DNA from: Candidatus Tectimicrobiota bacterium
Lineage (GTDB): Bacteria > Tectomicrobia > Entotheonellia > Entotheonellales > Entotheonellaceae
Assembly (NCBI GenBank): GCA_026005175.1
Contig: BPKO01000003.1
Span: 1 to 64,000 of the forward strand
DNA: 64,000 nucleotides
Direction of reading: 5' to 3'
Of the stretch, positions 1-64,000 are shown in pieces. A program made the translations under genes and the position numbers. The notes beneath the pieces were generated by a model. The model made no database searches and was not told the origin of the DNA. It saw nothing but the letters and a program-made list of their open reading frames with translations. Within the stretch, counting starts at the first letter, position 1. The number at the start of each line of letters is the position of its first letter.

Positions 1-168
1 CGCGCCCGGAGCGCCAAAGGCCACTCCTGCCTCTTCCTTGGCTTTGAGCTCCATGAGGCAGGCGTACACCTTTTGCAACTCCCGGTACATGTCCTCTGAG
101 GACAACGTCCCGGCCTGTATCTGCGCCATCACCAGATCCTTGGCCATCTCCAAAATGGTCTGTGCCAT
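1..168 (-). CDS. MucR/Ros-family transcriptional regulator, N-terminal part (runs off the left edge)
   Basis: Only the first 56 residues are present. They begin MAQTILEMAKDLVMAQIQAG and continue with an SSEDMYRELQKVYACL stretch. This helical N-terminus is typical of MucR/Ros zinc-finger regulators, where it precedes the C2H2-like DNA-binding domain that would lie outside the window. The ATG at 168 is preceded by AGGA at a suitable distance. MucR-type proteins are DNA-binding repressors or nucleoid-associated regulators. The assignment rests on the N-terminus alone; the defining zinc finger cannot be seen. Confidence 0.65.
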   Translation of the reverse strand, partial: MAQTILEMAKDLVMAQIQAGTLSSEDMYRELQKVYACLMELKAKEEAGVAFGAPGA

Positions 169-277
169 TGTTTCCTGCTACCCTCCACTCGCTGTGGTCA
201 ACACCTTTCATCCCTGCTCGCTCTGAGCAGGCACCATGTTTCTTACACACGCCTCGTGCGGCATCCTGATGCCTCAG

Positions 278-306
278 ACTATAATAGAACTCTCTCTGCA
301 ATGCAA
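278..306 (-). promoter_or_regulatory. candidate sigma-70 promoter for the MucR-like gene
   Basis: On the minus strand TTGCAT (306-301) and TATAGT (283-278) are separated by exactly 17 bases, about 110 bases upstream of the regulator's start. The rest of 169-474 shows no gene: it lies between the 3' end of the malate synthase-like gene and the 5' end of the regulator, both on the minus strand. Judged by eye only. Confidence 0.35.
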
Positions 307-474
307 GCTGTTTTAGCAGCGCAGCAAGGGAAGAACTGCTCTGAAGGGTCTTGGGGATTAAGGTCTGGTGCTGGGGAGCAACAGCGTGTCGAGGTGGGGA
401 AGGGCGAGGACTTAGCCCCGCCCTTCCCCGCGGCGGCTGGCCGGGCCTTTCCGCGGCGGCAGGAGCTGCTCGCG

Positions 475-2190
475 TTAGAAGGCGTCCTCGGCCGCGGCGA
501 TGGCTTCCAGCTCGGCGCGGGTATAGGAGCCGAGACTGCGAAAGTCGAGCTCGGTATAGTTCTTGATCCAGCGCAAGGCAATCTTATAGGCCTTGCGATA
601 GCGCGCTTCGGCCGCTGCGTAAGCCTGGCGGCTCTTGGCATCGCGTGTCGTGGCTGCCAGGCGCCGCAGGATGTCTTCGGTCTCTTCTTGCAGCAGGCGC
701 TTGACCAGGGCAAAGTCGTGCACTTGCGAGGGGTCTTCGCTGTCGCGGGCCCGGTGAAGGAGGCGCTGGGCGATTTGTGCTACCGACATGCGGCCGGTAG
801 CCAGGTCTTCCATGAGGGCAGGGTGAATGCCCGGCTTGCCGGCCAGGCTGTCGATGCCTTTGGCGCCGCGGCCGTTGAGCCATCCTTCCAGGTACTCGAC
901 GAGCATGCGGGCGTTGCGCCGCGTGCCTTCGACGGTGATGGGCCCTTCGGGAATTTTAATTTCGATCGGGTAGCGCTCGGGGAGGGCCATCTCCGGGGTG
1001 GGCTTCCAGCCGGAGGCGCGCAGTTCCTTAAAAGGCGCCGCCGCCGTCTTCATATGAAAAATGTGGGCTACCCAGCCGCGCACAAAGCCCTGCGCCGCTT
1101 CCCACTCCTTGTCGGCGCGAATGCCGGCCGCCGCCACCTCGTTGACGTGCGGATCGGGGCTGGGCAAGGGGGTGGCCATGCCACCAATGGGCACGGCGTC
1201 GTGCTTGAGGCAAATGGCCACCAGGCGCCGGAAGATGTTGGCCAGGAAGTCGGTGGTCTTGATGTCCACGCCGAAGCGGTCTGGCCATACCATGGTGGGA
1301 TCGGTCATCACGTACTCGAAGATGCTGGCTTTGAAGTCCCAGCGGGCGGCGTTGAGGCCAGCCGCGTAAGGCCCCAGGGCGTAGAGGGCCTCTTCCATCT
1401 GGTAGGCCAGGGGCAGGGCTTCGACCAGGAGGATGGCCTTGATGGTGGCGTGTCGCAAGTGCGGCATGCACTCGCGGCAGGCGTCGAAGAAGTCGCGCCA
1501 GAAGGCGGCCTCTTCTGCCGTCTCCAGCTTGGGCAGGTAAAAGTAAATGCCCTGCCCGCGTGCCGCCTGAGCACGTCCGGCGTAGTAAAGGGTAAGCGCC
1601 GTGCCCAGGGTGCTGGCCGGCACCGGCGTGCCATCGACGGTCACGCCGGGTTCGTCGAGGTGCAGCCCGCGCTCGCGGTGCATGAAGAAAGGCAACTCAC
1701 CTGGGGCGATACGGTACTCTTTTTTTCGCTCCGGGTCGTAGAAATACAGGGTGCGCTCGACGGCCCGCAGGCGGTTCCAGGTGGCGCGCACCGTATCGAT
1801 GAGGCGATGCCCTGCCGAATCCTCGTCGTCGTCGAGGTCCCCCTCGGCCCGCTCGCCTTCCGGGCCTGGATTGAGGGCGTTGATGAACATCGAGGTGATC
1901 GAGGCCGGACCCGAAATCTCGATCCCCGGTTTCCACAGCTCTTCCGGCATGGGCGGCACTTTCCAAGTGCCGGTGGTGATTTCCGAGGGCGGCAAGTACG
2001 TCGGCAGGATACCCTGCTCGTGGGCTTTCTTGAGCATCTCCTGGCGTTTGGCACGCAACTCGTAAATGCGCGGCGTGAACTGGTCGTGCAGCGCCACGAG
2101 CACTTTGGCAAAATCCGGAGTAAACAGCTCCACCGCGCCTTCCACGGGGAGAAACCGCAGCCGACTGCTTGCCGTCTGTGCTTGGGGCAT
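475..2190 (-). CDS. malate synthase-like protein with an altered active site
   Basis: 571 residues, close to the length of malate synthase A. The family's core is visible: MHRERGLHLDEPGV near 170, the FYLPKLE strand near 217, VEALP (E257, expected Mg ligand), GLNAARWDF (D285, second expected Mg ligand), the IGGMATPLPSPDP loop near 335 and a C-terminal LMEDLATGRMS. Known malate synthases condense glyoxylate with acetyl-CoA and carry a catalytic Asp in a GHDGTWVAHP-type motif. Here that segment reads QGFVRGWVAH, with Val370 at the Asp position. The fold is clear, but ordinary malate synthase activity is doubtful. Start: an ATG at 2190 with GGGAGG upstream, preferred over the TTG directly before it. 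Last gene of an apparent three-gene operon with the LLM oxidoreductase (17-base gap) and acetamidase. Confidence 0.75.
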   Translation of the reverse strand: MPQAQTASSRLRFLPVEGAVELFTPDFAKVLVALHDQFTPRIYELRAKRQEMLKKAHEQGILPTYLPPSEITTGTWKVPPMPEELWKPGIEISGPASITSMFINALNPGPEGERAEGDLDDDEDSAGHRLIDTVRATWNRLRAVERTLYFYDPERKKEYRIAPGELPFFMHRERGLHLDEPGVTVDGTPVPASTLGTALTLYYAGRAQAARGQGIYFYLPKLETAEEAAFWRDFFDACRECMPHLRHATIKAILLVEALPLAYQMEEALYALGPYAAGLNAARWDFKASIFEYVMTDPTMVWPDRFGVDIKTTDFLANIFRRLVAICLKHDAVPIGGMATPLPSPDPHVNEVAAAGIRADKEWEAAQGFVRGWVAHIFHMKTAAAPFKELRASGWKPTPEMALPERYPIEIKIPEGPITVEGTRRNARMLVEYLEGWLNGRGAKGIDSLAGKPGIHPALMEDLATGRMSVAQIAQRLLHRARDSEDPSQVHDFALVKRLLQEETEDILRRLAATTRDAKSRQAYAAAEARYRKAYKIALRWIKNYTELDFRSLGSYTRAELEAIAAAEDAF

Positions 2191-2207
2191 CAATTCGCCT
2201 CCCTAAG

Positions 2208-3125
2208 TTAGTGAAACGCCGGTCGTACTTCTCGCACAAAACGCTCCATGGTGGCCAAGGCCGTGCCGATGGTTTCGGGCACAAAGTCGAGGATCAGGTG
2301 GTGCACCCCCAGCGCCTGGTACTGCTTGAGGGTGGCGATGACCTGCTCGGGGCTGCCGTGCAGCGGCGGCTGCGGATCTGGCCCCGAGCCAAAGCGCAGG
2401 CGCACTTTCAACACCACCTCGAACTCCTCGAGGCGGCGGCCGGCCTCGCGCACCGCAGCGTGAAACTGCGGCACGAGCTCTTGCAGGGCCTCGACCGTAA
2501 GGCCAAACGGATGCCAGCCGTTGCCGAGGCGTGCTGCCCGCCGCAGTGCCGCCGGACTGTGGCCGCCGATGAGAATGGGCGGGTGTGGCCTCTGCACCGG
2601 CTTGGGGCCAAAGTGGGCGTCGCGAAAGCGGTAGTATTGCCCTTCAAAGGTCACCGGCTCCTGCGTCCACAGCGCCTTGCACAGCTGCAGGGCTTCATCG
2701 GTGCGGCGGCCGCGGTCGTGAAACGGATAGCCCAGGGCATCAAATTCCTCTTTGAACCACCCGACGCCGACGCCGAAGAGGATGCGCCCTTGCGACAGCA
2801 CATCGGCGCCGGCGATTTCTTTGGCCACCTCGATGGGATTGCGCATGGGCAGGATGAGCACGCTCGTTCCCAGCCGGATGCGGTGGGTGCAGCCGGCCAG
2901 GTAGTTGAGGATGGCCAGCGGTTCAAAGTAGCGCTCGCGCCAAAATGGGGGCAGTTCGCCGGTGGGCGACCCGGGATAGCGCGACGTCTGCAGGGGCGGC
3001 AACAGGAGATGATCGCTGGCCCACAGGGAGTCAAAGCCCCAAGCCTCGGCCTGCCTGGCCATGGTCCGCAGGTTTTCCTGCGTGGCATGGCGTCCGCGCA
3101 CGATCAGCGAGCACCCAAAGCGCAT
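2208..3125 (-). CDS. LLM-class flavin-dependent oxidoreductase (luciferase-like)
   Basis: 305 residues of the luciferase-like monooxygenase fold, which uses FMN or F420. The N-terminus (MRFGCSLIVRGRH) is followed by WGFDSLWASDHLLLPP, the TSVLILPMRNPIEVAKEIA strand and FGVGVGWFKEEFDALG near 125, the hallmark glycine-rich segment of bacterial F420-dependent LLM subfamilies. HPPILIGGHSPAALRRAARL near 185 is also typical. Substrate unknown. The ATG at 3125 has GGAG six bases upstream; the ATG four codons earlier has no ribosome-binding site. It sits between acetamidase and the malate synthase-like gene on one strand, suggesting co-transcription. Confidence 0.85.
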   Translation of the reverse strand: MRFGCSLIVRGRHATQENLRTMARQAEAWGFDSLWASDHLLLPPLQTSRYPGSPTGELPPFWRERYFEPLAILNYLAGCTHRIRLGTSVLILPMRNPIEVAKEIAGADVLSQGRILFGVGVGWFKEEFDALGYPFHDRGRRTDEALQLCKALWTQEPVTFEGQYYRFRDAHFGPKPVQRPHPPILIGGHSPAALRRAARLGNGWHPFGLTVEALQELVPQFHAAVREAGRRLEEFEVVLKVRLRFGSGPDPQPPLHGSPEQVIATLKQYQALGVHHLILDFVPETIGTALATMERFVREVRPAFH

Positions 3126-3194
3126 ACGTTTCTCCATGCTGGCGTCGGTGGGAGGCCCGCAGGGCCTTTTCTTCCACCCGGTGTTCCAGGCGGC

Positions 3195-4085
3195 TCAAGC
3201 CGACTTGGCGGCGCGCAGCACCGCCGCGGGAATGATGAGGCGCACCGCCATTACGGGGCGTGGCGAGGTGCCCACCCGCAGCTCACCGACGATGCTGAGC
3301 AGCATATAGGCCTCACGGCGGTCAAGGCCGGTGCAGGCAACCACGTAGTTCACCGCAGCCCGCGCGGCATCGGCGGTGGCCCGCTCCACGGTCTCCCCAA
3401 ACCCCAGGACCTGTACCGTACCGTCGACTTCAATGAGCGGGCGCTCGACGGGGCGCCCTTTTTCGAGCAAGATCCGGCCGCGCAAGCGGGCGCTGCACTC
3501 TACCCCGGTGCCAGCGATGATGCCGTCGCTGATGGCGGCATGCGGGTCGGCAAAGAATACCAGCGCCCCGGGAATCAGCACCGGCAGGTGCACGCGGCTG
3601 CCGGCTTTGACGTCTTTCTGGTCGCAGTCGCCGCCGTACGGACCGGCCAGCGACGGCTTGTAGCCCTGCGGCGGCATGGTAGACACCGTGCCCAGGTTCG
3701 GGCACAGGGGCAGGGGAATTCGTCCGGCAAACAGGACGTGGCCGTCGGCCAGCGGGCAGCGCAGCGCGTGCGGCTCGCGAAACTCGTCGCGCAGCACGCC
3801 AAAGTCCCGCAAAATGGCGGTGATCCCCTCACCGGTGGGCGTAAGCTCGAGAATCTCAACGATCACCGCATCGCCGGGCTCTGCGCCGCGCACCGCCACC
3901 GGGCCAGCAATGGGCGCTAGAGGATGGCCGTCGCAAGCGGGCGTAAACGGCGTAGGAACGTCACGGATATCGGGCACGTCGGCAAACGCCCCGCGGACTT
4001 CGAGCTCAAAGGGCTCTCCCGGATCGACGGTGAGCGCCGGTGGCGTTTGCGGATTGACATCGAACAAGTACCATGGCTTGGACAT
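3195..4085 (-). CDS. acetamidase/formamidase family protein
   Basis: 296 residues matching the short acetamidase/formamidase (FmdA/AmdA) family, which hydrolyses small aliphatic amides to ammonia and a carboxylate. Visible landmarks are LTVDPGEPFELEVRGAF near 20, GPVAVRGAEPGDAVIVEIL near 65, LFAGRIPLPLCPNLGTV, GPYGGDCDQKDVKAGSRVHL and FFADPHAAISDGIIAGTGVE, where the family's acidic and His residues lie. ATG at 4085 follows AGGGAGGGGG; the in-frame upstream stretch is unlike the family and was left out. It is probably first in an operon with the LLM oxidoreductase and the malate synthase-like gene, and is divergent from the HpaB-like gene across about 200 bases. Confidence 0.85.
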   Translation of the reverse strand: MSKPWYLFDVNPQTPPALTVDPGEPFELEVRGAFADVPDIRDVPTPFTPACDGHPLAPIAGPVAVRGAEPGDAVIVEILELTPTGEGITAILRDFGVLRDEFREPHALRCPLADGHVLFAGRIPLPLCPNLGTVSTMPPQGYKPSLAGPYGGDCDQKDVKAGSRVHLPVLIPGALVFFADPHAAISDGIIAGTGVECSARLRGRILLEKGRPVERPLIEVDGTVQVLGFGETVERATADAARAAVNYVVACTGLDRREAYMLLSIVGELRVGTSPRPVMAVRLIIPAAVLRAAKSA

Positions 4086-4288
4086 CCGGCCCCCTCCCTG
4101 CGATTTTCCATTCGTATACCACGTCTGCGCGGCCAGGTCAAAAGCCTCGGCAGCCGCAGGATATACTACGCGGCAGCTGGGCTGTTGCGGCATTGACTCC
4201 CTGTTTAGAGGCGCGTATGCTCCTGCACAGAGTTGCTATTCTAAGGGCCCTGGGGGGCCCACCGCCCATGTCGTGGAAGGAGCACGCC

Positions 4289-5722
4289 ATGGCTCGTACC
4301 GGTGCCGAATACCTGCAAGGGCTTAAAGACGACCGCGAGGTCTGGCTAGGCGGCGAACGGGTCAAAGACGTCACCGAGCATCCGGCGCTGGCGGCTGCGG
4401 CACGCAAGATGGCCGAATACTACGACCTGCACCACGCCGCCGCCGAGGTCTGCCTCATGCCCGACCCGCAGAGCGGCACCCCGATGAGCGTCAGCCACCT
4501 CATTCCACGCTCCCGCCAGGACTTGCAGCGGCGGCACGCTTGCCTCGAGCGCATCGCCGTCTGGGGCCTGGGCATGCTCGGCCGCACGCCGGATTACCTC
4601 AACGTTACCCTGGCCGGCTTTGCCGGCCGAGCCGATATCTGGGCCCAGAACGGCAACGAGCAGGGGGCGGCCAACCTGGTGGCCTACCACCGGGAGCTGG
4701 TGCGGCGGGACCTGGCCCTCACCCACACTATCGTCCACCCCACCGTAGACCGGCGCCTGCCCGACGTCTTTGCCGGCGGCGGCGAGGTGGCGCTGCACAA
4801 AGTGGCCGACACCGAGCACGGCATCCTGGTGCGCGGCGCACGCCTGCTGGCCACCCTGGCCCCGTTTGCCGACGAGTTGTTGGTTTACCCCGGCCAGCCC
4901 ATTCCGGCGGAGGCCCACCGCTACGCCCTGGCCTTTGCCATTCCCATGAACACCCCGGGGCTCAAAGTGCTCTGCCGCGACAGCTACACCGTGCCTTCCA
5001 GCGCCTTTGACCACCCCTTTTCCTCTTGCTTCGACGAGCAGGACGCCTTCGTGATTTTCGACGACGTCGAGGTGCCACGCCACCGGGTGTTCCTCGACGG
5101 CGACCCGCAGATCTACAACCGGGTGATGAACGCGGGATGGGTGGCCAACATCATGCAGCAAACGACCATTCGCGCCCAGGTCAAGCTGGAGTTCGCCTAC
5201 GAGCTGGCCTGCGCCATGGCCGAGGCACTCGGCGACGATAGCCCCCGCACCCGCGAGCAGCTGGGCGAGATCTGGACTTACGCCGAGCTGACGCGCGCGG
5301 CGCTGTGCGCTGCCGAAGCCGGGGCCCGTGAGTGGGGCAACGGCGTTTGGTTTTGCGACGAACGCCCGTTTCTGGCCTTGCGGCCGACGCTGCCACGCTG
5401 GTTCGTCCGCGTCAACGACCTCCTCAAGGGCCTCGGCGCCCACAACTTCCTCACCACGCCGCGAGCCGCTGACTTTGCCAATCCGGCGCTGCGCCCGCTC
5501 CTCGAGCGCTACTTGCAAGGCGCCACCGTGGATGCCAAAACGCGCACCCGCCTGTTTCGCCTTGCCTGGGACTTTGTCGGCACCGCCCTGGCCAGCCGCA
5601 TGGAGCTTTACGAGCGCTTCTACCTTGCTTCCTCGCCGCGCACGTACCAGCTGGCCCACTTGGCCGCCAAGCGCCAGGGCACGCGTGGCTTGCTGGCCCA
5701 GTTGCTCAAGGAGGCACCGTAA
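4289..5722 (+). CDS. 4-hydroxyphenylacetate 3-hydroxylase (HpaB) family flavin monooxygenase
   Basis: 477 residues, the usual length for HpaB-type FADH2-dependent monooxygenases. Family features in order: RTGAEYLQGLKDDREVWLGG at the start, GFAGRADIW, ALTHTIVHPTVDRR near 155, the flavin-pocket region AFAIPMNTPGLKVLCRDSY, the DHPFSSCFDEQDAFVIFDDV segment, and a helical C-terminal domain. The related 4-hydroxybutyryl-CoA dehydratases use Cys and His ligands for a 4Fe-4S cluster; no such Cys pair is seen in the expected region, which favours a monooxygenase or another non-Fe-S member. ATG 4289 has GGAAGGAG upstream. A partner flavin reductase is not present nearby. Substrate unknown. Confidence 0.8.
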   Translation: MARTGAEYLQGLKDDREVWLGGERVKDVTEHPALAAAARKMAEYYDLHHAAAEVCLMPDPQSGTPMSVSHLIPRSRQDLQRRHACLERIAVWGLGMLGRTPDYLNVTLAGFAGRADIWAQNGNEQGAANLVAYHRELVRRDLALTHTIVHPTVDRRLPDVFAGGGEVALHKVADTEHGILVRGARLLATLAPFADELLVYPGQPIPAEAHRYALAFAIPMNTPGLKVLCRDSYTVPSSAFDHPFSSCFDEQDAFVIFDDVEVPRHRVFLDGDPQIYNRVMNAGWVANIMQQTTIRAQVKLEFAYELACAMAEALGDDSPRTREQLGEIWTYAELTRAALCAAEAGAREWGNGVWFCDERPFLALRPTLPRWFVRVNDLLKGLGAHNFLTTPRAADFANPALRPLLERYLQGATVDAKTRTRLFRLAWDFVGTALASRMELYERFYLASSPRTYQLAHLAAKRQGTRGLLAQLLKEAP

Positions 5723-5746
5723 GCAGGCCGCAGGGAAGCAACGCCG

Positions 5747-7771
<2,025 letters not shown>

Positions 7772-7781
7772 GGCAGACGCC

Positions 7782-10237
7782 TCAGGGGACGGGCTGGAGC
7801 TTCCAGATGTCACGGGCGTACTCGCACACCGTGCGGTCGCTGGAGAACTTGCCGATGCGGGCCACGTTGAGAATCGCCTTGCGCGTCCAGAGGGAGGGCT
7901 GGCGGTAGAGTGCCGCCACCTGTTGCTGCGTCGCAATGTAAGACGGCAGGTCGGCCAGGTGGAAGTAAGGATCGCCTTGCTCCACCAGGGCTCGGTAGAT
8001 CCAGTCGAAGAGCCCTGGCTCGTGGGGGCAAAACTGCGTCGAGCGCAGGGGCCCTCCATGACGCGCTGCACTTGCGGGTAGCGCTGGCAGTAGGCCCGCG
8101 GGTCGTAGGCGCCCTGTTGGCGCAGGCGGGCGATCTCTTCGGCGGTGTGGCCAAAAATAAAGATGTTCTCTTCGCCCACTTCCTCGCGGATCTCGATGTT
8201 GGCCCCGTCGAGCGTGCCCACCGTGAGCGCCCCGTTGAGGGCGAGCTTCATGTTTCCCGTGCCCGAGGCTTCCGTACCGGCAGTAGAGATCTGCTCGCTC
8301 ACCTCGGCAGCCGGGATAATCTTCTCGGCCAGCGACACGCGGTAGTCGGGGATGAAGACCACCTTAAGCCGCCCGCGCACGCGCGGGTCGCCGTTGACCA
8401 CCTGGCCGACGTTGTGGATGAGCTTGATGATCTGCTTGGCTGCCCAGTACCCCGGTGCCGCCTTGCCGGCAAAAATAAAGGTGCGGGGCACCGGAGGCAC
8501 CTCCCCGTCCTCGACCAGCGCCAGGTAAAGGTGAATGATGTGCAGCACGTTAAGGAGCTGCCGCTTGTACTCGTGAATGCGCTTGATGTGCACGTCAAAA
8601 AGCGAGGCGGGATCGACCACCAGGCCGGTGGTGTCCCGGATGACGCGCGCCAGCCGCTCCTTGTTTTCGCGCTTGATGGCGCGAAAGGCCGCCTGGAAAG
8701 CGGCGTCGTCGGCGTAAGGCTCTAGGGCCCGCAGCCGCTCCAAGTCCGTGATCCAGGCGTCGCCAATGGTGTCGCTGAGGAGGCGGGCCAGGCGGGGATT
8801 GGCCTGCAGCAGCCAACGCCGCTGGGTGATGCCGTTGGTCTTGTTGGTAAAGCGTTCCGGCCACAGCTGGTAAAAATCGGGCACCAGCCGCGTCTGGATC
8901 AGCCGCGAGTGCAATGCCGAGACGCCATTGACGGCGTGACTGCCGACGATGGCCAGGTGCGCCATGCGCACCTGTTTGGGGTCGCCTTCTTCGATGATCG
9001 ACATGCGCCGCAGCCGCTCCACGTCACCCGGCCAGCGCGCCCGCACCTGCTGGAGAAAGTCGTGGTTGATGTCGTAAATGATCTGCAGGTGCCGCGGCAG
9101 CACGGCCTCAAGCAGCGGCACCGGCCACTGCTCCAGCGCTTCGGGCAGCAGGGTGTGGTTGGTATAGGCCAGGGTGGCCTGCGTTAGCTCCCAGGCCTGC
9201 GCCCACGGCAGGCCATGGTCGTCTACCAGCAGCCGCATGAGCTCGGCCACCGCCAGGGCGGGGTGGGTATCGTTGAGCTGCACCGCCACCTTGCTGGCAA
9301 AGGCAGCAAAGCTGTCATGGTTTTGACGGTAGCGGCGCACCAGATCGCGCAGAGCGCAGGCCACGAGAAAGTACTCCTGCAGCAGGCGCAGCTCGCGCCC
9401 GGCATCAACGGCGTCGGAGGGGTAGAGGACTTTGGAAATCAGTTCCGAGGCCACTTTGCGCTCGACGGCGCGCAGGTAGTCGCCGCGGTTGAACACCTGC
9501 ATGTCAAACTCGTGGGAGGCTTTGGCGGTGAACAGGCGCAGCACGTTGACCGTGTGGCCGCCGTAGCCCACGATCGGCAAGTCGTAGGGCACGCCGATGA
9601 CGGTGTCGTAGTCCACCCACTGCACCGTCGCCCCTTTGCCGCCGCCGGGGCGCCGCGTCAGGCGGCCGTAAAGGGGAATGACGAGGGCTTCTTCGGGACG
9701 CGGCAGCAGCCAGGGGGAGCCCAGGGTCCGCCACTGGTCGGGCTGCTCCCGCTGGTAGCCATGCTCGATCACCTGGCGGAACAGCCCGTACTCGTAGTTG
9801 ATGCCGTAGCCGTAGCCCGGCATGCCCAAGGTGGCCAGGGAATCGAGAAAGCAGGCGGCCAGCCGCCCCAAGCCCCCGTTGCCCAGCGCGGCGTCGCGCT
9901 CTTCTTCCCATAGCTCTTCCAGAACCACCCCCTGCTCGGCCAGCACCTCGCGGCAGAGCTCGACGATACCCAGGTTGAAGAGGTTGGTGCCCAGTGAGCG
10001 CCCGACCAGAAACTCCATGGAGAGATAGTAAAGCCGCTTGGCGTCTGCCTCCCGGTAGCGCGCCTCGGTGGCCAGCATGGCGTCGATCACCCAGTGGCGC
10101 ACCGCCAGCGATACCGCCAGCCAGCGCTCACGCGGCGAACAGCGCTCCCACGTCTTGCCCAGCGAGTAGCGCAGGTGATAGGCAATCGCCTCCCGCAACG
10201 CCTGACGATCGGGCTTGGGACCAGCAAGCTGCGGCAT
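7782..10237 (-). CDS. glgP: glycogen/maltodextrin phosphorylase (one apparent frameshift)
   Basis: About 818 residues of GT35 phosphorylase, which releases glucose-1-phosphate from alpha-1,4 glucans. Seen: YLSMEFLVGRSLGTNLFNLG, DAALGNGGLGRLAACF, AVQLNDTHPALAVAELMR, LFDVHIKRIHEYKRQLLN and the pyridoxal-phosphate lysine segment TEASGTGNMKLALNGA. Near 8050 (GGGCCCC) the frame is lost; the expected C-terminus (QFCPHEPGLFDWIYRALVEQ ... SSDRTVCEYARDIW) continues in another frame to a TGA at 7782. One missing C would explain this. Start: two adjacent ATGs follow AAGGAGG; the second (10237) has the better spacing. It is paired with glgX for glycogen use. Confidence 0.9.
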
Positions 10238-10486
10238 CATCTCCTCCTTGCGATACTGCCTTCGCGGCCTCCCTCAAGTCATGCAAGGATTGTACCAAAG
10301 TATCCTCGTCACCTGGCAGCCTGCAAGCGGCTTACCCTCATCTTGCGGAGGGATACAGGGTCGCTCGTTGTTTGTCAAGGACACTTGGTGCTTATCGATG
10401 TATGACATCTTCGACGAAGCACACGTGTACGACGTCAGTAAGGCGCGGTGAAGCAGAAGTGGCGGCGCACGGCGAAGACGGCGGTC

Positions 10487-11367
10487 TCACAGTTGATACC
10501 ACGAGGCCACCACCTGCGCCAACGGGGTGTCCTCGGCATACTGCCGCTCGACTTGGGCGATCCAGGCGGCAGCGGTCTGTGGGGTGGGGCGCAGGAAGGA
10601 GACGGGCACGGTGTAGTCGTAGACCGAAAACGCCGCTGTGGGGAGAATCTGGGTGATGGGCAGCACGACAACGCGGCGGTGCCGCAAGACGTGGCAATAG
10701 ACCCGCTGGTACAGCTCGGGATCGTAGCCGGCAGGCGCCGCCGCGGTCAAGCCCAGGGCTACCGCCGCCTGCCAGAGCTCGTGCCACAGCGCCTCGAGCA
10801 CCTGGGGCGGGGCGTCTTCGCGCTCCTGGGCGTTGCGGGGCCTGGCGCTGCGCCGCCGCCGCTCGGCTTCGATGTGCCGCCGCACCGGCGGCGAGGGCAC
10901 GGGCACAACAAAGCAGCAGGTCTTGGCCGTAAGCAGCGCCTCGGCGGCGTCCTCTGCGGGGCGGGCCAGCTCGATGAAGCGGTGACCGATGAGGGGCGTT
11001 TCGCCAATAAGCAGCGGCGCGGGGGCCCCGGGTGATCGCGATGCCACTGCACCAGCGCCGCCCGCGCCCACCGCCCCACCGCCAGGCGAATGCGGGCGTG
11101 GGTGACGCCATTCACCACAGGGTAGCGCTTTCCGGCCGGGCAAGCCTCAAAGACCGGGCGCACCACATCCCAGGGCAGCAGGTGCACACCCCGCCCTGCC
11201 GCTGCGGCCAGATGCGCCAGCTGGTGCACGAGCAGGCTCTTGCCCGTGCCCGGCAGGCCGGCGACAAAAATCAGGCGCTGTTGCCGCACCAACGCGTGCA
11301 GGGACGCGTAGAGCTCGGCCGCTGCCGTCACCACCAGCGGCGCCGCTCGGTTGTCTGCCCTGCTCAC
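10487..11367 (-). CDS. P-loop NTPase/kinase-like protein of unknown function (one apparent frameshift)
   Basis: About 293 residues. The N-terminal part has a clear Walker A motif, FVAGLPGTGKSLLVHQLAHL, then LLPWDVVRPVFEA and GKRYPVVNGVTHARIRLAVGRW, resembling small-molecule kinases more than AAA machines. Near 11030 (a GGGGCCCCC run) the frame changes and the protein continues PLLIGETPLIGHRFIELARP ... to a stop at 10487, ending with PLAQVVASWYQL. The GTG start at 11367 overlaps the TGA of the upstream CoA ligase (GTGA), so translation is probably coupled. No specific function recognised. It closes the five-gene Fe-S/CoA-ligase operon. Confidence 0.6.
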
Positions 11368-12991
11368 CCCTGCCGTTCCGCAGCCAGGCGCTGCGCCAGG
11401 AGGGCTTGCAGCTGCCCCTTGATGACTTTGCGCGTGGGTGTCATCGGCAGCTCGGCTACCAGCTCCAGGCGCTCCGGCCACTTCGTCTTGGCCACTCCCC
11501 GCTGCCCCAAGTAGTCGCAGAGCTCGGCCAGGGTGATCGTGTGGCCGGATGCTGGCACCACGAAGCAACACACCCGCTCTCCTAGCACCGGATCAGGCAT
11601 GGGCACCACGGCAGCCTGCACGATGCCGGGGTGCTGGTCGAGCACGTCTTCGACGTCGCGCGGGTTAAACTTCACCCCACCACGGTTGATGACGTCTTTG
11701 AGGCGTCCGGTGAGCGACACGTTGCCGGCCGCGTCCATGACCGCCAGATCCCCGGTGCGAAACCAGCCGTCGGCGGTAAACGCTTCGGCATTGGCCGCGG
11801 GGTTGTCGAAATAGCCGGGAAACACCGAGCAGCCGCGTACTTGTAGCTCGCCCTCCTCGCCCGGTGCACACCGGCGGCCGTCGGCCGTCACGAGGCGGAC
11901 TTCCGTGCCAGGGCTGGGACGCCCCGCCGAGGTGGCGGCCACCGCAGGAGGATCGTCGAGGCGCGTGTAAAGGCCGGCCTGCAGCTCGGTCATGCCCCAC
12001 AGCTGCACCAGCTTGGCCTGCGGCAGCTTTCGGTTCAGGTCCTGTACCAGCCCCGGGGGACAGGCGCTGCCAGAGACGATGAGCAGGCGCAGCGCCGCCA
12101 AGTCGTGGGCATCGAAGAGGCCGGCACGCAGGCAGGCAGGTGCGCGGGGGCGGCAAACAGCACCGTGGCCCGGCTGCGGGCCAGGGTAGCCACCAGCGCG
12201 TCGGGGGAAAACGCGGGCAACAGCGCCTGACAGGCGCCGCTCCAAAGCGCCAGGTGCACGCTGTAGAGGCCAAACAGGTGGGTGAAGGGAGCCGCCGACA
12301 GCAAGACGTCGGCCGCGGTAAGCCGAAAGTCCGGAGCGCTCAGGCGGGCGTTGCTCAGCATGGTCTGGTAGCTGAGGGGCACGGCCTTAGGACTGGCGGT
12401 GGTGCCGGAAGTGTAAAGCAGCAAAAACGGCGCTTCCGCTGTGGGCGGCGGGCCGGTGAAGCGTGCCGGGGCGGCGGCCAGAAGCTCGGAAAAAGAAAGG
12501 GCACCGGCAGGTGCCTCGCCCAGAACAAGCACGTGCGCCAAGCCGGGAAGGCGCCGCCGCAGCGCCAGCAGCGTCGCGGCCGCTGGGAAGTCTTTCACGG
12601 CCGGCAAGCACACCACAGCACGCGCCCGGCTATGGCGCAGCAGGGCTTCCAATTCGGCTTCGCGGTAGGGAAGATGAAGGGTGGTGAGGACGCCGCCGAG
12701 GCGACACACCGCCAGGTAAGTGAGCAGGAACTCTGGCAGATTGGGAAGCTGTACCGCCACCACGTCTCCGGCCCGCAGGCCTAAAGTGGCCAGGGCTGCG
12801 GCGAGGCGCTCGGCCTGCTGCGCAAGCTCGCCGTAAGTGAGAGTCTGCGCCCCTGCCCTCACCGCCAACCCGGCGGGTCGCTCCTGAACCTGGCGCTCGA
12901 GCCAAGTGCTCAGGGTCTCTTCCGTCCACCAGCCTGCGGCGCGGAACTTTTGTGCCTGCAAGGGATCGAAGCGCATGGCAGCGCTGAGCAT
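11364..12991 (-). CDS. AMP-dependent acyl-CoA synthetase/ligase (one apparent frameshift)
   Basis: About 542 residues of the ANL superfamily, which activates a carboxylic acid as acyl-AMP and then acyl-CoA. Motifs: LLLYTSGTTASPKAVPLSY (P-loop-like A3), LVQLWGMTELQAGLY (A5), DGWFRTGDLAVMDAAGNVSL (A7/A8 hinge) and PTRKVIKGQL with the catalytic Lys. The frame changes near 12135 in a CTGC-repeat stretch; both sides are family-like. ATG 12991 is preceded by AAGGAGGAGG. The acid substrate cannot be told. The 3' end overlaps the next gene by four bases; upstream lie the small HTH-like protein and two 4Fe-4S proteins. Confidence 0.82.
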
Positions 12992-13010
12992 CGCCTCCTC
13001 CTTCATCGGC

Positions 13011-13334
13011 TCAAGGCGCTTCTTGCTCGAGCTCGTGCCGGTACTTGAAGACGTAGGCGTTGCCGTGGCGGGCAAAGGCCCGGCAGGCGCGGTCCTTAAA
13101 GGCAATCGCCTGTTCCCACTCCGCCAATGGGTAGACGTCGCGCTCGGCCACCACGCGGATCTCGCGCACCACGCGCTCCTCCAAGCCCAGCCGCTCGGCG
13201 ATTTCTTTGTCCGAGAGTCCGCGCTGGCGTTTTTCTGGCGGCAAATGCTCCTGCACGTTGACCTGAAAGGCGTTGCTCAGACGCAGCACCTCGTCTTTGT
13301 ACTTCTTGTAAGTCTCCGGGTCGACAAAGAACAC
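13011..13334 (-). CDS. small conserved-looking protein with an HTH-like segment
   Basis: 107 residues, GTG start at 13334 with GGGAGGA upstream. No family is recognised. The middle, GLSDKEIAERLGLEERVVRE, looks like a sigma-region-4-type helix-turn-helix, followed by IRVVAERDVYPLAEWEQAIA and a basic, aromatic C-terminus (HGNAYVFKYRHELEQ). It lies between an Fe-S protein (13-base gap) and the CoA ligase (19-base gap), so it is an operon member. It could be a dedicated regulator or an accessory subunit; the sequence does not decide. Confidence 0.65.
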   Translation of the reverse strand: MFFVDPETYKKYKDEVLRLSNAFQVNVQEHLPPEKRQRGLSDKEIAERLGLEERVVREIRVVAERDVYPLAEWEQAIAFKDRACRAFARHGNAYVFKYRHELEQEAP

Positions 13335-13347
13335 GCCCTGTCCTCCC

Positions 13348-14214
13348 CTACTTTTTGGTGCGATAGGCCAGGCCTACGGGACAGACGCGCATGCACTCGT
13401 AGCACTGTCCCTGGCTCTGCGCCGCGTAGGTCAGTGACCACAACGTGCGGGTGAAGAAGCTGCTGTAGAGGATCATCTTGCGGCGTTCCTTGTCGGGCTC
13501 GTTAAGGGCGGCTTCCAGGGCCTTCTGGAAGCCGGGGATCCAGTAAGTGTAGACACGCGTCGTGCAGCGCGCGCTGTCGTAGCGCCGCGTGTGCAGGCGG
13601 CCCTCGACGAGGGTCCCTCCCAAGCAGCCCCCCTCGTCAATGGGGCACACGCGCAGGCAGGGGGTAGTGCCTTCTGCGTCCCACATGCGCACGCATTCGG
13701 GGGCGGGGCACACCGGGGTGGACAGCGGCCCGTCGACGGGCAGCGGCAACGTGGTGATGATGGCCGCGTAGAAGAGCATGCCGTATTCGGGATGCAGCAC
13801 GGGGCCGGCCAGGCTGCGCGTGCCGCAGCCGGCCAACTCCGCGGCCAGGGCAATACTCAGGAAAGGGCGGTTGCCTTTGTTGACCCCGGGCGGCACGAAA
13901 AGCGCGTAGTACCCAAAGCGTTCTTCGATGAACTTGGCAACTTTGAGTCCCAGGGCGTTAATGCGGTCACTAGTGCCCATGCTCTCGAGCTGCGCCACCA
14001 CCGGACTGGCCCAGTCCCCGGCCCGCGGCGGGGCCCCGCCGATCACTACCACGCGCTTGGCGCGCGGCAGCAAGTCGGCGGGCCGGAAGCCCTCGGGCGC
14101 TGCGGTAAAGGCCTCGGCATCGGCGACTCGGCATACCAGGGCGCCGCCTTGCCGGGCAAACGCCTGCACCTCTGCCTTGGCCTGCTGTACCTCGGGCTCG
14201 TCGGGGCGTCTCAT
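13348..14214 (-). CDS. 4Fe-4S protein related to epoxyqueuosine reductase/reductive dehalogenase, second paralogue
   Basis: 288 residues. The N-terminal part contains FRPADLLPRAKRVVVIGG, as in QueG/RdhA-type proteins; the middle has AELAGCGTRSLAGPVLHPEYG. The C-terminal half carries the cysteines for two clusters: CPAPEC...TTPCLRVCP...GGC and CYECMRVCPVG. No known substrate. It starts with ATG 14214, overlapping the TGA of its upstream paralogue (ATGA). Similarity to that neighbour runs the full length, so the pair arose by tandem duplication and may form a heterodimer. Confidence 0.75.
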   Translation of the reverse strand: MRRPDEPEVQQAKAEVQAFARQGGALVCRVADAEAFTAAPEGFRPADLLPRAKRVVVIGGAPPRAGDWASPVVAQLESMGTSDRINALGLKVAKFIEERFGYYALFVPPGVNKGNRPFLSIALAAELAGCGTRSLAGPVLHPEYGMLFYAAIITTLPLPVDGPLSTPVCPAPECVRMWDAEGTTPCLRVCPIDEGGCLGGTLVEGRLHTRRYDSARCTTRVYTYWIPGFQKALEAALNEPDKERRKMILYSSFFTRTLWSLTYAAQSQGQCYECMRVCPVGLAYRTKK

Positions 14215-15059
14215 CGCAGCTTCCGGTAAGTGCGGCCGACCGGGCACACGCGCATGCACTCAAAGCACTGCGCCACGCTTTCTTTATAGAAGCTCAGCGC
14301 CGAGAGCGACTGGGTGAAGAAGTCCGAGTAAATCATGGCCCGGCGTTTCTCGGCGTCGTCTTCGGTGAGGATCTGCACCAGCGCCTTTTGCAAGCCACTG
14401 ATGCCAAACGTCATGGCGCGTGCCGTGCAACGCTCGCGGTCGTAGTACGAGTAGGCAATGCGGCCGTCCGCATCGATGGCACCATCGAGGCAGCCGCCGG
14501 CCGCGGCCGGGCAGGCCGCCAGGCACGGGGTGGTCCCCAGCTTGCGGTACATCTGCACGCAGGGCGGCGAGGGACAAACGTCTTTTTCGAGCGGGTGATC
14601 GGGAACAAGCGGCATGGTGGTCAGCAACGCCGCGTAGTAGAGCATCCCATACTCGGGATGGAGCACGATGTTGGCGGCCAGCGAGCGGGTTCCCAGGCCG
14701 GCCAGCACCGCCGCCAGCATCATGCTCATGGGCGGCGTGTGCCCGGAGGTGGGCAGCGACGGGGCCTGCAGGGCCCGGTAGCCGTATTCGCGCTCGATGA
14801 AGTCGCACATGACGTGGATGGCGACGTTTTCCCTGAAGTCGTAGCCAGTAATTTCCATCACCCGGTGGTCCGGGCACTGCCAGGCGCCGGCCGTGGGCCC
14901 CATGCTGCCGGCGACCACCACGCTGCGGGCCCCGGGGAGGATGTCCTGCGGGCGATGTCCTTCGGGGACGTACGTGTTGAAGGCGTCGGCTGCCGCCACC
15001 CCCACCACCAAGGCCCCGGCACGCCGGCCGACTTCTTTGAGGCGCTCCGTTTCGGTCAT
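14211..15059 (-). CDS. 4Fe-4S protein related to epoxyqueuosine reductase/reductive dehalogenase, first paralogue
   Basis: 282 residues, first gene of the operon, ATG 15059 after GGAGGGAAGG. HRPQDILPGARSVVVAGSMG near 40 and LAGLGTRSLAANIVLHPEYG near 130 mirror the second paralogue. Cys motifs: CPSPPC...TTPCLAACP...GGC and CFECMRVCPVG. It is shorter than typical QueG and lacks the secretion signal expected in respiratory dehalogenases. Likely a cytoplasmic electron-transfer or reductase subunit; the role of the corrinoid used by the large relatives is unclear here. Confidence 0.75.
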   Translation of the reverse strand: MTETERLKEVGRRAGALVVGVAAADAFNTYVPEGHRPQDILPGARSVVVAGSMGPTAGAWQCPDHRVMEITGYDFRENVAIHVMCDFIEREYGYRALQAPSLPTSGHTPPMSMMLAAVLAGLGTRSLAANIVLHPEYGMLYYAALLTTMPLVPDHPLEKDVCPSPPCVQMYRKLGTTPCLAACPAAAGGCLDGAIDADGRIAYSYYDRERCTARAMTFGISGLQKALVQILTEDDAEKRRAMIYSDFFTQSLSALSFYKESVAQCFECMRVCPVGRTYRKLR

Positions 15060-15161
15060 CGCCTTCCCTCCGGGCTCCATCGGTGAGGACTATAAGTCAC
15101 TGGCCCTCCTGGGTCAAGCGCCGCTGCCCGGTGGCGGCGTGCCCTCCCCCAGACCCTGTGC

Positions 15162-15167
15162 TATAAT
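15162..15167 (+). promoter_or_regulatory. TATAAT -10 element upstream of the ketopantoate reductase-like gene
   Basis: A perfect TATAAT lies 94 bases before the ATG at 15261, in the divergent region between the Fe-S operon and the panE-like gene. No convincing -35 box is seen 17 bases upstream, where the sequence is GC-rich. Confidence 0.3.
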
Positions 15168-15260
15168 GCCGCCACGACGAGAAGCCGGCCGCGGCAGCGC
15201 GCGTGCCGGTGGTGGACTCTTGAATGTGTAGCGTTTCTGGTCTGGGTAAGGAGAGGCGGC

Positions 15261-16310
15261 ATGAAACCCCGGGTGGCAATCGTCGGTGCAGGGGCAGTGG
15301 GTGGCTACGTGGGCGGGCACATGGCCCGCGCCGGGGAAAACGTCATCCTGATCGATCCCTGGGCAGAGCACATCGACTACATCAAGCGCCACGGCCTGCA
15401 CCTGAGCGGCACGCAGGGCGAGCACACGGTGCAGGTGCAGGCGCTGCACCTCTACGAAGTGCAGAGCCTGCACAAGGCCCCGGTGGACATTGCCTTTATC
15501 TGCACCAAGTCGTACGATACGGCGTGGGCCACCACGCTGATTAAGGACTACCTGTCGCCACACGGCTTTGTCGTCTCGCTGCAAAACAGCATCAATGAGG
15601 AGTGCATCGCCGGCATCGTGGGCTGGGGGCGTACGCTGGGCTGTATTGCCAGCACCATCGGCGTGGAGGCTTACAAGCCAGGGCACATCATGCGCACCCT
15701 GCAGCCCGGCGGCGCCGCTTACACAGTGTTTCGCGTCGGCGAGGTGCACGGGCGCATCACCGCCCGCGCCCAGGAAGTGGCCCGCCTGCTCAGCGCCGTG
15801 GACAGCGCCAAAGTCACCACCAACCTGTGGGGCGAGCGCTGGACCAAGCTGGTGGTGAACGCCATGGGCAACGGCCTGTCAGCGGTAACCGGCATGAACA
15901 GCCTGAGCATGTACACCACCGAGGCCACCCGGCGCCTGATGATTCGCCTCGCCGGCGAGGCCATCCGCGTAGGGCAAGCGCTGGGCTACGAGATCGAGGC
16001 CATCCGCGGCCTGCCGCCTGAAAAGTGGGTGGCAGCGGCGGAGGGCGAACCGGCAGCCCTGGAGGAAGTCGAAGGCGCCATGCTGGCCGCCACCCAGCGC
16101 ATGACCGAAGCCGGGCGGCCCTCGACGGCACAAGACATCCTTAAGGGACGCCGCACCGAGATCGACTTCATCAACGGCCTGGTGGCCGCCAAAGGCGAGG
16201 AAGCCGGCGTGCCGGCACCCACCCACGCCGCCCTCACCGCGCTGGTCAAGCGCGTCGAGCGCGGCGAACTGGCGCCCTCGCCGGGAATCATCTCCTACCT
16301 GAACGCATGA
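15261..16310 (+). CDS. ketopantoate reductase-like NAD(P)-dependent oxidoreductase (ApbA/PanE family)
   Basis: 349 residues. Rossmann motif VAIVGAGAVGGYVGGHMARA at the N-terminus, the KSYDT segment near 90 that matches the family's conserved substrate-side Lys, and a C-terminal domain with KLVVNAMGNGLSAVTGM and RRTEIDFINGLVAAKGEEAG, the PanE signature with catalytic Lys and Glu. Classical PanE reduces 2-dehydropantoate for pantothenate synthesis. This form is longer and sits with a hydantoinase (13-base gap), so a different 2-keto acid or related substrate in that pathway is possible. ATG 15261 follows AGGAGAGGCGGC. Confidence 0.82.
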   Translation: MKPRVAIVGAGAVGGYVGGHMARAGENVILIDPWAEHIDYIKRHGLHLSGTQGEHTVQVQALHLYEVQSLHKAPVDIAFICTKSYDTAWATTLIKDYLSPHGFVVSLQNSINEECIAGIVGWGRTLGCIASTIGVEAYKPGHIMRTLQPGGAAYTVFRVGEVHGRITARAQEVARLLSAVDSAKVTTNLWGERWTKLVVNAMGNGLSAVTGMNSLSMYTTEATRRLMIRLAGEAIRVGQALGYEIEAIRGLPPEKWVAAAEGEPAALEEVEGAMLAATQRMTEAGRPSTAQDILKGRRTEIDFINGLVAAKGEEAGVPAPTHAALTALVKRVERGELAPSPGIISYLNA

Positions 16311-16323
16311 GGAGGCGAGGACC

Positions 16324-17743
16324 ATGCTCGACGTTATCATCCGCGGCGGCCAAGTGGTCACCCCCACGGGAGTGGGGCAGTGGGACATCGGCATTCGCGG
16401 CGAGAAGATTGTGGCGCTGGCCGAACCGGGAACGCTCACCGGGGACGTGGGGCCGCGTGATCGACGCCAGCGGCAAAATCGTCATTCCCGGCGGCATCGA
16501 GCCGCATGCCCACGTGGCGGCGCCCATTATGGGTCACCCCGGGCTGGAGACGGCGCCGCCCGAGCAAGTGAGCCGCGCCGCCCTCTTCGGGGGCACCACC
16601 ACCATCGTCGACTTTGCCATCCAGACCCCAGAGCGCGACCTTTTTGCCGCGTTGGAAGAACGCCACCGCCGCTGGCAAGGGCAGTCGTACGCCGACTACA
16701 CTTACCACTGCATGCTTCTGGGCGATGTGCCTTCGTCCGTGCTGGCGCAGATTCCGCAGGTCATCGCCGCCGGCTTTCCTACTTTCAAAGTCTTCACCAC
16801 CAACATCCGGCCCAACGTCTCCGACCGCATGCTGCGTCTGGGCCACATCGCCGCCATTATGGAAGAAGTGGCGGCGCACAACGGCCTCCTGGTAGTGCAC
16901 GGCGAGGACGACGACATCGTGCAGTTCATGTACCGGCGCCTCAAAGAGCAAGGCACCGAAGACTGGACGCACATGCACAAGGCGCATTCTAACATGTCGG
17001 AAGACCTCGCTTTCCGGCGCGTCATTCGCGCTGCCGAGTGGACGGGGGCTGCCGTTTACTTCGTGCACGTCAGCGCCAAGGAGGGAGTGCAGGCCATCCA
17101 AGAGGCGCGCAGCAAGGGCTTGCCCGTTTACGGCGAAACGCTTCACAACTACGTCTCGTTTACCGCCGATGACTACCAGAAGCCCGACGGGATGAAGTAC
17201 CACACCTACCCCTCGCTCAAAACCGAAGCGGATCGCCAGGCGCTGTGGCGCGGGCTGCTCGAGGGCGACCTGCAGACCATGGCCACCGACGAGTACTGCA
17301 CCACCTACGCCCTGAAAGTGGCCGGCAAGCGCATTGACGACGTCACCGGCGGCCACAACGGTGTGGAAACCCGCGTTGGCATTACCTACACCGAAGGGGT
17401 CGTAAAGCGCGGCATGAGCCTGCAGCGGTTTGTGGACATCACCTCGGCCAACGCCGCCCGCCTGCTTGGCCTCTACCCGCGCAAAGGGGCCATCGCGCCG
17501 GGCAGCGACGCCGACCTGGTCTTCATCGACCCCAGCGTGCACAAGACCCTCACCATGGACGACTTGCACATCAGCGACTACAGCATCTGGGAAGGCTGGG
17601 AGATCCACGGCTGGCCGGTGTTTACCATGCTGCGCGGCAAGGTGATGGTGGAAAACGGCCGCTTGCTGGGCGAACGCGGCAGCGGCCAGCTCATTCCGCG
17701 CAAAATCGACGCCTCGCTGCTGACGCGACCGCGGTGCGCCTAG
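16324..17743 (+). CDS. D-hydantoinase/dihydropyrimidinase-like amidohydrolase (one apparent frameshift), paralogue A
   Basis: About 472 residues of the cyclic-amidohydrolase family, which opens hydantoin or dihydropyrimidine rings at a binuclear metal site. MLDVIIRGGQVVTPTG starts the protein. Metal motifs: GGIEPHAHV (HxH), FPTFKVFTTN (carbamylated Lys), VVHGEDDD, VHVSAKEG and ATDEY. The frame is lost near 16448 in GTGGGGCCGC; removing one G restores DV-GRVIDASGKIVIPGG. ATG 16324 follows GAGGCGAGG. A second homologue lies at 44422-45861 with aligned motifs. The 3' end overlaps the penicillin acylase-like gene by ten bases. Confidence 0.85.
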
Positions 17744-20076
17744 ACGTTGCTTCGCTTCTTGGCGGTGCGCTGCTGCGCCCAGCGCTGAGTTGGCTTGGCC
17801 GCTGCCGGCTTCCTCGCCTCAGCGGCTGCCAGGCGCTGCCGGGGCTGCTGGGCAGGGTGGAGGTGCTGCGCGACCGCTGGGGGGTGGCGCACCTTTACGC
17901 CAGCAACGACCACGACCTCTTCTTTGCCCAGGGGCTGGTGCACGCCCAGGACCGCCTGTGGCAGATGGAGCTCAGCCGCCGCCTGGCCACAGGGCGGCTG
18001 AGCGAGCTGTTTGGCGAGCTCACCCTGCACACCGACCGTACCATCCGCACCCTGGGCTTGCCCCAGCTGGCCGCTGCCGACTGGCAAGGGCTCGACGAGG
18101 CGCTGCGTGCCGCCTTGCTGGCTTATGCCGCCGGCGTCAACGCTTTCTTGCAGCAGGGGCCCCTGCCGCTGGAATGCTGGCTTCTCGGGCACCGCCCCGA
18201 GCCCTGGCAGGCCACCGACTCGCTGGCCATCGTGCGGCTTTTGGCCTGGCAGCTCTCGCCCGGCTGGTACGGCAAGCTGGTGGCCGCCAGGCTGGCAGGG
18301 ACCGTGGGGGAAGCGCGCGCCCGCGACCTCCTGCCGCAGTACCCGCCCACCCACCCGCTCACCGTGCCGCCTGGCGTTCCTCTTCCTCCCGGCACCCCGC
18401 ACCACCCGGCGCCGTGGCCGCTTGCTGCCGGGGGCAGCAACGCCTGGGCAGTGGCCGGCCACCGCACCACGAGCGGCGCCCCCCTGCTGTGCAGCGACCC
18501 GCACCTGCCGCTTACCCTGCCGGCGGTGTGGTACGCCAACCACCTGCACGCCGGGGCCTGGCACGTGAGCGGCGTCTCGATTCCCGGCGTGCCCCTGGTG
18601 ACCATCGGCCACAACCAATACCTGGCCTGGGGCATGACCGTGGCGTTTACCGACACCGCCGACTTGGTGGTGGAGCACTTTGATGGCATGCCCTGGCGCC
18701 GCTACCGCCACGGGGACACCTGGTGCCAGGCCACGGTGCGCACCGAGACCATCGGCGTGCGCGGCCGCCTGCGGCCGCACGTCGAGGAAGTGGTCAGCAC
18801 GCACCACGGTCCCATCGTCTCTGCGCTGTTTGAAGCAGCACAGCCGCTGGCCTTGCAGGCCATGGCCCTGCGCGTGCCTTCGCCGCTTACCGGCTGGTGG
18901 CGGCTCAACCGCGCCGATTCTTGGGAGGCCTTCGTTGAAGCGGTGCGCGGCATCGCGGCCCCAGGACTGAACGTGGTCTATGCCGACGTCGAGGGCAACA
19001 TCGGTTACTGGCTGGCCGGCAAAGTGCCGCTGCGCTCCGGCGGCCCGGCCTGGCTGCCGCGGCCGGGCTGGACGGCAGAAGGCGAATGGCGCGGCGAGGT
19101 TCCCTTTGCCGCCATGCCTCACGCTTACAACCCGCCCCAGGGCTTTCTCGTCTCTTGCAACCACCGCATCGTCGGCGACGACTACCCCTACCCGCTCGGC
19201 TACGCGTGGATGAACGGCTACCGGGCCCGGCGCCTCACCGAGGTGCTGGCCGCCACGCCGCGCGTGTCGCCCGAAGACTGCCGGGCCTGGCAGGGCGACG
19301 TGCGATGCCTGCCGGCCCTGGAGCTGGCGCGCCACCTGGCAGGCCTCGCGCCTGCCGACCCCGCGGCGCAAGCGGCCCTGGCGCAGGTGCAAGCCTGGGA
19401 CGGCCGCCTCACTCCCGACAGCGTGGCCGGGGCGCTCTACGAAGTGCTGCGCGAGGAGCTGGCGCGCCAGCTGCTCGAACCCGTTCTGGGGAAAGCGCTG
19501 GCAGCGGCAGCGCGGGGCCAGGGGCCCTCACCGCTCCTGCCGGCCCACGAGTTCTACGGCCATGACACCCTCTTTGTCTTGCGGCAGCTCGCCGATCCCG
19601 CCTCGTGGTGGGTGGCGCAGGCCGGCGGGCGAGACGCCGTGCTCGCGCGCAGCGTGCAGCAGAGCGTGGCCTGGCTCCGCCAGCACCTCGGCGCTGACTG
19701 GCGCCGCTGGCAGTGGGGACGCCTGCACCAGGCGACCTTCCTTCACGCCCTGGGGCTCAAGCCGCTCCTTGCCGCAGTGTTCAACCGCGGCCCTTATCCC
19801 CTGGGCGGCGACACCGATACCCTTTGCCAGACGGCCTCTTTGCCCGGCACCTTCGCGTGCAACTTCAGTGCCCCCGGCTACCGGCAGGTGATCGATCTCG
19901 GAGATTTCTCTCGCTCCCAGGCCATCCTGGCCCCCGGGCAGTCGGGCTGGCTCGGCAGCCGCCACTACGACGACCTCATCCCCCTGTGGCGCCGCGGCGA
20001 CTACTACCCCATGCTGTGGCGGCGCCGGGAGATCGAAGCGGCCGCGGTGGCCTGGCTGCGCCTGGAGCCGGCGTAG
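17734..20076 (+). CDS. penicillin acylase (S45) family N-terminal-nucleophile hydrolase
   Basis: 780 residues. The family cleaves amide bonds of acylated amines, such as beta-lactam side chains or acyl-homoserine lactones, after self-processing into two chains. Seen: VEVLRDRWGVAHLYASNDHD and AQGLVHAQDRLWQMELSRRL in the alpha region, then GGSNAWAVAGHRTTSGAPLL, where Ser of GGSNAW is the expected cleavage point and nucleophile. HHGPIVSALF and the C-terminal RLHQATFLHAL and GDTDTL also fit. A GTG at 17734 overlaps the hydantoinase end; no strong ribosome-binding site is seen, so the exact start is uncertain. A hydrophobic N-terminal stretch could act in export. Substrate unknown. Confidence 0.82.
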   Translation: MRLDVASLLGGALLRPALSWLGRCRLPRLSGCQALPGLLGRVEVLRDRWGVAHLYASNDHDLFFAQGLVHAQDRLWQMELSRRLATGRLSELFGELTLHTDRTIRTLGLPQLAAADWQGLDEALRAALLAYAAGVNAFLQQGPLPLECWLLGHRPEPWQATDSLAIVRLLAWQLSPGWYGKLVAARLAGTVGEARARDLLPQYPPTHPLTVPPGVPLPPGTPHHPAPWPLAAGGSNAWAVAGHRTTSGAPLLCSDPHLPLTLPAVWYANHLHAGAWHVSGVSIPGVPLVTIGHNQYLAWGMTVAFTDTADLVVEHFDGMPWRRYRHGDTWCQATVRTETIGVRGRLRPHVEEVVSTHHGPIVSALFEAAQPLALQAMALRVPSPLTGWWRLNRADSWEAFVEAVRGIAAPGLNVVYADVEGNIGYWLAGKVPLRSGGPAWLPRPGWTAEGEWRGEVPFAAMPHAYNPPQGFLVSCNHRIVGDDYPYPLGYAWMNGYRARRLTEVLAATPRVSPEDCRAWQGDVRCLPALELARHLAGLAPADPAAQAALAQVQAWDGRLTPDSVAGALYEVLREELARQLLEPVLGKALAAAARGQGPSPLLPAHEFYGHDTLFVLRQLADPASWWVAQAGGRDAVLARSVQQSVAWLRQHLGADWRRWQWGRLHQATFLHALGLKPLLAAVFNRGPYPLGGDTDTLCQTASLPGTFACNFSAPGYRQVIDLGDFSRSQAILAPGQSGWLGSRHYDDLIPLWRRGDYYPMLWRRREIEAAAVAWLRLEPA

Positions 20077-20200
20077 GCCTTCGCTGGCGCTTGCGGGACC
20101 AGAGGGCTATACTCCTGGCAACTTGTGCAAGGAGAAATCGGTCTGCCGCACCCCAATGACCCTTTTGAGTGTGATCCATAAGATACAAGGAGGCAACTTG

Positions 20201-20512
20201 ATGCGCTGGCAAGCCGTAATTGCCGCGGTGGTAGCACTCGCCTTCCTGGCCACCCTGGCCGCTGCCCAAGCGCCGCAGGCGCCAGAAGCCGAAGTCCCGG
20301 CGGTGGCCATGCTCGCTGACCTGGTGGTGCTACGGCCTTTTGGCCTGGCTGCCCTGGTGCTGGGCACGGCAACGTTTATCGCCGCCTTGCCTTTCAGCGT
20401 GCCCACCAAGAGCGTCAAGCAAGCGGCCCGCAAGCTGGTGGTGGAGCCGGCGGCGTACACCTTCGCCCGCCCCCTGGGCCAGGTCGATGCCCTGCGCAGC
20501 CCCACGCCGTAA
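20201..20512 (+). CDS. small secreted or membrane protein
   Basis: 103 residues. ATG 20201 follows AAGGAGGCAACTTG. The N-terminus (RWQAVIAAVVALAFLATLAAA) is a signal peptide or first membrane segment, and LRPFGLAALVLGTATFIAAL forms a second, followed by PFSVPTKSVKQAARKLVVEP. Similar short two-segment proteins occur in many proteobacteria without a proven function. It stands alone, convergent with the hydantoinase fusion. Confidence 0.65.
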   Translation: MRWQAVIAAVVALAFLATLAAAQAPQAPEAEVPAVAMLADLVVLRPFGLAALVLGTATFIAALPFSVPTKSVKQAARKLVVEPAAYTFARPLGQVDALRSPTP

Positions 20513-20553
20513 CCCGCCCGCCGCTGGGGCGCCCCGCGGCAGCTGCGGCGGCT

Positions 20554-23500
20554 TCAGGTGCAGTAGCCGTTTTTGCGATCCCAGGCCCGCTTTTCAGGCG
20601 CGCGCTGCGCCGGGTCCCCGTAGCCACCCCCGCCGGCCGAGAGGCAGACGATGCGGTCGCCGGGCTGGACGATCACGCCGGTTTCTTTGGAGCGCAGCAC
20701 CCGCTCCACTCCCCCGGAGACGAGCTTGTAGAGGTGCGGCTTGCCCGGCTGGCCGCCAAAGAGACCATAGGGCGGCGTCACGGTGCCGTCGCCGGCGGTG
20801 TTGAGGCGCGCCGGCCCGGCGCCCTCATAGACCATGGCAAACGTCGCCCCCAGCCCGCCGCGCCAGGTGCCGTCGCCGCCCGAGTCCGGCCGCAACTCCT
20901 CATACTCAATGAAAAAGGGAAAGCGCTCTTCGGTCACTTCCACGCTGGGGCTGCGGATGCCGCCGGCGACGTTGATCTCCCCCACGCAGGACCAGCCATC
21001 ACAGCCATACGACGCCCCGCCGCCGCCGCGGGCAAAGAAAAAGTGCCAGATAAAGGGGCGGCCACGGCGCGGGTCGATGCCGGTGAGGGCAAAGCGCAGG
21101 CGCCGCGAGAAGCCGGCAGTGACGGCGTGCGGCACCGCCGGGGCCAGCGCTTTGAAAATGGCCTCGATGATCTCCTCGCCGCAGTGGTTGGTGCTCATGC
21201 ACACCGGCGCCGGCGGGTTGGGATTGACGATCAGCCCTTTGGGCGCGATGACGCGGATGGGGCGCATGGAGCCCTCGTTTTTGGGCACCTCGGGCGGCGC
21301 CAGGTACATGATGGCGGCGTGGGCCAGGGAGCGCGTGTTGGCGTAAGCGCTATTGATAAAGCCGGTCACTTGCGGGCTCGACTTGCTCAAGTCGATGGTC
21401 ATGGTGTCGCCGGCGATGGTCACCGTGGCGTGAATGGGAATCAGGGTCGCGCCAAAGCCGTCGTCGTCGACCCACGTCTCGCCTTCGTACACGCCGTCGG
21501 GCCAGCTGGCGATGAGCTGCCGGATCTGCGTCTCGGTGGCTGCCAGGATGTCGGCCACGCAGCGGCGCAGGCGCTGTGGGCCGTAGCGGGCCAGCAGCGC
21601 CTGCACGCGCCGCGTGGCGATCATCACCGAGCCGATCTGGGCGTGGAGGTCGCCCAGGAAGTTTTCCGGATGGCGCACGTTGGCCGCCAGCAGCTGCAGC
21701 ACGTCGCGCCGCGGCACGCCGCGCTCGTAGAGCTTCAGCGGCGGGATGCGCAGGCCCTCGTGGTAGATCTCGCTGGCCGCCGGGTTGTAGCCGCCGTGCG
21801 TCGCCCCGCCCACGTCGCTGTGGTGGGCGCGGTTGACGGCGTAAAAGAGCAGCTCGCCGTCGTGAAAAATGGGGGCAATCACCGTGATGTCGGGCAGGTG
21901 GCTGCCGCCAAAGTATGGGTCGTTGAGGGCAAAGAGGTCCCCTTCGGCGATCTCCTCGCCAAACGCCTCGCGCACCGCCTGCGCGGCCGGCGGCAAGGCG
22001 CTGATGTGCACGGGGATGCCTTCCCCCTGCGCCACCAGCTGGCACTCGGCGTCCAAAATGGCGGTGGAAAAGTCGCGGCTGGAGTTGAGGATTTGCGACA
22101 TCGAGGTGCGCAGCATCACCTCGGCCATCTCCCGGGCAATCGACTCCAGGCGGTGCTGCACCACCGCCAGGGTGATGGGGTCGGAGCGCTCCAGGCTCTG
22201 GGTTTCGGCCTTGTCCTTATCGAGGGTCTCCACCGCCACGTGCAGCTCCAGGCCGCCGAAGCGGTCCACGGTGACGCGGTCGTGCGCCTCGACGAGCACG
22301 GTGGTAAAGGGCGATTCCAGAATCGCCGGCCCTTCCAGCGCACTGCCCGGCCCCAGGGCCTCGGCGTCGTACACCGGCACTTCCTGCCAGGCGGCGTCGA
22401 GGTAGACGCGGCGGCGGCCTTTGAGGGCGCGGCCGGGGTCGGCAAGCGGCGCTTTGGGAGACAGGCTCATGCGAGGCAGGCGCCCGATCACCGAGACGCG
22501 CAGCGTCGCCAGGCGGATCTCCTGCTCCAGCTGCGCGTAAGAAAACAGCTCGCGGTAGCGGCGGTGGAAGTTGTCGGCCCAGGCGGCCAGCACCGCGGCG
22601 CGCTCCTGAGCGAGATCGGGCAACGGCACGTTGACCTCGTACACCTGGTCGAGGTAGCGCATGTCGGCGCTGCGCTGCACCTCGATGGCCGCTTCCGGTA
22701 TCCCCTGCGCCCGCAGTTTGGCGCGCCCCTGCTGCTCCATCTCCGCGAGCAACGCCCGCACCTGGGCCAGGTCGAGGTCCTCCAGGCTGGCGGTGTACGA
22801 GCGGGAAAAGTCGTACTGCAGGTCGGTGTTGAGCATGCCGTAGGCCGACAGCACCGGGGCGGCGGCCGGGACGTAGACGCGGCGGATCTGCAGCTGGCGG
22901 GCGACGCGGGCCACGTGCAGGCCGGCGGCGCCGCCAAAGGCCAGCAAGGCAAAATCGCGGGGATCGACGCCACGCTTGACCGAGAGCAGGCGAATGCCCT
23001 CGGCCATGGTGGTGGAGACCACGCGGTGGATGCCGGCCGCCGCCGCCACCGTGGACAGGCCCAGGGGCTTGGCCACGTGCTCGGCAATCGCCTGCGCGGC
23101 CAGCTCGGGGTGCAGGCGCTCGCGGCCACCGAGGAAATTTTCGGGGTCGAGGTAGCCGAGCACGAGGTTGGCGTCGGTCACCGTGGGCTGCCTGCCGCCA
23201 CGGCCGTAGCAGGCCGGCCCGGGGTCGGCACCGGCGCTCTGTGGCCCCACGTACAGGATGCCGCCAGCGTCAACGCGGGCAATGCTGCCGCCGCCGGCAC
23301 CCAGGGTGTGCATGTCGATCATCGGCACGGCGATTTTCCAGCCCGCCTCGAAGCGCTCCGTGGTAAGGTGCGGCGCGCCGTTTTCGATGAGGGCGATGTC
23401 GGTGCTCGTCCCTCCCATATCGAAGCTGATGAGCCGGGGCTCACCCAGGAGCTGGCCGTAGTAAGCGGCGCCGCTTACCCCACCGGCGGGGCCAGAAAGG

Positions 23501-24285
23501 ATCGCCTTCACCGCCAAGCGAATGGCGTCGGCGATGGGCGCCACGCCGCCGTGCGACTGCATGATGAGGAGGTCCTCCACATGCTGCCAGGCGGCCAGCC
23601 GCTCCCTAAGCCGCTGCAGGTAGCGTCCGAACACCGGCCCCACGTAGGCGTTGACCACGGTGGTGCTGACGCGGTCGAACTCGCGGATCTGCGGCAGCAC
23701 CTCGTGGGACAGGGAGAGGGAAAGGTCGGGGAAGGCCTGGCGCAACAAGGCGGCGGCGCGCTGCTCGTGTGCCGGGTTGAGGAAGGAGAAAAGGAAGCAG
23801 ACGGCCAGGGACTCCACCCCTTCTTGTCGGAAGTGGGCAATGGCCCGGGCCACGGCCGCCTCGTCCAGGGGCACCGCCACCTCGCCGTTCCAGCGTACTC
23901 GCTCCGGGATGCCCAGGCGCAGGTAGCGGGGCACCAGAGGCTCAAGGGGCGGCATGCGCAGGTTGTAGCGGTCTTCCTTCATGCCCTCGCGGATCTCGAG
24001 CACGTCGCGAAAGCCGGCGGTGGTTAGCAGCCCCACCTTGGCCCCTTTGCGCTCCACCAGGGTATTGGTGGCCACCGTGGTGCCATGGATAAGGAGCGCG
24101 GTAGCCGCCAGCAAGTCCGACAAGGAGAGGCCGTAAGCCGCCGCCACTTCCTGCAGGCCGGCCAGCACACCCTCGGAAGGGTCGTGGGGTGTGGAGTGGG
24201 TCTTGAAGTAGCGCGGTGGCGCGCCGTCCTGGACCACCACGAAGTCGGTAAACGTGCCCCCCACATCGACGCCGATTTTGAACAT
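20554..24285 (-). CDS. fused hydantoinase A-hydantoinase B (5-oxoprolinase-like)
   Basis: 1243 residues. Residues 1 to about 690 are HyuA: MFKIGVDVGGTFTDFVVVQ (actin-like ATPase loop), LIHGTTVATNTLVERKGAKV, SGPAGGVSGAAYYG, FDMGGTSTDIALIENG, MIDMHTLGAGGGSIA and SVKRGVDPRDFALLAFGGAA. About 700 to 1243 is HyuB: DPITLAVVQHRLESIAREM, FSTAILDAECQLVAQGEGIP, NDPYFGGSHLPDITVIAPIF and AHHSDVGG. The ATP-dependent family opens hydantoins or 5-oxoproline. Many bacteria use two genes; here both are joined in one frame without disruption. ATG 24285 follows GGGGGAGGAAAG. Two MaoC genes lie just upstream on the same strand. Substrate uncertain. Confidence 0.9.
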   Translation of the reverse strand: MFKIGVDVGGTFTDFVVVQDGAPPRYFKTHSTPHDPSEGVLAGLQEVAAAYGLSLSDLLAATALLIHGTTVATNTLVERKGAKVGLLTTAGFRDVLEIREGMKEDRYNLRMPPLEPLVPRYLRLGIPERVRWNGEVAVPLDEAAVARAIAHFRQEGVESLAVCFLFSFLNPAHEQRAAALLRQAFPDLSLSLSHEVLPQIREFDRVSTTVVNAYVGPVFGRYLQRLRERLAAWQHVEDLLIMQSHGGVAPIADAIRLAVKAILSGPAGGVSGAAYYGQLLGEPRLISFDMGGTSTDIALIENGAPHLTTERFEAGWKIAVPMIDMHTLGAGGGSIARVDAGGILYVGPQSAGADPGPACYGRGGRQPTVTDANLVLGYLDPENFLGGRERLHPELAAQAIAEHVAKPLGLSTVAAAAGIHRVVSTTMAEGIRLLSVKRGVDPRDFALLAFGGAAGLHVARVARQLQIRRVYVPAAAPVLSAYGMLNTDLQYDFSRSYTASLEDLDLAQVRALLAEMEQQGRAKLRAQGIPEAAIEVQRSADMRYLDQVYEVNVPLPDLAQERAAVLAAWADNFHRRYRELFSYAQLEQEIRLATLRVSVIGRLPRMSLSPKAPLADPGRALKGRRRVYLDAAWQEVPVYDAEALGPGSALEGPAILESPFTTVLVEAHDRVTVDRFGGLELHVAVETLDKDKAETQSLERSDPITLAVVQHRLESIAREMAEVMLRTSMSQILNSSRDFSTAILDAECQLVAQGEGIPVHISALPPAAQAVREAFGEEIAEGDLFALNDPYFGGSHLPDITVIAPIFHDGELLFYAVNRAHHSDVGGATHGGYNPAASEIYHEGLRIPPLKLYERGVPRRDVLQLLAANVRHPENFLGDLHAQIGSVMIATRRVQALLARYGPQRLRRCVADILAATETQIRQLIASWPDGVYEGETWVDDDGFGATLIPIHATVTIAGDTMTIDLSKSSPQVTGFINSAYANTRSLAHAAIMYLAPPEVPKNEGSMRPIRVIAPKGLIVNPNPPAPVCMSTNHCGEEIIEAIFKALAPAVPHAVTAGFSRRLRFALTGIDPRRGRPFIWHFFFARGGGGASYGCDGWSCVGEINVAGGIRSPSVEVTEERFPFFIEYEELRPDSGGDGTWRGGLGATFAMVYEGAGPARLNTAGDGTVTPPYGLFGGQPGKPHLYKLVSGGVERVLRSKETGVIVQPGDRIVCLSAGGGGYGDPAQRAPEKRAWDRKNGYCT

Positions 24286-24322
24286 CGCTTTCCTCCCCCG
24301 CCGCACCCGTTGCCGCGCCGGC

Positions 24323-24733
24323 TCAGTAGGCCAGACCGCTGGCCGTGCCCACGGTGGTCTTGTCGCCGTTTTGGTTTTCGCACCAGACCTCGACCACCAC
24401 GCGCGTGGCGCCATTTTCTGGCACCAGCTCGCGCACCACGCCGCACACGCGCAGGCGGTCGCCGGCATAGACCGGCTTGATAAAGGTAACCGCCATCTTG
24501 CCGCCTTTGATAAACCCCTCGCCCAGCAAGCGGGTCATGAGTTCGGAAATGTAGGCGGTCGACATCATGCCCTGGGCCAGGGTGGTGCGGAAGCCGCGCT
24601 GCCGCGCCCAGGCTTCATCGGTGTGGATAGAGCGCGGCCGCACCCCGGAGTAAGCATCTATCTGGCGCTGCGTCACCTGCTTTTCCAGCGGCGGCAGCAC
24701 CTGCCCCACGGTGATTTCCTTGGCCACCGCCAT
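24323..24733 (-). CDS. MaoC-like hotdog dehydratase
   Basis: 136 residues with the MaoC hotdog pattern: YSGVRPRSIHTDEAWARQRG, FRTTLAQGMMSTAYISELM (the hydratase-2-like helix), FIKPVYAGDRLRVCGVV and a final TASGLAY strand. Classical R-hydratases have D-x4-N/H-x4-H; here SIHTDEAWARQRGF keeps only part, so activity is uncertain. The ATG overlaps the stop of the upstream hotdog gene by one base (TGATG). The pair may form a heterodimer acting on an acyl-CoA. Confidence 0.8.
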   Translation of the reverse strand: MAVAKEITVGQVLPPLEKQVTQRQIDAYSGVRPRSIHTDEAWARQRGFRTTLAQGMMSTAYISELMTRLLGEGFIKGGKMAVTFIKPVYAGDRLRVCGVVRELVPENGATRVVVEVWCENQNGDKTTVGTASGLAY

Positions 24734-25168
24734 CAGCCTTCCTCCTCATCGCGAAAGAGCATTTGCGTAAAGCGGCCCCGCACCAGCACGGTGCCGTTTT
24801 CGTCCTCGGTGACGAACTCGGTCACCATATACTGCTTGCCGCGGCGCTCGTACTTGTCGATCACTTTGCCGCGCGAGCGCACGCGCATGCCGGGGCGGAT
24901 AGGCTCGAGAAACTCGAACTCCTGCTTGGCGTGCAGGCCACCGTGGACGGTGAACTTGGTATGGCGCAGGCGCAGCGCCTGGTTGCCCAGCAGCGTGGGA
25001 TGGGCAATGGGGGCCGCCAAAGGGCGAGTCGCCAAAAAACCAGGGATGGTCGTCGCCCACGGCAAAGGCGTACGTCTCGATATCCTCCGGGGTCACCACG
25101 TGCTCGCCGGAGACAAACTCTTCCCCCACCTGCAGGGTTTCGTAGGTTAGCTTGGGAAAGGCTTTCAT
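24733..25168 (-). CDS. MaoC-like N-terminal hotdog domain protein (one apparent frameshift)
   Basis: About 144 residues. It begins MKAFPKLTYETLQVGEEFVS and contains VTPEDIETYAFAVGDDHPWF, then IAHPTLLGNQALRLRHTKF in another frame, and FLEPIRPGMRVRSRGKVIDK. A five-C run near 25015 accounts for the shift; one fewer C restores GGP-IAHPT. ATG 25168 follows AAAGGAG. Predicted partner of the next MaoC gene. The intergenic region upstream separates it from the divergent amidohydrolase. Confidence 0.78.
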
Positions 25169-25318
25169 ACGCCCGCTCTCCTTTGGTGATCTTGGGACTT
25201 GGGCGGCATTGTAGGCGGCAGCAGCCGCCCGGTCAAGCCGCGGCCGGTTGACAGCCCGGGGGAGATGGGCTATAGCGAGGCAAACCCGGCTTGGACCGCC
25301 AGAGAAGGAGACGCACTC

Positions 25319-26542
25319 ATGAAAGACGGCTATCGCTTTGTCGACTGCGACATGCACATCATGGAACCCCCCGATCTTTTCGAGAAGTATCTCGATCCGG
25401 CGTTCAAGCACCGCATCACCACCCCGCTCAAGCCTTCCGAATCGCAGGGGACCGGCACCCGGCGCTTTACCCGCTGGCTCATCGACGGCACGCCGACGAG
25501 CTACGACGGCATTTTGTGCCAGTACAACCGCACGCGCGGGCCGCTGGTGTCGGCGCGCGCCAACACCAACGTGCTCTTTGCGCTTGAGCGCGGCTACGAC
25601 CCCGAGGCGCAGCTCATAGGTATGGAAATGGAGGGGATCGACATTGCCGTGCTCTTTCCCACCGCCGGGCTTTCTTTCTTGGCCCGCGACGGCATGGATC
25701 CGCAGCTGTCGCACGCCATCTGCCGGGCTTACAACGACTGGCTCTACGAGTTCTGCCAGTACAGCCCAGACCAGCTGAAAATGGCTGCCATGCTGCCGGT
25801 GCACGACGTCAACCTGGCTTGCCGCGAGCTGGTACGCTGCGTGGAAAATTACGGGGCAGTGGGTGCTTTTCTGCGTCCCAACTACGTCAACGGCCACTAC
25901 TGGCACTCCACGTACTGGGATCCGCTTTACAGCTTGCTCGAGGAGCTCCAGATTCCGCTGTGCTTCCATGAGGGCACGGGCTCGTACTACTCGCAAATCG
26001 AGCCGCGCTTTGGCGAAAACCGCTTCATGCGCCATGTCGCCAGCCATCCTACCGAGATGCAGCTGGCCCTCATCGCCATGATGCTGGGCGGCATTTTCGA
26101 GTTTTACCCGCGGCTGAAAGTGGCCTTCCTGGAGGCGCAGAGCTGGTGGGTACCGGGCTTGCTTGGCCGCATGGAGTGGGACTTGCGGCAGCACAAAGAG
26201 GCGGATGCACCTTACCTCAAGCTGTCGCCTTTTGAGTACTGGCGGCGCAATTGCTTCTCCGCCGTCGAGGGCAGCGAGCGGGAAATCGGGGCCATTGTCG
26301 AGCTCCTGGGCGGGGCAGAGACGCTATGCGTGTCGACCGACTTTCCCCACTTCGACTCCAGTTTCCCCAACGTGTCGAGCAACGTGCTCAACAACCCCAG
26401 CATCACCCGCGACATCGGTGGCGTTATCCTATCTGGCGGGGCCCGGCTGTACGGCTTTACCGAAGAGGACTTCCGCAAGGCCGACGCCGCGGCGGCCCGG
26501 CGCCGGGCCAAGCAAGAGCGGGCGGTGCCCGTGGGCGATTAG
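25319..26542 (+). CDS. amidohydrolase 2 family metal-dependent hydrolase
   Basis: 407 residues of the PF04909-type TIM barrel. VDCDMHIMEPPDLFEKYL supplies the first metal motif (a DxH variant of HxH). IDIAVLFPTAG, FLRPNYVNGHYWHSTYWDPL and IPLCFHEGTG follow, and CVSTDFPHFDSSFPN carries the late Asp. Members act as decarboxylases or hydrolases on aromatic or carboxylated substrates. ATG 25319 has GAAGGAG upstream. An extradiol dioxygenase follows 67 bases later, hinting at aromatic catabolism. Confidence 0.85.
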   Translation: MKDGYRFVDCDMHIMEPPDLFEKYLDPAFKHRITTPLKPSESQGTGTRRFTRWLIDGTPTSYDGILCQYNRTRGPLVSARANTNVLFALERGYDPEAQLIGMEMEGIDIAVLFPTAGLSFLARDGMDPQLSHAICRAYNDWLYEFCQYSPDQLKMAAMLPVHDVNLACRELVRCVENYGAVGAFLRPNYVNGHYWHSTYWDPLYSLLEELQIPLCFHEGTGSYYSQIEPRFGENRFMRHVASHPTEMQLALIAMMLGGIFEFYPRLKVAFLEAQSWWVPGLLGRMEWDLRQHKEADAPYLKLSPFEYWRRNCFSAVEGSEREIGAIVELLGGAETLCVSTDFPHFDSSFPNVSSNVLNNPSITRDIGGVILSGGARLYGFTEEDFRKADAAAARRRAKQERAVPVGD

Positions 26543-26609
26543 CCCCTTGACCGGCCAAGGGCGGTAGGCCATCATGGGGCTCCCGGCACTCAAGAGAGGA
26601 GTGTAACGT

Positions 26610-27524
26610 ATGGTCAGCGTCACCCAGCTTGGCTATCTTGGCCTCAACGTCAGTGATCTGGCGGCGTGGGAGCAGTTCGCCACCCAGATCCTCGGCTTGC
26701 AGGTGAGCGAACGTGAAGATCGCGCGCTCTTTTTGCGCATGGACGAGTACCACCACCGCTTTGTTCTCCACGCCCAGGGCGACGACGACCTTGCCTACAT
26801 CGGCTGGGAAGTGGCGGACGAGACGGCCCTGGAGGCCATGGCGGCGCAGCTGCAGGCCGCTGGCATCAGCGTGCGCCGGGGCACGCCGGCCGAGGCGCTG
26901 GCGCGGCGGGTGGCCGGCTTGCTCGTCTTTGCCGACCCCAACGGGGTGCAGACAGAAGTTTTTTATGGGCCGCTGATGCTCTACGACGTGCCGTTTGTCT
27001 CGCCGCGCGGCGTTTCCGGGTTCGTCACCGGCGAGCAGGGGCTCGGGCACGTGGTGATTGCCGTTGACGACTTCGAGCGCAGCCTGCGCTTTTACCGCGA
27101 CGTGCTCGGCATGCGCCTCAGTGATTTTGTGGTGCGCGAGCTCAAGCCCGACACCACGCAAAAAATGGCTTTCTTCCACTGCAACCCGCGCCACCACTCG
27201 CTGGCCTTCATGGCCCGGCCGCAGGCCAAGCGCATGTGGCACTTCATGCTGCAAACGCAGTCGCTCAACGACGTAGGCATCACCTACGACCTTTGCCAGG
27301 ACCACGGCATCCCCATTGTGCGCGGCTTGGGGCGCCACACCAACGACCACATGGTCTCGTTTTACATGCGCACGCCTTCGGGTTTTGAAGTCGAGTACGG
27401 CTGGGGCGGGCGCGAGGTGGACGACCGCACCTGGCAGGTCCAGGTGCACACGCGGGGGAGCATCTGGGGTCACCGCAGCCTGCAGCAGCCTGCCGCCGCG
27501 CCGGCAGGCGCTGCCACTTCGTAA
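26610..27524 (+). CDS. extradiol (type I) ring-cleavage dioxygenase, VOC superfamily
   Basis: 304 residues in two VOC domains. The N-terminal domain (LGYLGLNVSDLAAWEQFATQ) has lost metal ligands, as usual. The C-terminal domain has GLGHVVIAVDDFERSLRFY (H147), HHSLAF (H195/H196) and PSGFEVEYGWGG (E262), the 2-His-1-carboxylate Fe(II) site of BphC-type enzymes. These cleave catechols next to the hydroxyls. Length matches the 2,3-dihydroxybiphenyl 1,2-dioxygenase group. Upstream amidohydrolase and downstream VOC protein are on the same strand with short gaps. Confidence 0.88.
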   Translation: MVSVTQLGYLGLNVSDLAAWEQFATQILGLQVSEREDRALFLRMDEYHHRFVLHAQGDDDLAYIGWEVADETALEAMAAQLQAAGISVRRGTPAEALARRVAGLLVFADPNGVQTEVFYGPLMLYDVPFVSPRGVSGFVTGEQGLGHVVIAVDDFERSLRFYRDVLGMRLSDFVVRELKPDTTQKMAFFHCNPRHHSLAFMARPQAKRMWHFMLQTQSLNDVGITYDLCQDHGIPIVRGLGRHTNDHMVSFYMRTPSGFEVEYGWGGREVDDRTWQVQVHTRGSIWGHRSLQQPAAAPAGAATS

Positions 27525-27581
27525 TTCGGGGGGCCGTCCTGCCGGGCGGCCCCCGCAACCTCAGCGTCAGGAGGGCAGGCC

Positions 27582-28112
27582 ATGGCACATCCCTCTTCGC
27601 CGGTGCCGCCGCGCCGGCCACAACGGCTGCATCACGCCGCCTGGGTAACCCGCGACCAGGAAGCCACGCGCCACTTCTACGAAGACATCCTGGGCATTCC
27701 GCTGGTGGCCACCTGGGCGGAGAAGTCTCCCACAGGTCGCGCGTACTGCCATACGTTCTTTGCCCTTGAAGACGGCAGCGCGCTGGCGTTTTTCCAGTAT
27801 GCCGATCAGGACGAACACCCGGTAGAACTCCGCTCGCCCGGGCACCTTGCCTTTGCCTGTGACGCCGAAACCCAGCGCGCGCTTAAAGAACGGCTCGAAG
27901 CCCACGGGTATGCGGTGCGGCTTACCGACCACGGCTACTGCGTGTCGCTTTACGTAACCGATCCCAACAACCTGCAGCTGGAGTTTACCGTCGACCATCC
28001 GGAGGCAGCCCGCATTCAGGCCGAGCAGCAGGCGCAGGCACACGCGGCGCTGCGGCGCTGGTTGGCCGGAGACCGCACGCCGAACAACTGGCTGCGGCCG
28101 CATACCACGTAG
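27582..28112 (+). CDS. VOC-family (glyoxalase/dioxygenase fold) protein
   Basis: 176 residues, single VOC module. LHHAAWVTRDQEATRHFYED carries the first His, GHLAFACDAETQRALKERLE the second, and DPNNLQLEFTVDH the terminal Glu. A basic N-terminal tail (HPSSPVPPRRPQRL) and a 35-residue C-terminal extension flank the domain. It could be an extradiol dioxygenase, glyoxalase or isomerase. ATG 27582 after GGAGGGCAGGCC. Next to BphC-like protein. Confidence 0.82.
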   Translation: MAHPSSPVPPRRPQRLHHAAWVTRDQEATRHFYEDILGIPLVATWAEKSPTGRAYCHTFFALEDGSALAFFQYADQDEHPVELRSPGHLAFACDAETQRALKERLEAHGYAVRLTDHGYCVSLYVTDPNNLQLEFTVDHPEAARIQAEQQAQAHAALRRWLAGDRTPNNWLRPHTT

Positions 28113-28138
28113 CCCCCTGCTTGCGGCGGGAAGTTGCC

Positions 28139-28666
28139 ATGTGGAGACGTCTGAGCTTCGGTCTGGTGCTGGGACTTCTGGTAGGCACTGCGGGCGGTGT
28201 GGCACCGCTACCGCCGGGGCTGTCAGCCCTGGCGCGCCCCATGCCGATGCCCGACTTTCGCCTGCCCGATCTCAGCGGCAACCCGGTGCAGGCTGCCGAC
28301 TTGCAGGGCAAAGTGGTGCTCATCCGCTTCTGGGCCACCTGGTGACCGACCTGCACCGGCGAGATGCCCTCCGTGCAGAGGGTACACGAGGCGCTGCGTG
28401 GACAAGCCGTGGCAGTGCTTACCATCAGCATTGACGGCGGCGGCCGGCAGGCCGTCCAAGCCTACATGGCCAAACACGGCTTCAGCGTACCCACCCTCAT
28501 CGACAGCGGTATGCGGGTGGCACGGCAATTTGGCGTGCGCGGCGTGCCCACCACCTATGTCGTCGATCGCCGCGGCCGCATCGTGGCCAGCGGCTTCGGA
28601 CCGGTCGACTTTTCCCATCCGGCATTTTGGCAGCTGATCGAGGCGTTGCTGGACCAACCGGATTAG
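28139..28666 (+). CDS. probable selenoprotein: TlpA/ResA-like thioredoxin with in-frame TGA (Sec69)
   Basis: 175 residues if TGA 28343-28345 is read as selenocysteine. N-terminal signal (RRLSFGLVLGLLVGTAGG), then MPDFRLPDLSGNPVQAADLQ and KVVLIRFWATW-U-PTC, followed in the same frame by TGEMPSVQRVHEALRG, VLTISIDGGGRQAVQAYMAK and GVPTTYVVDRRGRIVASGF with the cis-Pro. Family members have WCPxC: the TGA falls exactly on the first, nucleophilic Cys, giving a UxxC site. A stem-loop follows at once. Predicted periplasmic disulfide reductase or oxidoreductase. ATG 28139 has a weak GGGAAG; a TTG six codons earlier is possible. Fourteen bases separate it from a second TGA-containing redox gene. The alternative, a nonsense mutation, is less likely given the position. 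Confidence 0.8.
28343..28378 (+). promoter_or_regulatory. candidate bacterial SECIS element of the TlpA-like gene
   Basis: Directly after the TGA, CTGCAC (28351-28356) pairs perfectly with GTGCAG (28373-28378). Inside, GGC (28358-28360) pairs with GCC (28366-28368) around the loop GAGAT. The apical loop starts with G, 16 bases after the TGA, within the window described for SelB-dependent SECIS elements. Folding done by eye. Confidence 0.6.
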
Positions 28667-28679
28667 AGGAGGAAAGCCC

Positions 28680-29240
28680 GTGCCACGTAAGTGTATGCTA
28701 GGGATGCTTGGCCTGTGTTGCTTGCTGCTGTTGGCAGCCAGCAGCAGCAAGGCGCTGCAAGTGGGCGACCCGGCGCCACCCTTCGCGCTGCCTGCGACCA
28801 CGGCGGACCGGATTGCCCTTGCCGACTTTCTGGGCAAGCAGCCGGTGGTGGTCTTCTTCTTTATCGGCGCCTTTACCAGCCTGTGAACGCAGGAAGCCCT
28901 GGCCTTCCAACTTGATCTTCCCAAGTTCGAGGCCTTGAACGCCCAGGTGCTGGGCGTGAGTGTGGACTTCAACGACGCCAACAAAGCGTTTGCCGAGAAG
29001 CTCGGCCTGACCTACCCGTTGCTCAGCGACGTGCGTCGAGAAATGTCACGTGCTTACGGCGTGCTGTACGACGATCCGGCAATGGCCAACGATCCGCGCA
29101 AGATCCCCCTCTACTTGCGCGCTAAACGGGCCTGGTTCGTCATCGACAAGGAAGGGATCATTCGCTACGCCAAAGTCACGGCTCCGGCAGAGTTCATCCC
29201 CAACGACGAAATCCTGCAGGTCTTGCAGGGGCTAAAATAG
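28680..29240 (+). CDS. probable selenoprotein: AhpC/TSA-type peroxiredoxin with in-frame TGA (Sec69)
   Basis: 186 residues if TGA 28884-28886 is selenocysteine. Signal-like N-terminus (GMLGLCCLLLLAASSSKA), then VGDPAPPFALPATTADRIAL, PVVVFFFIGAFTSL-U-TQEA, and after the TGA in frame LDLPKFEALNAQVLGVSVDF, AFAEKLGLTYPLLSDVRREM and RAWFVIDKEGIIRYAKV. Peroxiredoxins have FTxxCTxEA; the TGA is at the peroxidatic Cys. No resolving Cys follows, so a 1-Cys-type mechanism with an external reductant, possibly the neighbouring TlpA-like protein, is inferred. GTG start at 28680 after GAGGAGGAAAG. Selenoprotein peroxiredoxins are a known family. Confidence 0.8.
28884..28927 (+). promoter_or_regulatory. possible SECIS region of the peroxiredoxin gene
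   Basis: Two stems follow the TGA. GGAAG (28892-28896) pairs with CTTCC (28904-28908) around CCCTGGC, close to the TGA. AACTTG (28909-28914) pairs with CAAGTT (28922-28927) around a 7-base loop starting 28 bases downstream of the TGA. The second has a suitable distance but no G at the loop start. Less convincing than the element in the upstream gene. Confidence 0.35.
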
Positions 29241-29263
29241 CGTCGCCGCAGCGCTGCGCGCTC

Positions 29264-29295
29264 ACGGGTGCCGGCCCTGGCTGGCCGGCACCCGT
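29264..29295 (+). terminator. strong hairpin after the selenoprotein pair, candidate terminator
   Basis: ACGGGTGCCGGCC (29264-29276) and GGCCGGCACCCGT (29283-29295) form a perfect 13-bp stem with a 6-base loop, 24 bases after the peroxiredoxin stop. There is no T-run, so it may act with other factors or as a processing barrier. Confidence 0.5.
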
Positions 29296-29388
29296 CCGCG
29301 AGCGACCCACACGGGGTGTCGAGTCCGGGAGGCTTTTTACCCCCTGCGTTGGGGTATACTGACAGGGAGACGTGTAAGAGGGCATCCC

Positions 29389-29958
29389 ATGCCGAGCCAG
29401 GGGAAGCGTGTGCTTCTGGTCACTATAGGGGTATGGCTGGCCCTGCTCGCCGGCTTGGCCGGTGCGCAGGAAGGGTTTAGGCAGCAAGACCGCGAGCTGC
29501 TGCTCGAGCTCAACGTGCGGGTCGGCGAGTTCGACAAACGCTTCGAGCAAATCGACAAACGCTTTGAGCAAATCGACAAACGCTTCGAACAAGTCGACAA
29601 GCGCTTTGAGCAAATCGACAAACGCTTTGAGCAAATCGACAAACGCTTCGAACAAGTCGACAAGCGCTTTGAGCAAGTTGATAAACGCTTCGCTGAGCTG
29701 CGCCAGGACATGAATCAGCGCTTCGCCCAGCTCACCCAGTTCCTTTACATTTTGTCAGGGATCTTTACCGCCTTGGTGGTAGCGGTGATCGGCTTTGCAT
29801 ATTGGGATCGGCGTACCATCATCCGCGAGGCCCGCCGTGAGGCGATCGAGTGGATGGAAAAAGAAGGGACGCTGCGGCGGGTGGTCGATACCTTGCGCGA
29901 AGTGGCCCGCGAGGACACCCGCATGGCCGAGGCCCTGCGCCGGGCCGACCTTCTCTGA
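29389..29958 (+). CDS. secreted/membrane coiled-coil protein with DKRFEQI heptad repeats
   Basis: 189 residues. N-terminal signal or anchor (RVLLVTIGVWLALLAGLAGA), a heptad array of eight units based on DKRFEQ(I/V) at residues 49-104, then AELRQDMNQRFAQL continuing the coiled coil. A membrane segment follows (FLYILSGIFTALVVAVIGFAY), then a charged amphipathic tail. The repeats place hydrophobic F and I/V at regular heptad spacing, so a long parallel coiled coil is expected, with both ends near a membrane. Function unknown. A possible -10 box TATACT at 29355-29360 precedes it. Confidence 0.75.
   Translation: MPSQGKRVLLVTIGVWLALLAGLAGAQEGFRQQDRELLLELNVRVGEFDKRFEQIDKRFEQIDKRFEQVDKRFEQIDKRFEQIDKRFEQVDKRFEQVDKRFAELRQDMNQRFAQLTQFLYILSGIFTALVVAVIGFAYWDRRTIIREARREAIEWMEKEGTLRRVVDTLREVAREDTRMAEALRRADLL
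29533..29700 (+). repeat. eight tandem 21-bp units (heptad-coding), including a 63-bp duplication
   Basis: Units of 21 bp encode DKRFEQI, DKRFEQI, DKRFEQV, DKRFEQI, DKRFEQI, DKRFEQV, DKRFEQV and DKRFAEL. Three-unit blocks 29554-29616 and 29617-29679 are almost identical at DNA level, including synonymous choices (TTT/TTC, AAA/AAG), differing mainly at the last codon. This points to recent slippage or unequal exchange. Confidence 0.9.
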
Positions 29959-30011
29959 TGCTCTCCCCACAGCGTGTGCCGCCGCATCCAGAGGGGTGGT
30001 GCGTTCTCCCG

Positions 30012-30437
30012 CTAGTCGTCCCGGCTCTGCAGGGGCTGCTGGCCGCTGAGGGGCAGGACTTTGTCGACACGAATGATCACCGCGTAGCCCCGGCGCTCCG
30101 GGTCGCGCTCCAGTTCTGCCGGCACGGTGCGGGCCATGACTTGCTCGCGCAGCGGCCCGTCGCGGTGAATCGTCGCTGTGCCTAAAAAGCGCCAGCCGAG
30201 GCGGCTTGCCGGATCGCGGAACAGGACCATGACGTGGGGATTTTCCTCCAGATTCGCCAGGGTGCCCTGCCGGGTGCGCTCCCAGTACGCGAGCGATTCG
30301 TCGTCGAACACCATGACGCTGCCTTTGAAGCCCACGTTGGGCACCCCGTCCCTGGAAGCGGTAGCCACCACGCACGGGCAGCCGCGGGCCAGGGCAGAGT
30401 CGATCAGCTCGCGCATCTGCTCGGTTAGCTTGATCAT
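30012..30437 (-). CDS. pyridoxamine 5'-phosphate oxidase-fold flavoprotein
   Basis: 141 residues, split-barrel FMN-binding fold. LIDSALARGCPCVVATASRD, GVPNVGFKGSVMVFDDESLA, ANLEENPHVMVLFRDPAS and WRFLGTATIHRDGPLREQVM follow the family's usual order. Such short members bind FMN, F420 or heme and are not pyridoxal-synthesis enzymes. ATG 30437 after GGAGGGAAC; earlier in-frame ATGs lack a ribosome-binding site. Convergent with the coiled-coil gene. Confidence 0.8.
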   Translation of the reverse strand: MIKLTEQMRELIDSALARGCPCVVATASRDGVPNVGFKGSVMVFDDESLAYWERTRQGTLANLEENPHVMVLFRDPASRLGWRFLGTATIHRDGPLREQVMARTVPAELERDPERRGYAVIIRVDKVLPLSGQQPLQSRDD

Positions 30438-30530
30438 CAGTTCCCTCCTCATGAGACCAGCAGCAAGCCAGACTTCACCCACCCCCGAACATAAAGCGAG
30501 CGCCTTAGCGAGTCAAGGGTCCCGGCACGT

Positions 30531-30756
30531 CTACCTGCTAGCGAGCAGCTGTTCTTTTTGCTTCCCCAAAGCCAGGAAGTATTCCCGGGCCACCCCATAA
30601 CCGGCATACGGCCAGCCACCAGGCTTCTATCCAACGCAGCAGCGCATGCACCGGCGGCACCGGATCCACTACACGCGCTCTGCACACCATGCCTGCTTCT
30701 CCCATGCCCCTGGTGACATTTCTTTTCGCGAGGAGCTGTTTCTGTCTTCTCGCCAT
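30531..30756 (-). CDS. possible small hypothetical gene, apparently frameshifted
   Basis: On the minus strand, GMVCRARVVDPVPPVHALLR WIE can be joined by one indel near 30623 to PGGWPYAGYGVAREYFLALG KQKEQLLASR and a TAG at 30531. Both halves look protein-like but no family is recognised. The remainder of the 415-base gap between 30437 and 30853 shows nothing else. Confidence 0.3.
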
Positions 30757-30852
30757 GCTGCTGCGGCCCCTTGAATGGCGTCAAGCGCTTGCTCGCCCTT
30801 GCTTCCTTCCCTGTAGGGCGGGTACAGTGTGAGAGCCAGAGGAGGAAAAGCG

Positions 30853-32196
30853 ATGCGGTGGGCGTGGTGGTGTCTGCTCCTGGGGGGTCTTCTGCGCGTG
30901 GCCTCTGCCTCGCCCCAGGCCGTTATTCTGTCCGTTACAGGCCCCATTGACCTCGGCCTGGCGCCTTATAGCCAGCGCGTACTGCGCGAGGCGGCCCAAC
31001 GCGGAGCCACCACCGTTATCGTGCACCTCAATACCCCTGGGGGCCGCGTCGACGCCGCCATCGCCATGCGCGATGCCCTGCTGGCCAGCCCCCTGCGTAC
31101 GGTGGCCTTTGTCGACCGAGAAGCCTACTCGGCCGGAGCCCTCATCGCCCTGGCCGCACACGAGCTTTACATGCGCGGCGGGGCCGTCATCGGGGCCGCC
31201 ACCCCCGTCGACCCGCAGGGCCAGAAGGCCGGAGAAAAGTATGTCTCGGCCATCCGCAAGCTGTTCCGCGCCACCGCCGAGTACCGCGGCCGGCCGCCGG
31301 AGATTGCCGAAGCCATGGTGGACGAAGACGTGGCCATCGCCGGCCTGGTGGACAAGGGCAAATTGCTCACCCTGACCACGCAGGAAGCGCTGCGCTGGGG
31401 CGTGGCCGACGGGCAGTTTGAAACCCTGGCGGCCCTGCTGGCCCACCTGGGACTTTCCCCAGAAAGCGTACAGGCCGTGCCGCTCAACTGGGCCGAGCAC
31501 TTGGTGCGCTTCTTGAGCCGCCCCCTCGTCGCTTCCCTGCTGCTGTCGCTGGGCCTGCTGGCCCTGCTGGCCGAAGTCTACACGCCGGGCTTCGGCCTGG
31601 CCGGCAGCCTGGGGCTGGCCAGCCTGGCGCTGTTTTTCGGCAGCCACTACCTAGTGGGCCTGGCCGGCTGGGAGGAAGCCCTTCTGCTCGGCGCCGGCGT
31701 CCTGCTGCTGGCTCTGGAGCTCCTGGTCCTCCCCGGCTTTGGCCTTGCCGGGCTGCTGGGCCTGGGCGCGCTGGGCGCCGGGGTTTTCCTCAGCCTCCTG
31801 GGGCGCTACCCGGCACCGGCGGACCTGTGGCGCGCCGGGTTCGTGGTGCTGGCAGCCCTGGCCACCGTTGGCCTTGGTGCCGCCGCCATGCTCGTGCTGC
31901 TCCCCGGGACCCCTCTCTGGTCGCGCCTGCGCCTCAAGGCGAGCCTGGCGCCGGCTGCCGAAGCCCCCGCCGCTGCGCCCCCCGTTCGCGTCGGGCAAGT
32001 CGGCGTGACGCTAACGCCCTTGCGGCCGGCGGGCAGCGGCGACTTCGACGGCAAGCGGCTGGACATTCTCTCCGAAGGCCCGTACATTCCTGCGGCCACG
32101 CCGGTGGTCGTGGTGCGCGTGGAGGGCAACCGGTTCGTTGTGCGTCCGGCTGCCCCGCCGGCCGCTGGCCCTTCCCATCCACAAGGAGACCTCTGA
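30853..32196 (+). CDS. nfeD: NfeD-family membrane serine protease (ClpP-class)
   Basis: 447 residues, long NfeD type. Signal peptide ([15 protein letters not shown]), then a ClpP-like protease domain: [40 protein letters not shown] and [15 protein letters not shown] with the expected Ser nucleophile. A membrane domain follows ([20 protein letters not shown]; further segments to about 360) and then an OB-fold C-terminus ([20 protein letters not shown] ... [10 protein letters not shown]). In known pairs NfeD works with SPFH proteins of membrane microdomains; here floA follows with a TGATG overlap. ATG 30853 after GAGGAGG. Confidence 0.9.
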
Positions 32197-33192
32197 TGGC
32201 ATTCAGCGGCGTCATGGCCGTCGCCGTCCTGCTCGGGCTGGCCCTGGCTCTCTTTCTCTTCCTGCGCTTTGTCCCCCTCGGCCTGTGGATCACCGCCTAC
32301 TTTTCCGGCGTGCCGGTGAGCCTTTTCACCCTCATCGGCATGCGCCTGCGCAAGGTCAACCCGCACGAAGTCATCCGGCCCCTGATCAGCGCTACCAAGG
32401 CCGGCCTGGCACTGGAAATCGACAAGCTGGAAGCGCACTACCTCGCCGGAGGCAACGTGCAACAGGTGGTCAATGCCCTCATTTCGGCAGACAAAGCCAA
32501 CATCGACTTGAGCTTCCAGCGCGCCACGGCCATTGACCTGGCAGGCCGTGACGTGCTGGAAGCGGTAAAAGTGAGCGTCAATCCCAAGGTGATCGAGACC
32601 CCCCAAGGTGGCGGCGGTGGCCAACGACGGCATCCAGATTATTGCCCAGGCGCGGGTGACGGTGCGCGCCAACATCGAGCGCCTGGTGGGCGGTGCCGGT
32701 GAGGAAACCATCCTAGCCCGCGTAGGGGAGGGCATCGTTTCCACCATCGGCTCGTCGCAGACGCACAAAACTGGTGCTGGAAAACCCCGACCGCATCTCC
32801 AAGACCGTGCTCGACAAGGGACTCGACTCGGGGACGGCGTTCGAGATCCTCTCCATCGACATCGCCGACGTAGACGTGGGCAAAAAACATCGGCGCCCAG
32901 CTGCAAATCGACCAAGCCGAGGGGCCCCGACAAGCGCATCGCCCAGGCCAAGGCCGAAGAGCGCCGTGCCATGGCGGTGGCCATGGAACAAGAAATGCGC
33001 GCCCGTGTAGAAGAAATGCGCGCCAAGCTGGTAGAAGCCGAAGCGCAGGTGCCGCTGGCCATTGCCGAGGCATTCCGCAAAGGCCTCATCAGCGTGCGGG
33101 ACTACTACGAACTGCGCAACGTGCAGGCCGACACGCGTCTGCGCGAGTCGCTAGCCCAGGGCGAGGAAGCCGAGCGCGGCGAGGGAGCCTGA
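32196..33192 (+). CDS. floA: flotillin-like SPFH protein FloA (several apparent frameshifts)
   Basis: Overall length matches the ~331-residue FloA family. Readable in order across frames: [100 protein letters not shown] and [20 protein letters not shown]. Breaks occur near 32602 (CCCCCC), 32767 (AAAA), 32882 (AAAAAA) and 32925 (GGGGCCCC where the family needs GGCC). Each is a homopolymer gain, so the gene is probably intact in the cell. FloA scaffolds membrane microdomains and is coupled here to nfeD by TGATG. Confidence 0.88.
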
Positions 33193-33195
33193 GCC

Positions 33196-33409
33196 GTGGC
33201 TGCCCTGCACGACGCACTGAGCCGAGTGTTGCGCTCGCGCGCCGCCTTGCGCCAGGGCCTGGCTCCTGGCAGAGATCATCCTGGCCCCGCCGCGGGCAAT
33301 GCGGCCCGCGCCGCACCGCCTGTCCGGAGACGAGCCCCGCCGCTCAAGAAAAGGCGCGGCGGGCCACCTGTCAGCACCGCTGCGGAGGGAACCCCATGAC
33401 GGCTGAGTC
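33196..33409 (+). CDS. possible small protein between floA and yhbY (frameshifted)
   Basis: GTG at 33196 opens MAALHDALSRVLRSRAALRQ G. One indel near 33265 would join this to AEIILAPPRAMRPAPHRLSG and a TGA at about 33409, overlapping the yhbY start. The joined version reads more naturally than either frame alone. No family recognised. Confidence 0.3.
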
Positions 33410-33773
33410 CGAACCCCGCTACCGCCCGGGCGCTTACCGCCGCTTCCTGCGGGCGCAGGCCCATCACCTGCGGCCGCTGGTGCACGTGGGCAAACACGGT
33501 CTCACCCCCGCGGTGCTGGCGGCCATTGAAGAGGCTCTGGCGCACCACGAGCTGATCAAAGTGCGCTTTTTGACCGACAGAGCGCAGCAGCGGGCGCTGG
33601 CCGAAGCCATCGCACGGGCGTCGCGCAGCGAGATCGTGGGTCGCGTCGGCCGCATCGTCATCTTTTACCGCCAGCACCCCGACCCGGCACGCCGCACCAT
33701 CCACTTGCCCGCGACGGTATGGCGGGCAGCGCCGCCAGGCGATCCAGGGCTCCAGAGAGACGACGCGGGCTGA
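33396..33773 (+). CDS. yhbY: YhbY/CRS1 family RNA-binding protein
   Basis: 125 residues. The CRM domain is clear: YRRFLRAQAHHLRPLVHVGK HGLTPAVLAAIEEALAHHEL IKVRF, and the late GRVGRIVIFYRQHPDPARRT. YhbY associates with pre-50S ribosomes. The tail after HLPATVW is not family-like; it runs through a sequence that is repeated, with about 80% identity by eye, at 36023-36127, where it forms the antisense of the LLM gene's 3' end. The natural C-terminus may therefore have been altered by an insertion event. Confidence 0.85.
   Translation: MTAESEPRYRPGAYRRFLRAQAHHLRPLVHVGKHGLTPAVLAAIEEALAHHELIKVRFLTDRAQQRALAEAIARASRSEIVGRVGRIVIFYRQHPDPARRTIHLPATVWRAAPPGDPGLQRDDAG
33681..33773 (+). repeat. left copy of an imperfect ~100-bp direct repeat flanking an inserted segment
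   Basis: Begins GACCCGGCACGCCGCAC and ends CGCGGGCTGA. The partner at 36023-36127 has the same order with small gaps: GACCCGGC, CTG/TTGCC, GTATGGCGGG, CAGCGCCGCCAGGCG, CAGGGC and CGCGGGCTGA. The left copy encodes the YhbY tail on the plus strand and antisense of an LLM C-terminus (LDRLAAL-PAI) on the minus strand. Confidence 0.65.
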
Positions 33774-33785
33774 GCTGCTGCCGTC

Positions 33786-34040
33786 TTGCGCAGCCAGAGC
33801 GCCGGCAACGAGTTCCGGGCATGCCCCATGCCCCAACACCCCCCCCTCACGCCGCACCGGGACGGTTGGACAACTTCCGGCAGTTTCTGGGACCTGGCAA
33901 CTTGCTTGAAGGTCAAGACTTACGAAGAGGACGAACCCCACTTGGAGGAGGCCGAGAAGCGCATCCGGGAGAAAGACGCCTCACCAGAAGTGACCCGCCT
34001 TTTTCAAATGCAGCGATCGATGCTGCGGGTCCTGTCGTAA
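33786..34040 (+). CDS. hypothetical short protein in the inserted segment
   Basis: Up to 84 residues; the C-terminal part, KTYEEDEPHLEEAEKRIREK and VTRLFQMQRSMLRVLS, looks like a real helical protein, while the first 30 residues do not. No clear ribosome-binding site. The stretch 34041-34250 shows no gene but contains one copy of a 36-bp repeat (34081-34116) whose second copy is at 35813-35848. Confidence 0.3.
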   Translation: MRSQSAGNEFRACPMPQHPPLTPHRDGWTTSGSFWDLATCLKVKTYEEDEPHLEEAEKRIREKDASPEVTRLFQMQRSMLRVLS

Positions 34041-34250
34041 AAGGGCATAGCACCTGTCCGCACTGGCTATCTTTGCGCAGAGGCGCGCACTGCCTGACGC
34101 CCTGCGGCGCGCCCAGTGGGGCCCTCGAACGGCTGGCGCAGGTGGTCATCAAAGAAGCGGCAAGACGTGCGCAGGAAGCACCGGTGCGCGGTGACCCGTG
34201 TGCGGCAGGGTGGCAGACACGGGGCGTGCCTCCCTTCCTGAGGGTTGGCT

Positions 34251-35613
34251 TCATGCCTGGAGAGGAGCCCTGTCGTGCCACGGTTCGAGAAACCACAGGG
34301 CAGCGTTGGAGACCTGGATGCCCTCCGGGATGCCCCGTGCCGATTCTGGCGTCAGGGTAACCAGATAGAGCGCGGCGCGTGGATGCTCCTGGGCGGCTGC
34401 CTGCAGCGCGCGCACCTCCCGCTCCCGCGTGGCCTTGTCCCTCAGATCCGCGGCAACCTGGATCAATGCCTCTGACCCCTCTGGGGCACGGGCGAGGAAG
34501 TCCACCTCAAAACCTTCATGGGTTCGGACGTAATGCACTTCCATCCCCCGCCGTTCCAGCTCAATACGCACCGCCGTCTCCAGAGCATGACCGAGGTTGG
34601 TCTTCCCCGAGCGGTCGAAGATGGGGATGAAGCCCGGATCCACCGGATAGATCTTGCGCGGATTGACCATGCGCCGACGTACGGAGCTCGCTTCCACCCA
34701 AGTGACCCGGACGAGAAAGCAATCCTCAAGATAGCTCAGCAACTGGTGGAGCGTGTCCCGTCCAACGGCCAGTCCCTGCGACTTGAGGGTGGCATGGAAT
34801 TTCTCCACACTGAAGAGGCCGCCAGGATTGCCCAGCAGATGCCGCACCAGCCAGCGCAGGCTCACCACATTGCTTACCTGGTGGCGCTCCACCACGTCGC
34901 GCAAGATGGCCACATCCACATAGTCCAAAAGGAGACGAGAACGGGTGACGGCATCGACTCCCTGGACCTCCGGGAATCCACCGGTGAGCAAGTACTCCTG
35001 CAGCGCGCCTTCGAGCAGCGAGCGTTCCCTTGCAGAAAGCAGATCAAGCCTCTCGGGCACGGCAGTGTCACGGTGACGGAGGTATTCCTCGAAGCTGAAG
35101 GGAAAGATCACCACTTCCCAGGCACGGGCCGCGCAAGGCGGTGGCGATCTCTCGCGACAGGAAGGCGGCTGAAGAGCCACTCACGAAGACCTCCACCTTC
35201 TCACTGTCCAAAAGCCGCCGCACAAAGCGCTCCCATCCCGGCACGACTTGAATCTCATCGAAGCACCAGGTCACCGTCTCCTGCCCCCGCAGGGCCGGAA
35301 AGCGCCGGTAGTATTCCTCCACGAGGATCGAGCAATCCTGCACGCCCACGCCAGCCAGGCGCTCGTCCTCGAAGTTGATGTAGGGGAGGCGCTCCCTGGC
35401 GACGCCTTGCGCGTGTCGGCTTTGCCGGATCTGGTGCAAAAACGTGGTCTTGCCCGCACGTCGCATGCCCACCACAGCCGTTGCCTTGCCTGGGAAAGTC
35501 ACACGATGCCACACCCGCCGCGGGGTCGACTTCGGCCACGGGGCAGACAGGGCTTCCGCCAAGTGCTCCACCAGCCGCACGCGGAGATAACCGGCACTTT
35601 CGGTCTCTGCCAT
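34251..35613 (-). CDS. AAA-family ATPase with DUF4143 C-terminus (one apparent frameshift)
   Basis: About 453 residues. Walker A: VVGMRRAGKTTFLHQIR; Walker B: VTWCFDEIQVVPGWERFVRR; sensor-like VEVFVSGSSAAFLSREIAT. The C-terminal half has FSFEEYLRHRD, LLTGGFPEVQGVDA, VDVAILRDVVERHQVSN and FEVDFLARAPEGSEALIQVA, the nuclease-like DUF4143 region. The frame is lost near 35135; ALRGRAWEVVIFPFSFEEYL resumes. These ATPases are widespread mobile orphans of unknown role. ATG 35613 has its AAGGAG buried in an 11-bp inverted repeat. The base composition of its promoter is unusually AT-rich for this window. Confidence 0.85.
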
Positions 35614-35616
35614 GAA

Positions 35617-35641
35617 AATTCTCCTTTTTTAAAGGAGAATT
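35617..35641 (-). promoter_or_regulatory. inverted repeat covering the Shine-Dalgarno of the DUF4143 ATPase
   Basis: AATTCTCCTTT (35617-35627) and AAAGGAGAATT (35631-35641) are perfect complements separated by TTT. On the minus strand one arm is the AAAGGAG ribosome-binding site, three bases after which the ATG begins. In RNA this could hide the site; in DNA it could be an operator. Confidence 0.6.
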
Positions 35642-35650
35642 TACGCAATA

Positions 35651-35673
35651 TTTCTCCTTATATCAAGGAGAAA
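35651..35673 (-). promoter_or_regulatory. second copy of the TTCTCCTT...AAGGAGAA dyad
   Basis: TTTCTCCTT (35651-35659) and AAGGAGAAA (35665-35673) pair perfectly around ATATC. The core is the same as in the repeat at 35617-35641, with centres 33 bases apart, about three helical turns. The tandem spacing favours a protein operator. Confidence 0.55.
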
Positions 35674-35705
35674 ACGAAGCCTTTGCTACCCGCCAGGGCG
35701 GGAAG

Positions 35706-36014
35706 TGGGGTCAGGTCTTGAATCGTGACTTACCCCGCATTGCCCAGGTGTTCACCAACCTCGCCTCGGCGCTGGCCGAGGCCAGCCCGGGTGGCACAGT
35801 GCCTCCAAGGGGAGGCGCGCACTGACTGACGCCCTGCGGCAAGCCCAGGTAGAGGCGTAGCGGCCGGGGAAAACCCGCAGCGGCCTGGTGCCCTAGCGCC
35901 AGGGTGTGTCCACGCCCTCACCTGACGGCTCTCCTGAGGCCGCCGCGGCCTGCCGCGCCTGGACCCTCGAAGGGGGCTCTACTGGCGACCTTCACGATGC
36001 AAGACCTGACCCCA
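35706..36014. mobile_element. 309-bp non-coding element with near-perfect 23-bp inverted ends
   Basis: The left end starts TGGGGTCAGGTCTTGAATCG (35706) and the complement of the right end (36014 leftwards) starts TGGGGTCAGGTCTTGCATCG; 22 of 23 bases agree. No transposase gene is inside. No target duplication is obvious. GGGGTCAGGTCTTG ends recall sequences near REP-associated tyrosine transposases, from memory only. The whole gap 35674-36053 holds no gene. A 36-bp internal segment (35813-35848) is repeated at 34081-34116. Confidence 0.6.
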
Positions 36015-36022
36015 GGCCCCCA

Positions 36023-36127
36023 GACCCGGCGCGGCGCACGATTCCCCTGCCGGCTACTGTATGGCGGGAAGCAGCGCCGCCAGGCGGTCGAGAAACGGCA
36101 GGGCGTCCGAGAGGCGGCGCGGGCTGA
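36023..36127 (+). repeat. right copy of the imperfect ~100-bp direct repeat
   Basis: Partner of 33681-33773. On the plus strand it still resembles the YhbY tail (DPARRTIPLPATVW); on the minus strand it encodes the last residues of the LLM oxidoreductase (LPFLDRLAALLPAIQ). It starts nine bases after the 309-bp element. Confidence 0.65.
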
Positions 36128-36899
36128 CGCACACCACCCGCTCGACGCCCAGATCCCGGTAGCGCTTGAGCTGGTCGGCGGTAGGGGGCGTGAAAGCAAA
36201 CACCGAGACCGAAAGGGAGTCCGGAGGCCGACCCGCCGCCTCGGCCCGCCGCCGCAGATCGGCCAGCGCCGCGGGAAGGTCGTCGAGCAGCACGTCGATG
36301 GGAATCCAGCCGTCGCAGTAATCGACGACGCGCTGGCGGCCCTGGGGCGTGGCGCCGCCGTAAAGAATAGGGGGATGGGGCTTCTGCAGCGGCTTGGGAT
36401 ACGAAATCACCCGCTCGAACTTGACAAAGCGGCCGCTATAGGACGCCTCTTCCTGGGTCCAGATGGCCTTCATCGCCTCTACCCGCTCGCGCAGCACGCG
36501 CCAGCGCTGCGCAAACGGCGTCCCGTGGTGCGCCATTTCCTCGGCGTTCCAGCCGCCGCCAATGCCAAACAGAAAGCGCCCGCCCGAGAGCAGGTCGAGG
36601 GTGGCCACGGTTTTGGCCAGCACAATGGGGTCGTGCTCCACCACGAGGCAGACGGCGGTGCCGATTTTGAGCCGCGTGGTGACCGCCGCTGCCGCCATCA
36701 GCGAGACAAAGGGGTCGGCCATGTGGTAGTACGGCCGGGGCAGTGGCTCGCCGCCGGGATAGGGGGAGTGGCGGCTGGCCGGGATGTGGGTGTGCTCTCC
36801 TACCCACAGCGACTCAAAACCGCGCGCTTCACACGCCTTGGCCAGCTCGTCGGGACGCGCCCCGTAGTCGGTGTTGTAGCTGAAGATCCCCAGGTGCAT
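36054..36899 (-). CDS. LLM-class flavin-dependent oxidoreductase (second in window)
   Basis: 281 residues of the F420/FMN luciferase-like fold. MHLGIFSYNTDYGARPDELA, RGFESLWVGEHTHIPASRHS, LKIGTAVCLVVEHDPIVLAK, GGRFLFGIGGGWNAEEMAHH and HPPILYGGATPQGRQRVVDY are all standard. It differs clearly from the 2208-3125 protein, so they are old paralogues. ATG 36899 after AGAGGAG. The serine hydrolase upstream is 19 bases away on the same strand. Its 3' end lies in the direct repeat. Confidence 0.87.
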   Translation of the reverse strand: MHLGIFSYNTDYGARPDELAKACEARGFESLWVGEHTHIPASRHSPYPGGEPLPRPYYHMADPFVSLMAAAAVTTRLKIGTAVCLVVEHDPIVLAKTVATLDLLSGGRFLFGIGGGWNAEEMAHHGTPFAQRWRVLRERVEAMKAIWTQEEASYSGRFVKFERVISYPKPLQKPHPPILYGGATPQGRQRVVDYCDGWIPIDVLLDDLPAALADLRRRAEAAGRPPDSLSVSVFAFTPPTADQLKRYRDLGVERVVCVSPRRLSDALPFLDRLAALLPAIQ

Positions 36900-36918
36900 G
36901 CGCCGCTCCTCTGTGGTT

Positions 36919-38139
36919 TCAGTCGTCCAGGGCCGCGTACGTGAGAACGCGCAGCTCACGCCGCAGGGGATAGGCCGAAGAGGGCATGAGCTGGGTAAGG
37001 AAAATGACGATGAGGTCTTCGCGCGGGTCGACCCAGAATGCCGTGCTGGCTGCGCCCCCCCAGGCATACTCCCCCGGAGTTCCCACGATCTGCGCCCGTG
37101 TGGGGTCAAGCAGCACGGAAAAGCCCAGGCCAAAGCCCACCCCGGCATAGGCGGTCTCAGTAAAGCGGCCCGGCAGCGCCAGGCTGGCCAGGTCCTGGCC
37201 GCCGGGCAAGTGGTTCATGGTCATCAGCTCCAGGGTCTTGCGCCCCAGTACGCGCACGCCGTCCAGTTCGCCGCCGTTCCGCAGCATAAGGGTGAAGCGA
37301 AAGTAGTCGAGCGCCGTCGACACCAGGCCGCCGCCGCCGGAGAAAAACGTGCGCTCCCGGTACTCGCTGGTCTCCGGGGCATCGATGCACTGAAGGTGGC
37401 CGTCTTCCAGCCGCAGGTAGTTGCACGCCAGCCGCGGCAGCTGCTGCGGCGCCACGGTAAACCCCGTGTCGTGCATGCCCAGAGGGGCAAAGAGGTGCTC
37501 GCGCAAGAAGACGTCGAAGCGCTGCCCTGACAGCACCTCCACGAGATAGCCCACCACGTCAGTAGCTACCGAGTAGTTCCAGCGCGTCCCGGGAGAAAAC
37601 TCAAGCGGCAAAGTGGCCAGGGTGTCGACCATGTCCTTCAGGGTGTACCCAGGCTGGTTGCGGTCGCCGACGCGGAGCTGGCGATAGGCGGCATCGACGT
37701 TGCTGCGTTCCATGAACCCGTAAGTCAAGCCGGCAGTGTGGGTAAGCAAGTCGCGCACCGTCATGGGACGCTGTGGCGGCACGGTGACAAACGCCGGATA
37801 AGTGCCGCTGACAAAAACCCCCGGGTCTTTCCACCCAGGGATAAAGGCGTGCACGGGATCGTCGAGCTGGAAGTATCCCTGCTCGTAAAGCATCATCAGC
37901 GCCACGCTGGTGATCGGCTTGCTCATCGAGTAAATGCGAAAGATCGTGTCGTGCTGCATCGGCCGCCGGCCTTCGAGCTCGAGATACCCCTGGGGCTCGA
38001 AGTAAGCGAGGCGCCCGCGGCGGGCGACGAGGGTCAGCGTCCCGGCCAGCTTGCCGGTATCGATGTAGCGCTGCAAGTGCGTACGCAGGCGCGCCAGGCG
38101 CGCCGCCGACAGCCCAACTTCTTCTGGTTTGACGAGCAT
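36919..38139 (-). CDS. beta-lactamase-fold serine hydrolase (class C/EstB-like)
   Basis: 406 residues. SxxK motif IYSMSKPITSVALMM (S71/K74), WNYSVATDVVGYLVEVLSG carrying the Tyr motif, and YAWGGAASTAFWVDP in place of KTG/HxG. No signal peptide is evident, pointing to a cytoplasmic esterase or peptidase-like enzyme and not a periplasmic beta-lactamase. ATG 38139 with GGGGAGGAGGC upstream. Probably co-transcribed with the LLM oxidoreductase. Confidence 0.85.
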   Translation of the reverse strand: MLVKPEEVGLSAARLARLRTHLQRYIDTGKLAGTLTLVARRGRLAYFEPQGYLELEGRRPMQHDTIFRIYSMSKPITSVALMMLYEQGYFQLDDPVHAFIPGWKDPGVFVSGTYPAFVTVPPQRPMTVRDLLTHTAGLTYGFMERSNVDAAYRQLRVGDRNQPGYTLKDMVDTLATLPLEFSPGTRWNYSVATDVVGYLVEVLSGQRFDVFLREHLFAPLGMHDTGFTVAPQQLPRLACNYLRLEDGHLQCIDAPETSEYRERTFFSGGGGLVSTALDYFRFTLMLRNGGELDGVRVLGRKTLELMTMNHLPGGQDLASLALPGRFTETAYAGVGFGLGFSVLLDPTRAQIVGTPGEYAWGGAASTAFWVDPREDLIVIFLTQLMPSSAYPLRRELRVLTYAALDD

Positions 38140-38263
38140 AGCCTCCTCCCCTATGGACCCAACACGGCTCCCCTACCCTACCCTCTTGGCAGGGCGCTGT
38201 CCAGCCCTCACCCACTGCCGGCCGCTTGTCCCCTACCCTCCCGGTGTGCTAGAGTAACGCCGC

Positions 38264-39820
38264 ATGCTTCCTTGCAGAAAGCCGCTGACCATGCGCATCG
38301 TGCGTTGGCTGCTGCCCGCCCTGAGCTTGCTCTGTCTTGCCGCGGCTTCCGCGTGGGGCAACGGCTTTGCCGCCCACGGCATCCCCCTGCCCGCGCTGCT
38401 GGCCGCGTTGCAGAGCCCTGACCCGGCCCAGCGCCTGGAAGCGGCCAGCGTGCTTGGCCTGCGGCGAGAAAAAGCCGCGGTGGCGCCCCTGCTGGCGCGG
38501 CTGCAAGACGCGGCGGAAGAGGAGGCGGTGCTGCGCGCCGTCATCGAAGCCCTGGGCAGCATCAGGGATCTCCGTGCCCTGCCCCCCCTCCGCCACTTCC
38601 TGAAGGCGGCCAAGAGCGAGGGCCTGCGCGCCGCTGCCGCTCAGGCCCTGGGCCGCTTTCAGCATCCCCAGGCCCTCGCCGGCCTGCTGCAAGCCTGGCG
38701 CCAGGAGCAGCACATCCGCGTGCAGGTGGCCATCCTCGGCGCCCTGGGAGAGTTCCCTGACGCTGCCGCCACGGCCGCGTTGCTCGAGGCGCTTGCCACC
38801 CGCCACCACACCCTGCAGCTGGCTGCGGTACAAGCGCTGGGCCAGCCGCAGCGCCGGCAGGCCACGCTCCCTCTGCTGGCACGGCTACGCCAGGCACGCA
38901 GTCGCGTGCTGCGCCGGGAGATCGTCAAAACGCTGGGGCGCATTAAGGACACGCGGGCCACAGACGAGCTCATCGCCCTGTGGCCGGCGGCCCAAGCCGA
39001 CCCGCCACTCAAGCAGGCGCTGATCGCCGCCTTGGCCGAAATCGGCGACCGGCGGGCGGTGCCGCCGCTGCTGGCAGAGCTTGCGGCCGGCCACCCCGAG
39101 ACCTTGCTCCCCACCGTGCAGGCCCTGGGGAAGCTCGGCGACCAGGCGGCCACGGCGCCGCTGGTCGGCCTCCTGGAGGCGGCGCTGGCTGCCACCCCCA
39201 CCCCGCCGCCAGCGCTCACGCCGCAGCGCTTTGCCGCTTACGTGCACCACTTCCACGTGCAGCGCTTCGTCCTGGAGGCCCTAGCGAACCTCGAAGACGC
39301 GCACAGCTTCGACGTCGTGGCGCAGGCGACGCGCCGCTGTGACTTGGCACCACACTCTGCCATGGCGCTGCGCTTGCGCGAGCTCTGCTACCAGCGGCGC
39401 CGTGCAGCGCTTGTCGCCCTGGCACGGCTGCCCGAGGCGCGCGCCGGGACCCTGCTTATTGCCCACCTGCACGACCCCGAGGCGTCTGTGCGCGCCGAAG
39501 CGGCACGCCTGCTGGGCCAGCGCCGTGACCCGCAGGCTTTTTCTGCCCTGGTGCGCGCCCTGGAGGACGCTGCCCCGGACGTGCGCTTCGAAGCCGCTAT
39601 CGCCCTTGGCGCGCTGGGCGATGCGCGGGCAGTGCCGGCCCTGCTGGCCCGCCTGCACGACGCCCACGCCCTGGTGCGCGAGCGCGCTGTTCTTGCCCTT
39701 GCCGCCCTGGGAGACGCGCGGGCGCTGGCGCCCCTGCAAGCCCTGCAGCACCGCGAGCCGGAAGCGCGCGTGCAGCGCGCCCTGGCACAGGCCCTCGCCA
39801 CCCTGGCAAAGCCGCCTTAA
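38264..39820 (+). CDS. exported HEAT-repeat protein
   Basis: 518 residues (or 509 from the ATG at 38291). Signal peptide (WLLPALSLLCLAAASAWG), then about a dozen PBS-lyase-type HEAT repeats of the form RRxAVPPLLAxLxxxxPE: for example RLEAASVLGLRREKAAVAPL, RRAVPPLLAELAAGHPETLL and VRAEAARLLGQRRDPQAFSA. HEAT arrays are protein-binding scaffolds. Partner unknown. Its TAA overlaps the stop codon of the convergent HupE/UreJ gene. Confidence 0.82.
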   Translation: MLPCRKPLTMRIVRWLLPALSLLCLAAASAWGNGFAAHGIPLPALLAALQSPDPAQRLEAASVLGLRREKAAVAPLLARLQDAAEEEAVLRAVIEALGSIRDLRALPPLRHFLKAAKSEGLRAAAAQALGRFQHPQALAGLLQAWRQEQHIRVQVAILGALGEFPDAAATAALLEALATRHHTLQLAAVQALGQPQRRQATLPLLARLRQARSRVLRREIVKTLGRIKDTRATDELIALWPAAQADPPLKQALIAALAEIGDRRAVPPLLAELAAGHPETLLPTVQALGKLGDQAATAPLVGLLEAALAATPTPPPALTPQRFAAYVHHFHVQRFVLEALANLEDAHSFDVVAQATRRCDLAPHSAMALRLRELCYQRRRAALVALARLPEARAGTLLIAHLHDPEASVRAEAARLLGQRRDPQAFSALVRALEDAAPDVRFEAAIALGALGDARAVPALLARLHDAHALVRERAVLALAALGDARALAPLQALQHREPEARVQRALAQALATLAKPP

Positions 39821-40917
39821 TACCACACCCGCTGCACGAACCAGTAGAGGCCAAGTCCCAGGAGGGCCAGCGACAAGGCCACCACTGCCTGCCCGTGCCA
39901 GGGGCGGGCGGTCACGTAGCGCAGGGCAGGATAACACAGGAGGACGAGGCCCACCTGGCCGGCTTCGACACCGAGGTTAAAGGCCAGGAGCGCCAGGGCC
40001 AGCCCCTGCCGCGGCAGCGCCATGGCACGCAGCACGCCGTAAAAGCCCAGGCCGTGGAGCAGCCCGAAGCCAAAGGCCACCAGCCAGCGCCGCTGCCCCT
40101 GGCGCCACAGCACGTTTTCGGCGGCGACATAGGCAATACTGAGGGCAATGCCCGCTTCCACCAGGCGCTCCGGCAAGGCCAGTACCCCCAGGGTGGCCAG
40201 GGCCAGGGTGAGGCTGTGGGCCACGGTAAACGCCGAGACGATTTTGACCAGGGAGCGCAGGCCGCCGCCCGCCACCAGCAGCGCCAGCAGAAAGGCGAGG
40301 TGGTCGTAGCCGGTGGCGATGTGGGCCACGCCCAGGCGCACAAACTGCCAGGCGCGGGCGGCAGCAGAGCGCGGCAGCGCCGCCAGGTCGATGGCGAACT
40401 CCGGCAGCTCGGCGGTGAGCAAAAACTCCTCCACCCGCCCTGGCAGCTCCAGGGTGCCCAGGTTCTGATGGCGGGCGTCGACGGCCAGAAAGAGAGTGAA
40501 GGTGACGGTCAGGTAAGCCAGCGGCGCCGGGCAGTGGTAGGCCGTGTGCAGGCGCAGCGTCTGCGGATAAGCCGCAGCGTCAAGGCGCAGCGGGCCAGGG
40601 GCGCAGGGCTGGCCGTCGTTTTCCACCCGCACGCCTTGGTGCAGGGCTGCCTCAAGACGCGCTGCCGCCGCCTGAAAAGCGGCCAGGGGCACCAGCGGGT
40701 CTTGCGGGCCGGCCAGGCCGGCAAGCACCGCGAGGTCGTGGGGAGAAACCGCGAGGGTATAGTGCACGGTGCTGCCGGCCAGGCGCAGGTGCGAGTAGCT
40801 GACCTGGGTGGTGTGCGCCCACGCGCTACCCAGCGCCACCAGGAGCAGCCATCCGCCGCACGCCACCCGCCGCAGGATGCCGTCAGCGCTCGCACAGGGC
40901 AAAAATGCGCGCCGCAC
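39817..40917 (-). CDS. HupE/UreJ-like membrane protein
   Basis: 366 residues. A periplasmic N-terminal domain after a signal ([20 protein letters not shown]) is followed by a membrane domain beginning [20 protein letters not shown], the HupE/UreJ_2 signature with conserved His/Asp, then [26 protein letters not shown] and [18 protein letters not shown]. Relatives are linked to nickel or other metal transport, unproven for this subtype. GTG 40917 overlaps the end of the cyclase gene by 35 bases; a later GTG is possible. Likely an operon with the cyclase. Confidence 0.8.
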
Positions 40918-41839
40918 CGCCCGAGCCGCCCACGTGCTTCAGCGCCCCCACCACCAGCTGGCAGCTTCCCGGCCGGGCCTGGGCCAGCAGGCCGGTGTTG
41001 GCCAGGTTCTCGAGGAACTTCCAGCCGCGCTGCAACCCGCGCACGTGGGCATAAAAAGCATTCTTGAACTGGGGGGCATCGGCGTTGGCGCCGGTGTCGA
41101 TCTGGATCTGGTCGGCGCCGATGCCGTTGATGCGAATCCCCCGGCGCTCCTCGATCTCGATGAGGCGATCCACCGCCGCCTTGGAAACCCCGGGGAAGTT
41201 GAAGCCGTTGATGTAGGGCCCGCTCAGCCCCAGCCCCGACTGCCAGTAGAACTGCCCCCAGCCGGTGTGCACGATGAGCCAGCTGCCGTTGGTGAGCTGG
41301 TCGGCCACGGCATCGATGTCGGCCGCCGTCACCACGTTGCCCGACGCGTCGGAGAAGTCGGTGACCTTGGTGTCGGGACTGGGCTTGCCCCCGTTCTTGT
41401 CGAGCTCGGCCTGCACGCGGCGGCTGATGTCGATAAGCACCACCGGCCCGGTGAGGTCCTCGGCGCCCAGCTCCTCGGTGGTACGCCGGTCGGGCGAGGC
41501 CACTTCGACGCTTTCGGGCTTGTTGACGTAGTGCGCCGGGGCGTCCATGTGCGTGCCGTGGTGCTCGTTGAGAATCAGGCGGTTGAGGAAGAAGTGGCCG
41601 TCGCCGGTGGGAAAGTTGGGCAGGCCAATGAGCACCGCCTGCGGGCTAAACGAAGCGATGGGCCGGCTGTCCTTCACCGGCGCCTCCAGGTTTGCCTGGC
41701 CAATGTCGCCTTGGCGAAAGGTGGGCAGGGGATAGGTGAGGTCAATGACGAAAGGCCTGGCCGTCTGCGCCTGGGCAAGCGCCAAGCCGCAGAGCACGCC
41801 GGCCAGTGCGGTCGTAAGACGCGGAAAAGCAGTACGCAT
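40883..41839 (-). CDS. secreted cyclase-family (kynurenine formamidase-like) metal hydrolase
   Basis: 318 residues. Signal peptide ([20 protein letters not shown]), then [16 protein letters not shown], the metal-binding motif [47 protein letters not shown] and [20 protein letters not shown]. The family hydrolyses N-formylkynurenine or cyclic amides/esters; export to the periplasm is unusual for the kynurenine role and suggests another substrate. ATG 41839 has GGAGG upstream. Confidence 0.85.
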
Positions 41840-41938
41840 GGGGGAATCCTCCAGCTGCGCAGGGTGTACCCTGGTGGCCCTGGTAGCAGAAGACACCCAA
41901 GGTGTCAAGCTGTTTTTTGCGATGTCGAGAATCCTGAC

Positions 41939-42058
41939 ATCGCGCCCCTCATCATACCGGCGCTCTTCTTCGGAGATTTCCCGAGTCGGATGCGCGCTTA
42001 TGAGGCGAATCCACGCACCAAAACCTCTGGGAACGACCTCGCGTCCCACCACATAGTG
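41939..42058 (-). pseudogene. possible remnant of a BrnT/DUF497-like or similar small gene
   Basis: The minus-strand frame after the DUF5615 stop reads [20 protein letters not shown] and [21 protein letters not shown], resembling the ISARxxTxxExxxYEEGR end of DUF497 proteins. No start codon is placed properly and the frame runs into the cyclase. It is either a degraded gene or the damaged end of a third gene in the DUF433/DUF5615 unit. AGGAGGAG before ATGACC at 42063 would start a different, 37-residue frame. Confidence 0.3.
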
Positions 42059-42059
42059 G

Positions 42060-42440
42060 TCATTCGGACTCCTCCTGGCTGCGCTCCCGCCGCGGCTCAT
42101 GGATACGGATTCGCCCAGGTTCGACAATCCAGAGCGCGCCTTTCAAGGGGCCTGACTTCATTTCAGCCAGGGCTGACGTCGTGCGGATCAGGCTCAGCAA
42201 CGCCCGGGGGACACGAACGATCACGATGCCCTCGGTCGGTTCCGGTGGATAGCGAAGAGGATTCGAGAAGTCGAGACCCAGACTGACGAGCACTCGTCGG
42301 GAATCCCGGCAGACCTGGTAGACCACTTGATCTGACGAACCCGACAGCCCCTCGTCCCGCACGGTATCCACCTCGAAACCCTCTTTGCGTAACGCCGGCA
42401 CCAGGCGCAGATCGAAGTTCTCGTCGAGTTTCAGCCTCAT
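42060..42440 (-). CDS. DUF5615 PIN-like protein (putative toxin)
   Basis: 126 residues. [40 protein letters not shown] and [20 protein letters not shown] carry the PIN-like acidic residues (D6, E7 and later Asp). Family proteins pair with DUF433 partners as likely toxin-antitoxin modules with RNase-type toxins. The usual 'LVTLDLDF' is LVSLGLDF here: one Asp is Gly, which could weaken activity. It overlaps the DUF433 gene by four bases (ATGA). Confidence 0.82.
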
Positions 42441-42688
42441 GTTCCTTCCGCCTTGAGCGGGATGGGAATGATCCTTTCCCGTGTCATTTCCGCTGCATAC
42501 GCCAATGCCGCTCGGATGTCCTCAATCGTCAACTGCGGGTAAGCTTCAAGGAGTTCCTGCTCGGACACCCCTTCCGCCAGATTGTCTACAATCAGCGACA
42601 CCCAGATCCGCGTGCCCTTGATGCAGGGCCTGCCGTGACAGACATTCGGATCGATTGAGATGCGCTCTTTCCAGTCGCGCCCACTCAT
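42437..42688 (-). CDS. DUF433 protein (putative antitoxin)
   Basis: 83 residues: RISIDPNVCHGRPCIKGTRI, WVSLIVDNLAEGVSEQELLE and AYPQLTIEDIRAALAYAAEM, the standard DUF433 order with a C-terminal HTH-like part. It comes first and overlaps the DUF5615 gene, as in antitoxin-toxin operons. Confidence 0.87.
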   Translation of the reverse strand: MSGRDWKERISIDPNVCHGRPCIKGTRIWVSLIVDNLAEGVSEQELLEAYPQLTIEDIRAALAYAAEMTRERIIPIPLKAEGT

Positions 42689-43107
42689 CGTCTTTCCTCA
42701 AAAAGCGGCAACTCCCTGCTCGCGGACGATTTGCTCCCGCTCCGGGCAGACCTACTTTTGGTAGGAGCAAGTCTCCGCTTCTACTCCGATCCCTTCAGCA
42801 GCTATCTCCTGTGAAGCGTGTTCCCCTCTGGAGATATGTATGAAAGGGAACTTGTCTTGTCAAACCTGGGCCACCTGGTGCGCCCGTACGGGGCAGGGTG
42901 GTCTCCCAGTCTCTACCCCCAGTCCCGGCGGGCAGGCCCGACGGCCGACGGACCCTAAGCGGCAGGTGCTGCGCACAGGGTGCCGGTGGTGGGCAGGGTA
43001 AGCGAGAGGACCAGCGGCTGGTCGGGCATTTCCGTCGGCTGGCAGGGCGTTATGAGCGGGCGCGCTAAGGCCCTTCCCTGGCCTTCCTCCCCGTCTGCCG
43101 CAGACTT
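42689..43107. other. 419-base region without a recognised gene
   Basis: The left third is moderately AT-rich and holds the promoter region of the DUF433 operon on the minus strand. The right part is GC-rich; no frame with family-like sequence, RNA gene or strong hairpin was recognised. Confidence 0.5.
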
Positions 43108-44406
43108 TTAGGCGTCGCGGGCCATGGCCGCCAGCACCGCGTCAAAGGCCTGCGCCGTGGCCTCTAGCTCGGCCTCCCCGTGCGCCAGGGAGATATAGCC
43201 CTTGGAGAGCGACTTGAGGACGCCATGCTGCAGCAGCCCGTAGTGAAAGCGGCGCTGCTTTTCGGCGTCGGCCTGCAGGGTGTCGCGGTACGTCTGCACT
43301 GGTTGCGCGGTGAACAGCACGTGAAACAGCGGCCCGTCGCCCAGCACCTGCGCGGCAAAGCCGTGCTCGCGCAGGGTTGCCGCCAGGAGCTCCCGCAGCT
43401 GCCGCCCCAGGGCGTGCAGGCGGTCGTAAACCCCTGGCTGCCGCAGCGCCTCCAGCGTGGCCAGCCCGGCCGCCGCGGCCACCGGATTGCCGTTGAGGGT
43501 GCCGATTTGCCCCACCACGCGCCCTTCGGCATCAGGTTGCACAAAGTGCGCCATGATCTCCGCCCGCCCCACCACGGCAGCCAGGGGGTAGCCGCCGCCG
43601 ACGATTTTCCCCAGCGCCGCCAGGTCGGGCACCACCCCGTAGTACTCCTGGGCGCCGCCGTAAGCAAAGCGAAAGCCAGTTACCACCTCGTCGAAGACAA
43701 GCGGAATGCCGTAGTGCGCCGTCACCTCGCGCAGCCCCTGTAAAAATCCCGGCACCGGCGCCAGCATGCGCTGAAAGGGCTCGACGATCACCGCCCCCAA
43801 GGCGTCGTGGTGGCGCTCGATAATCGCCGTGGTGGTGTCAAGGTCGTTATAAGGCGCAATCAGCACCTCGGCCTCCAGGCTGCGGGGAATACCGGCCGAG
43901 CCGCGCACCGCCTGCGGGTAGGGCACTGGGTCCTGACCTTCGACGTTCATCATGGCGTAATCGTGGCTGCCGTGGTAGCCGCCTTCGAACTTGAGGATCT
44001 TGTCGCGGCCGCGGTAGGCACGGGCAAGGCGCAGGGCAAAGAACGTGGCTTCCGAGCCCGAGGAAGTAAAGCGCACTTGCTCGGCGCAGGGCACGGCAGC
44101 AACGATGGCCTCGGCGAGGGCAATGGCCTTGTCGTTGAGGTAGAAAAACGTCGATCCGCGCCCCAGCTGCTCTTGCACCGCGGCCACCACGCGGGGGTGG
44201 GCGTGGCCCAGGATCATCGGTCCTGAGCCCAGCAGGTAATCGATCCAGGCGTGGCCTTCCGGATCGTACACGCGGGCCCCTTCGCCGCGGGCAATCACAA
44301 AAGCGTACTCAGGTGGCAGCGTCATGTTGCCGTTGGAGCCGCCGGGGAAATAACGCTGGGCTTTGGCCAGCAGGTCCTGGTGGGCAGCGTCTTGCGCAAA
44401 GGGCAT
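43108..44406 (-). CDS. class III aminotransferase, glutamate-1-semialdehyde aminomutase-like
   Basis: 432 residues, PLP fold type I. YFPGGSNGNMTLPPEYAFVI, YDPEGHAWIDYLLGSGPMIL GHAHP, FTSSGSEATFFALRLARAYR, GYHGSHDYAMMN, VFDEVVTGFRF and ALGKIVGGGYPLAAVVG (Schiff-base Lys) are all present. True HemL makes 5-aminolevulinate; the neighbouring hydantoinase argues instead for transamination of a pathway intermediate. Of two ATGs after AAGGAG the second (44406) has proper spacing. Nine to fifteen bases downstream of the hydantoinase stop, so one operon. Confidence 0.85.
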   Translation of the reverse strand: MPFAQDAAHQDLLAKAQRYFPGGSNGNMTLPPEYAFVIARGEGARVYDPEGHAWIDYLLGSGPMILGHAHPRVVAAVQEQLGRGSTFFYLNDKAIALAEAIVAAVPCAEQVRFTSSGSEATFFALRLARAYRGRDKILKFEGGYHGSHDYAMMNVEGQDPVPYPQAVRGSAGIPRSLEAEVLIAPYNDLDTTTAIIERHHDALGAVIVEPFQRMLAPVPGFLQGLREVTAHYGIPLVFDEVVTGFRFAYGGAQEYYGVVPDLAALGKIVGGGYPLAAVVGRAEIMAHFVQPDAEGRVVGQIGTLNGNPVAAAAGLATLEALRQPGVYDRLHALGRQLRELLAATLREHGFAAQVLGDGPLFHVLFTAQPVQTYRDTLQADAEKQRRFHYGLLQHGVLKSLSKGYISLAHGEAELEATAQAFDAVLAAMARDA

Positions 44407-44421
44407 GCTCATCTCCTTTTT

Positions 44422-45861
44422 TTAGAGGGCGGGGCGGTTCAATACCTCGGGGGCGATGCGGCGCGGCAGCCAGCGGCCCGCCGACGGCTCGCCGACCAGC
44501 TTGCCGTGCTCGACGAGCACCCGGCCGCGCAGCAACGTCATGACCGGATAGCCCTGGCAGGGAAAGCCCTCCCAGATGCTGTAGTCGCTGTCGGCATGCA
44601 AGTCGGCCAGGGTAAGGGTCTTGCGCAGGTTCGGGTCGAAGAGCACGAGGTCGGCATCGCTGCCCGGAGCAATTACCCCTTTTTGGGGATAAAGCCCCAG
44701 AAGGCGGGCGGCGTTGGTCGAGGTCACCTCGACGAAGCGTTGCAGCGACATGCGCCCGGAAGCCACGAATTTGGTATAGACCACCGGCAGGCGGGTCTCG
44801 ATGCCGTTGTGGCCACCGCACACCGTCTCCAGCGTCTTGCCATGTAGCTTTACCGCCTTGGAGGTGGTGTACTCGTCGGTGGCGGTGGTGCTCAGGCGGC
44901 CGTCGAGGAGTCCGGCCTGAAGGGTGTCGCGGTCCTCGGCATACTTGAGGGCAGGATAGGTGTGGAGGGCGGTGCCGTCGGGCTTCTTGTAGTCCTCGCA
45001 AGTAAACTCGAGGTAGTGGTGCAGCACCTCGCCGTACACCGGCAGCCCCTGGCTGCGTGCCTCGGCAATGGCTGCCACCCCTTCCTTGGCCGTGACATGG
45101 ACAAAGTAAACCCCCGCTCCGGTGTGGCGGGCCAGGCGCAGGATGTGGTGGAAGGCGAGCTCTTCAGAGAGGTTGCTGTGCGCCAGGTGTAGATTATAAC
45201 CTTGGTCTCGCCCCTCGCGCTTGAGCTGGGCGGTCAGGTAGCCGACGAGCTCGTCGTCCTCGGCGTGGACGGCCATTATGCCGCCGTGCTTGGCCACCTC
45301 GGCAAAGGCCGCCCACAGGTGGCCGGTGGGCACCCTAAGCGGCGGGAAGGTGGTGTAGACTTTGAAGCTGGCCACGCCTTCCTGCACGGCTTCGCCGATT
45401 TCACCCAGGGTGGCCGGGGTCACCGCCCCGGCAAGAATGTAGTGAAAGGCAAAGTCCGTATAGCAGTGGCCCTGAAAGAGGCGGCGACGGCGGTCGAGCA
45501 CCTCCAGGATGGGATCGTGGCGCTCGCCGCGCAGGGCCTGGCGGCTCAGCGCGCCGGCAAAATCGACGAGGGTAGTCACCCCGCCAAAGGCGGCAGCCCG
45601 GCTGGCCGCTTCCGGTGGCTGGGTGCGGACATCGGGGCGGCCGGCCCAGGCTTCGGGCACCGGTACGGCAATGTGGGCGTGGGGCTCGATGCCTCCGGGA
45701 ATGACCAGCAGGCCCCGGGCGTCGATCACCCGCGCCGTTTCCGCGGGCAGGGTGCCCGGCTGCGCCACCGCCGCGATCTTCTCCCCGGCAATGCCCACGT
45801 CGAGCACCGCCACCCGCTCTGGCGTCACCACCTGCCCGCCGCGAATGATCAGATCGAGCAT
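44422..45861 (-). CDS. D-hydantoinase/dihydropyrimidinase-like amidohydrolase, paralogue B
   Basis: 479 residues, intact. MLDLIIRGGQVVTPERVAVL, GGIEPHAHIAVPV (HxH), VASFKVYTTF (carbamylated Lys), MAVHAEDDELVGYL, VYFVHVTAKEG and ATDEYTTS give the complete metal site, and the C-terminus has GVIAPGSDADLVLFDP. Close homologue of the 16324-17743 protein. ATG 45861 after GAAGGAGAG. First gene of an operon with the aminotransferase. Confidence 0.9.
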   Translation of the reverse strand: MLDLIIRGGQVVTPERVAVLDVGIAGEKIAAVAQPGTLPAETARVIDARGLLVIPGGIEPHAHIAVPVPEAWAGRPDVRTQPPEAASRAAAFGGVTTLVDFAGALSRQALRGERHDPILEVLDRRRRLFQGHCYTDFAFHYILAGAVTPATLGEIGEAVQEGVASFKVYTTFPPLRVPTGHLWAAFAEVAKHGGIMAVHAEDDELVGYLTAQLKREGRDQGYNLHLAHSNLSEELAFHHILRLARHTGAGVYFVHVTAKEGVAAIAEARSQGLPVYGEVLHHYLEFTCEDYKKPDGTALHTYPALKYAEDRDTLQAGLLDGRLSTTATDEYTTSKAVKLHGKTLETVCGGHNGIETRLPVVYTKFVASGRMSLQRFVEVTSTNAARLLGLYPQKGVIAPGSDADLVLFDPNLRKTLTLADLHADSDYSIWEGFPCQGYPVMTLLRGRVLVEHGKLVGEPSAGRWLPRRIAPEVLNRPAL

Positions 45862-45951
45862 GGCGGCTCTCCTTCTATTTAGCGGGCCCATTGTGGCACA
45901 GGTGCGCTCTGCATGCCAGCGCGCCACGGCAGCAGCACCACATCGGGCCGG

Positions 45952-46395
45952 TTACGGCCGGGGCAGCCAGGCGCGCAGCTTGGCGCAGTAAGCCTCCGGA
46001 AGGCCGTGGGCGGTGGCCGCCAGCAGGATGCGCTCCATGTAGCGCGGGCGCGGCACGCCCGGCGTGTTCTCGGTGGCGATGTAGATAAGGGCCGCCACCC
46101 TTTCCTGCCCCGGGATGACGATGTCGACCGTGGTCTTGTAGTAACAGCCTTCTGCCACGCCTTCGTAGTCGTCGAGTGCCGCTTCATGCGCAGGGGTAAT
46201 GTGCCACAGCACTCCGTGCACGTCGCAAGCGGCCGCCGGCACCACAGAGGCCACACCACGGCGGTTGATGATAAAGCGATGCCGGGGCAACACCCCAATG
46301 CCGATCACTCGGGCGCCGGGGCAGCGGTAGCGCATCTGCGCCACGTCCATGTTCGAGCCGTAGGCAAAATACGGCTTCCACGGCGAGGCTGCCAT
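45952..46395 (-). CDS. gamma-glutamylcyclotransferase-family protein
   Basis: 147 residues. YFAYGSNMDVAQMRYRCPGA at the N-terminus is the family's nucleotide-like loop; VLPRHRFIINRRGVASVVP, VHGVLWHITPAHEAALDDYE and a GVAEGCYYKTTVDI stretch follow with the catalytic Glu region. It could release 5-oxoproline from gamma-glutamyl amines, which would connect with the 5-oxoprolinase-like fusion, though that is inference. ATG 46395 after AGAGGTGG. Confidence 0.83.
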   Translation of the reverse strand: MAASPWKPYFAYGSNMDVAQMRYRCPGARVIGIGVLPRHRFIINRRGVASVVPAAACDVHGVLWHITPAHEAALDDYEGVAEGCYYKTTVDIVIPGQERVAALIYIATENTPGVPRPRYMERILLAATAHGLPEAYCAKLRAWLPRP

Positions 46396-46530
46396 GCTTT
46401 GCCACCTCTTGACAACGGCACCAGGGGCAGACACAGACGTGCCAGCGCCGCGCTGGCACAGCGGGCACGACGCTGCTTACATACGAGAAGGCACTGGATT
46501 TGTCAACCGCAGGAAGGACACCGCGCCCAC

Positions 46531-46557
46531 CGCAGGCACGGGAAACCCGTGCCTGCG
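46531..46557. terminator. perfect 12-bp hairpin behind the IS630-like fragment
   Basis: CGCAGGCACGGG (46531-46542) and CCCGTGCCTGCG (46546-46557) pair without mismatch around AAA, 15 bases past the end of the HTH fragment. No T-run. It could terminate transcription from either side or be a trace of an insertion-sequence end. Confidence 0.45.
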
Positions 46558-46571
46558 CGCGAACGACGGCG

Positions 46572-46950
46572 TCAGTCGTGTCTGACGAGGCGCCGCTTCT
46601 TCCAGCCGTTGGCCGCCATGATCCGCCCGACGTGATAGAGACAGAAGGTCACGCCAAATTTGCGCCGGATCAGCTCGGCGACCTGGGCCTGCGTCCAGCG
46701 ATCGGAAGCGAAGCCATGCGCCCGCGGGCCCTGGGCCAGGCAAGACAGCAGGACCTGCAGCTGATCCGGGTGCAGCTTGGGCGGGCGCCCCGGAATACGC
46801 CGCGCCGCCAGGGCCCGCCATACCATCCTGGCGGTAACGCCGGCGCCAACGGTAGACGGTGTTGCGGCCTACCCCTAAGAACTCCGCCACTTCCGCAGGC
46901 GTTTTCCCCGCTTCCAGGAGCTCGATGGCGCGTTTTGCGACGCCATTCAA
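46572..46950 (-). pseudogene. IS630-type transposase N-terminal HTH fragment (frameshifted, no DDE domain)
   Basis: About 125 residues. AIELLEAGKTPAEVAEFLGV GRNTVYRWRRRYRQDGMAG is a Psq/IS630-like HTH; after a one-base gain in GGGCCC (near 46828) RIPGRPPKLHPDQLQVLLSC and WTQAQVAELIRRKFGVTFCL YHVGRIM form the second winged-helix part. It stops at NGWKKRRLVRHD, before the DDE nuclease domain that should follow; none is found downstream. A domesticated stand-alone DNA-binding protein is the alternative. Confidence 0.7.
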
Positions 46951-47188
46951 GGGTTGTCTGGCTTCCTTTGGGTCTCATGCCCATTTTTATCGGATACCGC
47001 TATCGGTTCCTTTAGCGGATAGAAGCAGAGAAACCTGGGAAGGCTGAATGTGTCTCTTGCGATGGCAAGCAAGACGCTCTGCGATGCATGAGGACATGAC
47101 CGCAGGGCGGGGCTGTCGGCAGGCCTGGGTTCTGACTGCGCTGGGGAGCGGTCCCCTGGCAGCGCCCCTCTCGGCGCCGCGGCCGCCT

Positions 47189-50100
47189 TCAGCGCACGAT
47201 CAGTTCGGAGGGCTCTGCCGCGGCCGGGCCGCAGGGGCTGGCGGCGGAGCTTTGTCTGGGCGTCGAGGACGAGGCTGAACAGCGAGGGAACGACGAAGAG
47301 CGTGAAGGACCGTCGACACGCTCAACCCCCCGATGACCACGCTGCCCAGGCCGCGGTAGAGCTCGGAGCCGGCGCCGGGGAAGAGGAACCAGGGGGAGCA
47401 TGCCGAAAAACGCTGGTCACCCGCGCTCATCCATGATGGGCCGCACGCGCGTGCGCACCGATTCGCGAATCGCCTCGCGTGGTGCCATGCCACTTTGGCG
47501 CATGAAGTTGAGCGCCTGGTGAACCACCAAAATGGCGTTGTTTACCACCACGCCCACGAGAATGACGAAGCCCAGCATGGTGAGGATGTCAAGCGGCTGC
47601 GGGGTGAGAAAGAGGTTGACCCAGCCTCAGGCCCAGGGACCCCCCCCCACGGCGGCCAGCGGCACGCTGAACAGGATCACCAGCGGGTAAAGGAAGCTCT
47701 CGAAGAGCGCCGCCATCAGCAAAAAGGTGATGATCAGGGCCAAGATGAAGTTGCCCTGTAGCGCCTGACGCGTGAGGGTGAGCTTGTCGGCCGTCCCGGC
47801 CAGGTGAATGCGCTCACTGGGGGCAAGGGCGCCGCTTTTGACGCAGCGGGGCGACGACCTGCTGCTCCAGGGTGCGAATGGCCGCTTGCAGGGGAAGGGT
47901 GGGCGGCGGGATGACGCGAATCACAATGGCACGCCGCCGCTCGATGTGGTCGATCTGCTCCGGGCCCGTGGGTGAGCTGCACTTTGCCAAGGGAGCCCAG
48001 CGTAACCACTTGCCCCGTGGGGGTGTGGATGGCGAGGGTTTCCAGGTCCTGGGTGCGGGGCGGTGTAGGTACTGGCGCTGCGCACCAGCAGGTCGATTTT
48101 GCTGCCTTCGTACTCGTACTCGCTCACCTTTACCCCATCGACCATGGAGCGCACGATATATCCGAGCTCACTCCCCGAGAGGCCGACCTCGGCGAGGCGG
48201 TCGCGGTCGGGGTGGATCTGGATCTCCGGGTTGCCCCAAGTCGAGGCTGGGAATGGGGCGCACCTGCGAGCCCGGCAGCAGCCGCTGCGCCTCGACGAAG
48301 ACCCTGAACCCCAGCTGCACCAGCCGCTCGAGCTCGGGGCCAGTGATTTCCACGTCGATGGAGCGCCCTTCGCCCAGGTTGCGCTGGAAGAGGCTTTGCT
48401 GCAAGACGATGGGGATCATCCCCGGAATCTTGGCCAGGGCCCGGTAGACCACCGGGATGAGGTCGCGCACTTTTCTCCGGCTCGCGGGCCACCACGCCCC
48501 ATGAACACCTGCCGCCCGCGGGCCACGTAGAAAAAGTTCTGGATCAGCGGCCCCGGCCAGCTGCGCCGCCTCAGGAGAGCCGGGCTGGGCTTCCCAGTAA
48601 GGCCGCAGCTCCGCCTCGATGGTGCGGCCGATGGCCTCGAACTCCTGCAGGTTGTAGCCCGGCGGCGGCAAGAGCAACCCCAGAATCAGGTTGCGGTTGC
48701 CCTCGGGGAGGGTACTCGGCCTCGGGCATGAGCAGCCAGCTGCCGCCCAGCGCCAGCGCGGTGAGGCCCACCACCACCAGGACCCGCCGCCACACGGCGC
48801 CGCACAGCCAGTACACCCCCGCCGCGGTGAACTCCACCAGGCGCTCGGCATACGGCAACCAGTCCCCAGAGGTTCGCAAACGTCCGGCGGGGCTTCGCCG
48901 TGACCCCGGGCCGGGTGCCGTCTGTCGTGCCAGGGCGGGTCCCTTCCCCCGCTGACGCGCAGGATGCGCGCCGCCAAAGTAGGGATGACGGTGATCGACA
49001 CCAGCAGGCTCAGCGCCACGGCGATGCTGATGGCGATGGCAATGTCGCGAAAGAGCTGCCCTGCCCTCGTCCTGCACGAAGACCCACCGGCAAGGAAAAC
49101 GGCAATGGTGGTCAGGGTGCTGGCCAGCACCGCCCCCCCACACCTCCACCGTGCCGTCGTACGCCCGCCTGCCAGCGCCGCTTGCCCAGCTGACGGTGGC
49201 GATAAATGTTTTCCAGCACCACGATGGCGTTGTCGACCAGCATGCCGACGGCAAAGGCCATTCCCGCCAGGCTGATGACGTTGAGGCTGCGGGCCCACCA
49301 GCGACATGCCGAGAAAGGTGCCCACGATGCTGATGGGAATGGCCAGGGCCGACGATGAACGTGCTGCTTATGCTGCGCAGGAAGAGAATAAGCACCAGCA
49401 CCGCCAGGGAGCCGCCGACCACGATGTTTGACTCCACCAGGGAAATGGCGCTGTTGATGTATTCGGTCTCGTCGTAGACCTGCACCAGCTCGAGCCCGCG
49501 CTCCGCCCACGATGCCTTCGTTGAGCTCGCGCACCGCCTGGCGGACGCCGCGCATGGTCTCGATGACGTTGGACGCCGGTGGCCCGCAGGGCGTTGAGGG
49601 CAATGGCCGGCTGGCCGTTTTGCCGCACCACGAAGTCGGCATCTTTGTAATCGAGGTAAACGCGCGCCACGTCACGCACATACACGGGGCGGCCGTCGCG
49701 GTAGGCGATGACCCACCTGCGCCACTTCGGCCGGCGAGCGAAACTCCGGCACGGTGCGCACCACGTAGCGGCGCTTGCCCTCCTCCAAGTCTCCGGCGCT
49801 GATGTTTTGGTTTTCGCGCGCCAGCGCCGCGGCCAGCTGCGTCACGGTGATGCCGCGCGCCGCCAGCGCATAGGGGTCGATTTCCACGCGCAGCTCGCGC
49901 TCCTGCCCGCCGAAGACGTTGCTCGCCGCCACCCCTTCCACACGCTCCAGGCGTGGCTTGATGAAGTCCTCGGCAAAGTCGCGGAAGTGATAAATGTTGA
50001 CCGGATTGCCCGGCTTGGGGCGCAGGATGAACCAGGGCAATGGCGTTGGCGCGAATGTCGACGTTGCTGATCACCGGGCGGTCGGCGTCCGCCGGGTACT

Positions 50101-50453
50101 CGGGCACCTGGTTGAGCTTGTTGGAGACTTTGAGCAGCGCCGCATCGATGTCGGTGCCGACTTCAAACTCAAGGATGACCGTGCCTACCCCGTCTTTGCT
50201 CTCGCTGGTCATGCGGATGAGGCGGTCGACGCTCTTGAGGACGTCTTCTTGCTCCTCGACGATCTCGCTTTCCACTTCGTACGGGCTGGCCCCCCGCCAG
50301 GTGGTCTCCACGGTGATGCGCGGCCGGTCGAACGGTGGGGGTGAGCTGGATGGGCACATGATAATAGAAGCCAATGATGCCAAACAGGGCGATGAGGAGG
50401 ACGCCCACCGCGACGCTGACGGGCTTGCGGATAGAAAACTCGACGAGGCGCAT
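47189..50453 (-). CDS. HAE1-type RND multidrug efflux permease (many apparent frameshifts)
   Basis: 3265 bases, about 1088 codons, the right size for an AcrB-like inner-membrane pump. Pieces in order: MRLVEFSIRKPVSVAVGVLL IALFG (TM1), VETTWRGASPYEVESEIVEE, VSNKLNQVPEYPADADRPVI, VEGVAASNVFGGQERELRVE, VVRTVPEFRSPAEV, SNIVVGGSLAVLVLILFLRS (TM2-3), GMAFAVGMLVDNAIVVLENI YRH (TM4 with the proton-relay Asp), FRDIAIAISIAVALSLLVSI TVIPTLAARILR and a C-terminal FVVPSLFSLVLDA. At least ten frame changes interrupt it, yet sequence between them stays family-like. ATG 50453 has AAGAGGAAAAG upstream. Divergent from its adaptor. Confidence 0.8.
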
Positions 50454-50597
50454 GCCGCTTTTCCTCTTGAGGCGCTCGGTAGCAGTAAACGTACCACGGA
50501 TGGCTGCAGGCCGCAATTGGGAGGCTGGCGCTTGCGGCATCTGGCTCGCCCTGCGTATACTCGTGACCGTACGCCTGGCAAGCCAAGGGGAATCGCC

Positions 50598-51863
50598 ATG
50601 GCACGGCACCGAGGCTTCTTCTTTTGCGGGCTCCTCTGCGTGCTGCTCCTGCTGGGCAGCACGGCCCTGCACGCGCAGCAGGGACGCCCGGCCCTGGTCG
50701 AAGTGGCGCCTGTCCTGCAGAAAGCCATCGCCACGCCCGTCACGTTTGTCGGCACGGTCGAGCCGCGCCGCCGCAGCCTGGTGGCCAGCGAGCTGGGCGG
50801 GCATCGTGGCGCAGGTGTTCGTCGAAGAAGGGCAGCTGGTAGAAGAAGGCGCGCCGCTGGTGCAGCTGCGCCAGGAGCGGCTGCAGATCGCCCTGCGCGA
50901 GCGGCAGGCCTTGGCCGAGCGCGATCCGCCAGCGCTGGCTCGAGCTCCAAAACGGCACCCGGCCCGAGGAGCTGCGCGAGGCCCAGGCGCTGGTGCAAGA
51001 AGCCGAAGCCGAGCTGGAAAACGCCCGGCGCGAGCTCCACCGCCAGCTCAGCCTCAACCAGCGCGGGCATTGCGGCCCAGAAAGCCCGCGAGGAGGCCGA
51101 AACCGCTGCCCCGCGTGGCCGCGCAGCGCCTCGAGCGCGCCAGGGCGCGCTACGAGCTGCTGCAGCACGGGGCCGCGCGCCGAGCAGCTGGCGCAAGCCG
51201 AAGCCCAGTACCATGCCACCCAGGCAGCAAGTGGCACGGCTGGCCTACGATCTCAAGCGGACCCGCGATCACTTGCGCCTTTTGCCGGCTTCGTGGTGCG
51301 CAAGCACACCGAAATCGGCCAGTGGCTGCGGGAAGGCGAGGCGGTGGCGGAGCTCATCGACCTTAGCGAGGCGCACATCACGGTTTTTATTCCCGAGCGC
51401 TACGTGCCCGCCCTGGAAGTGGGCGCCACCGCTTCCGTGCAGTTCGACGCCCTTCCCGGCACCTCGTGGTCCGGGCGGGTGATCCGCATCGTGCCCCAGG
51501 CCACTGAATCCCGTACTTTCCCCCATCACGGTGGCAGTGGCCAACCCCGACCTGCGCCTCAAGAGCGGCTTCTTCGCCCGCGTCACCCTGGCCATTGGCG
51601 AAGTGGCCCAGGCGCTGCTGGTTCCCAAAGATGCCCTCGTGCAGCAAGGCCCCGCAGGAAATCGTCTTTGCCGTTCGCGACGGCAAAGCGGTGCCCGTCC
51701 CCTATTCAACGGCAGGCCTTTTACGAGGCGTATGCGGGTGGTGACCGGCGCCCTTCAGCCCGGCGAGCCGGTGGTCATCCGGGGCAACGAGCGCCTGCGT
51801 CCCGGCCAGCCGGTGCGTATCGCCCGCGCCGGCACGTGCCTTCCCAACAATAATCCCGGTTAA
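50598..51863 (+). CDS. RND membrane-fusion (periplasmic adaptor) protein (many apparent frameshifts)
   Basis: About 420 codons. Signal peptide ([22 protein letters not shown]), then [52 protein letters not shown] (lipoyl half), a coiled-coil hairpin region in several frames, [29 protein letters not shown] (second lipoyl half), [20 protein letters not shown] (beta barrel) and [20 protein letters not shown]. It links an RND pump to an outer-membrane channel. Start ATG 50598. Frame changes at short G/C runs are as dense as in the pump. Its TAA touches the stop of the convergent SDR gene. Confidence 0.8.
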
Positions 51864-52613
51864 AACATGAACGTGCCGCCGTTAACGGAGAGGGTCTGGC
51901 CGGTGACGTAGCTCGCCTCGTCAGAGACCAAATAGAGAATGGCGTGGGCGATGTCGCTTGGCTGCCCCATACGCCCCAAGGGGATGCTGCGGGGCCGCCT
52001 TGTCGAAAAACTCGTCGGGGTAGATGCGCCGCAAAAACTCGTTGTAAATCAGCCCGGGGGCAATGGCGTTGACGCGAATATTGTAAGGCGCCACTTCCAG
52101 GGCCAGGGCGCGGGTAAAGCCGATGATGCCGGCTTTGGCCGCGCAGTAATGGGCCTGCTTCTCGCTGCCGCGCAGCCCGGCTACCGAAGAGAGGCTGACG
52201 ATGTTGCCGTGTCTTTGAGCCATCATGGGCTTCAAGACGGCGCGGCTGCAGTAAAAGGTGCCGCGCAGGCAGACGTCGATCACCGTGTGCCACTGCTCGT
52301 CGGTCATCTCGGCCACCGGGGCCAGAATGTTGCGCCCGGCGTTGTTGACGAGAATATCGACGCGGCCAAAGGCATCCAGGGTTTGTTGCACCATGGCCTC
52401 TACTTGCTCGCGAGACGTCACGTCACAGACTACCCCCAGCGTTTTCACCCCGTACTCGCTGGCAATGGCCTGGGCCACCTCCAGGGTGCGCCGCGGGTGG
52501 GCGTCGCTGATCACCACGTGAGCCCCTTCCTCGGCAAAGCGCCGTGCCGTGGCCTGCCCGATGCCGGCGCCAGCGGCGCCGGTAATGATGGCAACGCGTT
52601 CCTGCAACCGCAT
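51860..52613 (-). CDS. short-chain dehydrogenase/reductase, FabG-like (one apparent frameshift)
   Basis: About 250 residues. [20 protein letters not shown] (dinucleotide loop), [19 protein letters not shown] (catalytic Ser) and [12 protein letters not shown] (Tyr/Lys) give the complete SDR site. In ordinary SDR style the end reads [37 protein letters not shown], reached through a shift near 51991. ATG 52613 after AGGAGAGGGGG. Substrate not predictable. Confidence 0.87.
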
Positions 52614-52756
52614 GCGGCTTCCCCCTCTCCTGCGCAAGACGGATCGCCGGCGCCTGGCGGTGTGCCAGGCGCCGGCAGCATGGTACGCGGCTGCCGGCAA
52701 CAGCGCAAGCCCGCGACATGACAAGGCTCCGGCACGGGCGTGCCGGAGCCGCGGGG

Positions 52757-55105
52757 TTACACCGTGATTTCGGTGTAGTACGTGAGGTCCAGGGCGGGGA
52801 TGGCGTCGTGGAGGGCTTCGACGACGCGCTCGACGAGCACGAAGTCCATTTCCTGCCGCACCGCCTCGGGCAGCTTGCGCAGGTCTTTGGCGTTGGCTTT
52901 GGGCAGGATGACGCGGCGCAGCCCGGCACGCCGGGCGGCCAGCACTTTTTCCTTCACCCCGCCTACCGGCAGCACCAGCCCCGAGAGGGTGATCTCGCCG
53001 GTCATCGCCGTATCGGCCCGCACCGGCTTGCGCGTCAGCAGGGAGGTCAGGGCGGCGATGATGGCAATACCGGCCGAGGGGCCGTCTTTGGGAATGGCGC
53101 CGGCCGGCACGTGCACGTGCATGCCGTTGCTTTCAAAGACTTTGACGTCGATGTCAAAGCGCGGGGCCTCCGCCCACAGCAAGTCACGGGCAATCTCTGC
53201 CGACTCGCGCATGACGTCGCCCAGCTGGCCGGTGAGGGTCAAGCCCTTGCCGCCGGGCAGGAGTTGCGCTTCCACGTAGAGGATCTCGCCCCCGGTGGGG
53301 GGTCACCGCCAGGCCTGCTGCCACGCCTGCCGGCAGCTGCCGCCGTGCCTCATCAGGCAAGAAGGTCTCGGGGCCAAGCAGCTCCTCGAGCGTCTCGGGG
53401 TCGAGGCGCTCCGGCAGCGGCTCCTGCAAGGCCACCTTGCGGGCGATTTTGCGCGCCACGCGCCCGATGGTGCGCTCGAGCTGCCGCACCCCGGCCCTCG
53501 CGCGTGTAGCGGCTGATCATCACGCGCAGCGCCGCTTCGGAAAGCGGCAGCTGCTCGGGACGCAGGCCGGTGTTGGCGATCTGGCGCGGCACCAGGTAGC
53601 GCCGCGCGATTTCCAGCTTTTCTTCCTCGCTGTACCCTGGCAGGGTCATGATCTCCAGGCGGTCGAGCAGCGGTCCGGGGATCGTCTCCAGCGTGTTGGC
53701 GGTGCAGATGAAAAACGTCTTCGACAAGTCAAAAGGCAGATCCAGGTAGTGGTCGCGGAACGTATGGTTCTGCTCCGGGTCGAGGATCTCGAGCAGCGCC
53801 GCCGCCGGATCGCCGCGAAAATCCCGCCCCAGCTTGTCCACCTCGTCGAGCATCAGCACCGGGTTACGCACGCCGGCGCGGCGCATGGCCTGTAAGATGC
53901 GCCCCGGCAGGGCCCCGATGTAGGTCCGCCGGTGGCCGCGCAGCTCTGCCTCGTCGTGCACGCCACCCAGGGAAAAGCGCTCGAAGCGCCGCCCCAAGGC
54001 GCGGGCAATCGACTGGCCCAGGCTGGTCTTGCCTACCCCTGGCGGGCCGACAAAGCACAGGATGGGGCTTTTTTGCCCCAGGCCGGAGCTGCATCACCGC
54101 CAGGTGCTCGATGATGCGGTCCTTCACGTCTTCCAGTCCGTAGTGGTCCTCGTCGAGCACCTGCTGCGCCCGTGCCAAGTCGAGCTGATCGGTCGTCTCG
54201 GCCGTCCAGGGCAGCTCCAGGGCAAACTCCAGGTAGCTGCGCAGCACCTGGTAGTCCGGCGCGGCGGGGGAGAGCCGCTGCAGGCGGTTCACTTCGCGCT
54301 GCAATTCCTTGCGCACCTCTTCGGGCATGGCGGTTTCGGCCAGGCGCTGCTGCAGCATCTCGGCTTCGTTTTGCTCGTCGTCCTCGCCGAGCTCTTTCTT
54401 GATCTGCTTGAGCTGCTGGCGCAGGATGTACTCGCGCTGCGCCTTGTCCAGCTCCACCTGCGTTTCGCCAGCGATTTTCTGGCGCAGCTCGAGGATCTGC
54501 ACCTCGCGCGACAGGTGCTCGTAGACTCGCTGCAGCAAGGGCCGCAGCTCGTCCATGGCCAGCAGCTCCATTTCCTGCTCGGTGTCCAGGTTGAGCACCG
54601 TGGCGATGAGGTAGGCCAGCTTTACGGGTTCGGCGGCGCTGATGAGCATGTTGGCCATGTCTTCGGGAATGGTGTCCAGGTGGCGCGCCGCCTTGCGCAC
54701 CAGGTCCTGAACGTTGCGGAACAGCGCCGTGGCCTCTGGCGAGTCGTCGGCCGGCTCGGGCAGCGGCGACACCGTGACCTCGAGGTAGGGGCTGGTCTGG
54801 GTGGCCGCCTGCAAGGTGACGCGTTGCACCCCTTGCAGCAGGAGCTGCAAGACGTTGTCTTGCCGCTGCACCACGCGCTTGATCACCGCCAGGGTGGCCG
54901 TCGGATAGAGATCCGCCAGGGTAGGCGTCTGCACCTGGGGATCGCGCTGCACGGCCGCGATAAGGGTCTTCTCTTCCAGCGCCAGGGCGGCTTCCGTTGC
55001 CGCCAGCGACTGCGGGCGGCCGACGGCCACGGGCATGAGAATATGGGGAAAGAGGACCGTGCTCTTTAAGGGCAGCACGGGATAGGACTTGGCATGGGGT
55101 CGCAT
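52757..55105 (-). CDS. lon: ATP-dependent protease Lon (three apparent frameshifts)
   Basis: 782 codons overall, as in LonA. N-domain [20 protein letters not shown]; coiled-coil linker [20 protein letters not shown]; Walker A region ([17 protein letters not shown]) after a shift near 54080; Walker [34 protein letters not shown]; and the protease site [20 protein letters not shown] (Ser) with [14 protein letters not shown] (Lys). Other shifts near 53492 and 53298. Net length change is zero. A housekeeping quality-control protease; the sigma factor gene lies 46 bases upstream on the same strand. Confidence 0.92.
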
Positions 55106-55151
55106 GGCTCAACTGTCCTCATTTTGGCTGTTTCGCCTGCCACGAGGCGTC

Positions 55152-56642
55152 TTAAACACTCACAAAATCGGCCAGCAAGGCACTGCGGTGCGGTTGCCGC
55201 AGCTTTTCTACCGCCTGCTGCTCGAGCTGCCGCACGCGCTCGCGGCTGAGGCCAAGAATGTCTGCAATTTCCTGAAGCGTATGGGGGTGGTCCGTGTCAA
55301 GCCCGTACCGCAAGCGGATGATCAGGGCTTCGCGCTTGCTCAGGCTTGCCAGGCACCGGTCCACGCAGCGTTGCAGCTGCTCCTCGGCCACCACCTCCTC
55401 GGGGTGCAGGGCCTGCTCATCGGGCAGCATGTCGCCCAGCAAGCTGCCGTCTTCCGCGACGGGCTGCTGCAAGCGCAGAATCGGCTGGATTGCCGCTTGC
55501 AGTTCCTCGACTTCCTGAGGGGACCACCCCAAGAGCGCACTCAGCGCTTCGACGCTGGGGGACTCTCCGTGCTCACCGCCCAGACGGTCTACGGCGTGGC
55601 GCAGCTTGTTCTTGCGCTCCACCACGTGGTTGGGCAACCGCACCGTGCGGTGCTGCTCGGTAATGGCGCGGCTGATGGCCTGCCGCACCCACCAGTGGGC
55701 GTACGTTACGAACTTTAAGCCGCGCTGGTGCTCGAATTTTTCCAGCGCCCGCATCAAGCCGATGTTGCCTTCCTGGATGAGGTCGAGAAACGGCACCCCG
55801 CGCCCGCGGTAGCGGTTGGCCACGTGGATGACCAGACGTAAGTTGGCCTGAATCATCTCCGCCTTGGCCTGCATGAGACGCTGCTGGGCCCGCTGCCAGC
55901 GCCGCAGCGCCGCACCAAGCAACGGATCGTGCGGGCAGGCCTGCTGTGCGACTTCTAGCGCCAGGCGCATGGCCTCATAGACCGGCGGCCGCAGTCGGAG
56001 CTGGCGAAACACCTCTAGCCACTCGCGCCCCAGCTGCGCGTATGCCTCACGCCATCTCCGCCGCGCTTGCCGGTCTTCCCTGGCAGCGCGGTACTGCGCC
56101 CGCAGCGCTGCTTGCTGCTCGGCCAGTTCCTGCAACCGGCACACCGCTTCTTGCAGCCGCCGCAGGCGGTGCTGCTCTGACACCCGCTCCTCTTCAGCAC
56201 CGACCACTTGCGACAGCGGCACCTCGCGCGCCACCACTTGGTGCCAAAACCGCTGCAGCGTCGGCAGAGCCACCGGAGAGGCAAGTAGCGCCCGCTGCAC
56301 CCGGGCCTGGGGCCCGCTCGATGCGGCACCACAGCTCTTTTTCTTCTACCCGGCTCAGCAAACGCATACTGCCGCACGTCAGCTAAAATAGCGGGCCACC
56401 AGCGTGCTTTCGTCTTCTTGCTCGCCCGCTTCCTCCCCCCTTTCGGCCTCAAGCTCGAGCTCAAAGCCGTCGTCGGCGGCAAACCACGCCTCTGCCACGG
56501 CAGCAGGCACACAGCGCCCCTTCTCCACTTCCGCGGCAGCAGGCTCCTCCGACAGGAAAAGCCGGGGAGGCTGCGCCTTCGCTACCAAAGCCGTCCGCGT
56601 CTTTTTGCGCCGCAGAGCCATACGCGCCTCACTATTGTCCAT
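55152..56642 (-). CDS. RpoD-like sigma-70 family sigma factor (frameshifts near the N-terminus)
   Basis: About 497 codons. Region 1.2-like YFSDVRQYA...[17 protein letters not shown] is split over three frames between 56300 and 56400. Intact afterwards: [65 protein letters not shown] (regions 2.1-2.4), region 3 and [15 protein letters not shown]...[21 protein letters not shown] (region 4). An acidic N-terminus ([20 protein letters not shown]) precedes. Could be the primary sigma or a group-2 member; the short N-terminus favours the latter. ATG 56642 is the best start seen. Confidence 0.85.
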
Positions 56643-56864
56643 TATGGTTACCTGGCCAGCAACCACCGTGCCTCTCCGGCTGGAGTTTGCAAAATGCGTG
56701 CCTTCTTCCCGTCCCACGCTTCTGCTTTTCTAACGTCCCACGCCAGCGTGAAAATTCCGGCGCGTGGGTGAGGGCACACAACAAGGGTGGCGCGGGCACG
56801 CGGCGCGACGGCCCGCTTCGGCAATCAGGCGAGGAGGCGAAGGGGAAACCCTTGCACCGTCTAT

Positions 56865-56891
56865 GACGGGCGTTTTAAATAATAGCCCGTC
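56865..56891. promoter_or_regulatory. AT-cored dyad between the sigma-factor and cutA genes
   Basis: GACGGGC (56865-56871) and GCCCGTC (56885-56891) are inverted around GTTTTAAATAATA. In a GC-rich region this is a conspicuous dyad lying 83 bases before the cutA ATG and 223 bases upstream of the divergent sigma start. It could be an operator or overlap a promoter. Confidence 0.4.
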
Positions 56892-56973
56892 TCTGGCGCA
56901 GTGTCAATCCATTGACGAGTTTCCCTGCCGTCGCAGAGACGCAGGAGGCAAGGGAGAAGGGCGAGGACGTCGC

Positions 56974-57297
56974 ATGGCATCCTGTCTGGTGTTAAGCACC
57001 CTCAATGATCGGCAACGCGCCGAAACCATTGCCCTGACGCTGGTGGAGGAGCGCCTGGTGGCCTGTGTCAACATCGTCGGCCCGGCGCTCTCTGTTTACC
57101 ACTGGCAGGGAAAAATCGAACGTGACGAGGAGTACGTGCTGCTGATGAAGACCGCCACGTCGCTGACCGAGCGGCTGATGGCCCGCTTGCAGCAGCTCCA
57201 TCCCTACGAGGTCCCGGAAATCCTCGTCCTGCCCATCGCGGCAGGGGCGGCGGCGTATCTGGACTGGATCGCGCGCACCGTGCAGAGCGCGCCATAG
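56974..57297 (+). CDS. cutA: CutA1 divalent-cation tolerance protein
   Basis: 107 residues, the typical length. VLSTLNDRQRAETIALTLVE, ERLVACVNIVGPALSVYHWQ GKIERDEEYVLLMKT and HPYEVPEILVLPIAAGAAAY LDWI match the trimeric CutA family throughout. Linked to metal tolerance but of debated function. ATG 56974 after GAGGACG. Convergent with the metF-like gene. Confidence 0.93.
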   Translation: MASCLVLSTLNDRQRAETIALTLVEERLVACVNIVGPALSVYHWQGKIERDEEYVLLMKTATSLTERLMARLQQLHPYEVPEILVLPIAAGAAAYLDWIARTVQSAP

Positions 57298-57303
57298 CGC
57301 GCC

Positions 57304-58195
57304 TCAGCGTCCGGGGGCCTGGGGAAGCAAGCCGGCAGCATGCAGGATCTGGGGAATGCGGTGCTCCTGGCCAATGGTCATCAGGTGCACGCCCTGGCAC
57401 AGCTCCCGGATTTCTCTAAGCAGCCGCGCCGCGATCTCGACGCCTTTTTGCCCCGGGTCCGCAGCGCCTTCCAGCTCCCGCAGGAGGGGCTCCGGGATGG
57501 CCAGACCGGGCAGGGTGGCCTGCAGCCGGCGGGCCATGGCGGCCGACCGCAGCAGGATAGAGCCGGCGAGCACGGGCACGCCAAAGGACTGCGCTTGCGC
57601 CATGAAGCGGGCAAACTGCTCGCTGTCGTAAACGGCTTGCGTTTGGAAAAAGCGCGCGCCGGCAGCAATTTTGTCTTCCATGCGGCGCAGCTCCCGCTCT
57701 ACGTCCGCGGCGCCGGGATTGGCGACGGCCCCCACACAGAACGCCGGCGCGCCGCTCAGCGGCTGCTGGGCCAGGTCCTTCCCCGCTTGCAGGGAGGCCA
57801 CGGGCCCGCAGCAGCCCCAGCACGTCGAGGTCGAAGACCGGTTTGGCCTCGGGATGGTCCCCGCTGCCCGGCGGATCCCCGGTCATGCAGAGCACGTTGC
57901 GAATGCCCAGGGCATAGGCGCCAAGCAAGTCGGCCTGCAGGGCCAAGCGGTTGCGATCGCGGCACGTGACCTGCAAAATGGGCTCCACGCCCCGGTCGAG
58001 CAGCAGGTGGGCGGCCGCGATGGGGGCCATGGCCAGGCGCGAGGCGTGGGAATCGGTGACGTTGCAGGCGCACACGGAGTCCTTGATGAGCTCGGCTTTG
58101 GCCAAGAAGCTGCTCAGGTCTGTCCCTCTGGGGGGATTGAGCTCGGCGGTCACCACAAAGGTGCCCGTGGCAAGCGCTTCGGCAAATCGGCTCAT
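57304..58195 (-). CDS. methylenetetrahydrofolate reductase-like protein (one apparent frameshift)
   Basis: About 296 residues of the MTHFR TIM barrel. FVVTAELNPPRGTDLSSFLA, ACNVTDSHASRLAMAPIAAA, EPILQVTCRDRNRLALQADL, IRNVLCMTGDPPGSGDHPEA and FDLDVLGLLRA, then in the other frame VGAVANPGAADVERELRRME and RFFQTQAVYDSEQFARF. One surplus C in GGGCCCG near 57805 explains the break. It makes 5-methyl-THF in known cases; the short form resembles enzymes working with a separate partner. ATG 58195 after GAGGAG. Confidence 0.87.
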
Positions 58196-58348
58196 GCCGC
58201 TCTCCTCGTCAAGGCCTCGGTTCACGCGCGCCAAGGCCGGCTGGCGCCGGCAGCAGGAGGATCTTAGCAAAAGTCCGGGCCGGACACTTCCCTACGGCCT
58301 ACGCTTCCTTATATAGATATAGCAATGCGACCAGCGGGGAGAAGAGTC

Positions 58349-59975
58349 ATGCCTAGCGTGGACAAATCGGGGTGGGTGGTCGGCACCGTCCTGGCGCAGC
58401 AGGCCCAGGCGCGGGCCGAGCAGCCCTTTGTGCAGTTCGAAAACCAGCCCCCGCATACCTTCGGGGCCATGGACGAGAGCGCCAGCCGCCTCGCCAGGGC
58501 GCTGGCCGAGCTGGGGGTGCAGCACGGCGACCGGGTGCTGGTGATGCTGCCCAACAGTGTCGAGTTCTTGCAGGCCTGGTTTGGTATCAACCGCCTCGGC
58601 GCCGTGCTGGTGCCCATCAATACGGCATACAAAGGCGCCTTTCTGGAGCACGTGATCAACAACAGCGCCGCCCGCCTCATCCTCATCGATCGCGCTTACG
58701 TGCCGCAGCTGCAAGCCAGCGAAGCCCACGTGCCCCAGCTGCAAACGGCCATTGTCGCCGACACGTTTGGCACGACAGGCCCCTTGCCCGCTTTTGCCAG
58801 GCTGCGCACCCTTCCCTTTGCCGAGTTGCTGCAAGCGCCGCCCACGCCGCCCGCGGTGGCGGTGCACTACTACGATATCGGCGCCATCATGTACACGTCG
58901 GGCACCACCGGGCCTTCCAAAGGGGTGCTCATGCCCCACGCTCACCTCTACCTGTTTGGGTACAACAAGATCCGCGCCATCCGTCTGACGGCAGAAGACG
59001 TCTACTACTGCTGCATGCCGCTGTTTCACGCCAATGCCCTGTTCATGCAAGTCTACAGCAGCCTCATCGCCGGCTGCCGCCTGGTGCTGGCGCGCACGTT
59101 CAGTGCCAGCCGCTGGCTCGACGACATCCGCCGCTACCAGGCCACGGTGACCAACACCCTGGGGGTGATGACCGAGTTCATTTACCGGCAGCCGCCGCGG
59201 CCCCGAAGACGGCGACCACCGCCTGCGGGTCATCGTTGCCGTGCCCATTGCCCCCGAGTGGGGGGAAGCCTTCCAGCGGCGTTTCAAGACCAAGCTACTG
59301 GAGGCCTACGGCATGACCGAGATCAACATCCCCACTTACATGCCGTACGACGAAGGGCTGAGGCCGCGCTCCTGCGGCAAGCTGCTCGAAGAGTGGTTCG
59401 AGATGCGCATCGTCGACCCGGAGACCGACGAGCCCTTGCCACCTCACACGGTAGGGGAAATCGTGGTGCGCCCCAAGGAGCCCTGGTGCTTCATGGCCGG
59501 CTACAACGCCATGCCCGAAAAGACCGTCGAGGCCTGGCGCAACCTCTGGTTCCATACCGGCGATGCCGGCATGTACGACGAGGAGGGCTACTTTTACTTC
59601 GTCGACCGCCTCAAGGACTGCATCCGGCGGCGCGGCGAGAACATCTCCTCGTTCGAGGTGGAGCAGGTGCTCAACCGCCACGAGGCGGTAGCCGAGTCGG
59701 CGGTGGTGGCCGTCAAGTCGGAGTTTGCCGGCGGCGAAGACGAAGTCAAAGCCTGTATCGTGCTCAAGCCTAGCTACCGCCTCACCCCAGAAGCCCTACT
59801 CGACTACTGCCAGGAGCGCATGCCTTACTTTGCCGTGCCGCGCTATGTCGAGTTTGTCGACGCCCTGCCCAAAACGCCCACGGAGAAGATCCAAAAGCAC
59901 AAGCTGCGCGAGGCCGGCATCACCCCGGCCACTTGGGATCGGGAGAAGGCAGGCTACCGGCTGCGGCGTTCGTGA
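58349..59975 (+). CDS. AMP-dependent acyl-CoA ligase, CaiC-like (one apparent frameshift)
   Basis: About 541 residues. IMYTSGTTGPSKGVLMPHAH (A3), CMPLFHANALFMQVYSSLIA G, KLLEAYGMTEINIPTYMPYD (A5), WRNLWFHTGDAGMYDEEGYF (A7), RRRGENISSFEVEQVLNRHE (A8) and PTEKIQKHKLR with the adenylation Lys. A surplus C in CGGCCCCGAAG near 59205 breaks the frame. Substrate may be a carnitine-like or other polar acid, judging by similarity to ATP-dependent CaiC-type ligases. ATG 58349 after GGGGAGAAG. Confidence 0.87.
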
Positions 59976-59980
59976 GGCCT

Positions 59981-61216
59981 TTACTCCTGGGCCTTTTCCA
60001 GCACGGCGTGGAGCAAGACACTGGCCCCGGCAGCGGCGTCGGCCGGACTTATCGCTTCGGCTTCGTTGTGGCTGAGGCCGTCGCGGCAAGGAATGAAAAT
60101 CATCGCCGTGGGGCATACCTGCGCCAGGTACTTGGCATCGTGGCCGGCGCCGCTGATGATGTCGCGGTGCGGCAGCCCGAGGCGCTCGGCGGCGCGGCGC
60201 ACGGCGGCGATACAGTCGGGGTCAAACGCCGTCGGCGGCGCGTACCAGATCTCTTGCCACTGGCCCGCAAGCCGCTGCTCGGCGCAGACGCGGTCAAAGG
60301 CGGCGCGAAGCGCCTCGCTCATCGCCTGCAGGGTTTCGGCGTGGGGATGGCGCAGGTCAAGGGTGAAGTCCACACGGCCGGGAATGACGTTGCGGGAATT
60401 GGGATGCACCCGCAGCTCGCCCACCGTGGTGCGCGCCTCGGGGGCGTGCGCCGCCGCCACTTCAGAAGCGGCCTGGATCACGCGGGCAGCGCCCAGGAGG
60501 GCGTCGCGGCGTGCCGGCAAGGGCGTGGTGCCGGCATGGGCCGCCGTGCCCTCGAGGGTGCAGTCGACCCAGCGGATGCCCTGGATGCCGAGGACCACGC
60601 CGATGGTCTTGCCTTCTGCTTCGAGGATGGGCCCCTGTTCAATATGGGCCTCGAAGTACGCGTGCACCGGCTGGCCCCCGCAGGGGCGCGGGCCGGCGTA
60701 ACCGATACGGTCGAGCTCCTGGCCAATGCTCACTCCGTCGCGGTCGCAGCGCGACAGGCCGTAGTCAAGGGAGAACTCCCCGGCAAAGACCCCCGAAGCG
60801 ATCATGGCCGGGGCAAAGCGCGAGCCCTCCTCGTTGGTCCACACCACCACCTCGATGGGGCGGCGGGTTTCGCAGCGCAGGTCGTTGAGGGTGCGCACCA
60901 CTTCTAGCGCCGCCAGCACGCCGTACGCGCCATCGAACTTGCCTCCCGTGGGCTGCGAGTCCAGGTGGCTGCCGGTGAGCACCGGCGGCAGGTGATCTTC
61001 CTTGCCGGGGCGCCGGGCAAAGAGGTTGCCCATCTGGTCCACCTCGACGCGGCAGCCGGCCTCGCGTGCCCAGCGCACGAAGAGGTCACGCGCTTCACGG
61101 TCGGCGTCGGTGAGAGCCAGCCGGCACACCCCCCCGCGGGGCGTGGCACCGATCTGCGCCATCGCCATCAGCGCTTCCCACAGCCGCTCGCCGTTGACGG
61201 TCCAAGGTGCGTTCAT
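59981..61216 (-). CDS. N-carbamoyl-amino acid hydrolase / allantoate amidohydrolase-type M20 enzyme (HyuC-like)
   Basis: 411 residues. The dizinc motifs are complete: VLTGSHLDSQPTGGKFDGAY GVLAALE, VVVWTNEEGSRFAPAMIASG, ARRPIE..., FEAHIEQGPILEAEGKTIGV V, GTAAHAGTTPLPARRDAL and ISGAGHDAKYLAQVCPTAMI FIPCRDGLSHNEAE. The family removes the carbamoyl group from ring-opened hydantoins or ureides. That is the natural second step after either D-hydantoinase in this window, although the genes are far apart. Convergent with the CoA ligase; the aminotransferase lies 23 bases upstream. Confidence 0.9.
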   Translation of the reverse strand: MNAPWTVNGERLWEALMAMAQIGATPRGGVCRLALTDADREARDLFVRWAREAGCRVEVDQMGNLFARRPGKEDHLPPVLTGSHLDSQPTGGKFDGAYGVLAALEVVRTLNDLRCETRRPIEVVVWTNEEGSRFAPAMIASGVFAGEFSLDYGLSRCDRDGVSIGQELDRIGYAGPRPCGGQPVHAYFEAHIEQGPILEAEGKTIGVVLGIQGIRWVDCTLEGTAAHAGTTPLPARRDALLGAARVIQAASEVAAAHAPEARTTVGELRVHPNSRNVIPGRVDFTLDLRHPHAETLQAMSEALRAAFDRVCAEQRLAGQWQEIWYAPPTAFDPDCIAAVRRAAERLGLPHRDIISGAGHDAKYLAQVCPTAMIFIPCRDGLSHNEAEAISPADAAAGASVLLHAVLEKAQE

Positions 61217-61239
61217 CCTCGGCTCTCCTCTCCACGTTT

Positions 61240-62403
<1,164 letters not shown>

Positions 62404-62485
62404 GACTTATCCTCCCTGTAGCGAAAACACCCGGTGCTGCACTTCTAACAGAGTTTGCACCCAAAAGGAAGAGGACAGCGCGGCT

Positions 62486-62532
62486 CCTGAAGGCGACATG
62501 TTGTCACCTTCAGGGCGTGACAACATGTCGCC
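62486..62532. promoter_or_regulatory. two overlapping, mutually exclusive inverted repeats before the stress-protein operon
   Basis: GGCGACATGTTGTCAC (62492-62507) and GTGACAACATGTCGCC (62517-62532) are perfect 16-bp arms around a 9-base loop. The left arm also belongs to CCTGAAGG (62486-62493) / CCTTCAGG (62507-62514), which encloses GACA-TGT-TGTC. Both hairpins use the same bases. It lies between the aminotransferase (minus) and universal stress protein genes (plus). No gene is seen in 62404-62683. Confidence 0.6.
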
Positions 62533-62683
62533 CCCCTCCTGTGTGCTGTGGGGGACAGGAGATGGCAAGCCCGCAGGCCGGCTTGGTTGAACGCCCAGCG
62601 GGGGCTAGCTGGAATGGCACGACTCTTGGAAAGCAGAGGGCTTAAGAGGCCACAGCTCTGTCCGCTTGAGAAGGACGGCAACC

Positions 62684-63145
62684 ATGATCCCACAACACTT
62701 TCTTGTTCCACTGGACTTTAGTGCATACTCTGACCGCGCCCTTGATTACGCGGTCGAGCTGGCCCGCAAGCTCGGCGCCCGCCTCACCCTGCTGCACGTC
62801 ATTCATGCCATGCCGCTGGGCGTGCCAGAGGCCGGGGTGGCGCTGCCCGTCTCCTACTGGCAGCAGCTCGAAGCCGAAGTAGGGCAAATCATGAACCAGT
62901 ACCTGAGTAAAGTCGGCCAGGGAGGCATACGTGGCGAGGTGGTTATTGCCCACGGGGTTCCTTTTCAAGAAATCGTTGAGGCCGCCAAAGCCCGGCAAGC
63001 CGACCTCATCGTCATGGGCACGCACGGCCGCACCGGCTTGCAACACGTGCTGTTGGGCAGTGTGACGGAAAAAGTCATTCGCCTGGCACCGTGCCCAGTG
63101 CTCGTCGTGCGCGGGGCGGGTACAGCGGCGAAGGCCACGTCGTAG
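62684..63145 (+). CDS. universal stress protein (UspA family) 1
   Basis: 153 residues. IPQHFLVPLDFSAYSDRALD YA, TLLHVIHAMP and the ATP-binding signature LIVMGTHGRTGLQHVLLGSV TEKVIRLAPCPVLVVR. The G-2x-G-9x-G(S/T) motif is complete, so nucleotide binding is likely. ATG 62684 after AAGGACGG. First of three usp genes. Confidence 0.92.
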   Translation: MIPQHFLVPLDFSAYSDRALDYAVELARKLGARLTLLHVIHAMPLGVPEAGVALPVSYWQQLEAEVGQIMNQYLSKVGQGGIRGEVVIAHGVPFQEIVEAAKARQADLIVMGTHGRTGLQHVLLGSVTEKVIRLAPCPVLVVRGAGTAAKATS

Positions 63146-63157
63146 AGGAGGCGGGCC

Positions 63158-63661
63158 ATGGCGTTTCAACACATTCTGGCCCCTACCGATTTCTCTGCGC
63201 CAGCGCAGCAGGCACTGGGTTATGCCTTTGAGGAAGCCAAGCAGCACGAAGCAAAAGTCACCCTGCTGCACGTCTTGCCCCGGCAGGCAGGGGACGAAGT
63301 CTACTACCTCAAGGGCACACCCGCACCACCAATGAGTTTTGATCCCGACTTTGGCGGCCCGCTGCCACTGCCCTCGAGCACGCCGCCAGCGCTGCACCGC
63401 GACCGCTACGAAGAGGCAATGGCGCAGCTGCGCGACCTGATCCCCGCTGAGCTGGCCTCACGCTGCGAGGTGCGCGTTACGGCCGGCGACCCTGCCGAAG
63501 CGATCGTACGCATGGCGAGAGAGCTTGCCGCCGATCTCATCGTCATGGGCACGCACGGCCGCACCGGCTTGCAGCACGTGCTGTTGGGCAGCGTGGCCGA
63601 AAAAGTGGTGCGCCACGCGCCCTGTCCCGTCTTGACCATCCGGTATCGCGAAGCACAGTAA
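63158..63661 (+). CDS. universal stress protein (UspA family) 2
   Basis: 167 residues. FQHILAPTDFSAPAQQALGY AFEEAK, VTLLHVLPRQAGDEVYYLKG and LIVMGTHGRTGLQHVLLGSV AEKVVRHAPCPVLTI. The ATP motif is nearly identical in DNA to that of the preceding gene (63001-63080 against 63535-63614), suggesting a tandem duplication or gene conversion. An insertion of some 20 residues around GPLPLPSSTPPALHRDR sets it apart. Twelve bases after usp 1. Confidence 0.92.
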   Translation: MAFQHILAPTDFSAPAQQALGYAFEEAKQHEAKVTLLHVLPRQAGDEVYYLKGTPAPPMSFDPDFGGPLPLPSSTPPALHRDRYEEAMAQLRDLIPAELASRCEVRVTAGDPAEAIVRMARELAADLIVMGTHGRTGLQHVLLGSVAEKVVRHAPCPVLTIRYREAQ

Positions 63662-63674
63662 AGAAGGAGGAGGT

Positions 63675-64000
63675 ATGGACATTCTCGTGCCGACGGACTT
63701 CAAACCTGGCTCCCGAGCGGCCCTGGAGCGCGCCTTGGCCAGTCTTGCCCCTGAAGGAGGGAAGATTTACGTCCTCCACGTCATTGACCAGCAGTTCGTC
63801 GAGCAGGCGGCGGCCCTGTTTCCCCCCGCCACCGCTGCCGAGGTGCGCACCCGCCTGGAGGCACAGGCACACCAGCACTATGCCAGGCTGGTTGAGGGGC
63901 TCGACAGCGGCCGTGCCGAGCTCGATTTCCTGGTTGTCGAAGGGGTGCCCTTCCTGAAAATCGTGCAGCTGGCGCGCGATTTTGACGTGGACCTGATCGT
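63675..64000 (+). CDS. universal stress protein (UspA family) 3, cut by the right edge
   Basis: 108 codons visible. MDILVPTDFKPGSRAALERA, KIYVLHVIDQQFVEQAAALF and VEGVPFLKIVQLARDFDVDL I, where the GTHGR motif would follow outside the window. ATG 63675 after AAGGAGGAGG, 13 bases behind usp 2. Confidence 0.85.
   Translation, partial: MDILVPTDFKPGSRAALERALASLAPEGGKIYVLHVIDQQFVEQAAALFPPATAAEVRTRLEAQAHQHYARLVEGLDSGRAELDFLVVEGVPFLKIVQLARDFDVDLI

Follow-up and report, generated by a model that had tools for sequence, protein, structure and literature searches.

Two adjacent genes in an Entotheonella-family genome are predicted selenoprotein genes, a prediction supported by the Sec machinery of the genome, by the conservation of an in-frame TGA at the same codon in all orthologues, by selB in the genomes that carry the genes and by the RNA structure that follows each UGA. 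The genes lie in a stretch of DNA of 64,000 nucleotides, here called the window, and encode a TlpA-like thiol:disulfide oxidoreductase followed by a peroxiredoxin (Table 1). They probably constitute a two-gene operon for two exported selenoproteins that work together, a 1-Sec peroxiredoxin being recycled by the Sec-containing TlpA-like protein. The arrangement looks like a dedicated selenium-based unit for removing peroxide, since the double-Sec pair recurs, and never with Cys, in the Entotheonella family and in betaproteobacterial genomes.

Table 1. Positions of the gene pair and its associated elements in the window
Feature	Positions	Strand	Details
TlpA/ResA-like thiol:disulfide oxidoreductase gene	28139..28666	+	175 aa, motif FWATW-U-PTC (UxxC)
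TGA, Sec 69 of the TlpA-like protein	28343..28345	+	TGA in 21/21 orthologues
Bacterial SECIS-type hairpin of the TlpA-like gene	28365..28384	+	TGCCCTC-CGTGCA-GAGGGTA, 7 pairs, 6-nt loop
Intergenic gap, 13 bases	28667..28679	+	AGGAGG-type ribosome-binding site immediately 5' of the peroxiredoxin start
Peroxiredoxin gene (AhpC/TSA)	28680..29240	+	186 aa, GTG start, motif FIGAFTSL-U-TQE
TGA, Sec 69 of the peroxiredoxin, peroxidatic position (TxxU)	28884..28886	+	TGA in 22/22 orthologues
Candidate SECIS hairpin of the peroxiredoxin gene	28901..28934	+	GGCCTT..AACTTG-ATCTTCC-CAAGTT.GAGGCC
Strong inverted repeat downstream of the pair	29264..29297 (approximate limits)	+	13 pairs in the fold; no T-run

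The locus and the reading of UGA

Apart from a single internal TGA, each frame is open throughout, from ATG 28139 to TAG 28664-28666 in the TlpA-like gene and from GTG 28680 to TAG 29238-29240 in the peroxiredoxin gene, which has a second in-frame start candidate at ATG 28695. A preliminary description of this DNA had placed both TGAs on catalytic Cys codons, and alignment with Cys homologues agrees, the frames staying intact and family-like beyond them (AhpC-TSA matches). Counted from ATG 28139 and GTG 28680, both Sec residues are indeed number 69. The genes are adjacent and the peroxiredoxin has a good ribosome-binding site, as that description stated, but the gap that it gave as 14 bases measures 13. 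The downstream hairpin that it reported is real (arms GGGTGCCGGCC/GGCCGGCACCC; fold z -2.35) and is possibly a structure at the 3' end of the transcript; the lack of a T-run sets it apart from a canonical intrinsic terminator. Scans for intrinsic terminators and sigma-70 promoters found neither, the Rfam scan and ARAGORN gave no match in the window, and no plasmid match pointed to plasmid carriage of the pair.

Two further features of the window lie downstream. The product of the next gene (29389-29958) is a coiled coil anchored in the membrane, its FEQIDKR/FEQVDKR heptads repeating almost perfectly. At 32200-33190, floA (flotillin-like) is split over two frames whose halves match the NCBIfam model, which reflects either a real frameshift or an assembly indel.

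All four genes of the Sec machinery, selB and selC among them, are present in the genome, which is 77% complete at 3.99 Mb in 14 contigs; the preliminary description had named this search as a check. The selC gene is on the same contig as the pair (C3:375030-375122, 76.5 bits; tRNA-SeC(tca) by ARAGORN), and selA (637.8 bits) and selB (391.5 bits) stand side by side at C3:364895-368187. The selD gene (C9:120631-121554, L015; 378.9 bits) itself encodes Sec, with an in-frame TGA at ACAGU. The TlpA genes of three orthologous loci (L049, L050 and L051) end in TGA after an internal TGA that is read through. UGA is thus an ordinary stop codon in these genes, which rules out its reassignment, and since the same genes use TGA both as a stop and for Sec, context must distinguish the two.

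That context is most clearly visible in the TlpA-like gene. The published bacterial SECIS model specifies a loop of 3-9 nt with G among its first two bases, an upper stem of 4-16 bp, a distance of 16-37 nt from UGA and a minimum free energy of <= -7.5 (PMC13188914). The hairpin of the TlpA-like gene, with the consensus UGCCCUC-CGUGCA-GAGGGYA, satisfies this model in 21/21 orthologues, its 6-nt loop starting 26 nt past UGA and having G as the second base; at none of 103 other codon offsets is the model satisfied as uniformly. All 147 pair cells form in the 21 sequences, and two pairs show changes on both sides (6 cells in six sequences), which 0 of 500 shuffles reached. One such change turns CCC..AGG into CCU..AAG, a Pro wobble change alongside an Arg-to-Lys replacement, and L070 has a further pair changed from C-G to U-A. 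Within the hairpin, the Ser, Val and Gln codons have the same wobble base in every sequence; most other wobble positions of the gene vary. We consider this SECIS element well supported.

The peroxiredoxin hairpin is a good candidate, conserved but statistically weaker. Nearly every orthologue folds into its two-part stem, and it is at +15 from UGA that the gene most exceeds a synonymous-codon null in structure (mean z -1.68). The two elements are graded differently because covariation in the peroxiredoxin hairpin is weak and the stem is shifted or bulged in five sequences. With the closing G-C left open, 17/22 sequences fit the bSECIS model, and 8/103 background offsets do as well.

Conservation of the pair

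Complete pairs were found at 21 loci: that of the window, those of three other Entotheonella-family genomes and 17 in 16 betaproteobacterial/Burkholderiales genomes. Labelling or contamination of metagenome-assembled genomes is a caveat on single loci and not on the whole set. Scanning GTDB-species genomes with peptide patterns that omit the Sec position added pairs from metagenome-assembled genomes labelled Betaproteobacteria. A 22nd peroxiredoxin gene (L074) has only 160 bases between its start and a contig end. The TGA occupies the same codon position in 43/43 genes, 22/22 for the peroxiredoxin and 21/21 for the TlpA-like protein, at identities to the window proteins of 54-67% and 37-56%, respectively; the three same-family genomes have peroxiredoxins of 64-69% identity with TGA, each adjoined by a TlpA-like gene that also has it. 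The recurrence of the same TGA, in intact frames, at 22 divergent loci and across many assemblies rules out sequencing errors and pseudogenes as its source.

Wider sampling extended this pattern. Among 399 genomes of the order of one carrier (G010), there were 14 more peroxiredoxin loci, all with TGA and 13 with an upstream TlpA-like TGA gene. Among 398 genomes spanning the whole phylum, the seed genome alone matched; the pair is therefore both rare and patchily distributed. Cys homologues are far commoner than the Sec forms in most selenoprotein families. With about the eight best candidates per genome considered, no Cys form of the Sec-peroxiredoxin was found at E<=1e-40 in the 399 genomes of the order or at 1e-32 with a profile in the 398 genomes of the phylum.

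The pair co-occurs with selB, which scored above the cut-off in all seven genomes of the first set; these include G004, an Entotheonella-class genome that has selB and is without the Sec-peroxiredoxin. In the larger sample, selB was present in 14/14 new carriers versus 5/20 non-carriers of the same order, with a Fisher p of 8e-6 that is optimistic because the carriers are related.

The two genes are 13-84 bases apart in the 21 pairs. When the flanks of these loci were compared all against all, the pair was the sole unit common to all clades, with no third operon member shared across them. The earlier suggestion of a single redox unit is strengthened by this maintenance of gene order in otherwise differing surroundings. 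No solo Sec-peroxiredoxin was seen among the loci, the TlpA partner being kept in 21/21 where it could be seen. In phylogenetic trees, the Sec-peroxiredoxins all fall into a single group (support 87/90), and the paired TlpA proteins do likewise (78/93), their group also taking in one solo copy. One paralogue of the paired TlpA-Sec gene stands alone (L032; G001 C1:109361-109837), with the same SECIS hairpin and no adjoining peroxiredoxin.

The same genomes contain a second TlpA-like subfamily, in which Sec and Cys are exchanged between close relatives. Its member in the genome of the window is an unpaired gene (L043/L089; G000 C2:284740-285273) whose catalytic codon is TGA (NFWTTW-U-PYC), followed by a strong hairpin; of its close relatives, that in G003 (L039) has Sec, and those in G001 (L040) and G002 (L038) have Cys. 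By contrast with this exchange, the pair seems to be more tightly constrained to Sec, in a sample biased to Sec-decoding lineages.

The two proteins

Read through its UGA, the TlpA-like protein matches Pfam AhpC-TSA (E 4e-27) and Redoxin (8e-24). Its predicted structure (pLDDT 91.6) is closest to TlpA, ResA and CcmG, with best solved matches to 3kcm (Z 22.7), TlpA 1jfu (Z 21.0) and ResA 2h1b (Z 20.7). The UxxC motif is kept in 21/21 orthologues, and its C is the sole Cys past the N-terminal segment in every one. A thioredoxin-like fold (Z about 20), the W-U-x-x-C motif and an N-terminus that appears by inspection to be an export signal identify it as a protein of the TlpA/ResA/CcmG type. Both proteins have an N-terminal hydrophobic segment behind basic residues, read by eye as a signal peptide, and are predicted on this basis to be exported.

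The peroxiredoxin read through its UGA matches Pfam AhpC-TSA (PF00578) at E 9e-34, with 116.5 bits against a cut-off of 26. The mean pLDDT of its model is 80, with low confidence around residues 60-72, the active-site loop; the nearest solved structures are PrxQ/Bcp and 1-Cys AhpE (2ywn/4g2e, 3hjp and AhpE 1xvw). There is no Cys beyond residue 28, in the mature part, in 22/22 orthologues. Hence, there is no resolving Cys, and the protein is of the 1-Sec type and outside the 2-Cys class. The motif PxxxTxxC/U is incomplete: TxxU is present in 22/22, but Pro is replaced by I in 16, V in 4 and T in 2. Cys paralogues in the same genomes (L023-L026) retain this Pro. Besides the Sec position, the Sec-peroxiredoxin retains several Arg and the Thr three residues before Sec (U-3), and it presumably acts as a peroxiredoxin; with the canonical Pro lost, peroxidase activity is not to be taken for granted.

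No NCBIfam model scored above its cut-off on the TlpA-like protein (ResA 90.9 versus 170 bits; WAxxUGC 81.6 versus 300), and none of the NCBIfam peroxiredoxin models, among them PrxU (49.4 versus 270), did so on the Sec-peroxiredoxin. Since no curated model tested recognizes either protein, annotation would cut both genes at UGA.

A possible selenium-based redox cycle

A plausible role for the two proteins is that of reductase and peroxidase in the cell envelope. SelB and tRNA-Sec would decode UGA at each active site, directed by the hairpin just 3' of it. By analogy with the peroxiredoxin family, the Sec of the TxxU motif, the only redox residue of the peroxiredoxin, would attack peroxide and pass from Prx-SeH to Prx-SeOH. 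A peroxiredoxin without its own resolving Cys needs an outside reductant, and the likeliest would be the co-encoded UxxC protein, which is of a reductase type and has the same predicted location. Its Sec (or Cys) may join to the oxidized peroxiredoxin through a mixed bond (Se-Se or Se-S), which the Sec-Cys pair would then resolve, releasing the peroxiredoxin. Re-reduction of the TlpA-like protein would come across the membrane from a protein of the CcdA/DsbD type. The genome does encode one CcdA-like protein that has the expected Cys motifs (C2:215717-216364), but neither a DsbD nor a CcdA gene lies near the pair. We entertain more tentatively a stronger form of this proposal, in which the pair would be an obligately selenium-based and self-contained envelope peroxide reductase, the Sec-Cys TlpA reducing the Pro-less 1-Sec peroxiredoxin directly, possibly via a diselenide, and would have spread between the Entotheonella family and Burkholderiales without ever reverting to Cys.

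The two proteins might instead be true, co-transcribed selenoproteins that are not partners, the TlpA-like protein reducing other envelope targets and the peroxiredoxin being recycled by another thiol. TlpA acts on ScoI and CoxB, and CcmG and ResA act on cytochrome c apoprotein. Such targets are thus known for fold relatives of the window protein (complexes 4txv and 4txo are among the fold matches), and one genome has the solo TlpA-Sec copy described above. We nevertheless think this unlikely, given that the pair is together at 21/21 visible loci while the neighbors differ and that the peroxiredoxin has no resolving residue and was never seen alone.

Chemistry other than peroxide reduction (of selenium, arsenic or organometals, or redox sensing), with the function of the peroxiredoxin altered by loss of the Pro, is harder still to favor. 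The substitution of that Pro in 22/22 sequences would fit such a change, as would the presumed metal-related role of other multi-selenoprotein operons described in a 2026 review (PMC13188914), but several Arg are kept, as are the Sec position and the Thr at U-3, the fold and nearest structures are those of peroxidases, and no metal-resistance genes are common to the flanks of the 21 loci. As for sequencing errors, pseudogenes or a reassigned UGA, the broken floA shows that the assembly has a damaged gene nearby, yet the recurrence of the same TGA across assemblies, the use of UGA as a stop in the same gene family and the presence of selA-selD make such an origin exceedingly improbable.

We return to the preferred reading, that of two cooperating selenoproteins, to compare the pair with known systems. 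Published lists of selenoprotein families already include both Sec-peroxiredoxins (TxxU) and peroxiredoxin-like proteins with UxxC (PMC1088965, PMC2398784, PMC1794560, PMC13188914). The window peroxiredoxin shares the AhpC/TSA fold and the peroxidatic Sec after TxxU with the selenoprotein peroxiredoxin (PF00578; PMC1088965, PMC2398784, PMC13188914) but differs in its predicted export, its lack of a second Cys and the replacement of Pro in PxxxTxxU by I/V/T. The TlpA-like protein shares UxxC in a TlpA/ResA-type domain with the Prx-like 1 thiol:disulfide oxidoreductase (PF00578; PMC2398784, PMC1794560), from which it differs in that it is here always paired with a Sec-peroxiredoxin, the solo paralogue aside. 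An earlier case, Prx with Prx-like 2, likewise has a Sec-peroxiredoxin gene next to another redox selenoprotein gene but concerns a distant, other subfamily on one read with no conservation shown, and a pair of Prx and Prx-like 1 is not listed. The SAO and Tso operons (PMC13188914) also hold several selenoprotein genes in a conserved operon; their protein families are different, their roles presumably metal-related, and neither is the window pair. AhpE of Mycobacterium tuberculosis (1xvw), a 1-Cys enzyme and a close fold match, resembles the window peroxiredoxin in its single catalytic residue and outside reductant but has Cys, is cytosolic and keeps the Pro.

The preliminary description had singled out the pairing as the point to check for novelty, rightly so: each family is known, and the open-licence papers searched contain no description of a conserved dual-Sec pair, of its conservation in two phyla or of a Pro-less Sec-peroxiredoxin subfamily, nor any match for Entotheonella selenoproteins. 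Two probable partner enzymes keep Sec jointly in every genome seen, across two phyla. The question of why selenium is kept can therefore be put to the test with just two genes, which could be transferred to Escherichia coli, a Sec-decoding host.

Extra truncated SelB-like genes occur in Entotheonella chromosomes (G007 C1:1255362-1256483 and 1272102-1272980; G009 C1:969697-986969). A RiPP cluster with SelB homologues has been mentioned for Entotheonella (PMC12858407), and the truncated genes are perhaps these homologues.
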